A DNA stretch of 64,000 nt, from positions 64,329 through 128,328 of the forward strand of contig JABTUV010000008.1 in NCBI GenBank assembly GCA_015075175.1. Direction: 5' to 3'. The translations under genes and the position numbers were made by a program. Of the stretch, positions 1 to 64,000 are shown piece after piece (the first letter of the stretch is position 1; each line of letters starts with the position of its first letter). The DNA is from a bacterium (GTDB taxonomy: Bacteria > Hinthialibacterota > Hinthialibacteria > H5-UNCL2). A model generated the notes under the pieces. That model worked only from the letters and a program-made list of their open reading frames with translations, was not told where the DNA came from and did not search any database.

Positions 1-1
1 C

Positions 2-967
2 ATGCAGGCGGCCCGCGAAACCCAGTCGCCCGTGATCATTCAGGCCAGCCGCGGCGCGCTCAAGTACAGCAACCTCATCTATCTCAAGAAACTGATGGAA
101 GCCGCCGTGGAGGAGAATCCCGACATCCCCGTCGCCATGCACCTGGACCACGGCAACAGCCTTGAGACCTGCAAGACGGCGATTGCGCTGGGGTTCACGT
201 CCGTGATGATCGACGCCTCCCTCATGGGAGACGGCAAGACCATCGCCAGCTATGAGTACAATGTGGAAACCAGCCGCTCGGTGGTCGAGTACGCTCACGC
301 GCGCGGCGTGACGGTCGAGGCGGAGCTGGGCGCTCTGGGCGGCATCGAGGACGGCCACGGCGCCGGCCTGGCGGCGGACGACACCACCCACCTGACCGAT
401 CCCGAACAGGCGGTGGATTTCGTCCAGAAGACGGGCTGCGACTGCCTGGCGCTGGCCATCGGCACCAGTCACGGCGCCTACAAGACGCTGCGCTACGACA
501 AGGACGGCAATCCGCTCCCGCCGCGGCTGGCGCTGGACCGCATCGAGCAGATCGAAAACAACCTCGAGAAAGCCGGCTATCCCAACTTCCCGCTGGTGAT
601 GCACGGCAGCTCGTCCGTGCCGCCCGAGCTGGTGGAAGTGGTCAACAAGTACGGCGGGCAGATGAAGAAGAGCATGGGTATCCCGATGCAGGACATTCAG
701 TTCGGGATTGCGCGCGGGGTGCGCAAGATCAACGTGGATACGGACGGCCGCATCGCCATGACGGGGGCGGTCCGCAAACTCTTGTGGGAGAAGCCGGAGA
801 AGTTCGATCCGCGCGACTGGTTGACCCCGGCGCGCGAGGCGCTGTACCAGGTCATCAAGGGGAAGATGATCGACTTCGGCACGGCGGGCCACGCGAAAGA
901 CTATGCGCCCATGACGCTGGCGGACATGAAGAAGCGCTACGAAAAGCAGACGGCCGGCGCGCGCTGA
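2..967 (+). CDS. fba: Class II fructose-bisphosphate aldolase, 5' truncated by window edge
   Basis: Zinc-dependent aldolase that interconverts fructose 1,6-bisphosphate with DHAP and glyceraldehyde 3-phosphate in cytosolic glycolysis/gluconeogenesis. Family landmarks run in order: HLDHG at residues 47-51 (metal/catalytic histidine), VEAELGALGG at 105-114, GTSHG at 154-158 (zinc His), then VMHGSSSVP and the phosphate-binding INVDTDGR. Members of the family have about 30 more residues before the first one seen here, so the ATG at 2 is internal and the true start lies left of the window. The C-terminus is complete, with TGA at 965-967. The gene is followed by a repeat-filled gap and a gene on the opposite strand. 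The family call is secure; aldolases with tagatose-bisphosphate specificity are close relatives. Confidence 0.93.
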   Translation: MQAARETQSPVIIQASRGALKYSNLIYLKKLMEAAVEENPDIPVAMHLDHGNSLETCKTAIALGFTSVMIDASLMGDGKTIASYEYNVETSRSVVEYAHARGVTVEAELGALGGIEDGHGAGLAADDTTHLTDPEQAVDFVQKTGCDCLALAIGTSHGAYKTLRYDKDGNPLPPRLALDRIEQIENNLEKAGYPNFPLVMHGSSSVPPELVEVVNKYGGQMKKSMGIPMQDIQFGIARGVRKINVDTDGRIAMTGAVRKLLWEKPEKFDPRDWLTPAREALYQVIKGKMIDFGTAGHAKDYAPMTLADMKKRYEKQTAGAR

Positions 968-1248
968 ATCTTCTCCCCCCCTTAACAAGGGGGAGTTGGG
1001 GGGATAATCGCCGTACCGCCGGCACCCCTGCCGGCGCGCTGCGCTGAGTACAGGCTTCAGCCTGCTCTCCGCCAGTATAACGGCCCCGTAGGGTGGGTTT
1101 ACCCACCATCGCCGGGAGACGGACGGAGTACAGGCTTCAGCCTGCTGGCGGCGAAAACGTGCACCCTTTTGAGTACAAAGGGTGGCGCCCACGGTTGTGT
1201 TCATTTCGTATCCGTCCGGTGAAGTGCATCTTCTCAATCTGAGGAGGT
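968..1248. repeat. Intergenic cluster of small palindromic repeats
   Basis: No gene seen. Five palindromes are packed together: a C-run/TTAACAA/G-run hairpin at 974-994 (no T tract, so a weak terminator for fba); CCGGC..GCCGG at 1018-1035; two copies of GAGTACAGGCTTCAGCCTGC at 1046-1065 and 1126-1145; GTAGGGTGGGTTTACCCACC at 1088-1107; and a CACCCTTTTGAGTACAAAGGGTG hairpin at 1162-1184. Each type recurs elsewhere in the window. Confidence 0.8.
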
Positions 1249-2865
1249 TCATTTCGACAGCGCCTCGATGAGGATGAGCAGGTCGGCGGCGTCGACCGTG
1301 CCGCTCTGGTCCAGGTCGGCCTTGCGGGACGACTCGTCCGTGCCGTTCCAGTGGAGCGACAACTCGAACACGTCAAAGCGTCGATGCGCCCGTCCAGCCG
1401 CACGTCGCCGGGCAGGGGAGGCGTGGGGGTCGGAGTACCCGTGGGCGTGCTCGTCGCCAGGTCCAACGGCAATTCCACCGGCGGTTGAAACTCGTAACAG
1501 CCCAGATCGAGCCACGCGATGTCCGGGTTGGGGTTCTCTTCCGGCCGTCCCACGTGATCGGGTTGAGCTCAAGTCGAACGGAGTGCCTGGCGCATCCGGT
1601 GTCAGAATCCGATCCAACGTGGGCGACGTTCGCCGGGTGTGAAGTCTCCGCTCCGGATCCACCCAATGCGGCGCTTCCAGCAACAGCCCTCGAAAGGGAT
1701 TGTAAGGCGCGAGACGTTCGTAGTAAACGCCGCTCCAGTCGACGCACGGACCCTCGAGATCCAGAATCCACGCTGTGCCGATTGGCGGCGGGGAGCGCTT
1801 CTATGATAAAGATCTGCCCGCCCTGCCCGCCCGCGCTGTTTGCCCACACAGTGCAAGTTTCCCAATATGGAGCTTGATAACCTCCCCGCCGTCCCTGCGC
1901 GCGCGATTGCGGGTCACCGTGACCAAATTCCAAAAGCATGTTCGAGTATGCGAAACCGCCGCCGTATTCCGCCTGGTTGCCGTAGACCAGGCCCGACTTA
2001 AATCTGCCGCCGCCGCCAAAGACGAATTCCAGTTCCGGTGGGGCAGGGGGGGTGAGAGTGAATCCACAATGGCTCATACCCCCGCCGTAGCGGCCGGCGG
2101 AATTGTGGATGATATCCACAGCCGCTCTCGGTTTCCCGACTGCCGGTAAATGCCTCCGCCGTCCATCGTGGCGTGGTTGTCGCGAATGATCAGCATATTC
2201 AACGTGACCCCCGCGCTGGCGCCGTTGATCCCACCCCCGTACTCCGCGGAGCCGTTGCGGATGGTAAGTCCCTCGATGCGGGTGGTTGGTTGTCCCGTGA
2301 AACGGTTAATGGTGGCATAGTCGCGTTCATTGCCGTTGAGGGTGATCACGCTGTCGCGGCTGCCGCCGTCAATGATGGTGTTGGCGACGACGTTCCAGTC
2401 GCGCAGGTTCGTGCCCTGAAGCGTGATGTTCTGCCCGCGGAAGCGCAGGTTCTCATAGTACACACCGGGCGACACGATGATCGTATCGTAGTCCACCGCG
2501 TAATCGATGGCGGTCTGAATGGTGGGCGCGTCCTGAGGTACGCGAATGGTGAGCCGACGCGGGGTGTTGGTGGGCGTCAGCGTGACCGTAGGCGGGCCAG
2601 GCGTGGGCGTGGGGGTGCGCGGGGTCCGCGTACGCGTAGGCGTAGCGGTCGGCGTATAGGTCTCCCCAGGGCGGCCCCAGTCGCCGGTCGGCGTGGGCGT
2701 GGGTGTGTAATCGTGCGCTCCGACGCTCAGAGTTCCCGCGACCAAAACGGCGATGATAACGACGAGTTGAAAGGCGCGGGGCGCGCCGCGCCTGCCCGCG
2801 CAATCATTGCTGTACCGTGCGATGACGCGGCACACCTCCTCGACGCCTATGGCCGGTAATTCCAA
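1249..2865 (-). pseudogene. Exported parallel beta-helix protein with dockerin-like C-terminus, frame-disrupted
   Basis: A secreted-type protein readable only by joining three reading frames. The N-terminal piece (2865-2074) has a hydrophobic signal segment (FQLVVIIAVLVAGTLSVGA), a Thr/Pro-rich linker (TPTPTPTGDW.. and similar), then pectate-lyase-like beta-helix motifs (TIQTAIDYAVDYDTIIVSPG, GLTIRNGSAEYGGGI). It continues in another frame near 2110 (SAGRYGGG), shifts again near 1800 and 1560, and ends with an ELPLDLATSTPTGTPTPTPP linker and a dockerin-like calcium loop (DLDQSGTVDAADLLILIEAL). At least four indels are needed. Its start lies within 20 bases of the stop of the upstream beta-helix gene, so the two are probably cotranscribed. 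The role is unknown; cell-surface binding or glycan processing is inferred from the fold only. The breaks may be consensus errors rather than decay. Confidence 0.7.
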
Positions 2866-5800
2866 CCCTGGTAGTGATACCCGGCGTCCAGGAGGTCGTT
2901 ATCGTCGATCGTCTGGTCCGTCGCCGTATATCCGTTGCTCCCGCCCGAAGTCTGATACATGTCTACCGCCGGGCTGGTACCCGCCGCGTCGTAGCGGCTC
3001 ACCATCAGCGCGCCGCTCGCGTACCACATGGCGAAGCGGGCGCCGCGCATCACCATCTCGTCCAGTACGTCCGACGACGTCCAGTCCGCGTTGGCGGCGA
3101 ACGTGCTCCCGTCCATCCCTACCCAGACGCAAACCGATTCGCTCCATGCGATGTCGCCGATGGTGTTCTTGTCCAGGTAGATGGTCAATTCAGACCCGTT
3201 GGCCAGCTTCAGATCGAACGAGCAGTGGCCCGATTCGGCGCCCGGATCGCCCGCCGTGCGCGTAATCTGAATCAGCAAGTCCTGCGGATCGTTGACGTCC
3301 GTGTCGTAACCCGGCGTCCCCGCGGAATTGTCGGTGATCGTGACCCACGCGCGGCTGTCGTAGACGATGGACCATTGGCTCAGGTTGCTCAAACCGTACA
3401 CATTGACGGTGAACGTCCCATCCGGCCAACCCGCCACGTCGTTGATCACGGAGCTGTCCCCGGCGACCTGCCCGATCTGGAACGGCAGGCGCGACGCATC
3501 GCCGGTCTTCTGCGACAGGTAAACGCTTTGCCATTCCTTCTCGAACACGCTGCACCCGGCCAGGCTCACCAGAAACGGATTCTGGTGGTTGACATAACTG
3601 TACATGATGGTGACGGTGTCGGGTTCCAGGTCCACCCCGTTGTTCCAGAAGCAGTCGTGCGGCTCCGGTCCCGAGAAGTCCCACTTGCTGCCGAAATACA
3701 CGCGCTGCATGTCCTCGTAATCCGGAACGCCGGAAATCCCCGCCTCGCGGCATCCAACGAAACAGTTGAGGTCGCACTGCAGGACGGTAGCCCAGTAGGT
3801 CTGGTAGCCGTTGGCGTCCATCCATACCCCGTAAGGGCAATTCAGCATGGTATGGTTGTGGAACGTGCACAGGTAGCCGTACTCCGTATCGTCCGTGTCC
3901 AAATAACATGCCACGAACTTGACGTTCAGGAACAGGTCGTACATGGTGTGGAGATTGCTGAAGTCGTCGTAATCCTGCACCTGTTCCTCCGTCGGAAGCA
4001 GATTGTACGCAAAGATGCCCGCGTCGCATCGTTCAAAGACATTACCTTTCATGTGTTCGTCCGCCGTCTGCTTGCACGTGTCGAACACCAACCCGATATG
4101 CATGTGCCGGAAAAGGGAGGCCCACACCTCGCTGTAATGCCCGTGCAACCAAACAGCGCCCGCGTCCGTGAACGCCCCGTAGGAGTTCTCCTCGTCCATG
4201 AATCGCATCGCGACGAATTTGGTCCCCAGATAATAAGATGAGTCGAAGTGGACCATGTCTTCACGGTCGAACGGCTTGCTGGAGGTCTGTTGGATGCCCG
4301 TGTTGATATGGGCGGTTCCCAGACACAACAGGTTGGTGAAGAAGGCGTTGGCGGTGGACGTGAAGTTGGGCCGAAACATCGCCACGACCACGCTGGAGTT
4401 GACGGTCAACGTGGCGTTCGAGCCGAACGTGGTGGACTCCAGGCTCCCCTTGGTCGGGTTGCAGCCCACGATGTAGTCCACGCGGGGATGATGGTATCCG
4501 AGATCGATCGTCCCCGTATCCGCCGTGGCCACGCTCATGGTGGTCGTTCCGTAAGCGTTCTGCTCGTTCACGGCGTCGAACTCCGTCGGAGCCTTGGTCG
4601 TCATGCCCGTAATGCCGTAGTCGGACAGCACCCCGTCCCCGCAGTCCACGAACGCCCCCTGCTGGTCCAGATAGTGGTTGCCGTTGCTCACGTTGTTCGT
4701 GTCGAACTGCGGGTCGCTCTCGTAACTCGGGCTGTTTCCGCCGTCGGAGAACCAGCCCGTGTAACAGGCGGAGGAACTGCTCAGGTTCGCAAAGCCGTTG
4801 TAGTCCGTGTCTAGAGTGCTGTCTACCGTCGCGATCTTGCTGTCTGGATCGTTGAAGCCGTAAGCGCAACTGGACATGACGTTGTTCTTCGCCGTCATGG
4901 TCAGCGCGATCTCGGGATCGTTGGACGTGATCAGCACGGCGGAGCCGTCCACGTCGTCGAAGGTGTTATGGTACAGGTGCATGGTCATGTCCACCTGTTG
5001 ACCCATTTCGCCATAGGGGGACGTGGCGCTGAGGATGACGCCGTTATCGCAGGCATAGACGAGGTTGTTGGTGAGCGTCATGCTCGGATCCTGTCCGACC
5101 GACGCCTCGCTCCAATCCAATTCCCGCACCGCCGCCTCGCACTCGTTGAAGATGCAATCCCGCACCGCGTTGTCGATTCCGCTGCGGTGGTTCACGATAC
5201 CGTCCGCGGCCCAGCGGAAGCGGCAGAACTGGATTTTCGAGTCGTTGCCGGTCGCCGCGTGGAAGTAAAAGGCGGCCGCAAAGCTCCCGCGCGTGGGCGT
5301 GACCTCGTCCGGGAACTCGTCTTCCTCGTCGTCGGTGTCCGTGTCTTCGCCGTACCCGTCATCGGAGTACGCGGTAAGAAAGATCGGCAGGTACGGCTCG
5401 CCGACAGCCCGCACCACGCCCGTGTTCGTGACCACGATGCACTCGTCGTCGTTGTTGTCGTCGTCGCCGAACTTGACCACCGTGCCCGGCTCGATCACCA
5501 GCTTGCAGCCGTGGACGTAATACGGGTCCGTGATCCAATAGGTCTTGTTGCGGTCCCAGACTTCGTCCTTGCCCAGTGGGACGGCCGTCTGGACATAGTC
5601 AATCACGACGGGTCGGCGCAGCTCCGCAAGGGCCGTATAGCGCAGGCCCTCCAGGAGCAAGAGCTTGCCATCCTCCCACTGGAAGCGCTTCCAGACGGGC
5701 AGGCCGTTGTCCGTCACAGGTCTGGAGACCTGTGCCACCCCGGAGCCGCTCCAGGCGAAGCCGGGTTCAAACCGGTGCACGGCGTGGCCGTCATTATCCC

Positions 5801-6620
5801 GGAATTCCAGTACTGACGCATCAGCGAGCGCCGTGGCGCGCAGGTTCAACTCGCCCTCGCGCGTTCTGGCGACCACCGCCCGGTCGGTCTGCGACAGGTC
5901 GATCTCAGTGATTACTACCAGCATCGCCGACGCCGCATTCATCCCGTAGGACGCCGGATCGGGCATGGTAAAGTCTTCCCGCAAGATAAGATTCTGCTTG
6001 AGCGTGACGTTGCCGTTGTCATAAACAACGTCACAGCCGGGAAACACGCTCGAATACACCGCCCGATTGCCATCCGCCACAGGGCTGCAGACCTGGGCTA
6101 TCCCGATAATGTGACGTTGGCCGGTCTCGGGTACGAAGAGGGCCAGCGCCCGCACGCCGGTGCGAATCGCCTGTCCGTCGACTGAGTAGGAAACGTTCCA
6201 CGAGTTCTCCCCGGTGGGCGAAAAATGAATCTTCGCCCGTTGCCGGACGGCCTCAAGTACCGCGCCGGCGACGGCCGGATTGGGACCGGCGGGCTGGATG
6301 GTCGTGTCGGTCCGTTCCCAGGCGCCTTCGGGGGTCCGATAGTTGATGTCGGTCCCCTTTTCCACGATCTGGGACGGGACGTCTACCTCCAGCGAGGTAG
6401 GTTGTCCGGTAATGGGGTGCACGAAGACCTGGTGGTGGGTAGCCTCCCAGACGCGGGTATGGGCGTCGCGCAGGGCTACGTTTTCCTGAAAGTCAGCGGC
6501 AACCGCCGCGCCGGACGGAAGAAAAGATGACGACGCCGAAGAAGAAGGGGTAATGCCCTCCCAAGGCAGGCCCCAACCCACGATGCCACGAACGGACGAA
6601 CGAAAGGGCCTGCCAAACAT
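2847..6620 (-). CDS. Large exported right-handed beta-helix protein
   Basis: Intact frame of 1257 residues from the chosen start. ATG at 6620 is preferred over an upstream in-frame ATG at 6665 because a GGAGGC ribosome site sits just before it and a signal-like N-terminus follows (MFGRPFRSSVRGIVGW ... GAAVA). After about 250 residues of beta-rich N-domain (VDVPSQIVEKGTDINYR, SYSVDGQAIRTG) the protein turns into repetitive beta-helix sequence with periodic N/D/G turns (VIEPGTVVKFGDDDN, KIQFCRFRWAADGI, MTLTNNLVYACDNG). An acidic patch (EDTDTDDEEDEF) lies in the first third. The rigid C-terminal part has no dockerin. There is no catalytic signature that I recognise, so an adhesin or carbohydrate-binding role is only a guess. 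It is followed with overlap by a second beta-helix gene. Confidence 0.82.
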   Translation of the reverse strand: MFGRPFRSSVRGIVGWGLPWEGITPSSSASSSFLPSGAAVAADFQENVALRDAHTRVWEATHHQVFVHPITGQPTSLEVDVPSQIVEKGTDINYRTPEGAWERTDTTIQPAGPNPAVAGAVLEAVRQRAKIHFSPTGENSWNVSYSVDGQAIRTGVRALALFVPETGQRHIIGIAQVCSPVADGNRAVYSSVFPGCDVVYDNGNVTLKQNLILREDFTMPDPASYGMNAASAMLVVITEIDLSQTDRAVVARTREGELNLRATALADASVLEFRDNDGHAVHRFEPGFAWSGSGVAQVSRPVTDNGLPVWKRFQWEDGKLLLLEGLRYTALAELRRPVVIDYVQTAVPLGKDEVWDRNKTYWITDPYYVHGCKLVIEPGTVVKFGDDDNNDDECIVVTNTGVVRAVGEPYLPIFLTAYSDDGYGEDTDTDDEEDEFPDEVTPTRGSFAAAFYFHAATGNDSKIQFCRFRWAADGIVNHRSGIDNAVRDCIFNECEAAVRELDWSEASVGQDPSMTLTNNLVYACDNGVILSATSPYGEMGQQVDMTMHLYHNTFDDVDGSAVLITSNDPEIALTMTAKNNVMSSCAYGFNDPDSKIATVDSTLDTDYNGFANLSSSSACYTGWFSDGGNSPSYESDPQFDTNNVSNGNHYLDQQGAFVDCGDGVLSDYGITGMTTKAPTEFDAVNEQNAYGTTTMSVATADTGTIDLGYHHPRVDYIVGCNPTKGSLESTTFGSNATLTVNSSVVVAMFRPNFTSTANAFFTNLLCLGTAHINTGIQQTSSKPFDREDMVHFDSSYYLGTKFVAMRFMDEENSYGAFTDAGAVWLHGHYSEVWASLFRHMHIGLVFDTCKQTADEHMKGNVFERCDAGIFAYNLLPTEEQVQDYDDFSNLHTMYDLFLNVKFVACYLDTDDTEYGYLCTFHNHTMLNCPYGVWMDANGYQTYWATVLQCDLNCFVGCREAGISGVPDYEDMQRVYFGSKWDFSGPEPHDCFWNNGVDLEPDTVTIMYSYVNHQNPFLVSLAGCSVFEKEWQSVYLSQKTGDASRLPFQIGQVAGDSSVINDVAGWPDGTFTVNVYGLSNLSQWSIVYDSRAWVTITDNSAGTPGYDTDVNDPQDLLIQITRTAGDPGAESGHCSFDLKLANGSELTIYLDKNTIGDIAWSESVCVWVGMDGSTFAANADWTSSDVLDEMVMRGARFAMWYASGALMVSRYDAAGTSPAVDMYQTSGGSNGYTATDQTIDDNDLLDAGYHYQGWNYRP

Positions 6621-7062
6621 GATCCTGCCTCCAACAACAAAGTTCCATGCTGCGCAATGCAGCAAGAGGTTTACAAGTTTACAGCCTGGCGCCCTTGGCG
6701 CGCAATGGGTGGACTGTTTTCAGCGTATCATACCCAGCTGGAGCGTCAACAAAAAAAGGTTTCGCGCCCGAACGATTTGATGCGGGAGATTTCAGGGCAA
6801 TTCTTCGTACCCATGCCGCGTTGCGGATTCGCGCGCGGCAGCGTAGGTGCGCAGCGTGCTGCGCGCGGCGGCAACTGCCGCGAAGATCCACATCGAGGCC
6901 CTTAACAAGGGGCCGGGGGGATACTGCCACGCGCGGCGGCAAGAGGTTCGTTCACAGCCGGCCGCCTTCGGCATACGGTTTGGGAAGCAGGCTGGTTTTA
7001 GTTGATCACGTTATGTTCGCGCGTCAACAAAATCAACGTGGACACAAAACTCCGCCCCTCCC
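6621..7062. other. Intergenic region, upstream of the beta-helix gene
   Basis: No gene supported on either strand; the ORFs here are short and family-less. It contains a GTGCGCAGCGTGCTGCGC palindrome around 6847-6864 (repeated near 10374) and a TTAACAAGGGG remnant near 6902 like the hairpin after fba. It must hold the promoter for the minus-strand beta-helix gene, but I see no convincing -35/-10 pair. Confidence 0.55.
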
Positions 7063-8493
7063 TCAGATTATCACTTTCGTGTTCCCACCCCGCTCCAGAT
7101 TGATGTCCATGTTGGGCCGGTTGGTTTTCCAGGAGCCGCAGGTGAAGTCGGGCACGTCGATCGAGTTCGAGCGATGCAGGACCGACCACTCGGAGAGGGG
7201 ACGATGGGCTCCAGGCGGCGGCGTCGTAAACGTCCGTGTCCAGCGGCAGGCCGTTGCGCGCAGGCAGTCGATGAGCCGCCGAAACTCTCAAACAGGTCCG
7301 TTCCCCAGTGGCCCGCGCCGGTGCGTTCCGCCGCCTCGGCCAGCTGCGGTGGATGGCCGGAGTGTACTGCTCCTCCAGCGCCTTGAACTCCTCCGGCGAG
7401 ACCCAGTTGTGGTTGGACGCTTCGCCGCGGGCGAGCCGGGGCGGTTGCGGATCAAAGAGCGCCGCACCCTGGTCCCATAGATGCCGTGAATGAATGAGGC
7501 GTGCGGCGAGGGCGACGTGGCGTCATGCTGCAACATGATGGTCCGCCCCATGGCGGTGCGAAGGGTAGTCACATTCATGTTGCCGCGATAGGTCTTGTCC
7601 GCGAAGGGCTTCCAGAAGTCGTCCGTGGCGGCCAGCTCGCGGGCCTTCTTCTGCATCATGAAATCGTTGCTTTCGACCGACACGAGAAAATCGAACCTGT
7701 CGCCCCGATTGATGTTCATGATCACGCTCACCGGTCCGAGTCCGTGCGTGGGATACACGTTGCCGCGGTGCTCGGCGTAAATCTTGAGCCACCACATGTC
7801 CCAGTAAGTTGCGGTTGAAATTGTTGCCCATCTTGCTGGTGTTGTAGGCGCGCAGTCGCCGTGGACCACTTCGCGGAAGAAGAAGCCCTGGCGGGCCAGG
7901 TTGAGGGTCAAGAAGCTGGAACGGCGTGTAGCAGATGTTTTCCAGCATCATGCAGTGGCGGCGGGTCTCCTCGGCGGTTTCACAAGCTCGCCATAGCCGC
8001 TCCTCGCAAAGTCGCGGCGGGCGGCGGCAGCGACGTGGCGGCCGTGCTTCATGGCGTACACGGCCATCTCGGTGTGCATGGTGTAGGGCGTGGTGACGAT
8101 CACGAGATCGACGTCCTCGCGCTGACACAGCTTCTTCCAGCCTTCCTCCCCCGTGTAGAGCTCCGGATCATGGGCGGTGTTCCTCAGCATGGCCTTGGCC
8201 GCCTGCGCCTTTTCGGGCCGCAGGTCGCAGAGGGCCTTGAACTGGACGCCCTCGATGTAGCGCATGTGGCGAATGTAGGAGGGGCCGCGCTGGCCCAGGC
8301 CGATGATGCCCACGCGTACCGTGGGGATGGGATCCACGGCGAATCCGGACATGTTGAAGCGCTGCGTCCGAGGCGCCGTCGGCGCCGCGGCGGCCGGCGA
8401 ATGGGATTGGCAGCCTGAAACCAGGCCGCTTGCAGCCACGCCCAGCCCCGCCAGTCCCGCGCCCGCCACGAACTCTCTGCGATGGATTTCCAT
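7063..8493 (-). pseudogene. Gfo/Idh/MocA oxidoreductase, GH109 (alpha-N-acetylgalactosaminidase-like) copy 2, frame-disrupted
   Basis: Exported NAD-dependent glycosidase-type protein. The start ATG at 8493 follows GGGAGGAACGATC and opens a Tat signal (MEIHRREFVAGAGLAGLGVA) ending in a lipobox-like VSGC. The Rossmann motif RVGIIGLGQRGP and EDVDLVIVTTPYTMH follow. Downstream, across several frameshifts, come YPTHGLGPVSVIMNINRGDR, MLQHDATSPSPHASF, and a C-terminus with LPLDTDVYDAAAWSP ... NMDINLERGG. These blocks are characteristic of GH109, whose members cleave alpha-GalNAc using tightly bound NAD+. Length (about 476 residues) is normal for the family. It lies 19 bp after the paralogue on the same strand, so the pair is one transcript. 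The indels lie in different places from those in the paralogue, which suggests sequence error as much as decay. Confidence 0.8.
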
Positions 8494-8512
8494 GATCGTT
8501 CCTCCCCAATGT

Positions 8513-9939
8513 CTAGACGAGTACCCGCGTGTTGCCGCCGCGTTCCAGGTTGATGTCCATGTTGGGCTTGTTGGTCTTCCAGGCGCCGCACGTAAAGTCC
8601 GGCACGTCGATGGAGTTCGACCGATGCAGCACCGACCACTCGGAAAGGGGAACGATGGGCTCAGGCGGCGGCGTCGTAAACGTCCATGTCCAGCGGCAGG
8701 CCGTTGCGCAGGCAGTCGATGAGCCGCCAGGTCTCCATGAGGATCGGTTCCGCCGTGGCCCGCGCCCAGCGCCGGGCGATTTCGCTCAACTTCCTGGTGA
8801 TCTTGGGCGTGGAGGCTTCTCCTGCAACTGGCTGAACACCTCCGCAGACGCCCTCTCGTGGTTGCCGGTGCACAGCCAGGGGAGGAGGCGGATCGTAGAG
8901 CGCGGGCCGTTGGTTCCGTAAATGCCGTGAATCAGATTGTGCGGCGAGGGCGAGGTGGCGTCGTGCTGCACCATGATGGTGCGTCCCATGGTGGTGCGAA
9001 TGGTGGTCACGCTCATGTTGCCGCGGTAGGTCTTCTCCGCGAACGGCTTGAAGAACTCGTCGCGCTCGGCCAGCTCACGCGCTTTGGCCTGCATCATGAA
9101 GTCGTTGCTCTCGACCGACACGAGGAAGCTCGAACCTGTCGCCGCGGTTGATGTTCATGATGGTACTGACCGGACCCAGACCGTGGGTGGGATAGATGTT
9201 GCCCTGCGTTCGGCGTACTGCTTGAGCCCACCATGTCCCAGTACATGTTGCGGGAGGATTGTTGCGCATCTTGCTGGTGTTGTAGGCGCAGTCGCCGTGG
9301 ACCACTTCGCCGAAGAAACCTTCGCGCGCCATGTTGAGCGTCAGGAGCTGGAAGGGAGGTAGCAGTAATTCTCCATCATCATGCAATGCCGGCGGTATTC
9401 CTCGGCGGTCTCGACGAGGTTGCCAGCATTCCTCGAGGTACCGGCGGCGGGGACCTCGGAGAGCAACGTGCTTGCCGTGCTTCATGGCGTGGACGGCCAT
9501 CATCGTATGCATGTACCACGGCGTGGTGACGACGATCAAATCCAGGTCGTCGCGCTCACATGAAAATTACTTCTTCAGTCTTCCTCGCCGGTATAAACGT
9601 CGGGATCGTGATTGGTTCCCCGCAGGCGCGCCTTGGCGGCGTTGACTTTCTCGGGGCGGATGTCGCACAGGGCCTTGATCTCGACGCCCTCGATGAAGCG
9701 GAGGTTCTGGACGTAGGCGGGCCCGCGCTGGCCGGTCCCCAGGATCGCTACGCGTATCTTCTCCAGCGGCGGCGCGGCGAATGCCGACATGTTGTACTTC
9801 TGAACGCGCGGCTTCTTCTGCTCCTGGTCTTTTGCGGCGCTCTGCGCGATGGCGGGCTTTGGCGGCATCGTGCTTCCGGCCAGACCCAGACCGGCCAGGC
9901 CGGTCGTGGCGACGAAATCCTGCGATTGATTCCCATCAT
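8513..9939 (-). pseudogene. Gfo/Idh/MocA oxidoreductase, GH109-like copy 1, frame-disrupted
   Basis: First gene of the tandem pair. Start ATG at 9939 (or 9936) after GGGAGGAACCTG; the Tat motif NRRDFVATTGLAGLGLAG is recovered by one frame change at about residue 6. Then come a Rossmann block IRVAILGTGQRGPAYVQNL, CDIRPEKVNAAKARLRG, YPTHGLGPVSTIMNINRGDR, MVQHDATSPSPHNLIHGIYG and the terminal NMDINLERGGNTRVLV before TAG at 8515-8513. It matches GH109 over its whole length (about 475 residues) and is about as similar to its neighbour as recent paralogues are. Likely periplasmic or surface-exposed and acting on alpha-linked GalNAc or a related amino sugar. At least five indels interrupt it. Confidence 0.8.
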
Positions 9940-10507
9940 CAGGTTCCTCCCATGGTGTGATTCCCGCCGGCCGGCGCCAGCGCTCCCTCGCCTGAAGTAG
10001 GAGGCGGCACAGAGGATAACCTTCCAGGAATGGAAGCGAAAGCGACAGGCTCCATTGAAAACGCAGCGAACGGGCCTTCACCGCACATCCCGTCCAGGCA
10101 CATCGACCATACCGCAGCGTCCGCTCGAAAGCGAGATTTCCACCGTGCCGGGTCGTAGAGACGACCAGGGGCCGCAAGTGGGAGCGCTCTTGGTTCGGCG
10201 GGAGCGCCACTCCAGCCCGGTAGGGGCGACGCGCCCGCGGCAGCAAAGCAGCCGCATTCCACATCGCCAAGCCCTGCAAGGGCCACCCTCTAGCGCACCT
10301 GCGGACCTCAATAACGGCAGAATCAGGATTACGTCGGCCATATTATACCCTGGCATCCGGAGGCCGTCGTTGCGCAGCGTGCTGCGCCTGCGCCCGCCGT
10401 CCCAAGCCAGGTATCTCCTGGACGCCATAGTAAGCGCAAGATTACGAGGCAAAGCACGATTAAGATTAAGGTCAAGATTAAAACTGAAATTAAGATTAAG
10501 ATCAGGA
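9940..10507. other. Intergenic region with hexamer tract
   Basis: Separates the end of the sigma-54 activator from the GH109 pair. From 10436 to 10508 the plus strand is a run of AAGATTAAG-type hexamers. Near 10374 is the GTTGCGCAGCGTGCTGCGC palindrome also seen at 6847. The activator's frame stays open through all this to a stop at 10078, but nothing after the helix-turn-helix looks like protein. No sigma-54 -24/-12 promoter was recognised in front of the GH109 genes. Confidence 0.5.
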
Positions 10508-11866
10508 TTGGGAGGAGAGTAGCGTTTCAGTTTGTTATAAATACTCTTCTCACTTATCCCCAATCTGCGGGCAGCTTCGGCCTTGTTGTTGTTGCAGAGT
10601 TGCAGGGTCGCGGGATGGCGCGGCGTTCCAGTTCGGCCAAGGGCACGCCGGCCAGTGTTTCACGGGTCGGTTGAACGGGAGAAGCGGGCGGCGGCGCGTC
10701 CAGCGGCAGGTCGTCCAGCTCGACCGTCTCGTCGCGGCAGAAGGCGGTAGCGCGCTCCAGGACGTTTTCAGTTCGCGGACGTTGCCGGGCCAGGATGGGA
10801 GAGCAGGCGCCGCAACGCCGCAGGCGCGATGTGGCAGGGCTTCGTCTTGCGATGTCGCGCGATGCGCGCCAAGAGATGCTCGACCAGCGGCGGGATGTCG
10901 TCAGGACGCTCGCGCAGCGCAGGATGTGCAGCAGCAGGACGTTGATGCGATAAAGAGGTCCTCACGAAAGCTTCTGCCGGCAGAGCTGGGAGAGGTCCTG
11001 ATGGGTGGCGGCGATCACCCGCACGTCGACCTCGATGGGCTTGGTCCCGCCCACGCGCGAGAAGGTGCGCTCCTGAAGGAAGGTCAGGAAGCCCTGGGCT
11101 GCAGGTCCAGCGGCATGTCGCCGACTTCGTCCAGAAGCAGAGTTCCCCCGTCGGCGACTTCGATCAGGCCGACGCGGCGCTCGTGCGCGCCGGTAAAAGC
11201 GCCCTTTTCGTGGCCAGAAACCGACTCGATCAGTTCGCGGGGCAGGGCGACGCAGTTGACGGCGATGAAGGGGCCGCGCGCGCCAGGCCGTCGTAGTGGA
11301 TGAGGCGGGCCAGAGGCCCTTGCAAACTCCGCTTTCGCCGGTGATGAGCACGGTCGAGTCCAGTTGCGCCACGCGCCGCGCGTGCTGAACCAGCGCCAAC
11401 GCGGCCGGAGATCGCCCGATGAAGGCGCTCTGCGGCCGGCTCCCGCCACCGCCTGCCGCAATCGGCGATTCTCGCGCGCCAACTCGTGATGCTGCGGCCT
11501 GCCCCACCAGCGCGATCAGCGCGTCCAGATTGGCGGGCTTGGTGAGATAATCGGACGCGCCCGCCTTCATCGCTTCCACCGCCTTGCCGATGTCACGCGC
11601 CGCGGTCACGATGATGACTTCGGTGTCGGGCTGCCGGCCCTTGATGGCCGCGAGGCACTCCAGCCCCGACATGCCGGGCATGGAGAGATCCACCAGCGCC
11701 GCGACGACCTCCTCGGACAGGCGCTCTAACGCCGCCTCGCCGCTCTCCGCCAACAGCGGCAGGTATCCCGCCTGCCGCAGACTGAAGTCGAACAGCGAAC
11801 GGACCGAGGGATCGTCATCCACGACCAGGATGGACGGCGGCTTGTCGGCCTTGCGACGGCTATCAA
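10508..11866 (-). pseudogene. NtrC-family sigma-54-dependent response regulator, frame-disrupted
   Basis: Last gene of the signalling operon. N-terminal receiver: acidic pocket VDDDPSVR, phosphoacceptor Asp in ALVDLSMPG, conserved Lys in YLTKPAN. AAA+ domain: Walker A in a variant form (GESGVCKG where GESGTGKE is usual), the sigma-54 contact motif GAFTGA, Walker [10 protein letters not shown], and RVIAATHQDL. C-terminal Fis-type helix-turn-helix: GISEKSIYNKLKRY. Several indels break the AAA+ part. The start is uncertain: an AAGGAG site at about 11871-11878 points to a TTG near 11866 or an ATT beside it. The protein would activate sigma-54 promoters after phosphorylation, presumably by the kinases encoded just upstream. 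In this consensus the frame does not stop after the HTH but runs into a hexamer tract. Confidence 0.8.
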
Positions 11867-11878
11867 TTAAGTCTCCTT

Positions 11879-12023
11879 CACGAGCTGTGCTCTTACAATC
11901 TTAATCTTAATCTTAATCTTAATCTTGCTCTTGCTCTTGCTCTTGCTCTTAATCTCAGCCCAATTCATGCGCGCGCCGGCAAAGGATGCCGGCGGTTCGC
12001 CGCAATGGTGGGTGAAACCCACC
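11879..12023. repeat. Hexamer tract and palindromes between kinase and activator genes
   Basis: From 11893 to 11955 the plus strand is CTTAATCTTAATC changing into CTTGCTCTTGCTC, an imperfect hexamer run. It is followed by GCCGGCAAAGGATGCCGGC (about 11981-11999) and GGTGGGTGAAACCCACCC (about 12007-12024). Repeats inside an apparent operon could act as processing or attenuation sites; this is inference. Confidence 0.7.
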
Positions 12024-13877
12024 CTACGGCAGCGTAAACCAGAACGTCGCGCCGCGGTCCGGGTTGTTGAAAACCCCGATCCTCCCTCCGTGCAACTCGA
12101 CCAGCATTTTAGCGATGGAGAGGCCGAGACCGGAGCTCTTTTCGCCGCCCGTCGGTTTGGCCGACAGGCGCGCGTATTTGACAAACACGCGTTCAAGGTC
12201 GGCGGGCGACAGTCCCGGCCCCTCGTCCGCGACTTCCAGGCATACCCCTTGTCCCTCCCGTCGGCTGCGCAGCGTGACGCGCGCTCCGGGTGGACTGAAC
12301 TTGATGGCGTTGCCCAGCAGATTGGCGAGTACCTGCTGGATGCGGTCGGGATCGACGGAGACGTCGGGCAGGCCGTTTTCCAGCTCGCAGAGGACCCGGA
12401 TGTTCTTGGAGCGGGCGTAGCCTTCGTGGGCCAGACGGGCCTGGCGGGCCAGGGCGTTCACGTCGAGACGGACGGCCTGCAGGGTGAGGCGCCCGTCCTG
12501 CAGCGCCTGGAAGTCGATGAAGTCGCGCACGATTTTCCGCATCACCTCGCCGCCTTCGCGGATGGCGGAGAGCATCGAGCGCATCTCGGCGGTCACGGGC
12601 GCGCCAGGGGCGCATTTCATTTTCCAGGACGGTCGCAAACCCAGCACGTTGTTGAGGATTCTTGAGGTCGTGGCTGGCGATGGTGAGAGCTCGTCCTTCA
12701 GGCGGGCCAGCGTCTGGCGCTCGCGCTCCAGCTCCCTTTTCGCGCGTGATGTCGGCGCCGATGGCCAGGAGCGCCCGCCGGCTGTCCGCGCTCATCGTGA
12801 AGCGGAGACGGTGAGAGAGGAAAGGTCTCGCCGCTGTTTCTGCGGCCGGCGATCGCCGGAGAATCCCTCAGGACAGGCCGCCCGTGCAGAAGGATGCGCG
12901 CCGCCTCGGCCTCGGCGAAGAGCGGCTCGACCGGGCCGCCCAAGCGGTCCTGGGCGGAGCATCAAAGGCAGCCTCGGCGGCGCGGTTGAAGCGCGTGATG
13001 CGGCCCGCCTCATCCCAGGCGATGATCATCAACCGCGCGTCGGATCAGGTTCTCGGAGAAGTCCTTCTCAGCCCGCAGCGCCCGCTCCAGCCCCGCGATG
13101 CGCAACTGGGCGGTGATGCGCGCCAAGAGGACCGCGATGTCACGGGCTTGCCGACGTAATCGTTGGCGCCCAGTCGCAGAGGCCTCACGATGTCCTGGCT
13201 GCGATCGCGGGCGGTGACCATGATGACGGGCCGCTCGACCATGTTCCAGCGCCCGCGGAAGCCTCCAGACGGACAGGCCGGACAGGCCAGGGCATCACGT
13301 CCAGGAGCACCAGGTCGAAGTCGCGTTCCTCCAGGCGGGCCAGGGCGGCCGGGCCGTCGGCGGCCGTTTCCACCACGTAGCCCTCCATGCCGATGCGGCG
13401 CGACAGGAAGTCGCGGGACAGATCGTCGTCCTCAACCAGGAGCAGGGTCGGGCGGGCGATCTCCGGCTCGGCCGGCTCCGGCGGTGCAGGTGAGAGCGGA
13501 GTTGGATGAGCGGCCCGGCCCAGGTGCGCCTCGATTTTGGCCAGCAGCCTCGCCACGTCCACCGGCTTGGTGTCGTAGTCGTCGCAGCCGGCGGCCAGGC
13601 ATCGTTCGCGGTCGCCCGGCATGGCGTGCGCCGTGAGCGCCACCAGCGGCACGCGGCGGGCGCCGGCCTCGGCCCTCAATTGCGCCGCCAGCTCCCAGCC
13701 GTCCATGCCCGGCAGGCTCATGTCCAAGAGGATGAGGTCGGGCCGGTCCTGGCGGGCGCGAAGAAGACCGGACGGGCCGTCTTCGGCCAGGAGCACTTCA
13801 TGCCCCTCCAGTTCGAGGCGGCGCGAGAGCATGTCGCGATTGGTTTCGTTGTCCTCGATGTACAGGATTTTAGCCAT
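12024..13877 (-). pseudogene. REC-REC-PAS hybrid histidine kinase, frame-disrupted
   Basis: Second gene of the operon, about 618 residues over several frames. Start ATG at 13877 overlaps the end of the upstream kinase (ATGGCTAA, 8 nt), implying translational coupling. Two receivers come first: residues ~1-120 (YIEDNETNRDM, LLDMSLPGMDGW, TKPVDV) and ~135-255 (LVEDDDLSRDFL, LVLLDVMPW, GANDYVGKPV). A short linker, a PAS domain (GWDEAGRITRFNRAAEAAF), a HisKA helix with HDLKNP and an ATPase domain with NLLGNAIKFS, DEGPGLS and SGLGLSIAKM follow. No transmembrane segment is visible, so it should be cytosolic. Its receivers-first order suggests a middle step in a phosphorelay: it could take phosphate or be tuned by the membrane kinase and act on the downstream NtrC-type protein. 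At least four indels are needed. Confidence 0.8.
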
Positions 13878-16800
13878 GCGGGCCGCCTCCGGGCGCGCGC
13901 GCCAGCACGTGCCGGACTTCGGCGACCAGCGCCTGGCGGCCGCCCGCGCCTTTTTGCAGGATGGCCTCGACCGAACCGCGCAGCCGTTCGCGCTCCTCCC
14001 GCGACAGGTCCTTGGCGGTGAGCACGATCACGGGAATGGTCTCGGCGTCGGGGCGCTCGCGCAAGGCGGCGGCGAACTGGAAGCCGTCCATTTCCGGCAT
14101 CAGGAGGTCCAGGACGATGGCGTCGGGGCGGACCGCGTCCAGCCGCTCCAGGGCCACGCCGCCGTGCTCGGCCTCGAAGGTGACGAAACCGGCCTCGCGC
14201 AATGCCGCCGAAAGCGAGCGGCGCGTGGGTTCGTCATCCTCGACGACCAGGATGCGGCGGCCCGCGGACGGCGGAAGATGCCGGCGCAGGGCGGCGATGA
14301 GATGTTCGCGCGGGATGGGCTTGGTGAGATAGTCGGCGGCGCCCAGCGCCAGCCCCATGCGCCGCTGGTCCACCATGGTCGCCAGGACTACCGGGATGTC
14401 CGCCAATCCGGGATCGCGCTTGAGCCGCCGCAGGACGCTCCAGCCGTCCATGCGCGGCATGATCACGTCCAAGACGATGGCGGCGGGATGCAGGGTGCGG
14501 GCCAGGGCCAGCCCTTCCTCGCCGCCGGCGGCCGCGACGGGATACAGGCCCGCCTCCGTGAGCGTGCGGCACAAGAGGTCCCGCGCCGCCGGCTCGTCGT
14601 CGATCACCAGGATGGTCGCCGTTCCGCCGGCGTCGGTGTCGGCGGGCGCAGCAGGCCGCGCAAGTACGGAATCGGGCGCGGCAGGCTGGGCCACCACGCC
14701 GTCAGGGGGCGGCGGGCAGCGCCGCCACCACCGTGCCCTCCTCGGCGGCCGCCGGCAGCCAGAGGGTGAAGCAGGTTCCCGCCTGCGGCGCGCTCTCCGC
14801 CGACAGCCGCCCACCCATCGACTCGCACAGTCGCTTGGCGATCGACAGTCCCAACCCCGTTCCGCCGTACTTGCGGGTGGTCGAGCCGTCCGCCTGTACG
14901 AACGGCTCGAAGACGCGCGCCAGCTCCTCCGGCGTCATGCCGATGCCGGTGTCGCGCACCTGCACCAGCACGCCGGGCCGCCCGTCGCAAAGCGATCGGC
15001 GCGCGTGGAGAGTGATCACACCCGCCTCGGTGAACTTGCAGGCGTTGCCCAGAAGATTGAGGAGAATCTGCCGTAAGCGCGTGGGATCGGCGTAAATCTC
15101 GCCCGGCTGGTCGGGGACATCCAGCTGGAAGCGATTGGCGTTGCGGGCCGCCAGGGGTTCGACGGTCGCCGCAACGTCGGAGAGGAGGGTCGCCAGGGAG
15201 AATATTTCCGGCGACAACTCCAGCCGTCCCGCCTCCACCTTGGAAAGGTCAAGAATATCGTTGATGAGGCGCAGGAGATGCTCGCCGGAGGCGTGGATGC
15301 GGGCCAGGTCGGGGATGAACTCCTCCAGGCCCTTCCTGCGGGCCAAGAGTTGCAGCATCTCGCTGTAGCCCATGACGGAATTGAGGGGGGTGCGGAGTTC
15401 GTGGCTCATGTTGGCCAAAAAGCGGCTTTTTTCGCGGCTGGCGGCCTCGGCGGCCTCCTTGGCGGCGCGCAGGGCCTCCTCGGCCTCCTTGCGGCGGGTG
15501 ATGTCGGTGGCCACGCCGAGAAATCCGGTAATCTCGCCCGCCGCGTCGCGCAGCGCGGTGACGACCAAGTTGACGGTCAGCCGGCTGCCGTCCCTGCGCA
15601 CGTAGGTCCACTCGCGTTCCTCGTGGCCGCCGCGGCGCGCGCGCTCCACGAACGCGGCGAACCAGTCGATGGGATAACCGAACTCCTCGGACAGCCGCCG
15701 TCCGTGTTCGGCGACCTCCTCCGGATCCTGAATCACCTCGGGCGTCGTTTTGCCGATCATCTCCGCGGCGCGCCAGCCCAGCATCCGCTCGGCGCCGGCG
15801 TTGAAGACGGTGATCAGGCCGCGCGTGTCGGTGGCGATGATGGAGACCTCGGTGGCCGCCGCCAACACGCCGTAGAAGCTGCTGTTGGCTTCGTAGAGCG
15901 CCTCCTCGGCGCGCACCCGCTCGGTGATGTCGTTCTGCACCCCACGTAATGGGTGAGACGGCCCTCGGCGTCGCGGATGGGGAGAGATGCAGGTCGTTCC
16001 AAAGAGGCGTCCGTCGGCGCGATAGTTGCGCAGCGTGACGCGGCAGTCGCGCCCTTCGAGAGCGCCCGCCGCACAAACGTCAATGCCGGTTGGTCGCGGT
16101 CCTCGCCTTGGAGAAAGCGGCAGTTGCGACCCAGCACGTCGGCTTTCGCGTAGCCGGTGATGGCTTCGAAGGCGGGATTGACGTCGAGAATGGGCAGGTC
16201 GGGGCGGCGGGCGTCGCAGATGACGATGCCGTTGGCGGCGGCGGCGATGGCGCGGTCGCGCAGGGAGAGGACCTCGGCGATGCGGCGCCGCTCGGCGACT
16301 TCGGCGGCCAGGCTGGCGGTGCGTTCGGCGACCAAGCGCTCGACGCGCTGGGAGCGGCCGACCAGGTTGGCCAGGAAGGCGGCGAGGAGGAGGGTAAGGG
16401 CGCAGCCGACCGCCAAGCCGGCCTCGGGGCCGCGGCCGCGCCGCGCCGCCACGAAGCCCCGCGTGGCCGTCGCCGCCAGCCGCCAGCGCCGCTCCGCCAG
16501 CGTGAACTCGGTCTCGGTGGCCACCTCCGGCACGACCTCCTGCCCCGTTTCCAGCGGTTGGCAATAGATCAGCCGCGCGGGCGTTTCCGTGGCGTCCCAC
16601 AGTTCCAGGCGCAGCCCGCCGCGCGAGAAGCGCGCCAGCGCCCCCTCCACTGCCGCCGGTATGCCCGCTACCATGACCACCATCCCGGCGAGATGCTCCC
16701 GTCGCCACGCCGTGGTCCGCACCGCCTCGGGCGTCTCCGGCTCGTCATAGACGGCCAGGTAGACCAACATGCCGGTCGTGCGGTGGGTGCGTTGAACGAG

Positions 16801-17379
16801 CGTGATCGGCTCGGAGGCGACCGGCCGTCCCGTGTCGCGGGCGCGTTCCAGGGCGGCCTTGCGGCGCGGTTCCGAGGTCGGGTCGAAACCCATCACGTTT
16901 TCATTGCCCTGGAAGGGTTCGACGTACCAGACGGGGAAGTACTCCTCGCGGGTCGCGGCGGGGACCAGTTCGCCGGAGGGCGCCAGGTCGCGGATCATAT
17001 AGTCGGGAAAGCCTTCGGCGCGGGTCGCCGCCTCGTGGGCGGCGCGCCGGTCGGTGGAGAGGCGCGGCTCCCACTCCAACGCGCGGATGCTGGGACGACG
17101 CGCCAGCGTGTCGGCCACGAAGGCGCGGAATTCCGCCCGTTCCACCCGCTCGGAGGCGGCGTAGAAGGCGGAGAGCGCCGAGAGCGCCGCCAAGTCTTCG
17201 CTGAACTCGCGTTGCACCGCCAACATGCGGTCGCGCGCGCCCAGGTCGAACTCGGCCTGCACCGTCCGCTGCGCGTGCTACCGCAGCGCCTGGTACACAA
17301 GCAGCGTACATCCGCCGCCCAACAGCAGCACCACCAGCGCCGCCGTCACGCTCCGGGGCATCCCTCCATCCCTTCCCAT
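13870..17379 (-). CDS. Membrane CHASE-LOV-PAS hybrid histidine kinase with two C-terminal receivers, frame-disrupted
   Basis: First gene of the signalling operon, about 1165 residues. Order: TM1 (SVTAALVVLLLGGGCTLLVY), periplasmic CHASE sensor (FVADTLARRPSIRALEWEPR, EYFPVWYVEPF), TM2 (GLAVGCALTLLLAAFLANLVG), a LOV-type PAS with the flavin-cysteine motif GRNCRFLQ and the later NYRADG motif, a second PAS (SIIATDTRGLITVFNAGAER), HisKA with SHELRTPLN, ATPase with NLLGNACKFT, DTGIGM and GGTGLGLS, then two receivers (LVIDDEP / LDVIMPRMDGW and VVEDDEP / LDLLMPEMDGF). Breaks: an in-frame TAG at 17280-17278 after TM1, indels inside the LOV region near 15950-16080, and one at a G run near 14706 that splits off the receivers. 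Start taken at 17379; 17361 is possible. Inferred to sense an extracellular ligand and blue light together. Confidence 0.82.
17278..17280 (-). other. In-frame amber codon in the CHASE-LOV kinase
   Basis: The TM1 segment (..LLVYQALR) and the CHASE segment (HAQRTVQAEFDLGARD..) are in the same frame, separated only by TAG. A single base change would restore CAG, GAG or TGG. Restart at the GTG at 17262 would give a kinase without its first membrane helix. Confidence 0.7.
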
Positions 17380-17499
17380 GCCAGGCGGCATGGTCGCGCT
17401 TTTCGGTGCGGTCCACCACAAGACGCAACCGGACCGGCGGTCCTGTCCGCAATAATGTGAATTTATCACTCTCGTCCTGCGCTGACAAGGCGAGTGGAA

Positions 17500-17632
17500 G
17501 GCGCGAGGCGCCCCTCACCTGACCCTCTCCCCGAGGGAGGAGGTTCCACCTCTCCTCGAGGAGAGGGCACTTCACCTCCCTGAGGGAGAGGTCGGCGCAG
17601 GCGCCGGGTGAGGAGCGAGCGCGGAGCTCGCC
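17500..17632. repeat. CCTCTCCC/GGGAGAGG palindromic repeat cluster
   Basis: Stacked copies of the CCCTCACC..CCCTCTCCC / GGGAGAGG..GGTGAGG family between the divergent kinase and thiC genes. The same family occurs at 28667-28727 and 62955-63015. Confidence 0.7.
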
Positions 17633-17662
17633 TTGACTCTGCTTGTCTCAAGTCGTTAGAAT
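17633..17662 (+). promoter_or_regulatory. Putative sigma-70 promoter of thiC
   Basis: TTGACT at 17633-17638, 18-nt spacer, TAGAAT at 17657-17662, placing transcription start about 55 nt before the thiC ATG. No thi-box (TPP riboswitch) consensus is seen in the short leader. Confidence 0.55.
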
Positions 17663-17723
17663 GACGGATACAACCGGAGCCTCCGCAGGCGCCGGGGATG
17701 ATCGAGGATTGCGAGGCAAGTTG

Positions 17724-19552
<1,829 letters not shown>

Positions 19553-19554
<2 letters not shown>

Positions 19555-19630
19555 GGTGCGCACGGCGCACCGCCTGACGGCGTCCGCTTGGCGAAGTTTG
19601 TATTCCCGAGTACAGGCTTCAGCCTGCAGA
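19553..19630. repeat. GTAGGGTGCGCAC and GAGTACAGGCTTCAGCCTGC repeats
   Basis: A GTAGGGTGCGCACGGCGCACCGC palindrome directly after the thiC stop, then a GAGTACAGGCTTCAGCCTGC palindrome at 19610-19629. An upstream in-frame ATG of the sulfatase frame lies in this repeat DNA and is not credible as a start. Confidence 0.75.
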
Positions 19631-19680
19631 TGCCAACGGAAGTTTGTACTCCGCAAATGCGCGGACTTCGGGAGGTATTC

Positions 19681-21099
19681 ATGGCCGGGCCGTGTCACAA
19701 CGCCGTACCGCGCCGTCAATTCCTGCAGGACGCCGCCGCCGGTGTCGCGGGACTCTCGCTGCTCGGCCTCGGCTGCGAAGGGCAGCGTCGCGCGCAGGTG
19801 GGCGCGGGGGCCAGGCCCTGCAACCTGCTCTTTATCTTCGCCGATCAGATGCACGGCTTCGCCCTCGGGTGCATGAATCATCCCGACGTGCTGACGCCGC
19901 ATCTGGATCAGTTGGCGGCGAGCGGGACGCTGTTTCGCAATTGCTACAGCGCCGCGCCCGTGTGCACGCCGTTCCGCGCCAACCTCTTCACCGGCCGCTA
20001 CGGCTCGCAGACGGGCGTGTTGCGCAACAACCAGCGCATTCCCGAAGGCGCGCGCACGCTGGCCGCGGCCCTCAATGACGGAGGTTACACCACCAGCTAC
20101 GTCGGCAAATGGCACCTGGGCGCGACCGGCAACGTGGCGGTCCCGGCGCACCTTCGCGGCGACTTCCAGCATTTCATCGGCTACCAGGCGTACAACGACT
20201 ATGAGAAAAATGTGATCTTCTTTGACGAGGACATGGCCCCGCGCCAATTCCCGCGTCATCGCACGGACGCGACGGGGGACGTGGCCATCGAGCGGCTCGA
20301 GGCGATCGCGGACCGGCGGTTCGCGCTGTTCGTGTCGTTTCAGAGCCCGCACTACCCGGAGCAGCCGTCGCCGCGGTTTCTCGACCTCTATCGCGATCTG
20401 AGGCCGACGCGTCGACCCAACTGCCAGGAGATCGACCCCTACATCGGCACGCAGGAGCCTCCCAGCCGGCGCGAGACCGACCCGGTCTACCGGATTTACG
20501 GCAACAACCTGGATGAATACCTGCGCCGTTATTACGCGCTGGTGACGCAGTTGGATGACAACGTTGGCAGAATCCTGGATCGGCTGCGCCAGCTCGGACG
20601 TGAGGACGACACGGTCGTCATCTTCACGTCGGACCATGGCGATATGCAGGGCAGCCACGGTCTCAAGAACAAGAACCGCTACTACGAGGAGTCGGTGCGC
20701 ATTCCGTGCATCGTGCGCGATCCGCGCGGCAAGCGCGGCGACGCGCGTGAGGAACTCGTTTCGTCCGTCGATTTCTTTCCGTCGGTGCTCGATTACGCGG
20801 GTCTGGCGCCGGAACCGACCGCCGAGGGCAGGAGTGTGCTTCCGTTGACGCGCGGTCGCGGAAGTGATTGGGAGGACGTGGTCATCTCGGAGAGTTGCGG
20901 CGCGGCGGGCGGCGATTGGCTCATGGTACGCATGGGGAGATACAAGCTGGTCGCGGACCGGCGACTGCAGCCGGTCGTGCTATTTGATTTGGAAAGGGAC
21001 CCCTACGAAATGCGGGACGTGTTGGCGCAGGAGGGCCGGCGCGCCGCGTCGCTGCGGCAGCGGCTGGTCGCCTGGCACGAGCACGTGACACGCGGATGA
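19681..21099 (+). CDS. Tat-exported lipoprotein sulfatase (Cys-type, S1 family)
   Basis: Arylsulfatase/choline-sulfatase-like enzyme that hydrolyses sulfate esters. ATG at 19681 follows GGGAGG and opens a Tat signal (RRQFLQDAAAGVAGLSLLGLGC) with a lipobox Cys, predicting a membrane-anchored periplasmic or surface protein. Metal ligands LLFIFADQMHG near residue 50; the formylglycine motif CTPFRANLFTGRYGSQTG carries the modified Cys; GKWHLG and FTSDHGDMQGSHG follow as in the family. At 472 residues it is complete. Because the residue is Cys rather than Ser, it needs oxidation to formylglycine; the anaerobic sulfatase maturase at 27339-28574, which accepts Cys and Ser substrates in known members, is the likely partner. 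The substrate cannot be read from sequence, but the GH109 pair nearby points to a sulfated amino-sugar glycan. Confidence 0.9.
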   Translation: MAGPCHNAVPRRQFLQDAAAGVAGLSLLGLGCEGQRRAQVGAGARPCNLLFIFADQMHGFALGCMNHPDVLTPHLDQLAASGTLFRNCYSAAPVCTPFRANLFTGRYGSQTGVLRNNQRIPEGARTLAAALNDGGYTTSYVGKWHLGATGNVAVPAHLRGDFQHFIGYQAYNDYEKNVIFFDEDMAPRQFPRHRTDATGDVAIERLEAIADRRFALFVSFQSPHYPEQPSPRFLDLYRDLRPTRRPNCQEIDPYIGTQEPPSRRETDPVYRIYGNNLDEYLRRYYALVTQLDDNVGRILDRLRQLGREDDTVVIFTSDHGDMQGSHGLKNKNRYYEESVRIPCIVRDPRGKRGDAREELVSSVDFFPSVLDYAGLAPEPTAEGRSVLPLTRGRGSDWEDVVISESCGAAGGDWLMVRMGRYKLVADRRLQPVVLFDLERDPYEMRDVLAQEGRRAASLRQRLVAWHEHVTRG

Positions 21100-21163
21100 T
21101 GAGGGGTTCCGGAGTACGGGCTTCAGTGGTGGGAGTGTGCCCCGTCGGTGCGCGGTGCGCACC
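21100..21163. repeat. Palindromic repeats between convergent genes
   Basis: A degenerate GAGTACGGGCTTCAG copy and a GGTGCGCGGTGCGCACCCTAC palindrome (about 21148-21168) lie between the sulfatase and the convergent PHP gene, running into the end of the latter. Confidence 0.65.
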
Positions 21164-22033
21164 CTACAGCGGCGCCTTCCGCTTCACCAGTTTTCCGCGC
21201 TCGCGCGCAAGGTAGGTGATCTCTCGGATGCCGTGGTCCAGGAGGTACTGCCGCGCCTGGTTCATGCCCGCGCCCACGTCGCTGGGTCCGTGGCTGTCGT
21301 CGCCGAAGCAGACGGGCAGGTTCATTTCGCGCGCGCGGTCGAGCATCCACGGCGCCAGGTAGGGCCGTCCCAGGCCTTTGCGATAGCCCGCCGTGTTCAG
21401 CTCGAGAATGGCGCCGTGCGCCGCGACCGCTGCCAGCGCCCGCTCCGCCGCGGCGCGAATCTTCGCCGAATCCACCGACGCCTCGTCCGGCGCATTCTTG
21501 CGGATGAGGTCAAAGTGCGCGACGACCTCCGGTCGCATCTCCTCGATCATGGCCGCGACGGCGTCATAGTAACGCACCGCCAGCGGCTCGACTCCTCCGC
21601 AGTGCGTGACGGCCCGATTGAACTCAGACAACGCGCCGTCGATAAGAATCTCGTCCACGTAATGCACCGAGCCGACCATGTATTGGAAATGGTACATGTG
21701 GCGCAGGCTGCTCATCAGCTTGGCGTACTCGCGGGCGGGCACGACTTCGATTTCAAACCCGCAGAGGATGGTCAACCGGTCGGCGAACTCCTGCGCCAGG
21801 GCGGCCGCTTCGCGCGCATAGGCGTGGAAGTTGTCCGCCAGCGTCTTGGTAGTCCAACCCAGCTCGAGCTCTTCGGGATAGAGAAAGCGGGCCTCGCTTC
21901 TGGGGGCGTGTTCCGTCACGCCATAAGTATGATAGCCCGCCGCCCGCGGCGGCGGCTTGAGCACTTCCGCAGCGTGCCAGGGGCCGGCATGGGCGCAGAA
22001 CTGGCCTGAGTGGCCGCCGTGCAGCGAGACCAT
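21164..22033 (-). CDS. PHP-family histidinol-phosphatase
   Basis: Metal-dependent phosphatase of the PHP superfamily, HisJ-type, for the penultimate step of histidine synthesis. The N-terminal metal motif is SLHGGHSGQFCAHA, followed by GYHTYGVTEHAPRS (second His motif), ILCGFEIEVVPAREY, MVGSVHYVDEI, VVAHFDLIRKNAP, ILELNTAGYRKGL and the terminal FGDDSHGPSDVG. All six metal-binding clusters appear present. Start at ATG 22033 (a TTG codon precedes it); no strong ribosome site is visible. At 289 residues it matches the family. No other his genes are in the window. Some members of this family hydrolyse other sugar or amino phosphates. Confidence 0.85.
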   Translation of the reverse strand: MVSLHGGHSGQFCAHAGPWHAAEVLKPPPRAAGYHTYGVTEHAPRSEARFLYPEELELGWTTKTLADNFHAYAREAAALAQEFADRLTILCGFEIEVVPAREYAKLMSSLRHMYHFQYMVGSVHYVDEILIDGALSEFNRAVTHCGGVEPLAVRYYDAVAAMIEEMRPEVVAHFDLIRKNAPDEASVDSAKIRAAAERALAAVAAHGAILELNTAGYRKGLGRPYLAPWMLDRAREMNLPVCFGDDSHGPSDVGAGMNQARQYLLDHGIREITYLARERGKLVKRKAPL

Positions 22034-22542
22034 CAAGGTGGGCGCCGGTCCGTATCATCCTGCCTCCCCGTTTCGACGCAAGTCCGCTCAGTCTATCGGG
22101 TTTTGCAGGGAAAACAAGTCCGCCGCTCCGTCCGCACCGCCAGCTCTCGGGCGGCGCGATCAGGCGCCACCATCCCTCGACAGGACCGACTTTGCGCCGC
22201 ACGCAACGTCGTTACTTTGCCGCGTAATTGCGAGGTTTCCGCCCACCGCGCACCCTTTGAGTACAAAAGGTGGCACCGAAGTAATTCAGACGGAGTTGAA
22301 GCCGTCATTTCGGTGGCATTGACCTTGTCATTTCGGTGGCATTGGCTGTCATTTCGGTGGCATTGAGCATGTCATTTCGACCAGAAGGAGAAATCTTTCT
22401 CGCCGTTACCGCGGGTCGAGCGCGAGGCAGAAGATTTCTCCTTCGGTCGAAATGACAGCTACGCCGGCAAGTGTAAGAAACCGCATCTGCCTCCCCCCGG
22501 CGGCGACGACGTGGCTCGAAGCGTGTCGGCGGGACGCCGGCG
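22034..22542. repeat. Intergenic repeat region with GTCATTTCG hairpins
   Basis: No gene. A CACCCTTTGAGTACAAAAGGTG hairpin lies at about 22249-22272. Then come three near-identical GTCATTTCGGTGGCATTG units starting at 22304, 22327 and 22348. A long hairpin of the GTCATTTCGACC..GGAGAAATCT family follows (left arm from 22371, right arm ending about 22458). Confidence 0.75.
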
Positions 22543-23196
22543 TCAGCGGAGCGCGCGGCGGCAGGCGGAAATGAACGCCGCCAGCGCCAGGAGATACCCC
22601 AGCGCAAACAGCCCCCACGGGTACGGCATCGGCATCGCCTGGTGGAGTCCCGCGGGAAGATCGCGCATGAACGTGTAAAGCGCGATCACGCCTCCCCCCA
22701 CCGCAAGCGCCCATTCCCAGCGGTTCGGCGAGAAGGAAACGCCGCGCGCGTCCAGCCGCTCGATCACAATGGCCGAGAGAATCAGTCCGACCGAGATCAG
22801 GATCGGGGCCAGGCAGGGGGCGATCCACGGCACGGGGATAAGAAAGAGCACGTCGAAGTCCAGAATCGACTCCGGCCAGTCCAAAAGCCACTTGAGCACG
22901 AGGTAATAGATGATGTCCCAAACCCCGAAGAGGAGGGAGAAGGCGGCGTAGCGCGTCCAGCCGTTCCAGCCGGCGGCCAAGGCGGCGCCCAGGAGCATGA
23001 AAAGGGTCGCCGCCTCGCGTCCCACCTCGACCGTCAGGACGAACGTATCTTCCGGCAAAACAAGGGGAAAGGCGAACCCCTCGGGATAGTACAAGGCCCG
23101 CAGGTAGACGACGATGCCGGCCTCCAGGTAGCCGAAGGCGAGGCCGAAAAGGGTCAGTCCCACGTACCACCAGGGGCGGGAAGGGAAGGTGCGCAT
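22543..23196 (-). CDS. Integral membrane protein of unknown function
   Basis: 217 residues with six or seven hydrophobic helices (YVGLTLFGLAFGYLEAGIVVYL, AATLFMLLGAALAAGW, AAFSLLFGVWDIIYYLVLKWL, ILISVGLILSAIVIERL, WALAVGGGVIALYTFM, PWGLFALGYLLALAAFI). I do not recognise the family. ATG at 23196 is chosen because it sits just before the first helix; the frame stays open upstream to 23460 but there overlaps the rRNA promoter region and encodes non-hydrophobic, compositionally odd sequence. It is divergent from the 16S gene, so its promoter must lie among the rRNA control elements. Confidence 0.7.
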   Translation of the reverse strand: MRTFPSRPWWYVGLTLFGLAFGYLEAGIVVYLRALYYPEGFAFPLVLPEDTFVLTVEVGREAATLFMLLGAALAAGWNGWTRYAAFSLLFGVWDIIYYLVLKWLLDWPESILDFDVLFLIPVPWIAPCLAPILISVGLILSAIVIERLDARGVSFSPNRWEWALAVGGGVIALYTFMRDLPAGLHQAMPMPYPWGLFALGYLLALAAFISACRRALR

Positions 23197-23359
23197 GGGC
23201 GGCGGAATCCCCTTGAAGTCAGGATGGGGGCCGAGTAAAAGGAGCGGCCCGGACGAGGGCGCTCCGCCCCCCCCAGCATAGGCCGCATGGGCGGAGGAGG
23301 GAAGCGGAGTCAAGACAGGCGACGGCGGAAAAAAATCGCTTCGAGGGCGTTTTTTCTGC

Positions 23360-23387
23360 TTGACAGAAAGGGCGAAAGGGGTATATT
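23360..23387 (+). promoter_or_regulatory. rRNA promoter
   Basis: TTGACA at 23360-23365, 16-nt spacer, TATATT at 23382-23387, about 150 nt upstream of the 16S 5' end. A run of T's (GTTTTTTCTG) directly precedes the -35 as a possible UP-like element. Confidence 0.8.
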
Positions 23388-23435
23388 TCGCCTTCTGCTC
23401 GGCAAGAGCTTCGGACCGCTTCCGGTCGCGAATCC

Positions 23436-23450
23436 GTTCTTTGACAATTG
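23436..23450 (+). promoter_or_regulatory. boxA-like antitermination element in the rRNA leader
   Basis: GTTCTTTGACAATTG in the leader resembles the TGYTCTTTGA-type boxA found before bacterial 16S genes, bound by NusB/NusE. Its TTGACA could also act as a second -35, but no -10 follows at the right distance. Confidence 0.5.
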
Positions 23451-23535
23451 AGGAAGCCACACAACGCAGCGGGTCCGTTGGTCCGATGAGGACTTACGGA
23501 AACAGAATCCGATTACAAGATCAAACGAGATAAAC

Positions 23536-25291
<1,756 letters not shown>

Positions 25292-25323
25292 AAAAAGCCC
25301 GCCGCAAGGCGGGTTTTTTTTTG
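25292..25323 (+). terminator. Intrinsic terminator after 16S rRNA
   Basis: A-run, stem CCCGCC / GGCGGG with loop GCAA, then a run of nine T's. This is a textbook Rho-independent terminator and closes the 16S transcription unit. Confidence 0.93.
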
Positions 25324-25582
25324 TGTCTCGCAAGCACCGTCGATTGTCAGGACTCGGTTAGGCCGAATGGGATTGCATTCCGAATCGATCCCGACCGCGC
25401 GACTCTCGCCGTTTTCGTGCACGGGGAGAGGAGTTGGATCGCTTCAGCGAGCACAGCGTGGCGAGCGGGAACCCGCGATGAGCGTAGGTCCCGCCTGGGC
25501 CGTGCAGGCCACGCCGCAGGCGGAGCATGAAAGACGGATGGCGCCGCTTCCACCGCCCGTAGCTGCGTCTCAATCTCCTGTG
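25324..25582. other. Intergenic, no gene
   Basis: Sequence between the 16S terminator and the next promoter. Short ORFs on both strands have no family features. Confidence 0.6.
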
Positions 25583-25611
25583 TTGACTCCAGCCGTCGCG
25601 TGCGCTATGCT
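25583..25611 (+). promoter_or_regulatory. Putative sigma-70 promoter of the radical SAM gene
   Basis: TTGACT at 25583-25588, 17-nt spacer, TATGCT at 25606-25611, about 100 nt before the ATG at 25711. Confidence 0.65.
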
Positions 25612-25710
25612 AACCGTCCAGCTGCGCAAGCTGGCTCGGTTGTGTTACACTCACCGGGTCGGTCGGCGGCGGCTCATGTCCTCCGCCCTCGCCGAACAGG
25701 AAGGTCAGCG

Positions 25711-27174
25711 ATGCGTGTTTTTCTCGGCAATTCCCCCTGGAATACCAAGCCCGGCTACTACGGCGTACGCGCCGGTTCCCGCTGGCCGCACTTCGAGGCT
25801 TGCACCGAACGCTACATGCCCTTCCCCTTCTACCTGGCCTACGCCGCCGCGATTCTGGAGAAAGCCGGCTACGACGTGCTCTTGGTGGACGGCATCGCCG
25901 AACGCATGACGACCGAGCAGTTCATCGACAGAATCCAGACGTTCAACCCCGACCTCGTGGTCTATGAGGTGAGTACCGCCTCGTTTTTGACCGACATGGA
26001 CACCGCGGCGCGCGTGCACCAGCGCATCGGCCGGCGGCCCACGGTCTTCTGCGGCATCCACGAGGAGATGTACCACGAGCGGTTTTTTGCCCAGTGCAAC
26101 CTGATGGACTACACGCTGATCGGGGAATATGAGTACAACCTGCTGGAGCTGGTCAAGGCATTGGAGGCGGGCCGCGAGCCGGTGGAGGTGCCCGGGCTGC
26201 TGTACCGGGACGGGTCCGGGCAGGTGCACAAGAACAACAAGCCGCCCAATGCGCCGCCCATCGACGAGTATCCCTGGCCGGCGCGGCATTTTCTGCCCAT
26301 GCGCGTCTATCACGACGTGCCCGGCAACATCCCCGAGCCGTCGGTGCAGATGTGGGCCAGCCGCGGCTGTCCCTACGGATGCATCTTCTGCGCCTGGCCG
26401 CAGATCATGTACGGCAACCGGAGCTACCGCACACGCGACCCCATCGACTGCATCGATGAGATGGAGATGTGCGTGAAAGACTACGGAATGCGCAGCGCCT
26501 ACTTCGACGACGACACCTTCAACATCGGCGAGAAGCGCATCATCGCGCTGTGCGAGGAGAAGATGCGGCGGGGGCTGGACATCCCCTGGGCGGCCATGGC
26601 ACGTGCCGACACCAACACCCGCGAGATGCTCGTCGCCATGCGCAGGAGCAACCTGTGGGGCATCAAGTACGGCATCGAGTCCGCCAACCAGGCCATCGTG
26701 GACGGCTCCGACAAGAACCTGGACCTGGGCGCCGCCGAGCGCATGGTCAAGTTCACCAAGCGCCTGGGCATCAAGGTGCATCTGACCTTCACCTTCGGCC
26801 TGCCCGGCGAAACCCGCGAGACCATGGAGGAGACGCTTAAGTTCGTCCGCCACGTCAATCCCGACAGTCTCCAGTTTTCCATCTGCACCCCCTTCCCCGG
26901 CAGCAAGATGTACAAGTACATGGAGGAGAAGGGCTATCTGGTTTCGCGCCACTGGGACGATTACGACGGCGGGACCACCGCGGTGATTCGCACCGAGCAT
27001 CTGGACCCCGAGGACCTGGAGGAGATGCAGAAGCGGGCCTATCGCGAGTGGGAGCAGATGAAGATTCGCCGCACGTTCACCGATCCGTTGTATTTTCTCA
27101 AGGCGCTCAAGCATCCCCGGCAGGGGTATCATCGCCTGAAATACGCGCTCAACGTCTTGCGCAGGACGGCTTGA
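25711..27174 (+). CDS. B12-binding-domain radical SAM protein
   Basis: 487 residues. ATG at 25711 follows AGGAAGG. The N-terminal third is a cobalamin-binding-like Rossmann region (FYLAYAAAILEKAGYDVLLVDG, PDLVVYEVSTASF, PTVFCGIHEEMY); there is no DxHxxG base-off motif in it. The radical SAM core begins near residue 210 with the CxxxCxxC cluster CPYGCIFC, followed by YFDDDTFNIG, GIKYGIESANQAIVDG and TFTFGLPGETRETMEETL. It belongs to the large BchE-like group that methylates or rearranges diverse lipids and cofactors; its substrate cannot be told. The C-terminus (LYFLKALKHPRQGYHRLKYALNVL) looks amphipathic and often marks membrane association in relatives. A 30-codon ORF starts one base after its stop. 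Confidence 0.88.
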   Translation: MRVFLGNSPWNTKPGYYGVRAGSRWPHFEACTERYMPFPFYLAYAAAILEKAGYDVLLVDGIAERMTTEQFIDRIQTFNPDLVVYEVSTASFLTDMDTAARVHQRIGRRPTVFCGIHEEMYHERFFAQCNLMDYTLIGEYEYNLLELVKALEAGREPVEVPGLLYRDGSGQVHKNNKPPNAPPIDEYPWPARHFLPMRVYHDVPGNIPEPSVQMWASRGCPYGCIFCAWPQIMYGNRSYRTRDPIDCIDEMEMCVKDYGMRSAYFDDDTFNIGEKRIIALCEEKMRRGLDIPWAAMARADTNTREMLVAMRRSNLWGIKYGIESANQAIVDGSDKNLDLGAAERMVKFTKRLGIKVHLTFTFGLPGETRETMEETLKFVRHVNPDSLQFSICTPFPGSKMYKYMEEKGYLVSRHWDDYDGGTTAVIRTEHLDPEDLEEMQKRAYREWEQMKIRRTFTDPLYFLKALKHPRQGYHRLKYALNVLRRTA

Positions 27175-27175
27175 G

Positions 27176-27268
27176 ATGCTGCCCGGCCGCCGCGTCAAGT
27201 TCGTGAAGATTCTCCTGCTGGCGATTTACACCATGGGCGTCTATGTGTTCGCCAAGCTGAAAAAATAG
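27176..27268 (+). CDS. 30-residue putative membrane peptide
   Basis: ATG at 27176 comes one base after the TGA of the radical SAM gene, so re-initiation by the same ribosomes is likely. The product is a basic head (MLPGRRVKFVK), one hydrophobic helix (ILLLAIYTMGVYVFA) and a basic tail (KLKK). It stops exactly at the bidirectional terminator. Its composition is what a small membrane protein partnered with the upstream enzyme would show. There is no family call, and chance cannot be excluded for so short an ORF. Confidence 0.5.
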   Translation: MLPGRRVKFVKILLLAIYTMGVYVFAKLKK

Positions 27269-27347
27269 GGTCAGCGCCTAATTTTGCAAGAGGTCTCACG
27301 CCATCCGGCGGTCCTTGCGCCGAAATTAGGCGCTGACCCTAATTTTT
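27261..27347. terminator. Bidirectional terminator, GGGTCAGCGCC family
   Basis: Perfect 17-nt inverted repeat, arms 27268-27284 (GGGTCAGCGCCTAATTT) and 27323-27339. It is flanked by AAAAAATA on the left and TAATTTTT on the right, so an RNA hairpin followed by U's forms on either strand. It lies between convergent genes. A second member is at 55449-55538. Confidence 0.8.
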
Positions 27348-28574
27348 ACAACACGCCTTATACTTTTTTCCGCTGCCGCAAGGACAGGGATCGTTACGAC
27401 CCAGTTGGGCCGGGTCCACGCCCGCCGCCAAGGCCCGCCGCCAGTTCTGCTGCCGCACAAAATCCTCCGCCAGCCGCGACAGCGTCTCGTGCGCGTGCTC
27501 GAAGAACATCTTGTACGACCCGCAGAAGTGGTTGGAGCCGCCGTCCGCCGGATCCCGCAGCCGGTCTTTCGTGCAACCGCCGTAACAGTGCGACAGCCAA
27601 GGACAGGGCGGGCACTCCGGCGGCAACTGCGCCTTCAACCGCCCGAACTCCGCCTGCCGCTCCGAATTGAGCATGTCGAAGAGCGATCCCGACAACAAGT
27701 TGCCCAGCTTCCAGTCGCCCTCGACGAAGAAGTCGCAGGCGTAGACATCGCCGTTGTGCTCGACTACCACGTAGCAGCCGCATTCGCGCAGCAGCGTGCA
27801 CTCGGGCGGGATCCGGCCCACGTAGGTATGAAAAACCGAGTCGATCCAGCGCACGCTGGTGCGCGGGCGGCCGTCCCGCCAGTCCGCCTGCCAGCAGTCG
27901 AACACCTCGCAGAGAAACCGCCCGTAGGCCTCCGCGCTGACGGAATACGGGGCGGCGCGCGTGCGGTCGCCCGGGTCCGTCTCCACGCACGGGATGAACT
28001 GCATGAAGGTGAAGCCCAGCTCGGACAGAAACCGGTAGATTTCGCGCGCGTACCGGGCTGAATAATCACTGACGACCACCAGCACGTTGGCCTGCACCCC
28101 GGTCGTCAGGAGCATCCGCGCCTTCTCGACGACCTTGGCCCAGGTGGGACGGCCGTTTTTCGTCACGCGATAGTGGTCGTGCACGTGCTCGGGGCCGTCC
28201 AGCGACAGCCCGATGAGAAAACGATACTTGCGGAAGAACTCCGCCCACTGTTCGTCCAGGAGCAGGCCGTTGGTCTGCATGGAGTTGGCGACGCGCTGCC
28301 CCGGACGACCGTAGCGCTGCTGGAACGCGACGGCCTTCTCAAAAAAGGGCAGGCCCATCAGCGTGGGCTCGCCGCCCTGCCAGCTGAAGGTGATGCCGCC
28401 GCCTCCGTACTCCATCCCCTGTCGCACCATGGCCTCGAGAACTTCCCCGCTCATGCGGTGCACGGGGCGCTCGGGATAGAGCGAGGCTTTTTCCAGATAG
28501 AAGCAGTACGTGCAGTCGATGTTGCAGTCCGCGCCGGTAGGCTTGATAAGAATGCTGGAAAGGGGCTTGACCAT
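27339..28574 (-). CDS. Anaerobic sulfatase-maturating radical SAM enzyme with SEC-C tail
   Basis: Cytosolic [4Fe-4S]/SAM enzyme that oxidises the Cys or Ser of sulfatases to formylglycine without oxygen. Radical SAM cluster CNIDCTYC at residues ~17-24, [42 protein letters not shown]; the SPASM-type auxiliary clusters are seen in [25 protein letters not shown] and [13 protein letters not shown]. Residues ~390-411 are a zinc-binding SEC-C motif ([18 protein letters not shown]), fused at the C-terminus in many members. 411 residues, complete. It serves Cys-type sulfatases such as the one at 19681-21099, 6 kb away on the other strand. Confidence 0.93.
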
Positions 28575-28666
28575 GCTCTCGCCGCGCGCTCCCTGGCGGA
28601 GGACCCGCCGCTTCGGCCTCAGTCTGGCACAAACTCATGCGGGAGGCAAGCGCGCGGCGCGCGAAC

Positions 28667-28727
28667 CTCTCCCTGGGAGAGGTCCGGTCCCCTCTCCCTT
28701 GGGGAGAGGGATAGGGTGAGGGGGCGT
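28667..28727. repeat. CCTCTCCC/GGGAGAGG palindromic repeat
   Basis: GGGAGAGG..CCCTCTCCCTTGGGGAGAGGG..GTGAGGG, the same family as at 17500 and 62955, directly upstream of the next promoter. Confidence 0.75.
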
Positions 28728-28731
28728 GGCG

Positions 28732-28760
28732 TTGACAGCTCCCCGGTCCCGCCTTACCAT
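28732..28760 (+). promoter_or_regulatory. Putative sigma-70 promoter of phosphoglycerate mutase
   Basis: TTGACA at 28732-28737, 17-nt spacer, TACCAT at 28755-28760, with the start codon at 28797. Confidence 0.65.
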
Positions 28761-28796
28761 GCGCGCAACTTATTCTACCCCCATCTGGAGTACTCC

Positions 28797-30006
28797 ATGT
28801 CCATTCTTTCTCAACTTGCACAACCCATGCGGGACAAAAAAATCGTCCTGCTCGTATTCGACGGCCTGGGCGGATTGTCCGAGGGCAAGGGAACCGAGCT
28901 GGAAGTGGCGCGCACGCCCAACCTGGACCGGCTGGCGGCGGCGGGCACGCTGGGATTGATCCATCCCATCGGCCCGGGGATCACGCCCGGCAGCGGCCCC
29001 GCGCATCTGTCGCTGTTCGGCTACGACCCGCTGGAGACCGTAGTCGGGCGTGGCATTCTGTCCGCTCTGGGCGTCGGTTTCACCGACATCCGCCGCGGCG
29101 ACGTGGCGGGGCGCATCAACTTCTGCACCCTGGATAAGAACGGCGTCATCACCGACCGGCGCGCCGGCCGCGCTGGCCACCAAGTCTCCTCCAAACTCGT
29201 GGACCAGTTTCAACGAGGGCGTGTCGATTCCGGGCGTCCAGGTCTTCGTGCGTCCCGAGAAGGAGCATCGCGCCGCGGTCGTCTTTCGCGGCGAGGGCCT
29301 CTCCGGCGAACTCTCCGACAGCGATCCGCAGGTCACCGGCAAGCCGCCGCTGCCGGTCCAGCCGCATCCCGGCGCGCCCGCCTCGGCGCAGAAAACCGCC
29401 GACATCGTCAACCAGTTCATCCGCCAGGCGTTCGACGTTCTCAAGGACGATCAGCCCGCCAACGGCATCCTGGTGCGCGGCTTGGACGCCTACGAGCCCA
29501 TCCCCAGCATGGGCGATCGGTTCAACATCAAGCCCGCCGCCATCGCCGTCTACCCCATGTATCGCGGCGTGGCGCAGCTCTGCGGCATGACGCTTCTGGA
29601 GGCCGGCGACAGCTTCGCCACCCAACTGGCGCGCCTGGCCGCCGCCTGGAACGACTTCGACTTCTTCTTCATTCACGTCAAAAAGACCGACTCCAGCGGC
29701 GAGGACGGCAACTTCGCCGCCAAGGTCAAGGTGCTGGAGGAGTGCGACGCGCTCATTCCTGAGATCGAGAAGCTGGGACCGGCCTGCCTGGCCGTCACCG
29801 GCGACCATTCGACGCCCTGCCGGATGAAGGCGCATAGCTTCCATCCGGTTCCCCTGCTCTTGTGGTCGCCGCTGGCGCGCGTGGATGAGTGCACGGCCTT
29901 CGGGGAGAGTCAGTGCGCGCGCGGGGGGTTGGGACAGTTCGAGTCGAAACATCTCATGGCGCTCATGCTGGCGCACGCGGGGCGACTGGTGAAATTCGGC
30001 GCGTAG
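28797..30006 (+). CDS. apgM: 2,3-bisphosphoglycerate-independent phosphoglycerate mutase, archaeal type, frame-disrupted
   Basis: Interconverts 3- and 2-phosphoglycerate in glycolysis. Member of the alkaline-phosphatase superfamily related to phosphonopyruvate decarboxylase. ATG at 28797 after CTGGAG. Motifs: [10 protein letters not shown] (metal Asp), [33 protein letters not shown] (catalytic Ser region), [35 protein letters not shown] (metal ligands). Compensating indels lie at about 29155-29215: the frame leaves after [10 protein letters not shown] and returns at [21 protein letters not shown]. Joined length about 403 residues, normal for the family. Together with fba at the window start it shows a standard lower glycolysis with the archaeal-type mutase. 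Confidence 0.9.
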
Positions 30007-30459
30007 GACCCGCGCCAGGAGTCGTAGCGCCGGCGTCTCGCCGGCTCGCGTGCGTTACCCGTCCCATCGGTCCTGCCACGCACACCCCTGCTCCGAAAGA
30101 GGGGGGGACCGGAGATGTCGGGAAAAGAGAAAAACCCGAGTCCTCGAGTAGCGGCGCGCCGTGAAACCTACTGAGATGCGAGATACACCTTCGCGCCGCG
30201 TATCGAGAGGACGGCTTTGACGCGGGCAGATTGATGCCAAGCCGCCGTGCCTCTCGATACGGCCCCAAAGTTGCCTGTTACCTCCAAATGGTTGTGCCAC
30301 GGCGGGGCCTACTCGAGGACACGGCTTACATTCCTGCATTTTCGCTCTGTTCCGAAAACAGGCTGCACTCGTTGACGCGTAGGAAAGGACACTTGCCACG
30401 GCGCAATTTTCATAGTTGGTGGGTGGGCCGAAGGCCCATGAGGGGCTACTCAGAGAATA
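30007..30459. repeat. Intergenic region with CTCGAG inverted-repeat modules
   Basis: No gene. A GCCGGCGTCTCGCCGGC hairpin lies near 30027. From about 30135 to 30345 there are two facing modules of the CTCGAG element. The first runs AAACCCGAGTCCTCGAGTAGC to GTATCGAGAGGACGGC, the second CCTCTCGATACGGCCCC to CCTACTCGAGGACACGGC. Confidence 0.75.
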
Positions 30460-30488
30460 TAGACACGCGTCCGTACCGTCCCTATGCT
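30460..30488 (+). promoter_or_regulatory. Putative sigma-70 promoter overlapping the dinB 5' end
   Basis: TAGACA at 30460-30465, 17-nt spacer, TATGCT at 30483-30488. Transcription would begin near 30495, so the ATG at 30484 lies inside the -10 and the ATG at 30496 would be at or next to the RNA 5' end (leaderless). No LexA box was recognised. Confidence 0.5.
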
Positions 30489-30495
30489 CCCAGAC

Positions 30496-31593
30496 ATGGA
30501 CGATGCCCCCCTGCGCGCCATTCTGCACGTGGACATGGACGCCTTTTTCGCGTCCGTCGAGCAACTGGCCAACCCGGAGATCTCGGGCCGGCCGGTGCTG
30601 GTGGGAGGTTCGGCGGAACGGCGCGGGGTAGTCGCGGCGTGCTCCTACGAGGCGCGGCGCTTCGGCGTGCGCAGCGCCATGCCCATGCGCCAGGCGCTGG
30701 AACTGTGCCCTGGCGCCATCGTCGTGCCCGCGCGCCTGCCGCTCTATGCCGAAGTCTCCGCGCGCATCATGGATATTTTTCGCGGCTATACTCGGCTCGT
30801 GCAATCCATTTCGCTGGATGAAGCCTACCTGGACATCTCCGCGGCGGTCCACGATTTCGCCGACGCGGTACTCCTGGCGCAGAACCTGAAGACGCGCGTG
30901 CGCGAGGAAACCGGCCTCTCCTGCTCCGTGGGACTGGCCCCCAACCGCTTTCTGGCCAAGATCGCCTCCGACATCGACAAGCCGGACGGCTTCTTTCCGG
31001 TGCGACCTGAAGAGGTGGAGCGGTTTCTCCTGCCTCTGTCGGTGCGACGGCTGCCGGGAGTCGGACCTCGCACCGCCGCGCGCATGGCCGAACTGGGCCT
31101 GCGCCGCGTGGCGGACTTGCGGGCGTGCAGCCGCGAGACGCTCTGCGAACACTTCGGCGAGGCGGCGGGCGCCCGCTTTTACGATCTCGCCCGCGGGTTT
31201 GATCCCTCACCCGTCAACCCCGAGCGAGTGGTCAAGAGCGTCTCGCGCGAGCAGACCTTCACCCCCGACCTGGCCGATCCCGAAAAGCAGGACGAGGCGC
31301 TCGAGCTTCTGGCGCATCGCGTCTGGGACCGCCTGGTCAAGGAACAGCTTTCGCCGCGCACGGTGGGCGTGAAGATACGCCTGGCCGACTTTTCGACCCT
31401 GTCGCGCAGTCTGTCGCCCGCTGATCCGCTGGACAGCGCGGAGAGTCTTGCGCACTTCGCGCTGGGCCTCTTTCACGGCGCCCTGCCCAGGCCGCGACCG
31501 GTACGACTGCTGGGGGTCAAGGCGGAGAACTTCGCGCCCGACGCGGCGCGCCAGCGCCTCCTCTGGGAGGCGACCCCGCGGGAGGCGCCGTGA
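30496..31593 (+). CDS. dinB: DNA polymerase IV (Y family)
   Basis: Error-prone translesion polymerase. Catalytic motifs in order: HVDMDAFFASVEQL (metal Asp), ACSYEARRFGVRSAMP, SISLDEAYLDIS (paired acidic metal ligands), CSVGLAPNRFLAKIASD (little-finger junction), helix-hairpin-helix LPGVGPRTAARMAELG. 365 residues from ATG 30496; starting at 30484 adds MLPD. The shorter start is preferred because the likely promoter's -10 covers the first ATG. No beta-clamp motif (QLxLF type) is obvious at the C-terminus; the protein ends RQRLLWEATPREAP. The next gene overlaps its stop (GTGA). Confidence 0.93.
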   Translation: MDDAPLRAILHVDMDAFFASVEQLANPEISGRPVLVGGSAERRGVVAACSYEARRFGVRSAMPMRQALELCPGAIVVPARLPLYAEVSARIMDIFRGYTRLVQSISLDEAYLDISAAVHDFADAVLLAQNLKTRVREETGLSCSVGLAPNRFLAKIASDIDKPDGFFPVRPEEVERFLLPLSVRRLPGVGPRTAARMAELGLRRVADLRACSRETLCEHFGEAAGARFYDLARGFDPSPVNPERVVKSVSREQTFTPDLADPEKQDEALELLAHRVWDRLVKEQLSPRTVGVKIRLADFSTLSRSLSPADPLDSAESLAHFALGLFHGALPRPRPVRLLGVKAENFAPDAARQRLLWEATPREAP

Positions 31594-32114
31594 ACCGCAG
31601 CCTGGAACGCGTCGCCTACGCCACCTTCTGCGGCGGCCTCGCCTTCTTTCTGGCCGCCGGCCTCTTCGCCGCGCTGCAATGGCTGCTGCACATGGACGTC
31701 TTTGCGCTCTCCTCGCTCACGCTCTTGTACTTCTTCTCGCTCTTGGCGGCGCTGGCCGGCGGGGTCGCCGTGGGCGCGGCAGGCTACGCCTCCTACGGCG
31801 ACAGCCGCCGCGCCCGTCCCGCGCGCCCACTGGTGGTCGCGCTCTTCTCCGGCCCGCTCGCCTCGCTGCTGATACGCCTGTTGTTTCAAACCATGGAGCG
31901 GACCGCGGTGGTTCCGCACCTGCGCTACAAGCCCGAGACGCTGGGCCAGTACTGGGACTGGCTGGTGCGCATGTCGGCGCATCAGCCGCCGCCGCACGGC
32001 CGCGCCTGGTGGATGGCCCTGGTCCTCTCGGCGACGTTCATCCTGCTCCTCTATGCGCAAAGGTATCTCATCCGGCGCACGTGCACGCGGCCGCGCGAGG
32101 AGACTACCCGGTAG
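31590..32114 (+). CDS. Small integral membrane protein, unknown
   Basis: 174 residues starting at a GTG that overlaps the dinB stop (GTGA), so it is translationally coupled. Hydrophobic segments: YATFCGGLAFFLAAGLFAAL, ALSSLTLLYFFSLLAALAGGVAVGAAGY, LVVALFSGPLASLLIRLLF and ALVLSATFILLLYAQRYLI, giving four likely helices. No family recognised. Confidence 0.75.
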   Translation: MNRSLERVAYATFCGGLAFFLAAGLFAALQWLLHMDVFALSSLTLLYFFSLLAALAGGVAVGAAGYASYGDSRRARPARPLVVALFSGPLASLLIRLLFQTMERTAVVPHLRYKPETLGQYWDWLVRMSAHQPPPHGRAWWMALVLSATFILLLYAQRYLIRRTCTRPREETTR

Positions 32115-32182
32115 GGTGCGCACCGCGCACCGATGCCGCCCCCCGAAATGGCAGAGCCGTAGGGTGCGCACCGCGCACCGAG
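32111..32182. repeat. Two GTAGGGTGCGCACCGCGCACCG palindromes
   Basis: Near-identical copies starting at about 32112 and 32160, directly after the membrane-protein stop. The family also occurs at 19553 and 21148. Confidence 0.8.
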
Positions 32183-32261
32183 CCGGCCTCCCTCTCGACT
32201 TGGGTTGCCGCGCCCGCCATCCTTTGCTAGCCTGCCCCATCGTTTGTCCACGGAGGTCGCC

Positions 32262-34835
32262 ATGCATTCACGCTTCATTCGCCTGATTCCTGCCATGTTT
32301 CTGTGCGCCGCGCTGGCCGTCGCAGAGGAGGAGACGATCCACGTCGGCCCGCAACCGGACGGCAGCATCGTCGTCCCGACCCACCAGGTCCTGCGGCCGG
32401 CGGGCTTTCAGATCGAGTTCTTCGGCCGTCCCACCAACGTGGCGCTGCATCCCGACCCCGAGCGCGGACTTCTGGCGGTCAAGAACTTCCGCGACGTGAT
32501 GCTCATCGAGCTGGAGCAGCAGGTCATCCGCCACAGCGTGCCCCTGCGCGGCGGGGCGACCTGGACCGGCCTGGTCTGGAACCGCGCCGGCGACCGCCTT
32601 TACGTCACCAACACCGAGAACCAACTGGTGGGTTTCAGCCTGGAGAATCGCACGCTGATTCAGCAAGGCGTCGTGACCTTTCCCGGCCCTGGCGGGGAGG
32701 GACGCTCCGGGCCGGCGGGCATCGCGCTCAGTCCTGACGGCGCCACCGCCTATGTCTGCCTGTCGCGCAACAACAGCGTGGCGGTCGTCAATCTGGAAAC
32801 CAAAGAGTTCACGCAGATTCCCGTGGGCGTGGCGCCTTTTGAGGTGCTGGTCTCGGGCGACCGACTGTTCGTCTCCAACTGGGGCGGACGGCATCCAGGC
32901 CCCGAGGATGCCTCGGCGGAAAGCTCGGGGACCATGGTCGAAGTGGATGAGCGCGGCATCGGCAAGAGCGGGACCGTCTCGGTGGTGGACCTCGCGGCCG
33001 GCCGGGAGACCAAGCAGATCGACACGGGCCTGCATCCCTCCGGTATGGCGCTGTCGCGCTCGGAGAAGCGGCTGTTCGTGGCCTGTCCCAACAGCGACGT
33101 CATCAGCGTGGTCGACACGGACAAGCTGGAAGTCGTTGAGACGATTTCAGCGCGGCCGCACGCCGATTTTCCCTTCGGTAGCGCGCCCAACGCGGTCGCC
33201 CTCTCGCGCGACGGGGCCACGCTCTACGTGGCCAACGGCGGCAACAACGCCATCGCCGTGGTTGCGTTATCGGCGCGCGCCGGTGAGCGGCCGGATGGGC
33301 CGGAAAACTCCCGCATCGTGGGCCAGATTCCCACCGGTTGGTATCCCGGCGACGTGAAGCTGGGCGATCGCGGGCGGCTGCTTCTGGTCGCCAACGTGAA
33401 GGGCGTCGGATCCCGCACGCCCCGGACGAGCAATCAGGGCGCTTTCAACACCCACGACCATCGCGGCTCCGTCAGCCTCATCCCCGTCCCCGACGCCACC
33501 CGTTTGGCCGAGTACACGACCATCGTGGACAACAACAACCGTATCGGCTACGCCCGCCGCAGCCTCCTCTCCGCCGAGAGCGACAAGCCCCCCGTGCCCG
33601 TGCCCGAGAACCACGGTGAACCCTCCGTCTTCAAGCACGTGGTCTATATCATCAAGGAGAATCGCACCTACGACCAGGTCCTCGGCGACATGCCGGAGGG
33701 CAACGGCGATCCGAGTCTGGTGCATTTCGGCGAGGAGGTCACGCCCAACCACCACGCGCTGGCCCGGCAGTTCACGCTGTTCGACAACTTCTACTGCTCC
33801 GGCATTCTCTCCGCCGACGGCCATCAGTGGACCAACGAGGCCTACGTCACCAGTTACCTGGAGCGTTCCTTCGGCGGCTGGGTGCGATCCTATCCCTATC
33901 CGGGCGGGGACGCGCTGGCGTATGCCGGTTCGGGCTTCTTGTGGGACAATGCGTTGGCTCACGGGCTGTCGTTTCGCACTTACGGCGAGTTCGTATTTGC
34001 GACCATCCGCCCGCGCAACGCGACGTTTCTGGACTGCTACCGGGACTTCATCGACGGCACGGGCAGAATCAGCATCACCGGGCGCGCCTCTGTCGCCAGT
34101 CTGGAGCCTTACACCTGCACGACCACGATCGGCTTTCCCAGCATCGTGCCCGACGTGTATCGGGCCAACGAGTTCATCAAGGAGCTGGCCGAGTTCGAGA
34201 AGAACGGCAGGTTTCCCAACCTGTGCATGATGCTCCTGCCCAACGACCATACGGCGGGCACGCGGCCCGGCTATCCCACGCCCCGCGCGGCGGTCGCCGA
34301 CAACGACCTGGCCCTGGGGCGCGTGGTCGAGGCCATTTCCAAGAGCCGCTACTGGAAGGAAACCTGCATTTTCGTGGTGCAGGACGATCCGCAGGCGGGC
34401 GTGGACCACGTGGACGGCCATCGCACCGTCGCCTTTGTCATCAGTCCCTACACCAAGCGCAAGTTCGTGGACAGCACGCACTACACGCAGACGGGCATGG
34501 TCAAGACCATCGAGCTCATCCTGGGGCTGCCGCCCATGAACCAGTTCGACCTGTCGGCGACGGCCATGCGTAACTGTTTCACCGACCAGGCGGACTATAC
34601 GCCCTACACGGCGCTTCCCAACAACATTCCCCTGGACCAGATGAACCCCGGGCTGTCGCAGCTGGACGGCCCGCAGCGCTACTGGGCGGAGAAGTCGCTG
34701 GAGTTGCCGCTGGATGACGTGGACCTGGCCGACGAGGACACCTTGAATCGCATCCTCTGGCATTCGGTCAAGGGTTACGACGTGCCTTATCCGCGCCTGG
34801 CGTGGATGGACAAGTATCCCGAGCTGCGGAAGTAG
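32262..34835 (+). CDS. Exported beta-propeller / phosphoesterase (AcpA-like) fusion
   Basis: 857 residues. ATG at 32262 follows CGGAGG and opens a Sec signal (FIRLIPAMFLCAALAVA). Residues ~60-430 are a YVTN-type beta-propeller with repeated blades (GIALSPDGATAYVCLSRNN, GMALSRSEKRLFVACPNSD, AVALSRDGATLYVANGGNN). From about residue 465 it is a phosphoesterase of the AcpA/phospholipase C family in the alkaline-phosphatase superfamily: VVYIIKENRTYDQVLGDM, ARQFTLFDNFYCSGILSADGHQW, MLLPNDHTAGTRPG, FVVQDDPQAGVDHVDGHRTV. The whole frame is intact. Likely periplasmic or secreted; hydrolysis of phosphate esters or phospholipids is inferred from the family. Stands alone between repeat-filled gaps. Confidence 0.87.
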   Translation: MHSRFIRLIPAMFLCAALAVAEEETIHVGPQPDGSIVVPTHQVLRPAGFQIEFFGRPTNVALHPDPERGLLAVKNFRDVMLIELEQQVIRHSVPLRGGATWTGLVWNRAGDRLYVTNTENQLVGFSLENRTLIQQGVVTFPGPGGEGRSGPAGIALSPDGATAYVCLSRNNSVAVVNLETKEFTQIPVGVAPFEVLVSGDRLFVSNWGGRHPGPEDASAESSGTMVEVDERGIGKSGTVSVVDLAAGRETKQIDTGLHPSGMALSRSEKRLFVACPNSDVISVVDTDKLEVVETISARPHADFPFGSAPNAVALSRDGATLYVANGGNNAIAVVALSARAGERPDGPENSRIVGQIPTGWYPGDVKLGDRGRLLLVANVKGVGSRTPRTSNQGAFNTHDHRGSVSLIPVPDATRLAEYTTIVDNNNRIGYARRSLLSAESDKPPVPVPENHGEPSVFKHVVYIIKENRTYDQVLGDMPEGNGDPSLVHFGEEVTPNHHALARQFTLFDNFYCSGILSADGHQWTNEAYVTSYLERSFGGWVRSYPYPGGDALAYAGSGFLWDNALAHGLSFRTYGEFVFATIRPRNATFLDCYRDFIDGTGRISITGRASVASLEPYTCTTTIGFPSIVPDVYRANEFIKELAEFEKNGRFPNLCMMLLPNDHTAGTRPGYPTPRAAVADNDLALGRVVEAISKSRYWKETCIFVVQDDPQAGVDHVDGHRTVAFVISPYTKRKFVDSTHYTQTGMVKTIELILGLPPMNQFDLSATAMRNCFTDQADYTPYTALPNNIPLDQMNPGLSQLDGPQRYWAEKSLELPLDDVDLADEDTLNRILWHSVKGYDVPYPRLAWMDKYPELRK

Positions 34836-34857
34836 ACGACACAACCGGAGTAGGAAA

Positions 34858-34952
34858 CCCGGAGTACAAACTTTAGTTTGCGAAACAGGCAGGCTGAAGC
34901 CTGAACTCCGGGAGTTTGCGAAACAGGCAGGCTGAAGCCTGAACTCCGGAGT
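34858..34952. repeat. GAGTACAAACTTTAGTTTGC / GGCTTCAGCCTG repeat pair
   Basis: Two tandem copies of GTTTGCGAAACAGGCAGGCTGAAGCCTGAACTCCGG, the first preceded by a GGAGTACAAACTTTAGTTTGC palindrome. Related to the GAGTACAGGCTTCAGCCTGC elements at 1046, 1126 and 19610. They lie between convergent genes and could work as a terminator. Confidence 0.8.
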
Positions 34953-34954
34953 CG

Positions 34955-36091
34955 TCAAAAGAAATCCGCGCAGTGGGTGGGAAAGCGCGGCAGCAGCCGC
35001 GTGGCGGCGGCCAGGTCGGCCAGCGACGGCTCGCCCAGGAGCGCCTGCGCGGCCGTTCGTACGTCCAAGGCCAGTTGAGCGGTCGAGGCCGGCTCGACCG
35101 TGACGCTTCCCGCCCCAAAGCGCACCCGCCACGGTCCGGCGTTCTCGGGCAGGAGCGGGTCGCGCAACTCCAGCGTAAACTCGCCCTCGCCGTCCGCTCC
35201 CAGCGCACGCAAGGCCGCGGGCGCGTCGATTATGCGATACATGGGCGGGCGCTCGACCGTCGCCTCCAGTCCGTACTCGCAAAAGAGCGCCCAGAAGGGG
35301 CTGTCGCCAGGCTCCGGCCAGGTGAGCGTGGCGCCGTTATAACCGATCCGTCCCAGCGCCGAGAGCAGCGCCCGGTAGCCGCGCGCGCTGCTCCAGACCA
35401 CCTCGCTCACCTCCTGGGCCGGGCGCAATCCTTTCTTCAGGCGCAGCACGGCGAAGCCTTCCGCCGGCTCGCCTACTGCGACCACTTGCGCGGGGGTGGG
35501 TTCGCCCGACCAGTGCACGCGCGACCAGTCGAAGCCGCTGCGTGCGTGCGTGCCCGAGTAGCGCGCCGCCCAGGCGTGATAGGCTCCCTCCACCTGCGGC
35601 CAATCCTCCAGCGTCAAGAGTCGCACCGGCAGATCAAGTTCAAGCCTCGGGAAAATCGAGAGCGGACACGTGAGAACGATCCGCCGACCGGCGGGCGCGT
35701 AACCGAAGCGCGCGTAGTAGCTCTCGCGCACGGGATGTAGAACCGACCAGGCCAGCCCGCGCCCGCGCATGGCGGAGAGACTGTGGCGCATGAGGGCGTG
35801 GCCGACTCCGCTCTGCCGGCATTCGGGAGAGACGGCCACGGAGCGGATGGCGCCCGCGGAGAGGCGCCGGCCGCGCACGTAGAAGTGCGTCGCGTTGAGT
35901 TCATAGGCGCCCACGAGTCCCGGCTCGCCTTCCGCGACGAAGATTTCGCGGCCCTCTTTGGGCGCCAGGCGATCCTCGGGCAGGGCGTCGCCGCCCCGGA
36001 ACGCCAGCGACCATAGGCGCGCGACTGCGGCGCATTCGTCGGCGCGCATGGGACGTATGGGACCGATGGGACCTGGAGAGGGAGCGGACAT
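34955..36091 (-). CDS. Eis-like GNAT acetyltransferase with SCP2-like C-terminus
   Basis: 378 residues from ATG 36091, chosen because GGAG lies 8 nt upstream; an ATG at 36130 is in frame but has no such site. Eis/DUF4111-like layout: N-terminal GNAT with acetyl-CoA loop SVAVSPECRQSGVGHALMRH, the Y-R dyad region VRESYYARFGYAPAGRR, a second degenerate GNAT (~170-280) and a C-terminal SCP2-fold domain (FTLELRDPLLPENAGPWRVRF, AQLALDVRTAAQALLG). Eis-type enzymes acetylate amines on aminoglycosides or proteins; the substrate here is unknown. Convergent with the phosphoesterase gene. Confidence 0.88.
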   Translation of the reverse strand: MSAPSPGPIGPIRPMRADECAAVARLWSLAFRGGDALPEDRLAPKEGREIFVAEGEPGLVGAYELNATHFYVRGRRLSAGAIRSVAVSPECRQSGVGHALMRHSLSAMRGRGLAWSVLHPVRESYYARFGYAPAGRRIVLTCPLSIFPRLELDLPVRLLTLEDWPQVEGAYHAWAARYSGTHARSGFDWSRVHWSGEPTPAQVVAVGEPAEGFAVLRLKKGLRPAQEVSEVVWSSARGYRALLSALGRIGYNGATLTWPEPGDSPFWALFCEYGLEATVERPPMYRIIDAPAALRALGADGEGEFTLELRDPLLPENAGPWRVRFGAGSVTVEPASTAQLALDVRTAAQALLGEPSLADLAAATRLLPRFPTHCADFF

Positions 36092-36412
36092 CGTGAAGAC
36101 TCCTGCAGAGAATGGGCCAAGCCCGGCCACTATGCCGTAAAACCGGGCGACTGGCTAGGCAGTCGCCCCCGCCGCCGGAGACAAGCGTTTGTCATTTCGA
36201 CCGAAGGGAGAAATCCCTCCCGGCCTTGTCGCAGCGACTGCCGAGAGGCGGAAGATTTCTCCCTTCGGTCGAAATGACAGCCGCGGTCGAAATGACAGTG
36301 GCTTGGCGCTCCCATCAAATGTGAGACGGGCTGCCGCGAGATGAGCTGGCGCGAGACGCCCTCCTGTAGTAACATGCGCGTGTCTCTTAATGAACCCACA
36401 GCGAGGCGCGCC
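36092..36412. repeat. Intergenic region with GTCATTTCGACCGAAGGGAGAAATC hairpin
   Basis: Left arm from 36191, right arm ending about 36279, then a second short GGTCGAAATGACAG. The loop holds CGGCCTTGTCGCAGCGACTGCCG-type sequence. It lies between divergent genes; no confident promoter was found. Confidence 0.75.
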
Positions 36413-36757
36413 ATGAGCAACGGATCATCGCAGGAAAACACCTTCGCCATGCTTTGCCATCTCTCCGCCCTGTCCGGTTACCTCATCCCGTTCGGCTGGA
36501 TCATCGGCCCGCTGGTCGTCTGGCTGATCAAGAAGGACGAATACCCTCTCGTCGACGACCAGGGCCGCGAAGCCCTCAACTTCAACATCACGATCCTGAT
36601 CGCCCACATTGTCGCCGGGATTCTCTGGTTGTTCTGCATCGGCATCATCGTCACCGGCATCGTCGTGGTGGCGCATGTGGTGTTCCTCGTGATCGCGGCC
36701 ATGAAGGCCAACCAGGGCCAGCGCTACCGCTATCCCTTCATTCTGCGCTTCCTCTGA
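36413..36757 (+). CDS. DUF4870 (Tic20-like) membrane protein
   Basis: 114 residues: a hydrophilic head (MSNGSSQENTFAMLCHLSAL) then three or four helices (GYLIPFGWIIGPLVVWLIKK, ITILIAHIVAGILWLFCIGI, IVTGIVVVAHVVFLVIAAMKA). The pattern LCHLSAL..G.....GWIIGPLVVWLIKKDEYPLVDDQGREALNFN is diagnostic of DUF4870. Function unknown in the family. Its last 20 bases overlap the 3' end of the gene on the other strand. Confidence 0.88.
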   Translation: MSNGSSQENTFAMLCHLSALSGYLIPFGWIIGPLVVWLIKKDEYPLVDDQGREALNFNITILIAHIVAGILWLFCIGIIVTGIVVVAHVVFLVIAAMKANQGQRYRYPFILRFL

Positions 36758-38791
36758 GCGCGTAGCGGCGGCCCTGCCAGGAGAGCGAAAGCTCGTCTCC
36801 TTCGCCGGAGAGCGAGAGCGGGGCGGGCGCCAGCGACGCGCAGTCCGCGCGGACGATCATGCCCAGCCGGGCGATGGTCCGGCCGGCGGAGAAGGTTCCC
36901 GGCGCGCGGCCGCCCGCGGGGATAAGCAACTCCGTCAACCGCCCCCGTTCCATGCTCGGGCGATCCAGGAGGAAGGTTTCCCCGTCGCCGGCAAAATCCA
37001 GTCGCAGGCGCCGATCCACGTTGAGCCACAGGCCGGCCAGGGTCGCATCACTTCTTCTTCGCCCGCGCTTTCCACCCGTAATCGACCACCTGAGTATTCC
37101 AATAGGCGATGGCCCGGCTGATAGACGTGGTTGGGATCGTTGACGATGCCCACGACACCCAGCGACCAGGACTCCAGCGTCACGTCGGTCGTGGCGCGCA
37201 GCGTGGAGAGGAACACCAGCGTATCCGGTTCGACTAGATAGGTCGCCGTCTGCTGCCGCACCTTGCCGCCGGCGCGCGACAGAAGGAGTCGTGCGCAAGG
37301 CACGGGCGACAGTTCCACCGTCGCGGAGACCAGCTCGATGCGATCACGGCGGGCGCCGACCTCCTGCACCCAGCCGACCAGGCCCGCCGGGTCCGGCGAG
37401 GTGAGAAAATCCTTGCCGCGCAACGCCACCAGTCCCATCACCTGCGCGCCCCACGACATGGAGGCCGTCATCTTGTCCGTACGCAGGCAGAGGAACCTGC
37501 CGGCCTCGAAGAGACGCAGTCCGTTATGGCGCCGGTCGAACTCCGCGGCTGAAACCGGCTGGGGAACCGGGCCGAACCAACGCTGCGCCAGGTAGGCCAG
37601 CGCCTGCGACTCCAGCACGGACTGCTGGGTACTGGGAAAGAACCACTCGCCCGGCAGATAGGCGCATCCGGTCGCCGAGCGCGCCTGCATCTTCTCGGTC
37701 TTTTCCAGCGCCCGCTCGGCCATGAGCGCGGCCTCGCGATCCTGAAAGGTCAACGCGACCGTGCTCCACTTGCCGGCCCACGCCGGCTCACGGTGCAATT
37801 CCCAGTCCTGCCCGTTGGCGTAATAAAAGCCTCCGCAGTCCAGCGACAGATACTTGAGGACCTCCACCATGCCCGCCTGGTTGTGTCGGACCGCGGGCGA
37901 GAGCGGTCGGCCGGCGGCGTGATGGTAGAACATCTGGTTGTTGAGCAGCGAGAACGTGGTCATGTAGTCGGGATGGACGCGGGCGTGGTTTTCCAGGGTG
38001 TAATCGGAGTGGATGTTGGGCCCGGACAGGTCCGTGAGCAGCTCGCCGTATTGGGAGAGCGCGCCGGGCGCGAAGTCCTCGGCGCGTAAGAACGACGACA
38101 GGGTATAGAGCTCGGCGGCGCGGAGCCAGGCGGCGCGGCGCGGATGGTTGGGAAACATGTGCGCCGCCAGCGCGATGCACATGGCGTTCCAGGCGTTCTC
38201 CTCCGCCTTGGTGTCGTCCTTGACTTGGGCGGGCGGCTTCTGGTCGAGAAAGCGGTCTGCTTCGTGCTCGACCATGCGTCCCACGGCCGTTTGCAGGTCG
38301 GAAGGGAGCCGGTCCCAGAGAAGCCAAGCGGCCCAGCCCGCCTGCCCCGCCCAGTAGGCCGACTGCCACTGGTCGCCCCACCGCTTGCCGTCCGCGCAGA
38401 CGTAAGGTCCGGTCAGATGCGTGGAGGTGACGCGCCCGAGCAGGGCGATGGCCTCGCGTTCCACAGTCTCCCGCGTCGCCCCCACGATCGCGGGATCAAA
38501 CGGCCCGAAGCGTGAGAGTACGGCCAACCCCGAGGCTGTATGCGTGTTGGGACGGATTCCGTGCTCGTTGCTGTTCCAGGCCAGGGCCAGGCATTCCGGA
38601 TGCTCTTTCCAGACGGATAGAAGACTGCGCACGTAACGCGCCTGGTGCATGGCGGACCGGTAGAAGCGCAACGAAAGCTCGGTTTCAGGGTGGGCGGCCG
38701 GGGGAATCGGGGGTACGCCGGAGAAGGGTTCGGCGGCGTCGGCGACCAGCCAGAAAACGGCAAGGCAAGAGATGAGAAGATGACGAATCAT
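36738..38791 (-). CDS. Exported protein of unknown function, possibly an alpha/alpha-toroid carbohydrate-active enzyme, frame-disrupted
   Basis: About 684 residues. ATG at 38791 follows AAAGGAG and opens a Sec signal (MIRHLLISCLAVFWLVADAA). The first ~400 residues are helical and Trp/His-rich (LALAWNSNEHGIRPNTHTASGL, GDQWQSAYWAGQAGWAAWLLW, ENAWNAMCIALAAHMFPNHP, NIHSDYTLENHARVHPDYM); the last ~250 are beta-rich. This layout resembles polysaccharide lyases and related toroid + beta-sandwich enzymes, but I recognise no catalytic motif. A slip in GAAGAAGAAGTG near 37050 splits off the last ~100 residues, which continue as SDATLAGLWLNVDRRLRLDFAG to TGA at 36738. It is convergent with, and overlaps, the DUF4870 gene. 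Confidence 0.7.
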
Positions 38792-39433
38792 GCGACCGGC
38801 TCCTTTCCACCTGCGATTACGATTCGTGATCTTAATCGCAATCTTAATCATAATCGTGTTCGCCATCGTAGCTGTCATTTCGACCGAAGGGAGAAATCTT
38901 CTGCATCGCACTGCGGCGGCGACATGCTCCATGCCAACGTCATGTCATTTCGACCGAAGGGAGAAATCTTCTGCATCGCACCGCGGCGGCGACATGCTCC
39001 ATGCCAACGTCATGTCATTTCGACCGAAGGGAGAAATCTCCTGCATCGCGCCCGCCCCGTGACAACAGCGAGAAAGATTTCTCCCTTCGGTCGAAATGAC
39101 AGGAGGCTTCGGTCGAAATGACAGGGGGCTTCGGTCGAAATGGCAGATCTATCCGCACCCGTCTTTAGTGGGGCCTTGCCTCTACCGCAAAACCATGAAA
39201 ATGGCGGCGTTGAGAGCCAGGCCGGTGGCACGGACCTCCAGGTCCGTGATTCGGGCAAGCAAGCCCGAGCTACCGTCCAACCATCGTGCCTGCGACCAAG
39301 TCGCAATATGTTCCGCCGAAAACGGGTGGATTTTCCACCGTCGCCAAGCTATACTCTCCCCAGTAAGGAAGTCGCCTGCCACGGGCCAACCTACGGCCCG
39401 TGACGTCGCCGGCGTGAGGAGCGTTGCCTGAAG
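38792..39433. repeat. Intergenic repeat array: hexamers, 70-bp tandem repeat, hairpins
   Basis: No gene. Hexamer-like CTTAATCGCAATCTTAATC at 38830-38852. A 70-bp direct repeat starts at 38874, 38944 and 39014 (two full copies differing at one or two bases, the third diverging after ~30 bp); each begins with GTCATTTCGACCGAAGGGAG. Inverted copies (CTCCCTTCGGTCGAAATGACA) follow to 39145. Then come short hairpins: CACGGACCTCCAGGTCCGTG (~39232), TCGGGCAAGCAAGCCCGA (~39254) and CACGGGCCAACCTACGGCCCGTG (~39380). Confidence 0.85.
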
Positions 39434-42430
39434 ATGCCGCGGTTGCCTGCCCTCCTCCTGGCCCTGGGGCTTCCCACCCTTCTGTTCGCCCAGGGCCCCC
39501 TGGTCATCAACGAGATCATGTACCATCCCGACAGCGACGTCTACGCCGCCTCGCGCGAGTACGTCGAGGTCACCAACATCTCCGCGGCCCCGCTCAACGT
39601 GTCCGGCTGGTATTTCTACACCGGTATCGACTACACGTTCCCGCCGGGCACGATCATACCGGCGGGCGGCTTCCTGGTGGTGGCGAAGGACGTGGAGGAG
39701 GCCACGCGGTTCTACCAGATCAGCAACGTGGTGGGGCCGTTCGGGGGGCAGTTGGCGGACGGGGGCGAGCGCATCGGCATCGCCGATGCCACCGGTAATC
39801 TGATCGACAGCGTGCGCTACGACGACCGCGGGGGGTGGCCGGTCGCACCCGACGGGCAGGGTCCCAGCCTGGAGTGCCTGAATCCCTACGTGGACAACGA
39901 CGATCCGGCCAATTGGCGGGCCGCCAACGGCGCCGGCGGGGTGCAACCTTGGCAGTACGTCACCATCAACGGGACCGGCACCCAGACCAGCGGCCGCAGC
40001 AGCATCTACTTCTATCTCTCCGGCGCCGGCGAGTGCCTGATCGACAACATCGAGGTCGTGCGTGTCGGCGATCCTTTGGAGACCAACCATGTTCTGTGGG
40101 GGGACTTCGAGGACGAGGACGTGGTCATCGGCGATGCCACCGGCTGGCGGGCAACCGGCAACCACAGTCAGTCCAAGCTCTCCAACAACGCGTTCTTCGG
40201 CGCACAGTGCGCTCATATCATTGCGACCGGCGCGGGCGGCAGCGACGACGATTCGTTCCAGCAGTACAACATGGCGGTCTCCGTGCAGGTGGGCCAGCCC
40301 TACCAGGTGCGGTTCTGGGTGCGATTCTTGACCTCGGGCGTGAGCTTGACGGCGCGCTTCACCGGCAGCGGCGTCAATGGTTCCGTCTCCGCGCCGGGCG
40401 GGGCGCTCTATTCGCCGGGGCGATCCAATAATCGCCTCCTGGGCAACCTGCCGCCCTTTATCGACCAGGTGGGTACGGTCCCCGAGTGCCCCCTACCCAG
40501 CGAGGACTGCGCGGTAGTCGCGCGGCTGCGCGACAGCGACGGCATCCGCTACGCCACCGTCAGTACTCCCTCGTCAACGGACGGGCGGCGGAAGGCTGCC
40601 CATGCGGGATGACGGCTGTCCGGCGACGGCGTCGCCGGCGACGGCGTCTACGGCGCCTTCCTTCCCCGCCAGGCCAACGAGAAGATCGTGCGCTACGTGG
40701 TCTGGGCCGAGGACATGCTCGGCAATCTGCAAATCTGGCCCGAGCCTTCCGAACCCACCCCGAACGGCGCCTACTTCACCTGGGATCGCACCCCCGCGAC
40801 CCCCCTCCGCCACATCTGGCTCCATTCCACTTACAACCAGGTCACCTGGACCACCAACAGCATCGGCTCCGACCTGCCGGCTACCATCGTCATTGAAGGC
40901 AAGGTCTACGACCGCGTGCGCGTGCGCCATCGCGGCAACACCGCCCTCGGCAATTACAAGAAAAACTTCAAGTTCCGCTTCAACAAGGACAATCGTCCCG
41001 GCGACAAGAAGACCTGGAATCTGAACGGCGACATGTGCGACAAGAGCTACATGCACGCGGTCGTCAGCTGGGAAATCACGCGCCGCATGGGCCTGCCCTA
41101 TTGCGAAACCGAGTCGATCCACTTTCGCCTCACGTCAGGTTCCAGCCCCTTCCGCTTCTGGGGGCTGTACACCTACATCGAGCAACCCAACGAGCAGTTC
41201 CTGGAGCGCAACGGACTGGACCCGACGGGCAACTTCTACAAGTCCAGCTCGGACCAGCGCGCCTTGGCGACCTATCCCGGGCCTTATCGCAAGAACAGCA
41301 ACGAGGAGGCCAACGACTGGACCGACCTGGAGTTCTTCATCGAGGGTTTCAACGTTTACTATAACAGCCCACCCGCCTTCACGGCGGTGAGCAAACAGCA
41401 GGCGCACGACTTTCTCCTGCAGTACGCCGACGTGGACCAGATTATCGACTATCTTTCCAGCATGACGCTGATCGGCAACGCCGACCAGTGCGGCAAGAAC
41501 CAGTTGCTCTATCACGATCCCGCGACCAACCGCTGGAAGAAGATCGGCTGGGACCTGGACCTGACGCTGGGGCAGAACTACGATCGGACGGCCGGGTCCA
41601 CCTTCGGGTATCAGCTGTTCAACAACCTTTTCAAGATCGACAACAGCATCCTTTTGGGCTGTCGGCTGTTTCCCAAAAACGACGGTCCCTGGAACAAGCT
41701 GGACGACCGCTTCATGGCGCCGGCCAACGACGACGCCTACGCGGTCCCCTTCCGGGGGGCGTACCTGTTGCGGGTGCGACACTGGCTGGACACAATGTAC
41801 ACGCCGGAGAATCTGCATCCCTTCATCGACAGTTACAAGGCGATGATCGCGTCCGACGCGGCCCTGGACGCGGCGCGCTGGCCGGGCGAGCCTCGCGCCG
41901 ACCGAGCCGGCAGCGACTGGATTCTGCCCGGCGACTTCGACGTCTGGGTGCAGCGCATCAAGGACTTCATCACTCAGCGGCGCGCCAACCTGTACACGCA
42001 GATCGCCGGTTTCTCCGACCTGCCCACGCCCACGCCGACTCCCACGGCCACGCCCACGCGCACCCCGACGCCCACGCCTCCGCAGGCTCCGCCGCCGCGC
42101 TGGTTCACGCCCGACGTGGTCGCCCTGCCCGCCAACTCGGGTTACCATTCGGGGCTTCTGCGCCTCTCCGACTACGTCAGCGACGACACCACCGCGCCGC
42201 AGAACATCATCTTTTCGCTCGTGTCCCAAAGCAATCCGAGCGTGGCGCTGGTGTCGGTGTCCAGCTCGGGTTTGCTGTCGGTGTCGGTGTTCGCCAACAA
42301 GGTGGGCGTCACGCGCGTGGTTGTGCGGGCGCGCGACCAGGATTTCGCCACCGCCGACACCACCATCGAGATCGTGGTCTCGGGAGGCGCAACCGGCGTG
42401 CCGCCCGGGCAGTGGAGATCATTGCGGTAG
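39434..42430 (+). CDS. Exported lamin-tail / CotH-kinase-domain protein with Thr/Pro linker, frame-disrupted
   Basis: About 999 residues. Sec signal (MPRLPALLLALGLPTLLFAQ), then a lamin-tail domain (LVINEIMYHPDSD, EYVEVTNISAAPLNVSGWYF, AGGFLVVAKD), a jelly-roll-like carbohydrate-binding-type region (DFEDEDVVIGDATGWRATG, PYQVRFWVRFL), then a CotH domain: RVRHRGNTALGNYKKNFKFRF, YIEQPNEQFLERNGLD, and the catalytic-type WDLDLTLG. A PTPTPTPTATPTRTPTPTPP linker near residue 860 leads to a short beta-sandwich tail. Two indels around 40590-40690 hide the block MRDDGLSGDGVAGDGVYGAF. CotH proteins are atypical secreted kinases; lamin-tail + CotH combinations are known in environmental bacteria, with substrates undefined. 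Large, surface-exposed, modular. Confidence 0.85.
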
Positions 42431-43139
42431 CCGCGCGGGGGGAGGTTGGCATGGATGCGACCGGCCTCGCGGCAAGCCGCCGTGCCTCTCGATACGGCCC
42501 CGAAGGTACGTTTCGTCTTTAACGCAGGTGCGTTGGCGGGGCCTACTCGAGGACACGGCTTACCCTTGCGCTTTGCGGTCATGCAAGACGTACTTGCGAG
42601 TGGTTCCGCGAGAAAGAAAACCCGAGTCCTTAAGTAGCGGCGCGCTTGATGGCCTGCCTCTGAGGCGAGTTGCGCCTTCGCGCCGCGCCTTGTCCCGAGT
42701 AGGCCGCAGGCCGTATCGGGGGATATCGAGAGGACGGCATGGATGCGAGCCGGTCGGCGTCGGGTCGCCGCGGCCTCTCGATACGGCCCCGAAGGTACGT
42801 TTCGTCTTTAACGCAGGTGCGTTGGCGGGGCCGACTCGAGGACACGGCTTACCCTTTCTGCATCAAGGGACCGACTCGAGGACACGGCTTACACTTTCTG
42901 CATCAAGGGACCGACTCGAGGACACGGCATGGATTAGCGTTTTCCGCTGGAAAAAACAGTACGTCCGTGGAGTGTATGTAAGAAGACGAAAACCCGAGTC
43001 CTCGAGTAGCCGGTACTCCGGCGTATCGAGAGGACGCCCCCGATGCGGCCAGTCCGCCTTCGGAGCGGTCTCGGTCTTTATCCTCTACGGGTGAGGCGAA
43101 GCCTCGTGAGCGACTGCCCCGGCCCGTTCCTTCGCTTGT
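42431..43139. repeat. Array of CTCGAG inverted-repeat elements
   Basis: No gene. Modules run end to end. CCTCTCGATACGGCCCCGAAGGTACG..GGCGGGGCCTACTCGAGGACACGGCTTACCC occurs at about 42482-42566 and nearly identically at 42775-42855. Shorter units ACCGACTCGAGGACACGGC repeat at 42869 and 42909. The inverse form runs from AAACCCGAGTCCTTAAGTAGCGGCGCG (42618) to GATATCGAGAGGACGGC (42722-42738) and again from CCCGAGTCCTCGAGTAGCC to GTATCGAGAGGACG near 42993-43035. Ends share GCCGTG(C/T)CCTC. Confidence 0.85.
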
Positions 43140-44303
43140 CTACCCTTGCACCGCCGCCAGCATGCGCCCGCGCAGCGCGTCGGCGCCTTCGATGATCTCC
43201 AGTTCCACGTCGACCACGTAGCTCCTCTCGGCCAGAAAGCGCGAAGTGGGATTGGCCGCCTCCAGCATGGGGGCGAGTCGCACCGCGTCCTTGGCCGTGG
43301 TCATCCAGCAGGCTGAAGGATCGGCGGCGATGATGGCGGCCAGTTCGCCCCAGGTGAAGGCGTGATGGTCGGGAAAGAAGAAGCAGCGCTCGAAGCGATG
43401 GCCGGCGCGTTCCAGGGACTGCACCAGCGCGCGCGGATGGCCGACTCCGGCCAGGAGCAACCAGGGGACGTCGGGCGGCGGGGCCGGGAGCGGAGCGCGG
43501 TCGGCGAGGCGGACAGGGTTGGTGGGGCGATGTCGGGCGCGGGCGATCTCGATGCCGAAGCGATGCGCCGTCGCCAGGAGCCAGCGCGGCAGCGGCTCGC
43601 CCTCGGGGCCGTGCGTGGCGCAGATGACGTGCGCGTCCAGGAGCGCCGGCAGCGGCTCGCGCAAGGTTCCCCAGGGCAGCAGGCGCGAGGCGGCATGGCT
43701 GCGGCTGACGTCGATGACCACCACGTCGCAGTCGCGCGCGACTGCGAGATGCTGGAAGCCGTCGTCGAGCACGAACACGTCCACGTTGCGCCGGGCCAGT
43801 AACGCCTCGGCGCCGCGCCGGCGACTGGGACAGACCACGATGGGCACGGCGGGCAGGGCGTGGGCCAGCAGTGCGGCCTCGTCTCCGCCCGCGCCGGGCG
43901 GCGCGGGCGCGCCCACGTTCAAGAGCAGCGGCGCCTTTCGCCCGCTCCCGTATCCCCGCATCAGCACCGCCGGTGCCAGTCCTTCCTTCAGCAATTCGCC
44001 GCACATCCACCGCACCAGCGGCGTCTTGCCCGTCCCGCCCGCCAGCAGGTTTCCCACCGAAAGGGTGGGCCGCGGCGGATTCCAGGCGCGTGCCACGCCG
44101 CGCCGGTACATCCAGCGGCGGGCGCGGACCACGGCCAGATACGCCAGCCACGCCGGCGAAGTGGCGGCGCGATACACGCCGGCCAGCATCCGCTCTCCCG
44201 CCGTCTCCGGCTCGGCAAGACGAAAAAGCCAAGATCGATGGATTTCAGGCATCAACCACTGTCGCGACGAGGATGTTCTCCGTCGCCCTCGCTTCTCGAT
44301 CAC
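43140..44303 (-). CDS. lpxK: Tetraacyldisaccharide 4'-kinase
   Basis: Inner-membrane kinase that phosphorylates the 4' position of the lipid A disaccharide. GTG start at 44303 overlaps the waaA stop (GTGA). The membrane-proximal N-terminus precedes the P-loop SVGNLLAGGTGKTPLV; then LMRGYGSG, GDEAALLAHALP, FVLDDGFQHLAVARD (Walker B with catalytic Asp), LLPWGTLREPLPAL and the late FFPDHHAFTW. 387 residues; the first 17 or so (before MPEIHRS) may not be translated. Third gene of the cytochrome-waaA-lpxK unit; shows a lipid A-bearing outer membrane. Confidence 0.93.
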   Translation of the reverse strand: MIEKRGRRRTSSSRQWLMPEIHRSWLFRLAEPETAGERMLAGVYRAATSPAWLAYLAVVRARRWMYRRGVARAWNPPRPTLSVGNLLAGGTGKTPLVRWMCGELLKEGLAPAVLMRGYGSGRKAPLLLNVGAPAPPGAGGDEAALLAHALPAVPIVVCPSRRRGAEALLARRNVDVFVLDDGFQHLAVARDCDVVVIDVSRSHAASRLLPWGTLREPLPALLDAHVICATHGPEGEPLPRWLLATAHRFGIEIARARHRPTNPVRLADRAPLPAPPPDVPWLLLAGVGHPRALVQSLERAGHRFERCFFFPDHHAFTWGELAAIIAADPSACWMTTAKDAVRLAPMLEAANPTSRFLAERSYVVDVELEIIEGADALRGRMLAAVQG

Positions 44304-45601
44304 GGTGCGCCGGCGCTTGGAGCGTCAAGCACGCCGAGGATCTCCTCCACGACGCGGTCGGCGGCGCCGCGGCGGGCCTGCAGCGCCGCCCAGGCGTTTT
44401 CGCCCAGCCGACGGCACTCCTCCGGCGCCGCGGAGAGGCGCGCCAGCGTGGGCGGCAGCTCGTGTTCGCCGGACAACTGGAGGACGCCGCCGGCCTCCAA
44501 GAGGACCGCCATCGCCTCGCGGAAATTCTCCATGTGGGGACCGGTAAGGGTCGGGACGGCCTGCGAGGCCGGCTCGATGGGATTCTGGCCGCCGTGGGCG
44601 CGAAAGGACTTGCCGATCACGGCCAGGTCGGCGGCGGCGTAAATCTCGCGCAGTTGGCCGAGCGTGTCCACGATCAGCACGTCGCGGGGGCCGAGCGTTC
44701 CCCCCTCCCAGCGGGAGAGGCGGAGCGGCCGGCGGCCGGCGCGTTGTACCGTTTCGATCACGTCCTCGGCGCGCTCGGGATGGCGCGGCGCCACGAGCAG
44801 CCGGACGCGCTCGGAGAGGCCCGCGGCGGCGGAGACGATGAGAGCCTCCTCGCCCGGAAAGGTCGAGCCGGCCACGATCAGAATCTCGTCGGGCGACAGG
44901 CCGAAGCGCGCGCGCCAGCGCGCCCGCAGCTCCGCGTCCCGCGCCGGAACCGCGTCGTACTTGGTGCTGCCCGAAACGCTTGTCCGTTCAACCGCCGCGC
45001 CCAGCGCGACCAGCCGCTCGCGATCCGTCTCCGATTGCGCCAGCACCCGCGCCAGGCCCCCGAACAGCGGCGCAAAAAACCAGCGCAGGCGCCGATACCT
45101 CGGCCAGCTCCGGTCGGACACGCGCCCGTTCGCCAGCATCACCGGCACGCCCGACCGGCCGGCGCGCGAAACGAGCGTCGGCCACATCTCCGTGTCCACG
45201 AGCACGAGCAAACGCGGATGCACGATGCGAAACACGCGCCCCACGATCCAATCCAGTTCCAGCGGCAGGTAAATGGTCGCGGCCACGTGCGGCAGGCGCT
45301 GCGCCAGCACCTGCCCCGTGCGCGTCACGGTCGACATGACGATGGGAATCTCGGGTCGCGCCCCATGCAGCCGCTCGACCACCGGCTCCATCGAACGCGT
45401 CTCGCCCACGGAGACGGAGTGAATCCATATCGGCCGCCTTCGCCCGATTTCGGCCAGCGCCGACGGCAGCCGCCCCAGTCGCTGCGACAGGCCGGCGCGA
45501 TAGCGCTCCGAACGCGCCATGCGGAAGAGAAAATACGGCGCCGAAACCAGGTAGAACCCGTGCGCCAGCGTCTGATAAAGGATGCGGACGGGGGCGTTCA
45601 C
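44300..45601 (-). CDS. waaA: 3-deoxy-D-manno-octulosonic acid (Kdo) transferase
   Basis: GT30 glycosyltransferase adding Kdo from CMP-Kdo to lipid A precursor at the inner membrane. N-terminal membrane-associated helix, then IWIHSVSVGETRSMEPVV, STVTRTGQVLAQ, YLPLELDWIV, LVDTEMWPTLV (the usual ETEMWP motif), ANGRVSDRSWPRYRRL, VAGSTFPGEEALIV, LLVAPRHPERAEDV, and AVIGKSFRAHGGQNPIEPAS for the CMP-Kdo site. 433 residues. GTG start at 45601 overlaps the stop of the upstream cytochrome gene (GTGA). Confidence 0.94.
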   Translation of the reverse strand: MNAPVRILYQTLAHGFYLVSAPYFLFRMARSERYRAGLSQRLGRLPSALAEIGRRRPIWIHSVSVGETRSMEPVVERLHGARPEIPIVMSTVTRTGQVLAQRLPHVAATIYLPLELDWIVGRVFRIVHPRLLVLVDTEMWPTLVSRAGRSGVPVMLANGRVSDRSWPRYRRLRWFFAPLFGGLARVLAQSETDRERLVALGAAVERTSVSGSTKYDAVPARDAELRARWRARFGLSPDEILIVAGSTFPGEEALIVSAAAGLSERVRLLVAPRHPERAEDVIETVQRAGRRPLRLSRWEGGTLGPRDVLIVDTLGQLREIYAAADLAVIGKSFRAHGGQNPIEPASQAVPTLTGPHMENFREAMAVLLEAGGVLQLSGEHELPPTLARLSAAPEECRRLGENAWAALQARRGAADRVVEEILGVLDAPSAGAP

Positions 45602-47022
45602 GGCTCTCGCGCCGGCGGCTCGTGCTCTTGCGGCGCGTGCGGATAGTGCACGACCTTCTCGTGCATCACGTTGGCGAAGCGGACCAGGAAATCGTCCTCG
45701 AAGCGCGGATCATGCGCGCGATCGTGGCAGCTCTTGCAGACGTCGGGAGAGAGGGGCGTGACGTTGTTGCGAATGTGGTCGCGGCGCGGTTCGGCGACGT
45801 GGCGTGCGCCGGGACCGTGGCAGGTCTCGCAGCCCACGCCCGCCAGTTCCGGCGAAGCGGATGCCACGCGATAGCCGGTCGGGGCGCCGAAGCCGGTACT
45901 GTGGCAGGTAAGACATTCGGGCCAGAAGTCGCGCTCGCGGTCCGCCAAGGTCGCGGTCGCGTGCGCATGAGGCGTCGCCTTCCACTGCGCATAGGGACCC
46001 GCGTGGCAGGGCTGGCAGGAGGCGCTGCCTACGTAAGCCGCGCCCACCGCCGATTCCTCCGGCTGGCCGGCCAGCGCCCCCTCCAGCTCCGGCGCCAGCC
46101 CCCGCGCTGTCAGATCGCGATACAATGCCGTCACCGTCGCCCGCGTCGGTTCGTGTCGATATTGTCGCACCGACAGCCAGAGCGCCTGCGGAATGACGAT
46201 CAGCCGGCCCTCCCCTTTCGGGTAGCGCAGCACAAACGCCGTCAGGTAGCTCTCGCCGTCGGGAAGGAACAGGATGGGTTGCTCCGCGCCCGCGTAACGG
46301 TAGGTGTAACGCGCGTCCGCCGAAATCCAGACGTCCACCTCCGGATACAACGGCGGCGACATCAGTTCGACTTTCTGTGTGAGCACGATGACCTTGTCGA
46401 CTTCGAGCTTCACCCGGGGAAGGAGGCGGGCCAGGGCCTCGGCCCGCGGCGTGATGCGGTAGGGGTCCTCGTCGCTGAGGGGGATGCGCTCGGGTACGAG
46501 CCCGATCACCCCCACCGTGATTCCGCCCAATTGCACCTTCGTCCAGGGCTTCCAGTAGGGCGTGCCGCCGTCGATGCGGGCCAGGTTGGCCGCCAGCATG
46601 GGCAACCGGACGCGCCGGGCCAGCTGCTCCATGACCGCTAGGGGCAACGAGGTCAGTTCACTCTCGGCCACGAGCATCCCGTGGCATCCGAGACGGTCCA
46701 AGGTCGAAAGAATGGTCTGAGAAACGGCCTCGGCGCGGGGCGAAGCCCGCGGCACGGTATCGCCGAGGTCGAGAAAGAGGCAGGGCAATTGGCGGGCGAC
46801 CAGTTGCTCGACCAGATTGACTTTCGGCTCCAGCCCGCCCTCTTCGCCCGGATGGCAGTCGCTTTGTTCCAAGAGACCCACGTCCATGCCGGTGAGGAGG
46901 ACCATGAAGGAGTCGTAGCCGGCCAGCTCCAGGCGCCCGGGTGGGACGGAGAGGAAATCCTGGCCCCAGAGCGTCGGCGGCAGCCAGAGGAGCGCGGACA
47001 GAAGAGCTCCGGATAAGAACAA
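45598..47022 (-). CDS. Exported protein: degenerate 5'-nucleotidase-like domain fused to tetraheme cytochrome c
   Basis: 474 residues from a TTG start at 47022 with AGGA upstream; the frame runs on to 47415, but that part translates repeat DNA (YSRTRVPFFRRYSRTRV). Signal helix LFLSGALLSALLWLPPTLWG. Residues ~25-300 have the metallophosphatase fold of UshA-like enzymes (LFLDLGDTVPRASPRAEAV, LDRLGCHGMLVAESELTSL, MLAANLARIDGGTPYWKPW), but the usual GNHE reads VAESE and the DxH and GHxH histidines are not seen, so catalysis is unlikely. The C-terminal ~160 residues are a c554-type cytochrome with CQPCH, CLTCH, CETCH and CKSCH, plus further His residues as possible ligands. It heads the unit with waaA and lpxK. 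Periplasmic electron transfer is inferred. Confidence 0.82.
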   Translation of the reverse strand: MFLSGALLSALLWLPPTLWGQDFLSVPPGRLELAGYDSFMVLLTGMDVGLLEQSDCHPGEEGGLEPKVNLVEQLVARQLPCLFLDLGDTVPRASPRAEAVSQTILSTLDRLGCHGMLVAESELTSLPLAVMEQLARRVRLPMLAANLARIDGGTPYWKPWTKVQLGGITVGVIGLVPERIPLSDEDPYRITPRAEALARLLPRVKLEVDKVIVLTQKVELMSPPLYPEVDVWISADARYTYRYAGAEQPILFLPDGESYLTAFVLRYPKGEGRLIVIPQALWLSVRQYRHEPTRATVTALYRDLTARGLAPELEGALAGQPEESAVGAAYVGSASCQPCHAGPYAQWKATPHAHATATLADRERDFWPECLTCHSTGFGAPTGYRVASASPELAGVGCETCHGPGARHVAEPRRDHIRNNVTPLSPDVCKSCHDRAHDPRFEDDFLVRFANVMHEKVVHYPHAPQEHEPPAREP

Positions 47023-47362
47023 TGGAATCCTGGAATGGCAGCTCAAAACGGAAACCCGAGTTCTCGAGTAGCGTCTGAAAAAAGGAACCCGAGTTCTTGA
47101 GTAGCGCCTGAAAAAAGGAAACCGAGTTCTCGAGTAGTCAGAAAAATAGTAAACCCGAGTTCTCGAGTAGCGCCGAAGGCGCGTATCGAGAGAACGGCCT
47201 GGGAGCGGCCTTGCTTTGTGCAAGCCGCCGTGGCCTCTCGATACGGCCCCGAAGCGGCACTTCCGCCCCCAAGCGAGTGCGGCGGCGGGACCTACTCGAG
47301 GACACGGCTCATTCTTCCGCAACTCCGGGGCTGCTGCCGGGCACGACCGAGATTCTAACAAT
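47023..47362. repeat. CTCGAG element with four tandem end-copies
   Basis: Four tandem ~38-bp copies of AAACCCGAGTTCTCGAGTAGCG-type sequence run from about 47050 to 47178, then GCGTATCGAGAGAACGGCC, then a facing module CCTCTCGATACGGCCCCGAAGCGG..GGGACCTACTCGAGGACACGGC to about 47308. The array lies between two minus-strand genes and probably contains the promoter of the cytochrome gene. Confidence 0.82.
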
Positions 47363-48742
47363 TCAGCCGACATGCGTGAAAATCTTCCCCGGATTGAGGA
47401 TGTTGTGGGGATCAAACGCGGCCTTCAGGCGCTTCTGCAAGGCGATCTCCGCCGGCGACAACTCCAGCCCCAGATAGGGCGCCTTGGCGGTACCGATCCC
47501 GTGCTCGCCGGAAAGCGTTCCTCCCAACGAGACCACCATCTGCATCAGCTTGCGCACGGCTTCCTCAGCTTTGGGATCGGGATCGTCGTTGGTCATGAAG
47601 TTGACGTGCAGGTTGCCGTCGCCGCAATGGCCGAAAATGACCGTACGCAGACCCGCCTCCCTGCCGATCTGGTAGGCTCCCATGATCGCCGGAACGAGCT
47701 GGCCGCGGGGGACGCAGATGTCTTCGTTGATCTTGTAACGGGCGAACTTGTAAAGGGCGGGGGAAATGGCCTTGCGCAGGCCCCAGATTTGCGCGCGCTC
47801 CTCGGGCGTGGTCGCCAAGTGGATTTCCAGACACTCCTTGTGGACGACGCCGGCGATGGCGCGGACGGCGCGGCCCACGTCGTCGGGATCATGGCCGTCT
47901 TCCTCCACGAGCAGCGCCGCCGCCGTGCCTTCGGGCAGTTGCAGCGGCTTGTAGGCGCGAATGCACTCGAAACTGGAGGAGTCGATGAACTCCAGGCTGC
48001 GCGGGCGATAGCCGGCGCGGAGAATGCGCGTGGCTCCCTCCAGCGCCACTTCCAGTGATGAGAAAAACGCGCAGAAGGACTGCTGGTATCTGGGATAGGC
48101 CAACAGCGCCAGCGTCGCTTCCACGATCACCGCCAGCGTGCCTTCCGAGCCGATCAGAAGATGCCGCAGGTCGTAGCCGGTGACCGTCTTGGGCGCCTTG
48201 GAACCGGCGTGGATCAATTCGCCGCCGGGAAGCACGGCCAGAAGGCGCATCACGTAGCGGTTGATGGGGCCGTACTTGACCACGTTCAGACCGCCGGCGC
48301 ACTCGGCCAGAACTCCGCCCAGCGCGGCGACCTTGCCGCTGGAGGGATCGGGAGGAAAAAAGAGGCCGTGCCGGGCGACTTCGTCGCGCAGGTTGTCCAG
48401 CTTGACGCCCGCTTCGGCGGTCACCGAGAAGTTGACCTCGTCGATCTCCAGAATGCGGTTCATGCGCTCCAGCGTGAGCACGATGCCGCCTGCCACGGGA
48501 ATGGCGCCGCCGGAAAGGCCCGTCCCTCCGCCGCGGGGATAGACCGGCGTGCGCGTCTCGTCGGCTACCGCCAGCACGTGCTGCACCTCTTGCACGCTGC
48601 CGGGAAAGACCACAATGTCGGGCAGGCGCTCGCGGCGCGTGGCGTCGTAGGCGTAGGTCAGGCGCGTCTCGGGGTCCAGCGCCCAGTGGCCGGGAGCAAG
48701 CCCCGCTAACAGTCGCTTCTGCGTTTCAGAGGAAAGCGCCAT
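47363..48742 (-). CDS. glcD: FAD-linked oxidase, glycolate/D-lactate oxidase subunit GlcD type
   Basis: 459 residues. FAD-binding PCMH domain with VYPRGGGTGLSGGAIPVAGG (diphosphate loop), RMNRILEIDEVNFSVTAEAG, FFPPDPSSGKVAALGGVLAECAGGLNVVKYG, GSKAPKTVTGYDLRHLLIGSEGTLAVI; C-terminal cap domain with FGHCGDGNLHVNFM and GGTLSGEHGIGTAKAPYL, whose histidines bind the metal and substrate. Oxidises 2-hydroxyacids (glycolate or D-lactate) and passes electrons to the membrane chain. No GlcE or GlcF partner genes follow, so it may be a stand-alone D-lactate dehydrogenase-like enzyme. The exact substrate is open. Confidence 0.9.
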   Translation of the reverse strand: MALSSETQKRLLAGLAPGHWALDPETRLTYAYDATRRERLPDIVVFPGSVQEVQHVLAVADETRTPVYPRGGGTGLSGGAIPVAGGIVLTLERMNRILEIDEVNFSVTAEAGVKLDNLRDEVARHGLFFPPDPSSGKVAALGGVLAECAGGLNVVKYGPINRYVMRLLAVLPGGELIHAGSKAPKTVTGYDLRHLLIGSEGTLAVIVEATLALLAYPRYQQSFCAFFSSLEVALEGATRILRAGYRPRSLEFIDSSSFECIRAYKPLQLPEGTAAALLVEEDGHDPDDVGRAVRAIAGVVHKECLEIHLATTPEERAQIWGLRKAISPALYKFARYKINEDICVPRGQLVPAIMGAYQIGREAGLRTVIFGHCGDGNLHVNFMTNDDPDPKAEEAVRKLMQMVVSLGGTLSGEHGIGTAKAPYLGLELSPAEIALQKRLKAAFDPHNILNPGKIFTHVG

Positions 48743-48796
48743 GAGTTTAGTGTAATGTGCGACACGATCCTTGGCAATGTATGAAGCAATCCCCTT

Positions 48797-48862
48797 ATGG
48801 AGTGCGGCTGCTTGCTGCCGTTCGTGCTCAAGGCTTGCCGGCGGCAGGACAGCCGCACTCCA
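48797..48862. repeat. GGAGTGCGGCTGCTTGCTGCCG hairpin
   Basis: Imperfect inverted repeat GGAGTGCGGCTGCTTGCTGCCG ... CGGCGGCAGGACAGCCGCACTCC downstream of the phosphohexomutase. The same family is at 51616-51662. Confidence 0.75.
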
Positions 48863-50317
48863 TCAGCGCCCGCCGCGACGCCGGCCGAATACAGCCAGCA
48901 GCGCCTTGTGGACCGCGGCCAGAATCTCCTTGCAGGCGGCGTCGCTGGGCGCCTCGCAGTAGGTGCGCAGCAGGGGTTCCGTCCCGCTGGGTCGCACCAG
49001 CACCCAGCCGCCGTTGGCCAGGTAGAGCTTGTAGCCGTCCTTGGTATCGACGCGCTCGACCTTCACGCCTGCGAACGCCTTGGGCGGATAGTTGGCCAGC
49101 TTGCGCAGGGCGGACTGCTTCCTTTCTTCGGTGGTGCGCACGTCGATGCGCAGGAAGGCGTGCGGCCCGACTTTTTCGTAGAGTTGCCGCAGGAGTTGCG
49201 TGACCGAGGCGCGGCGCTGGGCCATCATCTCCAGAAAGAGCAGGGCTACCAGTCCTGCGTCGCGCTCGGGCACGTGCCCCCGCAAGCCGTAGCCTCCGCT
49301 CTCCTCGCCGCCCAGTAGCACGTTCTTCCCCGGATCGATCATCAGGTCGCAAACCCACTTAAAGCCGACCCGCGTCTCGTAAACCGGCAGATTGTACTTG
49401 CGCGCCAGCTTGTCCAACATGGAGGTGGACGAGCAGGCCTTGGCCACGGCGCCGCTCATCCTGCGATCCTCGACGAGATGCATGAAGAGCAGGGCGAAGG
49501 CCGCCTGGGTGCCGATGAAGGCGCCGTTTTCATCCACGATGCCGATGCGGTCGGCGTCGCCGTCGGTCGCCAAGCCCACGTCGGCGTTCAGCTCCTTCAC
49601 TTTCTTGCCCAGAAACTCCAGGTTGGGGGCGATCGGCTCGGGATGCAGCCCGCCGAAGCCGGGATTGTACTCGGCATGGAATTCGGTCACGTCCATGCCC
49701 CATTTTTCCAGGACGCCCGCCAGCACGCGCGAGCCGGCGCCGTAAAGCGCGTCCACCACCACCCGCAGGCCCGCCCTGCGAATCGCTTCGACGTTGACGA
49801 AGCTCTCGATGGCCGCCTGGTAGCCGGGAACCGCGTCCACCTCCACGATTTTCTTTTTTGCCACCGCCTCCGCGTAATCGCAAAGCGCCGGTTCCTCTCC
49901 CGCTTCCATTTGTGCGCGCAGAATCTTCTCCACCTCGGCGGTCAACTCGGGCGTGACAGGGCCGCCGAAATCGCCCTTGATCTTGACGCCGTTGTACTCG
50001 GCGGGATTGTGACTGGCGGTAATGACGACCGCGCCGCCCGCTTTCTCCTTGACCAGGAGAAGCGAAATGGCCGGCGTGGGGGCGTAGGAGGTGCAAAAGA
50101 GGACGGGCAATCCCGCGCCCGCCAGAACCCGGGCGACCCGGCGCCCGAACTCCTCGGAAGCGAACCGCCGGTCGTACCCCACCACGATGGGGCGCGTTTC
50201 GCCCGCCTGCCTGTAATAGGCGGCCAGGGCGCCCGCGACCCGGGCCACGTTGGCAAACGTGAAGTCTTCCGCAATGATGGCCCGCCAGCCGTCCGTTCCG
50301 AATTGGATGGGATTCAT
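48863..50317 (-). CDS. Phosphoglucomutase/phosphomannomutase family protein
   Basis: Alpha-D-phosphohexomutase, 484 residues, starting at ATG 50317 after AGGAGTC. Four signature loops: catalytic phosphoserine VVITASHNPAEYNGVKIKG, metal loop ATDGDADRIGIVD, sugar-recognition loop GGEESGGYG, phosphate loop VRPSGTEPLLRTY. Interconverts hexose 1- and 6-phosphates, feeding nucleotide-sugar synthesis. The specificity (Glc, Man or GlcN) is not settled by the loops seen; FGTDGWRAIIAEDFT at the N-terminus is typical of bacterial PGM/PMM. Divergent from the DegT-like gene. Confidence 0.93.
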   Translation of the reverse strand: MNPIQFGTDGWRAIIAEDFTFANVARVAGALAAYYRQAGETRPIVVGYDRRFASEEFGRRVARVLAGAGLPVLFCTSYAPTPAISLLLVKEKAGGAVVITASHNPAEYNGVKIKGDFGGPVTPELTAEVEKILRAQMEAGEEPALCDYAEAVAKKKIVEVDAVPGYQAAIESFVNVEAIRRAGLRVVVDALYGAGSRVLAGVLEKWGMDVTEFHAEYNPGFGGLHPEPIAPNLEFLGKKVKELNADVGLATDGDADRIGIVDENGAFIGTQAAFALLFMHLVEDRRMSGAVAKACSSTSMLDKLARKYNLPVYETRVGFKWVCDLMIDPGKNVLLGGEESGGYGLRGHVPERDAGLVALLFLEMMAQRRASVTQLLRQLYEKVGPHAFLRIDVRTTEERKQSALRKLANYPPKAFAGVKVERVDTKDGYKLYLANGGWVLVRPSGTEPLLRTYCEAPSDAACKEILAAVHKALLAVFGRRRGGR

Positions 50318-50498
50318 GACTCCTGCGTGGTCCTTTGTCCGGGTGATTCATGCCATGCGCGCGCGAATGGGTAATATAATCACGGCGCGCGCTCCCTCAC
50401 AACGTTTTTTCTGTCCGGCGGGGTCTGGTGAGGAGCGGACTGAAGGCCCTTGTTGCATGGCCGACCCCGCCGATTTGCCTTGGTTTGCGACGATCGGC

Positions 50499-50528
50499 TT
50501 GACAATCGACCTGACGCGCGCCTAAACT
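50499..50528 (+). promoter_or_regulatory. Putative sigma-70 promoter of the DegT-like gene
   Basis: TTGACA at 50499-50504, 18-nt spacer, TAAACT at 50523-50528. Transcription would start about 10 nt before the ATG at 50545, and no ribosome site lies between them, suggesting a very short or leaderless message. Confidence 0.55.
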
Positions 50529-50544
50529 GGTTTGTTTTTTAATC

Positions 50545-51609
50545 ATGATTCCCTTCATCTGTCCGGCTTTCGGCGACCGCGAAGCAACTGCGGTAGTGCG
50601 CGTCCTGTCCGGCCGCTTCGCCGAAGCGGACCGCGTGGTCGAGGAGTTTGAAGCGGCCTTCGCGGAGTACATGGGGGGCGGCTACGCCTTGGCGACCCAC
50701 TCGGGTTTCGCCGCTCTGCACCTCGTCCTCTCCGAGTTCCATCCTTCTACGTCTTCGCTATGGATACCTGATTACGCCGGAGCCGAGGCGGTCACCGCCG
50801 CCGACCACGCCGGATTCCTGTATCGCCTCCTGGACTGCCGGCGGGGAAGTTTCCTGGCCGACGGCGAGCGGGACGACGGGCGTAACCTGCGGGTCGCCGT
50901 GCATCTCTTTGGAGAGGCGGACCAGGAGCTCCTGTCGCGCACGCGCGAGACCCTGATCGAGGAAGTTTGCGACGGTCCGGGCGCCTGGCTGGGCGAGCAC
51001 CGCGCGGGGGCCTACGGCCTGTGCGGCATCTTCACCTTCACCCGCTCAGGCATCGTTTGCCTGGGCGAGGGCGGGATGCTTTATTCGCGGGATGAGGGGT
51101 TCATCGCCGCCGCCCGGGACCGGGCGAACTTCGACAACAAGAACAGTTACCGGCCGCGCTTCGCCTATCGCATGTCGCCCTTGGAAGCGGCCCTGGGCTT
51201 GGCGCAACTGGCGCAGGTGGAGGAGGCGATCGACGCCCGGCGGCGCCTGGCGGCCTTTTACCACGAGCGGTTGGCAGCGGTGCGACCGGCCGAAACTCTG
51301 CCCAACCCGCCCGGCACGACCGGCGGCCCGGGACGCCCGACACACGTCTATGCGGCTTATTGTATTCGAGTTACGGATGCGGCGGACGAGGTTGTCGCGG
51401 CGCTGCGGGACGCCGGAGTCGAGGCCCGCCGTCCCATCTACCTGCCCGCCCATCGCCTGCTCAAGCAGAATCCCGACGACTTCCCTCAGGCCGAGGTCGT
51501 CTACCGGAGCGTGGTCGCCCTGCCGTTCTACCCGTCGTTGAGTAAGTCCCAAGTTGACCAGCTGTTGGAGGCGGTCTGCCGGGTGCTGGAGCGTTTTCCG
51601 ACCCCCTGA
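50545..51609 (+). CDS. DegT/DnrJ/EryC1-family protein lacking the PLP lysine
   Basis: 354 residues with the fold-type I layout of sugar aminotransferases: EFEAAFAEYMGGGYALATHSGFAALHLVL (N-terminal region), LWIPDYAGAEAVTAADHAGFLYRLLD, IEEVCDGPGAW where IEDAAxxxGA is usual, then IFTFTRSGIVCLGEGGMLYS at the place of the SFxxTKxxxxGEGG block, and C-terminal EARRPIYLPAHRL. The Schiff-base lysine is absent: no Lys lies between the SF-like and GEGG positions. A PLP-dependent but lysine-free reaction (as in ColD, with His) or a non-catalytic role is therefore likely. It stands alone, with no sugar-nucleotide genes beside it except the phosphohexomutase on the other strand. Confidence 0.85.
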   Translation: MIPFICPAFGDREATAVVRVLSGRFAEADRVVEEFEAAFAEYMGGGYALATHSGFAALHLVLSEFHPSTSSLWIPDYAGAEAVTAADHAGFLYRLLDCRRGSFLADGERDDGRNLRVAVHLFGEADQELLSRTRETLIEEVCDGPGAWLGEHRAGAYGLCGIFTFTRSGIVCLGEGGMLYSRDEGFIAAARDRANFDNKNSYRPRFAYRMSPLEAALGLAQLAQVEEAIDARRRLAAFYHERLAAVRPAETLPNPPGTTGGPGRPTHVYAAYCIRVTDAADEVVAALRDAGVEARRPIYLPAHRLLKQNPDDFPQAEVVYRSVVALPFYPSLSKSQVDQLLEAVCRVLERFPTP

Positions 51610-51615
51610 TTTATT

Positions 51616-51662
51616 TGGAGTGCGGCAGCTTGCTGCCGTGCGGGAGCAAGCACCCGCAGTCC
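51616..51662. repeat. GGAGTGCGGCAGCTTGCTGCCG hairpin
   Basis: GGAGTGCGGCAGCTTGCTGCCG...AGCACCCGCAGTCC after the DegT-like gene, same family as 48797-48862. The rest of the gap to 51852 shows no gene. Confidence 0.7.
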
Positions 51663-51852
51663 AGAAGGGATCGCGGTCGAGAGGGGATCGCATAAAGTTG
51701 ACAGTCTCCGGGGCTTATGATACTTCTTGCGTATATATCTATGTCCAGTGGCGGCGGCCATCTGCGGCCACTTTGACCGCTCTGGGATGGTTGCCAATGC
51801 GTCAAGGGACCTTCAAGTCGATGCGTCGTTTTTGCTGAGGAGAACCAGCGAG

Positions 51853-54800
51853 ATGAAAAAATGCCTCTTGCCCTTGGCGGCGGTCGCGTGCTGGGCCGCC
51901 TGTCAGCCGGCCTCTTTCGCGCAACCCATTCCGCTTCCCCCCATCATTGCCAGCGATACGATTCTGGATCCCTCCGAGTACATCGTAGTCGACCAGACGC
52001 TGGTTGATCCGGGGGCGCGGCTGACCGTCCCGCCCGGGGCCATCATCCGGTTCCAGAATCCCGACTCCAGCCTGAATGTCTTCGGGTCTCTCCTGGCCAT
52101 CGGAACGCCGGACAGCAGGGTCGTCTTCACGAGCGCGAAATCGGGAGCGGCGGCGCAGCCGGGAGACTGGGGCGAGGTGTACATCAACGCCAATCCCAGC
52201 GCGCCCCCGACCATTCTCCAGCAATGCGAATTCAGCTTCGGCGGCGGCCAGGTCGCCCTGGACAACGCCGCCGCGCGCGTGATGCTGCGCGTCGAATCCT
52301 ATCCGGTGCTGATCGAGGACTGTACGTTTTCGCGGGCCTTCGGCTCGGGGGCGGGCTACTTCGGTCCGCCCAGCCAGACCTTTACCCGCTGCGCCTTTCT
52401 GGACAACGTGTACGGCGGCGTGGCGGCCCTGAATCCAAGCCGCGCCAACATCAACCTGGTCGACTGCATCGTGGGCGGCAACTACATCGCGCTGATGGGC
52501 GTCTGGCGGCCCGAGGACTTCGCCGGCTCCTCCGGCAACGTGTTCGCCAATACCTACAACGCCGTCGTGCTGGCGGCGGGGGGCACAGTGCCGACCGGCG
52601 AAACGGTGACCATCTCGTCGCCGCCGGTCGAGACGGGGCTTCTGGGCATCATCGAGGGCAGCTACACGGTGGAACAGGACGGCACGTTGCAGGTGGCGCC
52701 TGAAGCGCGGATTTACTTCACCGCGGGCGCACGCATCCTGGTGAGCGGCGCGTTTGCCACCAGTGGAGCGGGCTTGGTCGCCCACAAGGGGGGCGCGCGC
52801 GGGCAGGAGGTCAACGACGAGACGGCTTTTGCGTATTTTTCCGCCATCCCGTCGTTCAAGTTGCCGCGCACGCGGGAGGAGCTGGCGGCGCGGCCGTCGG
52901 GCGGGCAGCCGGCGCCGCCCGGCGCGGGCGGCCCCATCGATCCCGCCCAAGTGTGGCGCGGCATCACCTTCCTGCGCGACGCCGATGACGCCCGCAGCGT
53001 GGTTCAGCATCTCTGGTTGGACCGCGCCGACGTGGCCCTCACCTTCGACCGCGCCAGCGTGCGCGTGGACGGTTGCACCGTGTCCAACGTGGTCAACGCC
53101 GGCGTGCGCGTGGGCACGGCCGCCCATCCCGAGATCAGCCGCAGCCTCATCACCAACTCCCTGGGCGACGGCATCGTGTGCGAGCGTGACGCCGCCCCCG
53201 CTCTCAGCCGCACCACCATCACCGGCAGCCGCCGCGCCGGGCTGGTCATCCGCGACGAGGCCAACCCGATGCTCTTGGAAAACATCATCGTGGGCAACCG
53301 CGACGGCGTCGAGATCTCGGGGACCGCCGCGCCGGTGCTGGGCAACATCGACAACCATCTGCCCTGGGACGACGGGCGCAACATCATCGTCGACAACACG
53401 CGCTGGGCGTTGGCCAACTACACCCCCAACCGCATCATGGAGCAGAACATCTTCTGGGGCCTGCATCAGGCGAGCGAAATCGACAAGGTGATTTTTGACG
53501 ACGACGAAAACCCGGCCATGGGGCAGGTAGTGTTTCTGCCGCTGCTGGGCCAGAACCCGACGCCTACGGTTCCCGTCTCGCCGACACCGACGCCCACACC
53601 GGCGCCGTACCAACTGACGCCCTCGCCCACGCCCACCACGCCGGTCGAAACGTTCCTTTCGGGCACGCTCAATTCCGACCTGACCTTGTCGGGGGTCGTG
53701 CGGGTCACCGGCAGCGTGACCGTGCAGGGTTTTGCCGCGCTGCGCTTTCTGCCCGGCACGATCGTGCGCATCGAGGGTACTTTTGACGCCCTCTCCGCGC
53801 CGGAGACGGCGGTCTATATCCGGGCGCGCAACGGCGGTCGTATCGGCGTGGAAGGTACGCGCGACCAGCCGGTGGTCTTTACGACCGTCAACGACACTTA
53901 CTGGGGCGGGCTTTCCATCGAGGGACCGGAATGGGTCACCAGCAGCGTGCGCTACGCGCAGTGCAGCGGGCGCTAGTGGGACTGGATCTGACCAACACCG
54001 CCGCCCGGGTAGAGCAGTGCCGCTTCCATTATTGCCGGCTGGGGGTATCCGCAAGCCGCACTACCGGCGCCGTCGACCCCATCCTGCGCGCCAACCTGTT
54101 CATGGAGAACCTCCTGGGGTTCCGCAGCGAGGGCGGGGCGCGGCCCGACCTGGGAACCACGCAGAGTCCGGGCGGCAACGTCTTTTACATCAACACCACG
54201 GACGCCGAGATCATCAATCCCGCCGCGCCCGTCGCGGCGATCGGCAACTACTGGAGCGAGGCCGGACCGGACGGGGAAGTGGTGCGCCTGGAGGACCAGG
54301 GCCTGGTGCGAGCGCGGCGCATCAGCGGCGACAATTCCCCCGCCGGCATCAGCCTGGCGCCCATCGGCGAGATCGCCGGCGGACAGATTCTCAATTCCGA
54401 CGTGGTCTGGCTGGGCACGGTCGACCTCACCGCGTCCAACACCATCGAGACCGAGGCGGTGAGGGACGGGCAGGTGATCCGGGAGCGGGCGCTGCATGTG
54501 GGCATCGACTCGCGCCTGCGCATCCTGCCGGGCACGATCGTGCAGGTGCAGCCGCGGCGCAACATCGTGCTATTGGTGAGCGGTCGGCTGGACGCCATCG
54601 GGACGCCCGCGCGCCCCATCGTCTTCCGCTCCGCCGCAACCAACCGGCAGCCCACCGACTGGCGCGGCGTGCGCTTCATCGACGGCGCCGATCTGTCCGA
54701 GCCGTCGGTCATGCGCTATTGCGAAGTCTCGGACGCCTACACCGGCGTCTCGGTCATCAATCGCTCGCCGCTGCTGGAGTTCGTGAAGATTCGCAACTTC

Positions 54801-55445
54801 GCCGACCAGGGCGTGCTGGCCTCCTCGGTGGGGCAGTACGCCCGCAAGGGCGGCGCGGCGGCGGCCGCCGGCAATCCCTTCGGCATCGCCCGGCCCCGCA
54901 TCGCCGACTGCCAGATCGTCGGCGGCGAGTACGGCCTTGTGTGCCTGGATGCCGCTCCCGTGGTCACCCGCAGCCTCCTGACCTCCTCCATCATCTCCAG
55001 CGTTTACATCACCGGCAACAACGTGCCTGATCTCGGCAACCTGGAGGACTCGGATCCCGACAACGACGGCGCCAACGTGATCGGCGGCAGCATCCGCTAC
55101 GACATCGAGAACCTCTCGACCAGTGCAGTGCGCGCGCAGAACAATTTCTGGGGTCTTATCGCCAGCGACGACCTGGTGGACGCGCGGATCTTCGACGATA
55201 ACGAACGTTATTACTCCGGCAAAGTGATCTTCCTGCCGCGGCAGGGTGCGGTCCCGCCCAATTTCCTCGTGGCCGGCGACTTGGACGGCAACGGACGGCT
55301 GGACTCCGCCGACCTGGCCGCGCTGTCGGCCGCCTGGCGCAGCGTGGTCGGCGATCCCCAATATCGTCCCCAGCTGGACGTGGACCGCGACTACCAGATC
55401 GACAAGAACGACCTGTTGTTCATTTCCAACCGCCTGACCCAGTAG
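51853..55445 (+). CDS. Exported beta-helix protein with Thr/Pro linker and dockerin-like end, one frameshift
   Basis: About 1197 residues. ATG at 51853 follows GAGGAG and opens a Sec signal (MKKCLLPLAAVACWAACQPASFAQ); upstream in-frame ATGs lack this. Two beta-helix halves (DPGARLTVPPGAIIRFQN, IEDCTFSRAFGSGAGYFG, PEISRSLITNSLGDGI; then FLPGTIVRIEGTFDAL, GTPARPIVFRSAATNRQP) are joined by a PTPTVPVSPTPTPTPAP linker near residue 575. The C-terminus is a two-repeat dockerin-like module: GDLDGNGRLDSADLAALSAAW and LDVDRDYQIDKNDLLFIS, with Asp-rich calcium loops. A single indel near 53960 breaks the frame after SSVRYAQCSG; the other frame carries on at GLDLTNTAARVEQCRFHYC. Probably a surface or scaffold-bound protein; no catalytic motif seen. 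Confidence 0.85.
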
Positions 55446-55448
55446 GCG

Positions 55449-55538
55449 GAAAAAATGGGGTCAGCGCCCATTTTTGCACGCAACACTTGCTTTAACCGCG
55501 TTGTTTCGGGCAAAAATGGGCGCTGATCTTATTTTTTC
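55449..55538. terminator. GGGTCAGCGCC-family inverted repeat, terminator-like
   Basis: Arms GGGGTCAGCGCCCATTTTTGC (from 55456) and GCAAAAATGGGCGCTGATC (to 55528), with A6 on the left and T6 (TTATTTTTT) on the right. Same family as 27261-27347. Likely ends the beta-helix transcript before purH. Confidence 0.78.
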
Positions 55539-55553
55539 CCGAGGGGAGTTCCC

Positions 55554-57104
55554 ATGATCGCCGTCAAGCGCGCGCTCCTGAGCGTCTCCGACAAAACCGA
55601 CCTGGTCGGCTTTGCCACCGGCCTTGCGGACGCGGGCGTGGAACTGATCTCGACCGGCGGGACCACCCGGGCGCTCCTGGACGCCGGCCTGTCCGTCCGC
55701 GGCGTCTCCGACTTCACCGGCAGTCCCGAGATTCTGGACGGGCGCGTCAAGACCCTGCATCCCAAGGTGCACGGCGCCATCCTGGCCCGCCGCGACCTCC
55801 CTGAGCACCGGCGCCAGGTCGAGCGCTACGGCTTGGAGCTCATCGACATGGTCGTCGTCAATCTCTATCCCTTCCAGGCGACGGTCGCGCGGCCCGACTG
55901 CACGCTGGAGCAGGCCATCGAGAACATCGACATCGGCGGCCCCAGCATGATCCGCTCGGCAGCCAAGAACTGGAACGACGTGGCCGTGGTGACCGATCCC
56001 GCCGACTACCAGTCGGTGCTTGACGAGTTGCGCCGGAATCGCGGTTTCGTCAGCCGCGAGACGTGCTACCGGCTGGCGGTCAAGGCGTTCCTCTCGACCG
56101 CGCGCTATGATCGCGCGATTGCGCTGTGGCTGGAGGGTCGGGAGAGGCGTCCGGCGCCACGGTTGGTGGAGGAATACGAGCTCGTGCAGTCGCTGCGTTA
56201 CGGAGAGAATCCGCACCAGTCGGCGGCCTTCTATCGACGCCTGGGCGCGCCGGGGGGCTTGCCGGCGGCGACCGTGCATCACGGCAAGACGCTGTCCTAC
56301 AACAACCTCTTGGACCTGGACGCGGCGCTGTGCGTCCTGCGGGACTTTGAGGCGCCCACGGCGGTTATTCTGAAGCACAACAACCCCTGCGGGCTGGCCA
56401 GCCACGAACGCTCGATCGAGGAGGCGCTGCGCGCGGCGCACGCCTGCGATCCGGTCAGCGCCTTCGGCGGCGTGGTGGGCGTCAACCGCCCCGTGGACGC
56501 GCGGTTGGCGGCGATCATGCTGGACTGCGGCTTTCTGGAGTGCGTCTTGGCGCCGGCTTACCAACCCGAGGCGCTGGAGGCGCTGAAAGGCAAGAAGAAC
56601 CTGCGCATCGTGGAGCTGGCGGAGGCGGGTGAACCGCGCCGCGAGGCGGACCGCGTCTGCCGCCCCGTCGAGGGGGGACTTCTGGTCCAGGACCGTGACC
56701 GCGTTCCCACCGCCGGTTACGAGATGCGCGTGGTCACCAAGGCGCAGCCGAATCCGGCCCAGCTGGCGTCACTGGCCTTCGCCTTCAAGGCGTGCAAACA
56801 GGTCAAGAGCAACGCCATTGTGCTGGTGCAGGGAACGGCGACGGTGGGCATCGGCGCGGGGCAGATGAGCCGCGTGGATTCAAGCCGATTGGCGGTGCTG
56901 AAGGCGGGCGACCGCGCGCGGGGCGCGGTGTTGGCGTCGGATGCCTTCTTTCCCTTCCGCGACGGCGTGGACGCGGCGGCGGAAGCGGGCGTGACAGCCA
57001 TCATTCAACCCGGCGGCTCGGTGCGCGACGAGGAGGTCATCGCCGCCGCCGACGAGCACAAGATTCCCATGATTTTCACCGGCGTGCGCCACTTCCGGCA
57101 TTGA
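55554..57104 (+). CDS. purH: Bifunctional AICAR transformylase / IMP cyclohydrolase
   Basis: Last two steps of purine synthesis. ATG at 55554 after GAGGGGAG. IMP cyclohydrolase domain (~1-200): [72 protein letters not shown] transformylase domain (~200-516): [45 protein letters not shown] (Lys-His catalytic pair), [29 protein letters not shown] in shortened form, [16 protein letters not shown] and the terminal [10 protein letters not shown]. 516 residues, complete and intact. Confidence 0.97.
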
Positions 57105-57112
57105 TGCCGGCG

Positions 57113-59881
57113 CTACCAGGCGGGTTCGACGTATCTTCCCGGTAGAATCTCACGCTCGCCCCCCGGCGGCCGCCAGTAGAGCTGCATGAGCGAGAATCCC
57201 AGCTGGTCGCTGTAACGCACGACCAGCTCATGCCGGCCCGCGGCCAGAAAGACGGAGTGGGCGGCGGTCTCGCGCTGCAGCTCGTGAGCGTCCAGGAGCA
57301 TGCGGCCATCGACGACGACCACGGCATGGTCCTGCGCGCGCGCGCCGAACTCGTAGACGCCGCTGACCGGAACCGTCAACTGGCCGCGCCATTCCATGCT
57401 GAAAAGGCGGCTGTCGCCGGGCACTTCGATCCATTCAAAGTCGATCGCGTCCACCACGTCCTGAGCGTCCGGTTCGCCCTGCCAGTCGGGACGGTCGTAG
57501 AAAATCTGGAGGAATCCCCGATCGGGAAAGGGATTGGCGTTGAGAACGCGCGAGGGCAGCGGCGCGTCCATGTCTCCGCCGCTGCCCGCGTCCCACGTGA
57601 GCGAAAACCACGGGTCGGCCTCGCATGTGTAAGCGGCATGGAGGCGATGCAGTCCCGCCGCCAGGCGGATGGGCCGGCCCTGCTCGCAGGTCGTCGCGTC
57701 GATGCTGAAAAAGGCCTCGCCCGAGGCGGCCGGGGCGAAGCGGGCCACGACGGGCTCGACCAGTACCAACATGCCCGTCCATTCGGCGCGAAAGGGCGGA
57801 GGGAGGAGAAATCCCTCCGCCCCTCGGTTTGCCAGGCTTTCTCCAGACTCGATCCGCGCAAGCGATTCGTCCCCATGGCGATAGTGCGCCGTGAGTCCGA
57901 GATTCTCGCGATAGTCCCGCGGTTCCAGCACGGCCAGGACCATGGTCGCGCGGCCGTAGGGGTCGGCGACGGTTCGGATTTGTGCGGCCGGAAAGAAGCG
58001 ACGGAGTCGAGAAGCCGCCTCGCGGTCTCCGCTGGTGAGCACGTGCGCGAAAACCTGCCGCCGGTCGGCATCGACATCGAGCCAGTCGGCGGGGCGGCGG
58101 AAGGGTTGCACGTCGAGGCGGTCCTCCCAGAGTTCCATCCTGAGCGAGAGGCTGTGGGCGAGATTGCAGTGCAGGCCGGCCGGACCGCGACGGGAGGCGT
58201 CGCGCAACGCGCGCGCGGCCAGGGTCGCGGACGCCTCGAACTCGTTCCAGGCCTCCACGGAATGCGTCTGCGGTCCGAAGTATACACGCAGATCTTTCAC
58301 ACTGGAGACCGCCAACACGAGGGCGACCGCGACCGCCGGTCCCCAGAAAAACCTGTCCGGAAGAAAGAACGCAAGGAATCGGCAGAGACGCACCAGGAGC
58401 GCTGACGCGAGAAGCAGCAGAGGCGGCAGCGCCGCCAGCGTGCGCAAGGCGTGGGGCGCCTCGGTCGAGAGAATTCCGGGCATGAACGCAAAGAGGAACC
58501 AGAGAAGACCCAAGGCATAGGCGGGGCGGGCGGCCTGGGTCGCAGCCCAGGCGAGCGCGGCGGGCGCGGCCGCCGCCGTTGCGAAGTCCAACGCGCGCCG
58601 GAAGGGGAGATTGTGGCGCGCGTTGCTGTCGCCCGCGAACACGAGCGACAGGAGCGTGCGGCGGGTGTTATCGGCCAGCCGCGCCCCTCGCTCCTCCGCG
58701 GGAACGTCCGCCAGCACCCACACCTGGCCGGCGCGTTGGTTGAGATGCTCGGGATGGGCGCGCATGTACAGCGCCAGCGGCGCCAGCACCACCACGAACG
58801 CCAGCGTCGCCGGCAGCAGCCCCCATCGTTCCTTCCAGAAGCGACGGGGAGAGGCCGCCGCCAGTCCCGCGAGGAACAGGCCGACGACCGCCGGCATGAC
58901 ATGGGCCGCGCTGTAGGAATAGAGGCAGAGGGCCAGCGCCGCGCCCGCCGCGCCGAACCACGCCAGGCGCGCGGGAGAGGTTGGGGCGGCTGCGTCGTCT
59001 TGCTTCCACGGCTGACGCATGGCGATCCACAGGAGGAGCACAGCCAGGCTGGGCCAGACGGTCGCCTGCACGCCCGAGAAGGCGATGCGCGAGAACGTGA
59101 GATGCCAGCGACTCACTGCCAGAAGCGCGGCGGCAACGAGCGCCGTCGGTTCATCGAAGAGTCGCCGGGCGAGGAAGAACATCAACAGCACGGCCAGCAC
59201 TCCCGACAGCGCGGAGGTGAGGCGCGCCGCGGTCGTGGTCACGCCCAGAAGCTTGAACAGCCCGGCCATTTGATAGAGGTACAGCGCGGGATGGCCGTTG
59301 TTGGCGGGCGTGTAGACGAAGTGTTCGCCGCGTTCGGCGATGCGCATGGCCTCGTGCATGTTGCTGGCCTCGTCGTAGAAGAGGCCGTAGGGGACGTCGG
59401 CGAGGGAGGGGACGCGCAAGGCCAGCGCGAGGAGGAGGACGCAGGCCAGGAGGCTGTAAACGAGGGCGCGCGGAAGGGAGGGGCTTGCCCCCCGCGCACC
59501 CTCCGAGGCGAACTCGGAGCGTTCCGGCGTCCTCTCGGTATCCCTCGCCACGGCCGTCGGCCTGCTCGGGACGAGGCGCGGCCCGAACGTGGATGCCGCG
59601 CCATCGACGGCGCTTCGCCGGGCCGCTACTCGAGCACTCGACTTTTCTTTCTGGGCGGTTTCCCCCCTTGGTCCCGCGCCCGCGCCGTGGAAGAGGAGTC
59701 CTGCGGCCAGGCACACACCACCCGCCAGCGCGCGCAGTCCGCCCTTGGCCCAGTAGTAATAACCGTAGGGCGCGGTCAGATCGAGCAGTTCCTGCCCGCG
59801 CGCCGCCAGACCGAGACCGGCGGCGACCAGGACCAGGGCGAGCGCGTGTCGCCGCCTATCGGAATGGAGAACCCTCATCAC
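57113..59881 (-). CDS. PMT/ArnT-like membrane glycosyltransferase with C-terminal PA14 domain
   Basis: 922 residues, intact. Two N-terminal hydrophobic segments, then an odd Arg/Ser-rich stretch (~77-119), then GT39/GT83-type topology: [30 protein letters not shown] with the acidic catalytic-type motif after helix 1, about ten more helices, and [23 protein letters not shown]. Such enzymes move sugars from lipid-phosphate donors across the membrane. Residues ~780-922 form a PA14-like beta domain ([56 protein letters not shown]) that in other proteins binds glycans. The stretch at 77-119 is encoded by a copy of the CTCGAG inverted-repeat element (59527-59652) carried in frame. Convergent with purH, 8 bp apart. 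Confidence 0.88.
59527..59652 (-). repeat. CTCGAG-family element inside the glycosyltransferase gene
   Basis: GTCCTCTCGGTATCCCTCG..GGCCTGCTCGGGACGAGGCGCGG..GGGCCGCTACTCGAGCACTCGACTTTTCTTTC aligns along its length with the reverse complement of the intergenic copy at 42610-42738 (GTCCTCTCGATATCCCC..GGCCTACTCGGGACAAGGCGCGG..GCGCCGCTACTTAAGGACTCGGGTTTTCTTTC). Length 126 nt (42 codons) keeps the frame open. Confidence 0.75.
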
Positions 59882-60099
59882 CGCTCAGGCGCGCGGAAAC
59901 GAAGCGTGTGGGCAGGATGCCCACACGCGAGCCGGCAGGATGCCGGCGCCACGCCTCTTCTCTCGACGCATTTCCATCATGAAAACGACAAACCACGACC
60001 CACGTCGCGCCTCTCTCCGATCCCCCCCCATCCATGCCATCCCATTACTCATCATCTGATCCTGCCAATCCCGTAATCCCGCCCAAACTCCCCCTCCCG
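59882..60099. repeat. Intergenic region with GCCGGCAGGATGCCGGC palindromes
   Basis: GCGTGTGGGCAGGATGCCCACACGC (about 59907-59931) followed by GCCGGCAGGATGCCGGC (about 59933-59949). The remainder, to the end of the next minus-strand gene, shows no gene. Confidence 0.7.
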
Positions 60100-60594
60100 T
60101 CATCCTGTCCGCAGCGGTTTGATCTCCACTTCCACGTCGCAGAGCAGGAGCGTCTCGGCCACGAGCGCGGCGCACTCGCTGGCCAGGTGGGTGCAAAACT
60201 GCCTGCGCTCGGGCGTGTCGAAATCCTCGAACTGGGCGGTGAGATGATTGCAGACGATGTCCGAGGAGTTGCCGAGGTCCAGCGTCTCCTTCCAGCGGCG
60301 CTTGTAATGGACGATGGCCTCGCGCAGTTGGGGCGTGACGGGGCCGGTGGGATTGTGGTCGCCCAGCAACTGTCCGAGCAGCAGTTCGCCGGCGATGACG
60401 GCGCCGCACTGGCCCTCGCCGGTGATGCCGCCGCGACGCAGCGCCTGGAACGGCGCGGCAGGCAGGCCGAAGGTCTCCGCCAGGCAGATGCCGCAGCTGC
60501 GATGGGGCGTGACCTTGCCTTCGTAGAGCAGGTACGCCTTGCGCCGGGCCTCGTCCACGATCTGCATCTCGTCTTCGGTGAGTTCGCTGCGCAT
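60100..60594 (-). CDS. C_GCAxxG_C_C-family redox-type protein
   Basis: 164 residues. ATG at 60594 chosen for the GAGGTG ribosome site 6 nt upstream; the frame is open to 60657 but that overlaps ppk1. Cys pattern: HRSCGICLAETFGLP, then GGITGEGQCGAVIAGELLLGQLLGD, the tCGAxxG-type block of the family, and later single cysteines (DIVCNHL, RQFCTHL, SECAAL, LLLCDVE). Proteins of this family are thought to bind Fe-S clusters or take part in metal/redox chemistry; no reaction is established. It follows ppk1 by 28 bp on the same strand and is likely cotranscribed with it. Confidence 0.72.
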   Translation of the reverse strand: MRSELTEDEMQIVDEARRKAYLLYEGKVTPHRSCGICLAETFGLPAAPFQALRRGGITGEGQCGAVIAGELLLGQLLGDHNPTGPVTPQLREAIVHYKRRWKETLDLGNSSDIVCNHLTAQFEDFDTPERRQFCTHLASECAALVAETLLLCDVEVEIKPLRTG

Positions 60595-60622
60595 GGATCG
60601 CACCTCGAAAGAAGTTTCGGTG

Positions 60623-62821
60623 TTACTTGTTTTGGGTTCGCTTGAGGGCGTCCTCATAGGTCAGCGGGCGGAAGGGGGAGCCGTCGCCGCCGGCGGCCTG
60701 CGCCTCCGGGAGGATCGCGGGCCGCGCTTCCGGGCCAGGCGCCTCGGGCCGGACCAGCAGCGCCGTCTGCGCCCGGAAGCGCTCGCCCTCGGTCCGTCGG
60801 CGTACATACGTGCCGTCGGGCAATAGCACGCGCGCCTTCACGTTGTCCTTGAGATAGACGGGCAGAATCTCGTCGATCAGCCGGCGCTTCAGCGGCGGCG
60901 ACTCGACGGGAAACATGGTTTCCACCCGTCGGTAGAGGTTGCGCTGCATCCAGTCCGCGCTGGAGAGATAGACCTCCTCCTGGCTGTCGCGCGCGAAGTA
61001 GAAGATGCGCGAGTGCTCCAGGAAGCGATCCACGATGCTCGTGACGGTGATGTTCTCCGAAATTCCGGGCAGTCCGGGCACGAGGCAGCACATGCCGCGC
61101 ACGATCAGGTCGATCTTCACGCCCGCACTAGAGGCGCGATAGAGGGCGCGAATCACGGCGGGATCGATCAGGCTGTTCATCTTGGCGATGATGCGGCCCG
61201 ATTTTTTCGCCCCCATGGTCCACTTGATGCGCGCGATGACTTTTTCATACAGGTCCAGCGGCGCCACCGCCAGCTTCTTCCAGACGGGAATCTGCGAATA
61301 GCCGGTCAGGAGATTGAAGAGATCGCCGGTGTCCTGGGCCAGGTCGGGATCGCAGGTGAAGAGTCCGAGGTCGGTGTAGAGCCGAGCGGTCTTGGGATGG
61401 TAGTTGCCGGTTCCCAGATGCACGTAGCGGCGCAGGCCGTCGGGCTCCTGGCGCACCACCATGCAGGCCTTGCAGTGGGTCTTCAGGCCCAAGAGGCCGT
61501 AAACCACGTGCACGCCCGCCTCCTCCAGGCGGCGCGCCCAGACGATGTTGTTCTCCTCGTCAAATCGCGCCTTCAGCTCCACCAGCGCGGCCACCTGCTT
61601 GCCGTTCTCCGCCGCCCGTTGCAACGCCAGCACGATCGGGCTGTCGCCGCTGGTGCGATAGAGCGTCTGCTTGATGGCCAGCACCGCCGGATCCTCCGCC
61701 GCCGTCTCCACGAAGTCCACGACCACGGAAAACGTCTCGTAGGGATGATGCACGAGAAAGTCCCCGGCGCGGATGGCCTCGAAGATGTCCTTCTTGCCCG
61801 CCAGGGCGGGAATGGGCGCGGGCGTGAACGGTTTGTCCTTGTGGGCCTCCAGGCCGGGCAGTTCGGTCAGCGAGAGGAGATCGCAAAGATTGATGGGACC
61901 CTCGATGCGATACACGTCGTCGGGCGTCAGCTCAAGATAGTCCGTGAGGCGCTCGATGACGTCGGGCGTCATGTGCTCGCCCACTTCCAGGCGCACCACG
62001 TGGCCGGTGTCGCGCTTGGCCAGCTCCTCCTTGATGGCCTCCAGGAGATCGTCGGCCTCGTCCTCCTTCAGGTCGAGGTCGCTGTCGCGGGTGACCCGGA
62101 AGGGAAAGCAGCCCATCGGCTTCATGCCGGGAAAGAGCTTGTCGATGAAGTTGCTGATGAGGTCTTCCAGGCAGACGAAGTGGCGCTCACCGGGCCGGCC
62201 CGCCACGGGCACGAGCCGCGACAACATGCGCGGCGTCTGCACGACCGCGAAGCGGTCCGGCTGGTCGCCACGCCCGCCGGAGCGAAGCAGGATGGCCAGG
62301 TTCAGGCTCTTGTTGATGAGATGGGGGAAGGGATGGCCGGGATCCACCGCCAGCGGCGTCAGGATGGGCAGGATGTTGGCGCAGAAGTGGTCCAGGAGGG
62401 CCTTGCGCTGCACGCGCGTAAGATCCTCGACCTGGCGGATGCGGATGCCCAGCGCCTCCAGCCCCAACAGCACTTCCTCGCGCAGGCAGCGATACTGCTC
62501 GGCCACCATGTCGTGGGTGATTCTGGCGATGCGGGCCAGCGTCTCCTCGGGCGACAGCCCGTCGGGGCCGCGTTCGCACACCCCCGCGCGCACCAACTGC
62601 TTGAGCCCGGCCACCCGCACCATGAAATACTCGTCCAGGTTGGAACTGACAATGGCGAGGAACTTGAGGCGTTCGACCAAGGGGACTTCGGGGTCCAGCG
62701 CCTCCTCCAGCACGCGCCCGTTGAACGCCAGCCAGGAGATTTCACGGTTGAAGAAGTTCTCGTGCTTCTTCAGCTCTTTTTTCTTGAGCTTGGGTCTTCC
62801 CGGCTTCGACTTTACCGCCAT
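60623..62821 (-). CDS. ppk1: Polyphosphate kinase 1
   Basis: 732 residues, intact. Makes polyphosphate reversibly from ATP. N-domain FFNREISWLAFNGRVLEEA, head domain FLAIVSSNLDEYFMVRVAG, FPFRVTRDSDLDL, HHPYETFSVVVDFVETAAEDP, KQTLYRTSGDSPIVLAL, VAALVELKARFDEENN, GLKTHCKACMVVRQE with YVHLGTGNYHPKTARLYTDLGLFT (autophosphorylated His region), RGMCCLVPGLPGISENI and the late YFARDSQEEVYLSSADWM (second catalytic His region appears as Tyr-Phe-Ala here). Start ATG at 62821 within a Lys-rich head. Followed by the C_GCAxxG_C_C gene. Confidence 0.96.
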   Translation of the reverse strand: MAVKSKPGRPKLKKKELKKHENFFNREISWLAFNGRVLEEALDPEVPLVERLKFLAIVSSNLDEYFMVRVAGLKQLVRAGVCERGPDGLSPEETLARIARITHDMVAEQYRCLREEVLLGLEALGIRIRQVEDLTRVQRKALLDHFCANILPILTPLAVDPGHPFPHLINKSLNLAILLRSGGRGDQPDRFAVVQTPRMLSRLVPVAGRPGERHFVCLEDLISNFIDKLFPGMKPMGCFPFRVTRDSDLDLKEDEADDLLEAIKEELAKRDTGHVVRLEVGEHMTPDVIERLTDYLELTPDDVYRIEGPINLCDLLSLTELPGLEAHKDKPFTPAPIPALAGKKDIFEAIRAGDFLVHHPYETFSVVVDFVETAAEDPAVLAIKQTLYRTSGDSPIVLALQRAAENGKQVAALVELKARFDEENNIVWARRLEEAGVHVVYGLLGLKTHCKACMVVRQEPDGLRRYVHLGTGNYHPKTARLYTDLGLFTCDPDLAQDTGDLFNLLTGYSQIPVWKKLAVAPLDLYEKVIARIKWTMGAKKSGRIIAKMNSLIDPAVIRALYRASSAGVKIDLIVRGMCCLVPGLPGISENITVTSIVDRFLEHSRIFYFARDSQEEVYLSSADWMQRNLYRRVETMFPVESPPLKRRLIDEILPVYLKDNVKARVLLPDGTYVRRRTEGERFRAQTALLVRPEAPGPEARPAILPEAQAAGGDGSPFRPLTYEDALKRTQNK

Positions 62822-62954
62822 GACTTGGATGTCCGAGCCTCGTCTCTCTGCGCCGCCGATCTCCTGGCACGGGGCAGGATAGCATGAGCCGGCGGGCGGG
62901 GAAAGTCTTTCGCGGAACGGCGCCTGCGTTGGTACGCTCCCTCCACCGGCGTTT

Positions 62955-63015
62955 GCGCCGACCTCTCCCTCAAGAGGTTAGTCCCCTCCCTTGGGGAGAG
63001 GGTTAGTGAGGGCGC
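62955..63015. repeat. CCTCTCCC/GGGAGAGG palindromic repeat
   Basis: CCTCTCCCTCAAGAGG..CCCCTCCCTTGGGGAGAGGG..GTGAGGG, third member of the family at 17500 and 28667. A short GCGGGGCGCGGGGCGC run follows at 63013-63036. Confidence 0.75.
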
Positions 63016-63037
63016 GGGGCGCGGGGCGCGGGGCGCA

Positions 63038-63066
63038 TTGACACGCCCGACGTCCCCGTCTAGGAT
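63038..63066 (+). promoter_or_regulatory. Putative sigma-70 promoter of the nicotinamidase
   Basis: TTGACA at 63038-63043, 17-nt spacer, TAGGAT at 63061-63066, about 25 nt before the ATG at 63093. Confidence 0.65.
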
Positions 63067-63092
63067 GAGACCATCGTCACCGGGAGACGCGC

Positions 63093-63709
63093 ATGAAAGT
63101 CAGCTTCCAGTCTTTGCCGATGCCCTCATCGTGTCGACGTACAGAACGACTTCTGCCCGGCGGCGCGCTGCCCGTCCCTCACGGAGACGACATCATCCCC
63201 AAGATCAACCAACTCTTCCCTGTTCGCGGTCGTGGTTGAACCAGGGACTGGCATCCCGCCGACCACCAATCATTCGCATCCGCGCATCCGGGACGGAGCC
63301 TTTTCCACCATCGAGCCTGGCAGGTCGCAGGCAGACGCTGTGGCCGGACCATTGCGTGCAGGGACACCTGGCGCGGCATTTCATCCCGCCCTCAACCAGG
63401 TCTCCTTCCGACTGATCGTGCGCAAGGGGACCGATCCCAGATCGACTCCTATTCGGCGTTCTGGCTGACAACGACAAGAAGAAGCGCACGGGGCTTCTGG
63501 GGGCGCTGCGCGAGCAGCGCCGCGTATTTTACCGGCCTGGCGACCGACTTCTGCGTCTATTACACCGCCATGGACGCGCGCGAAGCGGGTCTGAAGTCGT
63601 CCTCCTGCACGACGCTTGCCGCCCGCATCGACCTGGGAGGCTCGCTGGAGGCGGCTCGTCGCCTGCAGGGTCAGGGGTGCTCGTCGCCATCTCGCTGATC
63701 TGGCGTGAC
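63093..63709 (+). pseudogene. pncA: Nicotinamidase/pyrazinamidase, heavily frame-disrupted
   Basis: Hydrolyses nicotinamide to nicotinate for NAD salvage. Recoverable only by frame hopping: near the start ALIV-V-VQNDF-CPGGALPVPHGD (catalytic Asp region), DDIIPKINQLFP, RDWHPADHQSFAS (metal His region), WPDHCVQGTPGAAFHPAL, LIVRKGTDPEIDSYSAF, KKKRTGLLGALREQ, ATDFCVYYTAMDAREAG (catalytic Cys) and VVLLHDACR, ending VLVAIS..ADLA before TGA at 63707. All blocks are in the right order and spacing for a ~205-residue PncA, but about eight single-base losses are required in 617 nt. The ATG follows GGGAGACGCGC. All catalytic residues can be recovered, so dense consensus error is likelier than an old pseudogene. 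Confidence 0.8.
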
Positions 63710-63961
63710 TGCCCGCACTGCTGGCATCCTGCCGGCGCGGGGGCGGTCCGCAGAGGGCGGAGGAGAGAGCAAGAGCAAGAGGGCAAGGTAGAGCAAGGTA
63801 AGAGCAGAGTAAGAGTAAGAGCAAAGTAAGAGCAGAGTAAGAGCAAGAGTAAGAGCAAGAGTAAGAGCAAGAGTAAGAGCAGAGGTAAGAGTGGAGGCAA
63901 GATTAAGATTAAGATTAAGATTAAGAACAAGAACAAAGAAACGGATACGAGTGAGGATAAT
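63710..63961. repeat. Palindrome and long purine-rich hexamer tract
   Basis: GGCATCCTGCCGGCGC near 63722, then from about 63758 to 63940 a strand-biased tract of AAGAGC/AAGAGT/AAGGTA and finally AAGATT repeats (GAGTAAGAGCAAGAGTAAGAGC.., AAGATTAAGATTAAG). Its hexamers are those of the tracts at 10436, 11893 and 38830, here much longer. Confidence 0.8.
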
Positions 63962-64000
63962 ATGAATCGTCTGATGGGGCCTTGCCTGTTGTGGACGGAC
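63962..64000 (+). CDS. Possible gene start running off the window
   Basis: ATG at 63962 with GAGG six bases upstream (GTGAGGATAATATG) and 13 open codons (MNRLMGPCLLWTD) to the edge. It could be the head of an exported protein, but too little is present for any call. Confidence 0.3.
   Translation, partial: MNRLMGPCLLWTD

Follow-up and report, generated by a model that had tools for sequence, protein, structure and literature searches.

Multi-step phosphorelays in which one kinase controls a second through a receiver domain have been described in Leptospira, where LvrA phosphorylates the receiver of LvrB and thereby raises its autokinase activity (PMC5863495, PMC13269768). The locus analysed here resembles that pair in that a gene for a hybrid kinase precedes one for a kinase controlled by its receiver, with a transcriptional output further on; LvrA and LvrB, however, are cytoplasmic proteins that sense through PAS and carry neither CHASE nor LOV domains, and the partner of LvrB is the anti-sigma factor LvrC in place of a sigma-54 activator (PMC5863495, PMC13269768). 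TcsA-TcrA-FsrR of Ensifer medicae is reported as a multi-step phosphorelay of three genes acting with RpoN (doi 10.1111/mmi.13592; cluster in PMC4674904; PMC9048898). The likeness to our locus is that of a three-gene relay with RpoN and an enhancer-binding protein; the Ensifer relay is reported to be acid-activated (doi 10.1111/mmi.13592). On the sensor side the nearest described protein is PcrK of Xanthomonas, a bacterial CHASE histidine kinase and a demonstrated isopentenyladenine receptor (PMC7072313), while ligand sensing by our sensor kinase is predicted from its CHASE sequence.

The locus lies on the minus strand (17391–10501) of the 64,000-nucleotide stretch of DNA that was analysed (the window), in a 5.0 Mb genome of 49 contigs that is 84% complete. 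The three minus-strand frames of 17700–10400 were read, and the pieces were joined for search purposes only and then scanned with Pfam. This joined translation gave CHASE-TM-LOV-PAS-HK-REC-REC, REC-REC-(PAS)-HK and REC-AAA+(GAFTGA)-Fis, with five receiver domains across the three proteins. The domains, their order and the number of receivers are thus as the original prediction had them; none of the three genes is open as sequenced, a point it had only alluded to by mentioning a corrected sequence. The features are as follows.

16564–17148, minus strand: CHASE domain (PF03924, 5.9e-49, joined translation)
15917–16260, minus strand: LOV domain with approximate limits, split over three frames (motifs, Pfam PAS, matches to solved LOV domains)
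13873–14640, minus strand: the two C-terminal receivers of kinase 1 (two Pfam Response_reg matches; layout as in 24 other genomes)
13873–17391, minus strand: sensor kinase 1, TM-CHASE-TM-LOV-PAS-HisKA-HATPase_c-REC-REC (Pfam, hydrophobic segments, contiguous HK-REC-REC relatives)
13870–13877, minus strand: ATGGCTAA overlap of the kinase 1 stop and the kinase 2 start (sequence)
12027–13877, minus strand: kinase 2, REC (DivK-like)-REC-(PAS)-HisKA-HATPase_c, possibly two genes, REC and REC-PAS-HK (Pfam, relatives)
11897–11955, no strand assigned: (AAGATT)n hexamer array in the gap from kinase 2 to the regulator, a genome-wide element (repeat search)
10501–11870, minus strand: NtrC-type regulator, REC-sigma-54 AAA+ (KGAFTGA)-Fis HTH (motifs, Pfam)
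7288–9944, minus strand: broken GH109-type (Gfo/Idh/MocA) genes downstream (PF01408, PF21252; frame switches)

Strong E-values, and third codon positions that are 86% G+C as in the intact genes of the window, argue against a chance origin of this domain set, and the catalytic and phospho-acceptor motifs are conserved in the sequence pieces. Kinase 1 carries CHASE (5.9e-49), two PAS matches of which the first contains GRNCRFLQ, HisKA (7.4e-20), HATPase_c (1.5e-31) and two receivers. Hydrophobic segments at residues 13–37 and 321–346 flank the CHASE domain, which sits N-terminal to the kinase as is usual for CHASE sensor kinases, and which would therefore lie outside the cell with LOV inside. 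A TGA at 14704–14702 separates HK from REC-REC; a separate REC-REC gene beyond it is unlikely, as relatives run as contiguous HK-REC-REC across that point. The overlap predicted to join the two kinase genes is present at 13877–13870. Kinase 2 has two receivers, HATPase_c (8.8e-27) and a weak HisKA match (4.4e-05, below the cut-off); the PAS domain also proposed for it gave no Pfam match in the damaged stretch at about 13042–12735, and one relative (L112) speaks for it. The regulator combines a receiver, a Sigma54_activat domain with GAFTGA (3.4e-49), an AAA lid and an HTH_8 (Fis) helix-turn-helix, as expected of an NtrC-type protein, and RpoN is encoded in the same genome (PF04552, 5.4e-60).

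The relay core, part of a domain combination that the original prediction did not know as a described system, is a common bacterial cassette, with the parallels in LvrA/LvrB and TcsA-TcrA-FsrR given above. With the HK-REC-REC part of kinase 1 as query, relatives were found in 24 other genomes from 22 families of a 386-genome sample, at 37–52% identity over ~500 aa and nearly all unbroken. The next gene on the same strand encodes a small REC protein 38–64% identical to REC1 of kinase 2 in 20 of 28 relative loci, and the third gene, where visible, encodes REC-HK, another REC protein, REC-cyclase or, once, REC-AAA54 (L179). These loci (L160-L188 and L113) share C-terminal HK-REC-REC, the following receiver, order and strand with ours, and differ from it in their varied input domains, in a small REC that is usually its own gene and in a third gene that usually encodes a kinase or cyclase. 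One member of the same class (G007) has HK-REC-REC, REC (55%) and REC-cyclase on one contig and, on another, a REC-PAS-HK protein 37% identical to kinase 2. Our locus shows this arrangement on one strand, with a DivK-like REC and then REC-HK coming after HK-REC-REC, the latter REC and REC-HK fused as sequenced; since the small REC usually stands alone in relatives, the correct sequence may have REC1 of kinase 2 as a gene of its own. Recurrence with varied sensors and third genes indicates that the core is a common cassette whose input and output are exchangeable, and we consider it fairly probable that the locus is one instance of this widespread modular phosphorelay, with CHASE-TM-LOV-PAS as the variable input and the NtrC-type sigma-54 activator as the likely output.

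The output is the part of this reading that is most readily questioned. It is possible, if somewhat doubtful, that these kinases do not signal through the regulator at 10501–11870, that the relay has another partner and that the neighbourhood is accidental. A gap of ~155 bases holding the hexamer array separates kinase 2 from the regulator and makes their co-transcription uncertain. The third gene of most cassettes encodes a REC-kinase or cyclase. Relatives keep the kinase and receiver modules linked, but in class relatives this regulator was not found next to them. NtrC-type regulators are very numerous in the source genome and in class genomes, with 66 matches to the regulator in the former and 40–108 per class genome, which leaves the output partner uncertain. 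Against this, the regulator is on the same strand directly downstream of the kinases, REC-AAA54 is encoded by the third gene of the L179 cassette, and TcsA-TcrA-FsrR is a published analogue (doi 10.1111/mmi.13592; PMC4674904). The hexamer arrays themselves, (AAGATT/GATTAA)n, occur in the window at 10458–10502, 11897–11955 and 63899–63926, and a 21-base run of the unit has 90 overlapping matches in the genome, split 70 to 20 between the strands, and zero in 13 class relatives.

The adjacent GH109 genes had been put forward as sigma-54 targets of the relay. This idea is unsupported: a scan of the minus strand for -24/-12 sites found none ahead of the genes (upstream of 9944), and the total for the window was at chance level. 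A sulfatase gene (window 19588–21099, PF00884 1.8e-57) is also found near the GH109 genes, perhaps for glycan use.

The three genes are interrupted by ~23 frame junctions and one in-frame TAG (about 17280–17278, just past TM1 of kinase 1), and the cassette accordingly does not appear here as open, unbroken frames. Kinase 2 has ~8 breaks and the regulator ~10, with damage just past the start of Walker A; the LOV domain, among the worst-damaged parts, is broken four times (near 16050, 16001, 15977 and 15940) and spread over all three frames. Not one of the three genes was seen intact. A coding-frame model applied to the whole window placed 14 of 21 direct frame switches within 7471–17400, 15% of its length (binomial 1.8e-7), some of those outside being ordinary gene overlaps. 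The breaks are thus concentrated across two unrelated gene groups, and most of the window is open. Sequence error is favoured by the clustering, by a third-position G+C of 0.86 across the joined genes, comparable to that of intact genes in the window, by the intact motifs between breaks and by the occurrence of just one in-frame stop in 2254 codons. Local error, more than gene decay, is the most likely source of the breaks.

We regard it as unlikely that this is a decaying pseudogene cluster with genuine indels, dead in the organism. Decay would account for ~23 breaks and a TAG within one 7 kb stretch while the genes from 18 kb onward are mostly open, and both the CHASE protein and the canonical LOV motif are the only ones found in the genome. 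Against it stand the single in-frame stop, the third-position G+C and the motif residues left intact between breaks, and several breaks fall at short homopolymer runs; the unrelated GH109 genes are broken too, as expected of a poorly corrected assembly stretch. The stop count, one seen vs 4.6–5.8 expected at 8–10 substitutions per indel (P 0.02–0.055), is moderate evidence for error over decay, and decay is retained as an alternative for that reason. Elsewhere in the window, a full-length bacterial 16S rRNA gene lies on the plus strand (23536–25095), and 70-base (98% matching) and 22-base (95%) tandem repeats occupy 38873–39146, a stretch that is non-coding according to the frame model.

Taking the breaks as local error, the distinctive part of the locus is its sensor. 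The LOV motifs named in the original prediction, GRNCRFLQ (16131–16108, minus strand) and the later NYRADG, are present, and the pieces follow in the order GRNCRFLQ, RNYRADG, WNDLHLSP, VQNDITERV. Across the three frames these provide all canonical LOV residues, the adduct Cys and the flavin-contact Asn, Asn and Gln, and the joined domain matches and aligns with solved LOV domains (best 9vf7, 3.1e-33). It is accordingly a predicted blue-light sensor acting via a flavin-Cys adduct, and CHASE, the sole CHASE domain found in the genome (2.1e-50), a predicted periplasmic ligand sensor. The class comparison covered the source genome and 13 more distant members, 14 genomes in total, in which an exact scan with a GxNCR(F/L)LQ-type DNA pattern gave a single match, the LOV domain of kinase 1, and none in the 13 relatives. 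The sensor pairing is consequently read from one damaged sequence, there being neither a class relative with the canonical motif nor a close relative for comparison. A redox-sensing or structural PAS domain that does not sense light, leaving CHASE as sole input, would suit the lack of the motif in class relatives and the ordinary PAS domains of most CHASE kinases found, and is made improbable by the full set of Cys, Asn, Asn and Gln positions in pieces that align with solved LOV domains.

CHASE and LOV are rarely paired. Short peptide patterns of limited recall, scanned over 84,980 genomes, yielded two other proteins with CHASE and Cys-LOV, both betaproteobacterial. Like kinase 1, L034 (a Rhodocyclaceae kinase) and L050 (a GGDEF-EAL protein) have CHASE, TM and canonical Cys-LOV on one chain; unlike it, L034 has an extra PAS ahead of LOV and no receivers, and L050 ends in GGDEF-EAL. 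CHASE-PAS kinases are common in the 386-genome sample, but none of the matches examined there showed the combination, and no bacterial CHASE and LOV system was found in the part of the literature covered. A plasmid search returned matches to CHASE and matches to LOV, eight of them long. The CHASE domains of L034 and L050 are not the nearest to that of kinase 1, and on a CHASE tree in which most forks are weak the three LOV-bearing proteins need three state changes, at least two of them forced by well-supported branches; common ancestry of the pairing is not supported, and it was probably assembled independently more than once.

The proposed mechanism would start with dimeric kinase 1, tuned both by a periplasmic ligand bound to CHASE and by blue light acting on LOV through the flavin-Cys adduct. 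Kinase 1 would pass phosphate to the receivers that it carries itself and to one or both of those on kinase 2, and receiver phosphorylation would switch kinase 2 on by analogy with LvrB. Kinase 2 could then phosphorylate the NtrC-type regulator, which would open sigma-54 promoters elsewhere in the genome. All phosphotransfer steps are inferred. Since the only HPt found lies in an 872-aa frame, direct signalling through a receiver-controlled kinase as in LvrB is favoured, and a REC-to-HPt-to-REC relay is not.

The TM segments, the canonical LOV sequence and the linked modules are consistent with the membrane receptor with LOV and two-kinase relay proposed from the start. We put forward only tentatively the full reading, a single membrane receptor that joins an extracellular small-molecule signal and blue light and relays both, by way of a second kinase under receiver control, to sigma-54 transcription. 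The lineage is uncultured, and no canonical LOV motif was found in the class relatives sampled. The notable part of the locus is the rare CHASE and LOV pairing, attached to a widespread HK-REC-REC cassette whose sensor end is freely exchanged. Provided that the cell has these genes in working order, nature would here have mounted a receptor with two inputs, ligand outside and blue light inside, on a common relay chassis. Such a receptor would be useful for optogenetics and for studying the control of one kinase by two sensors in series.
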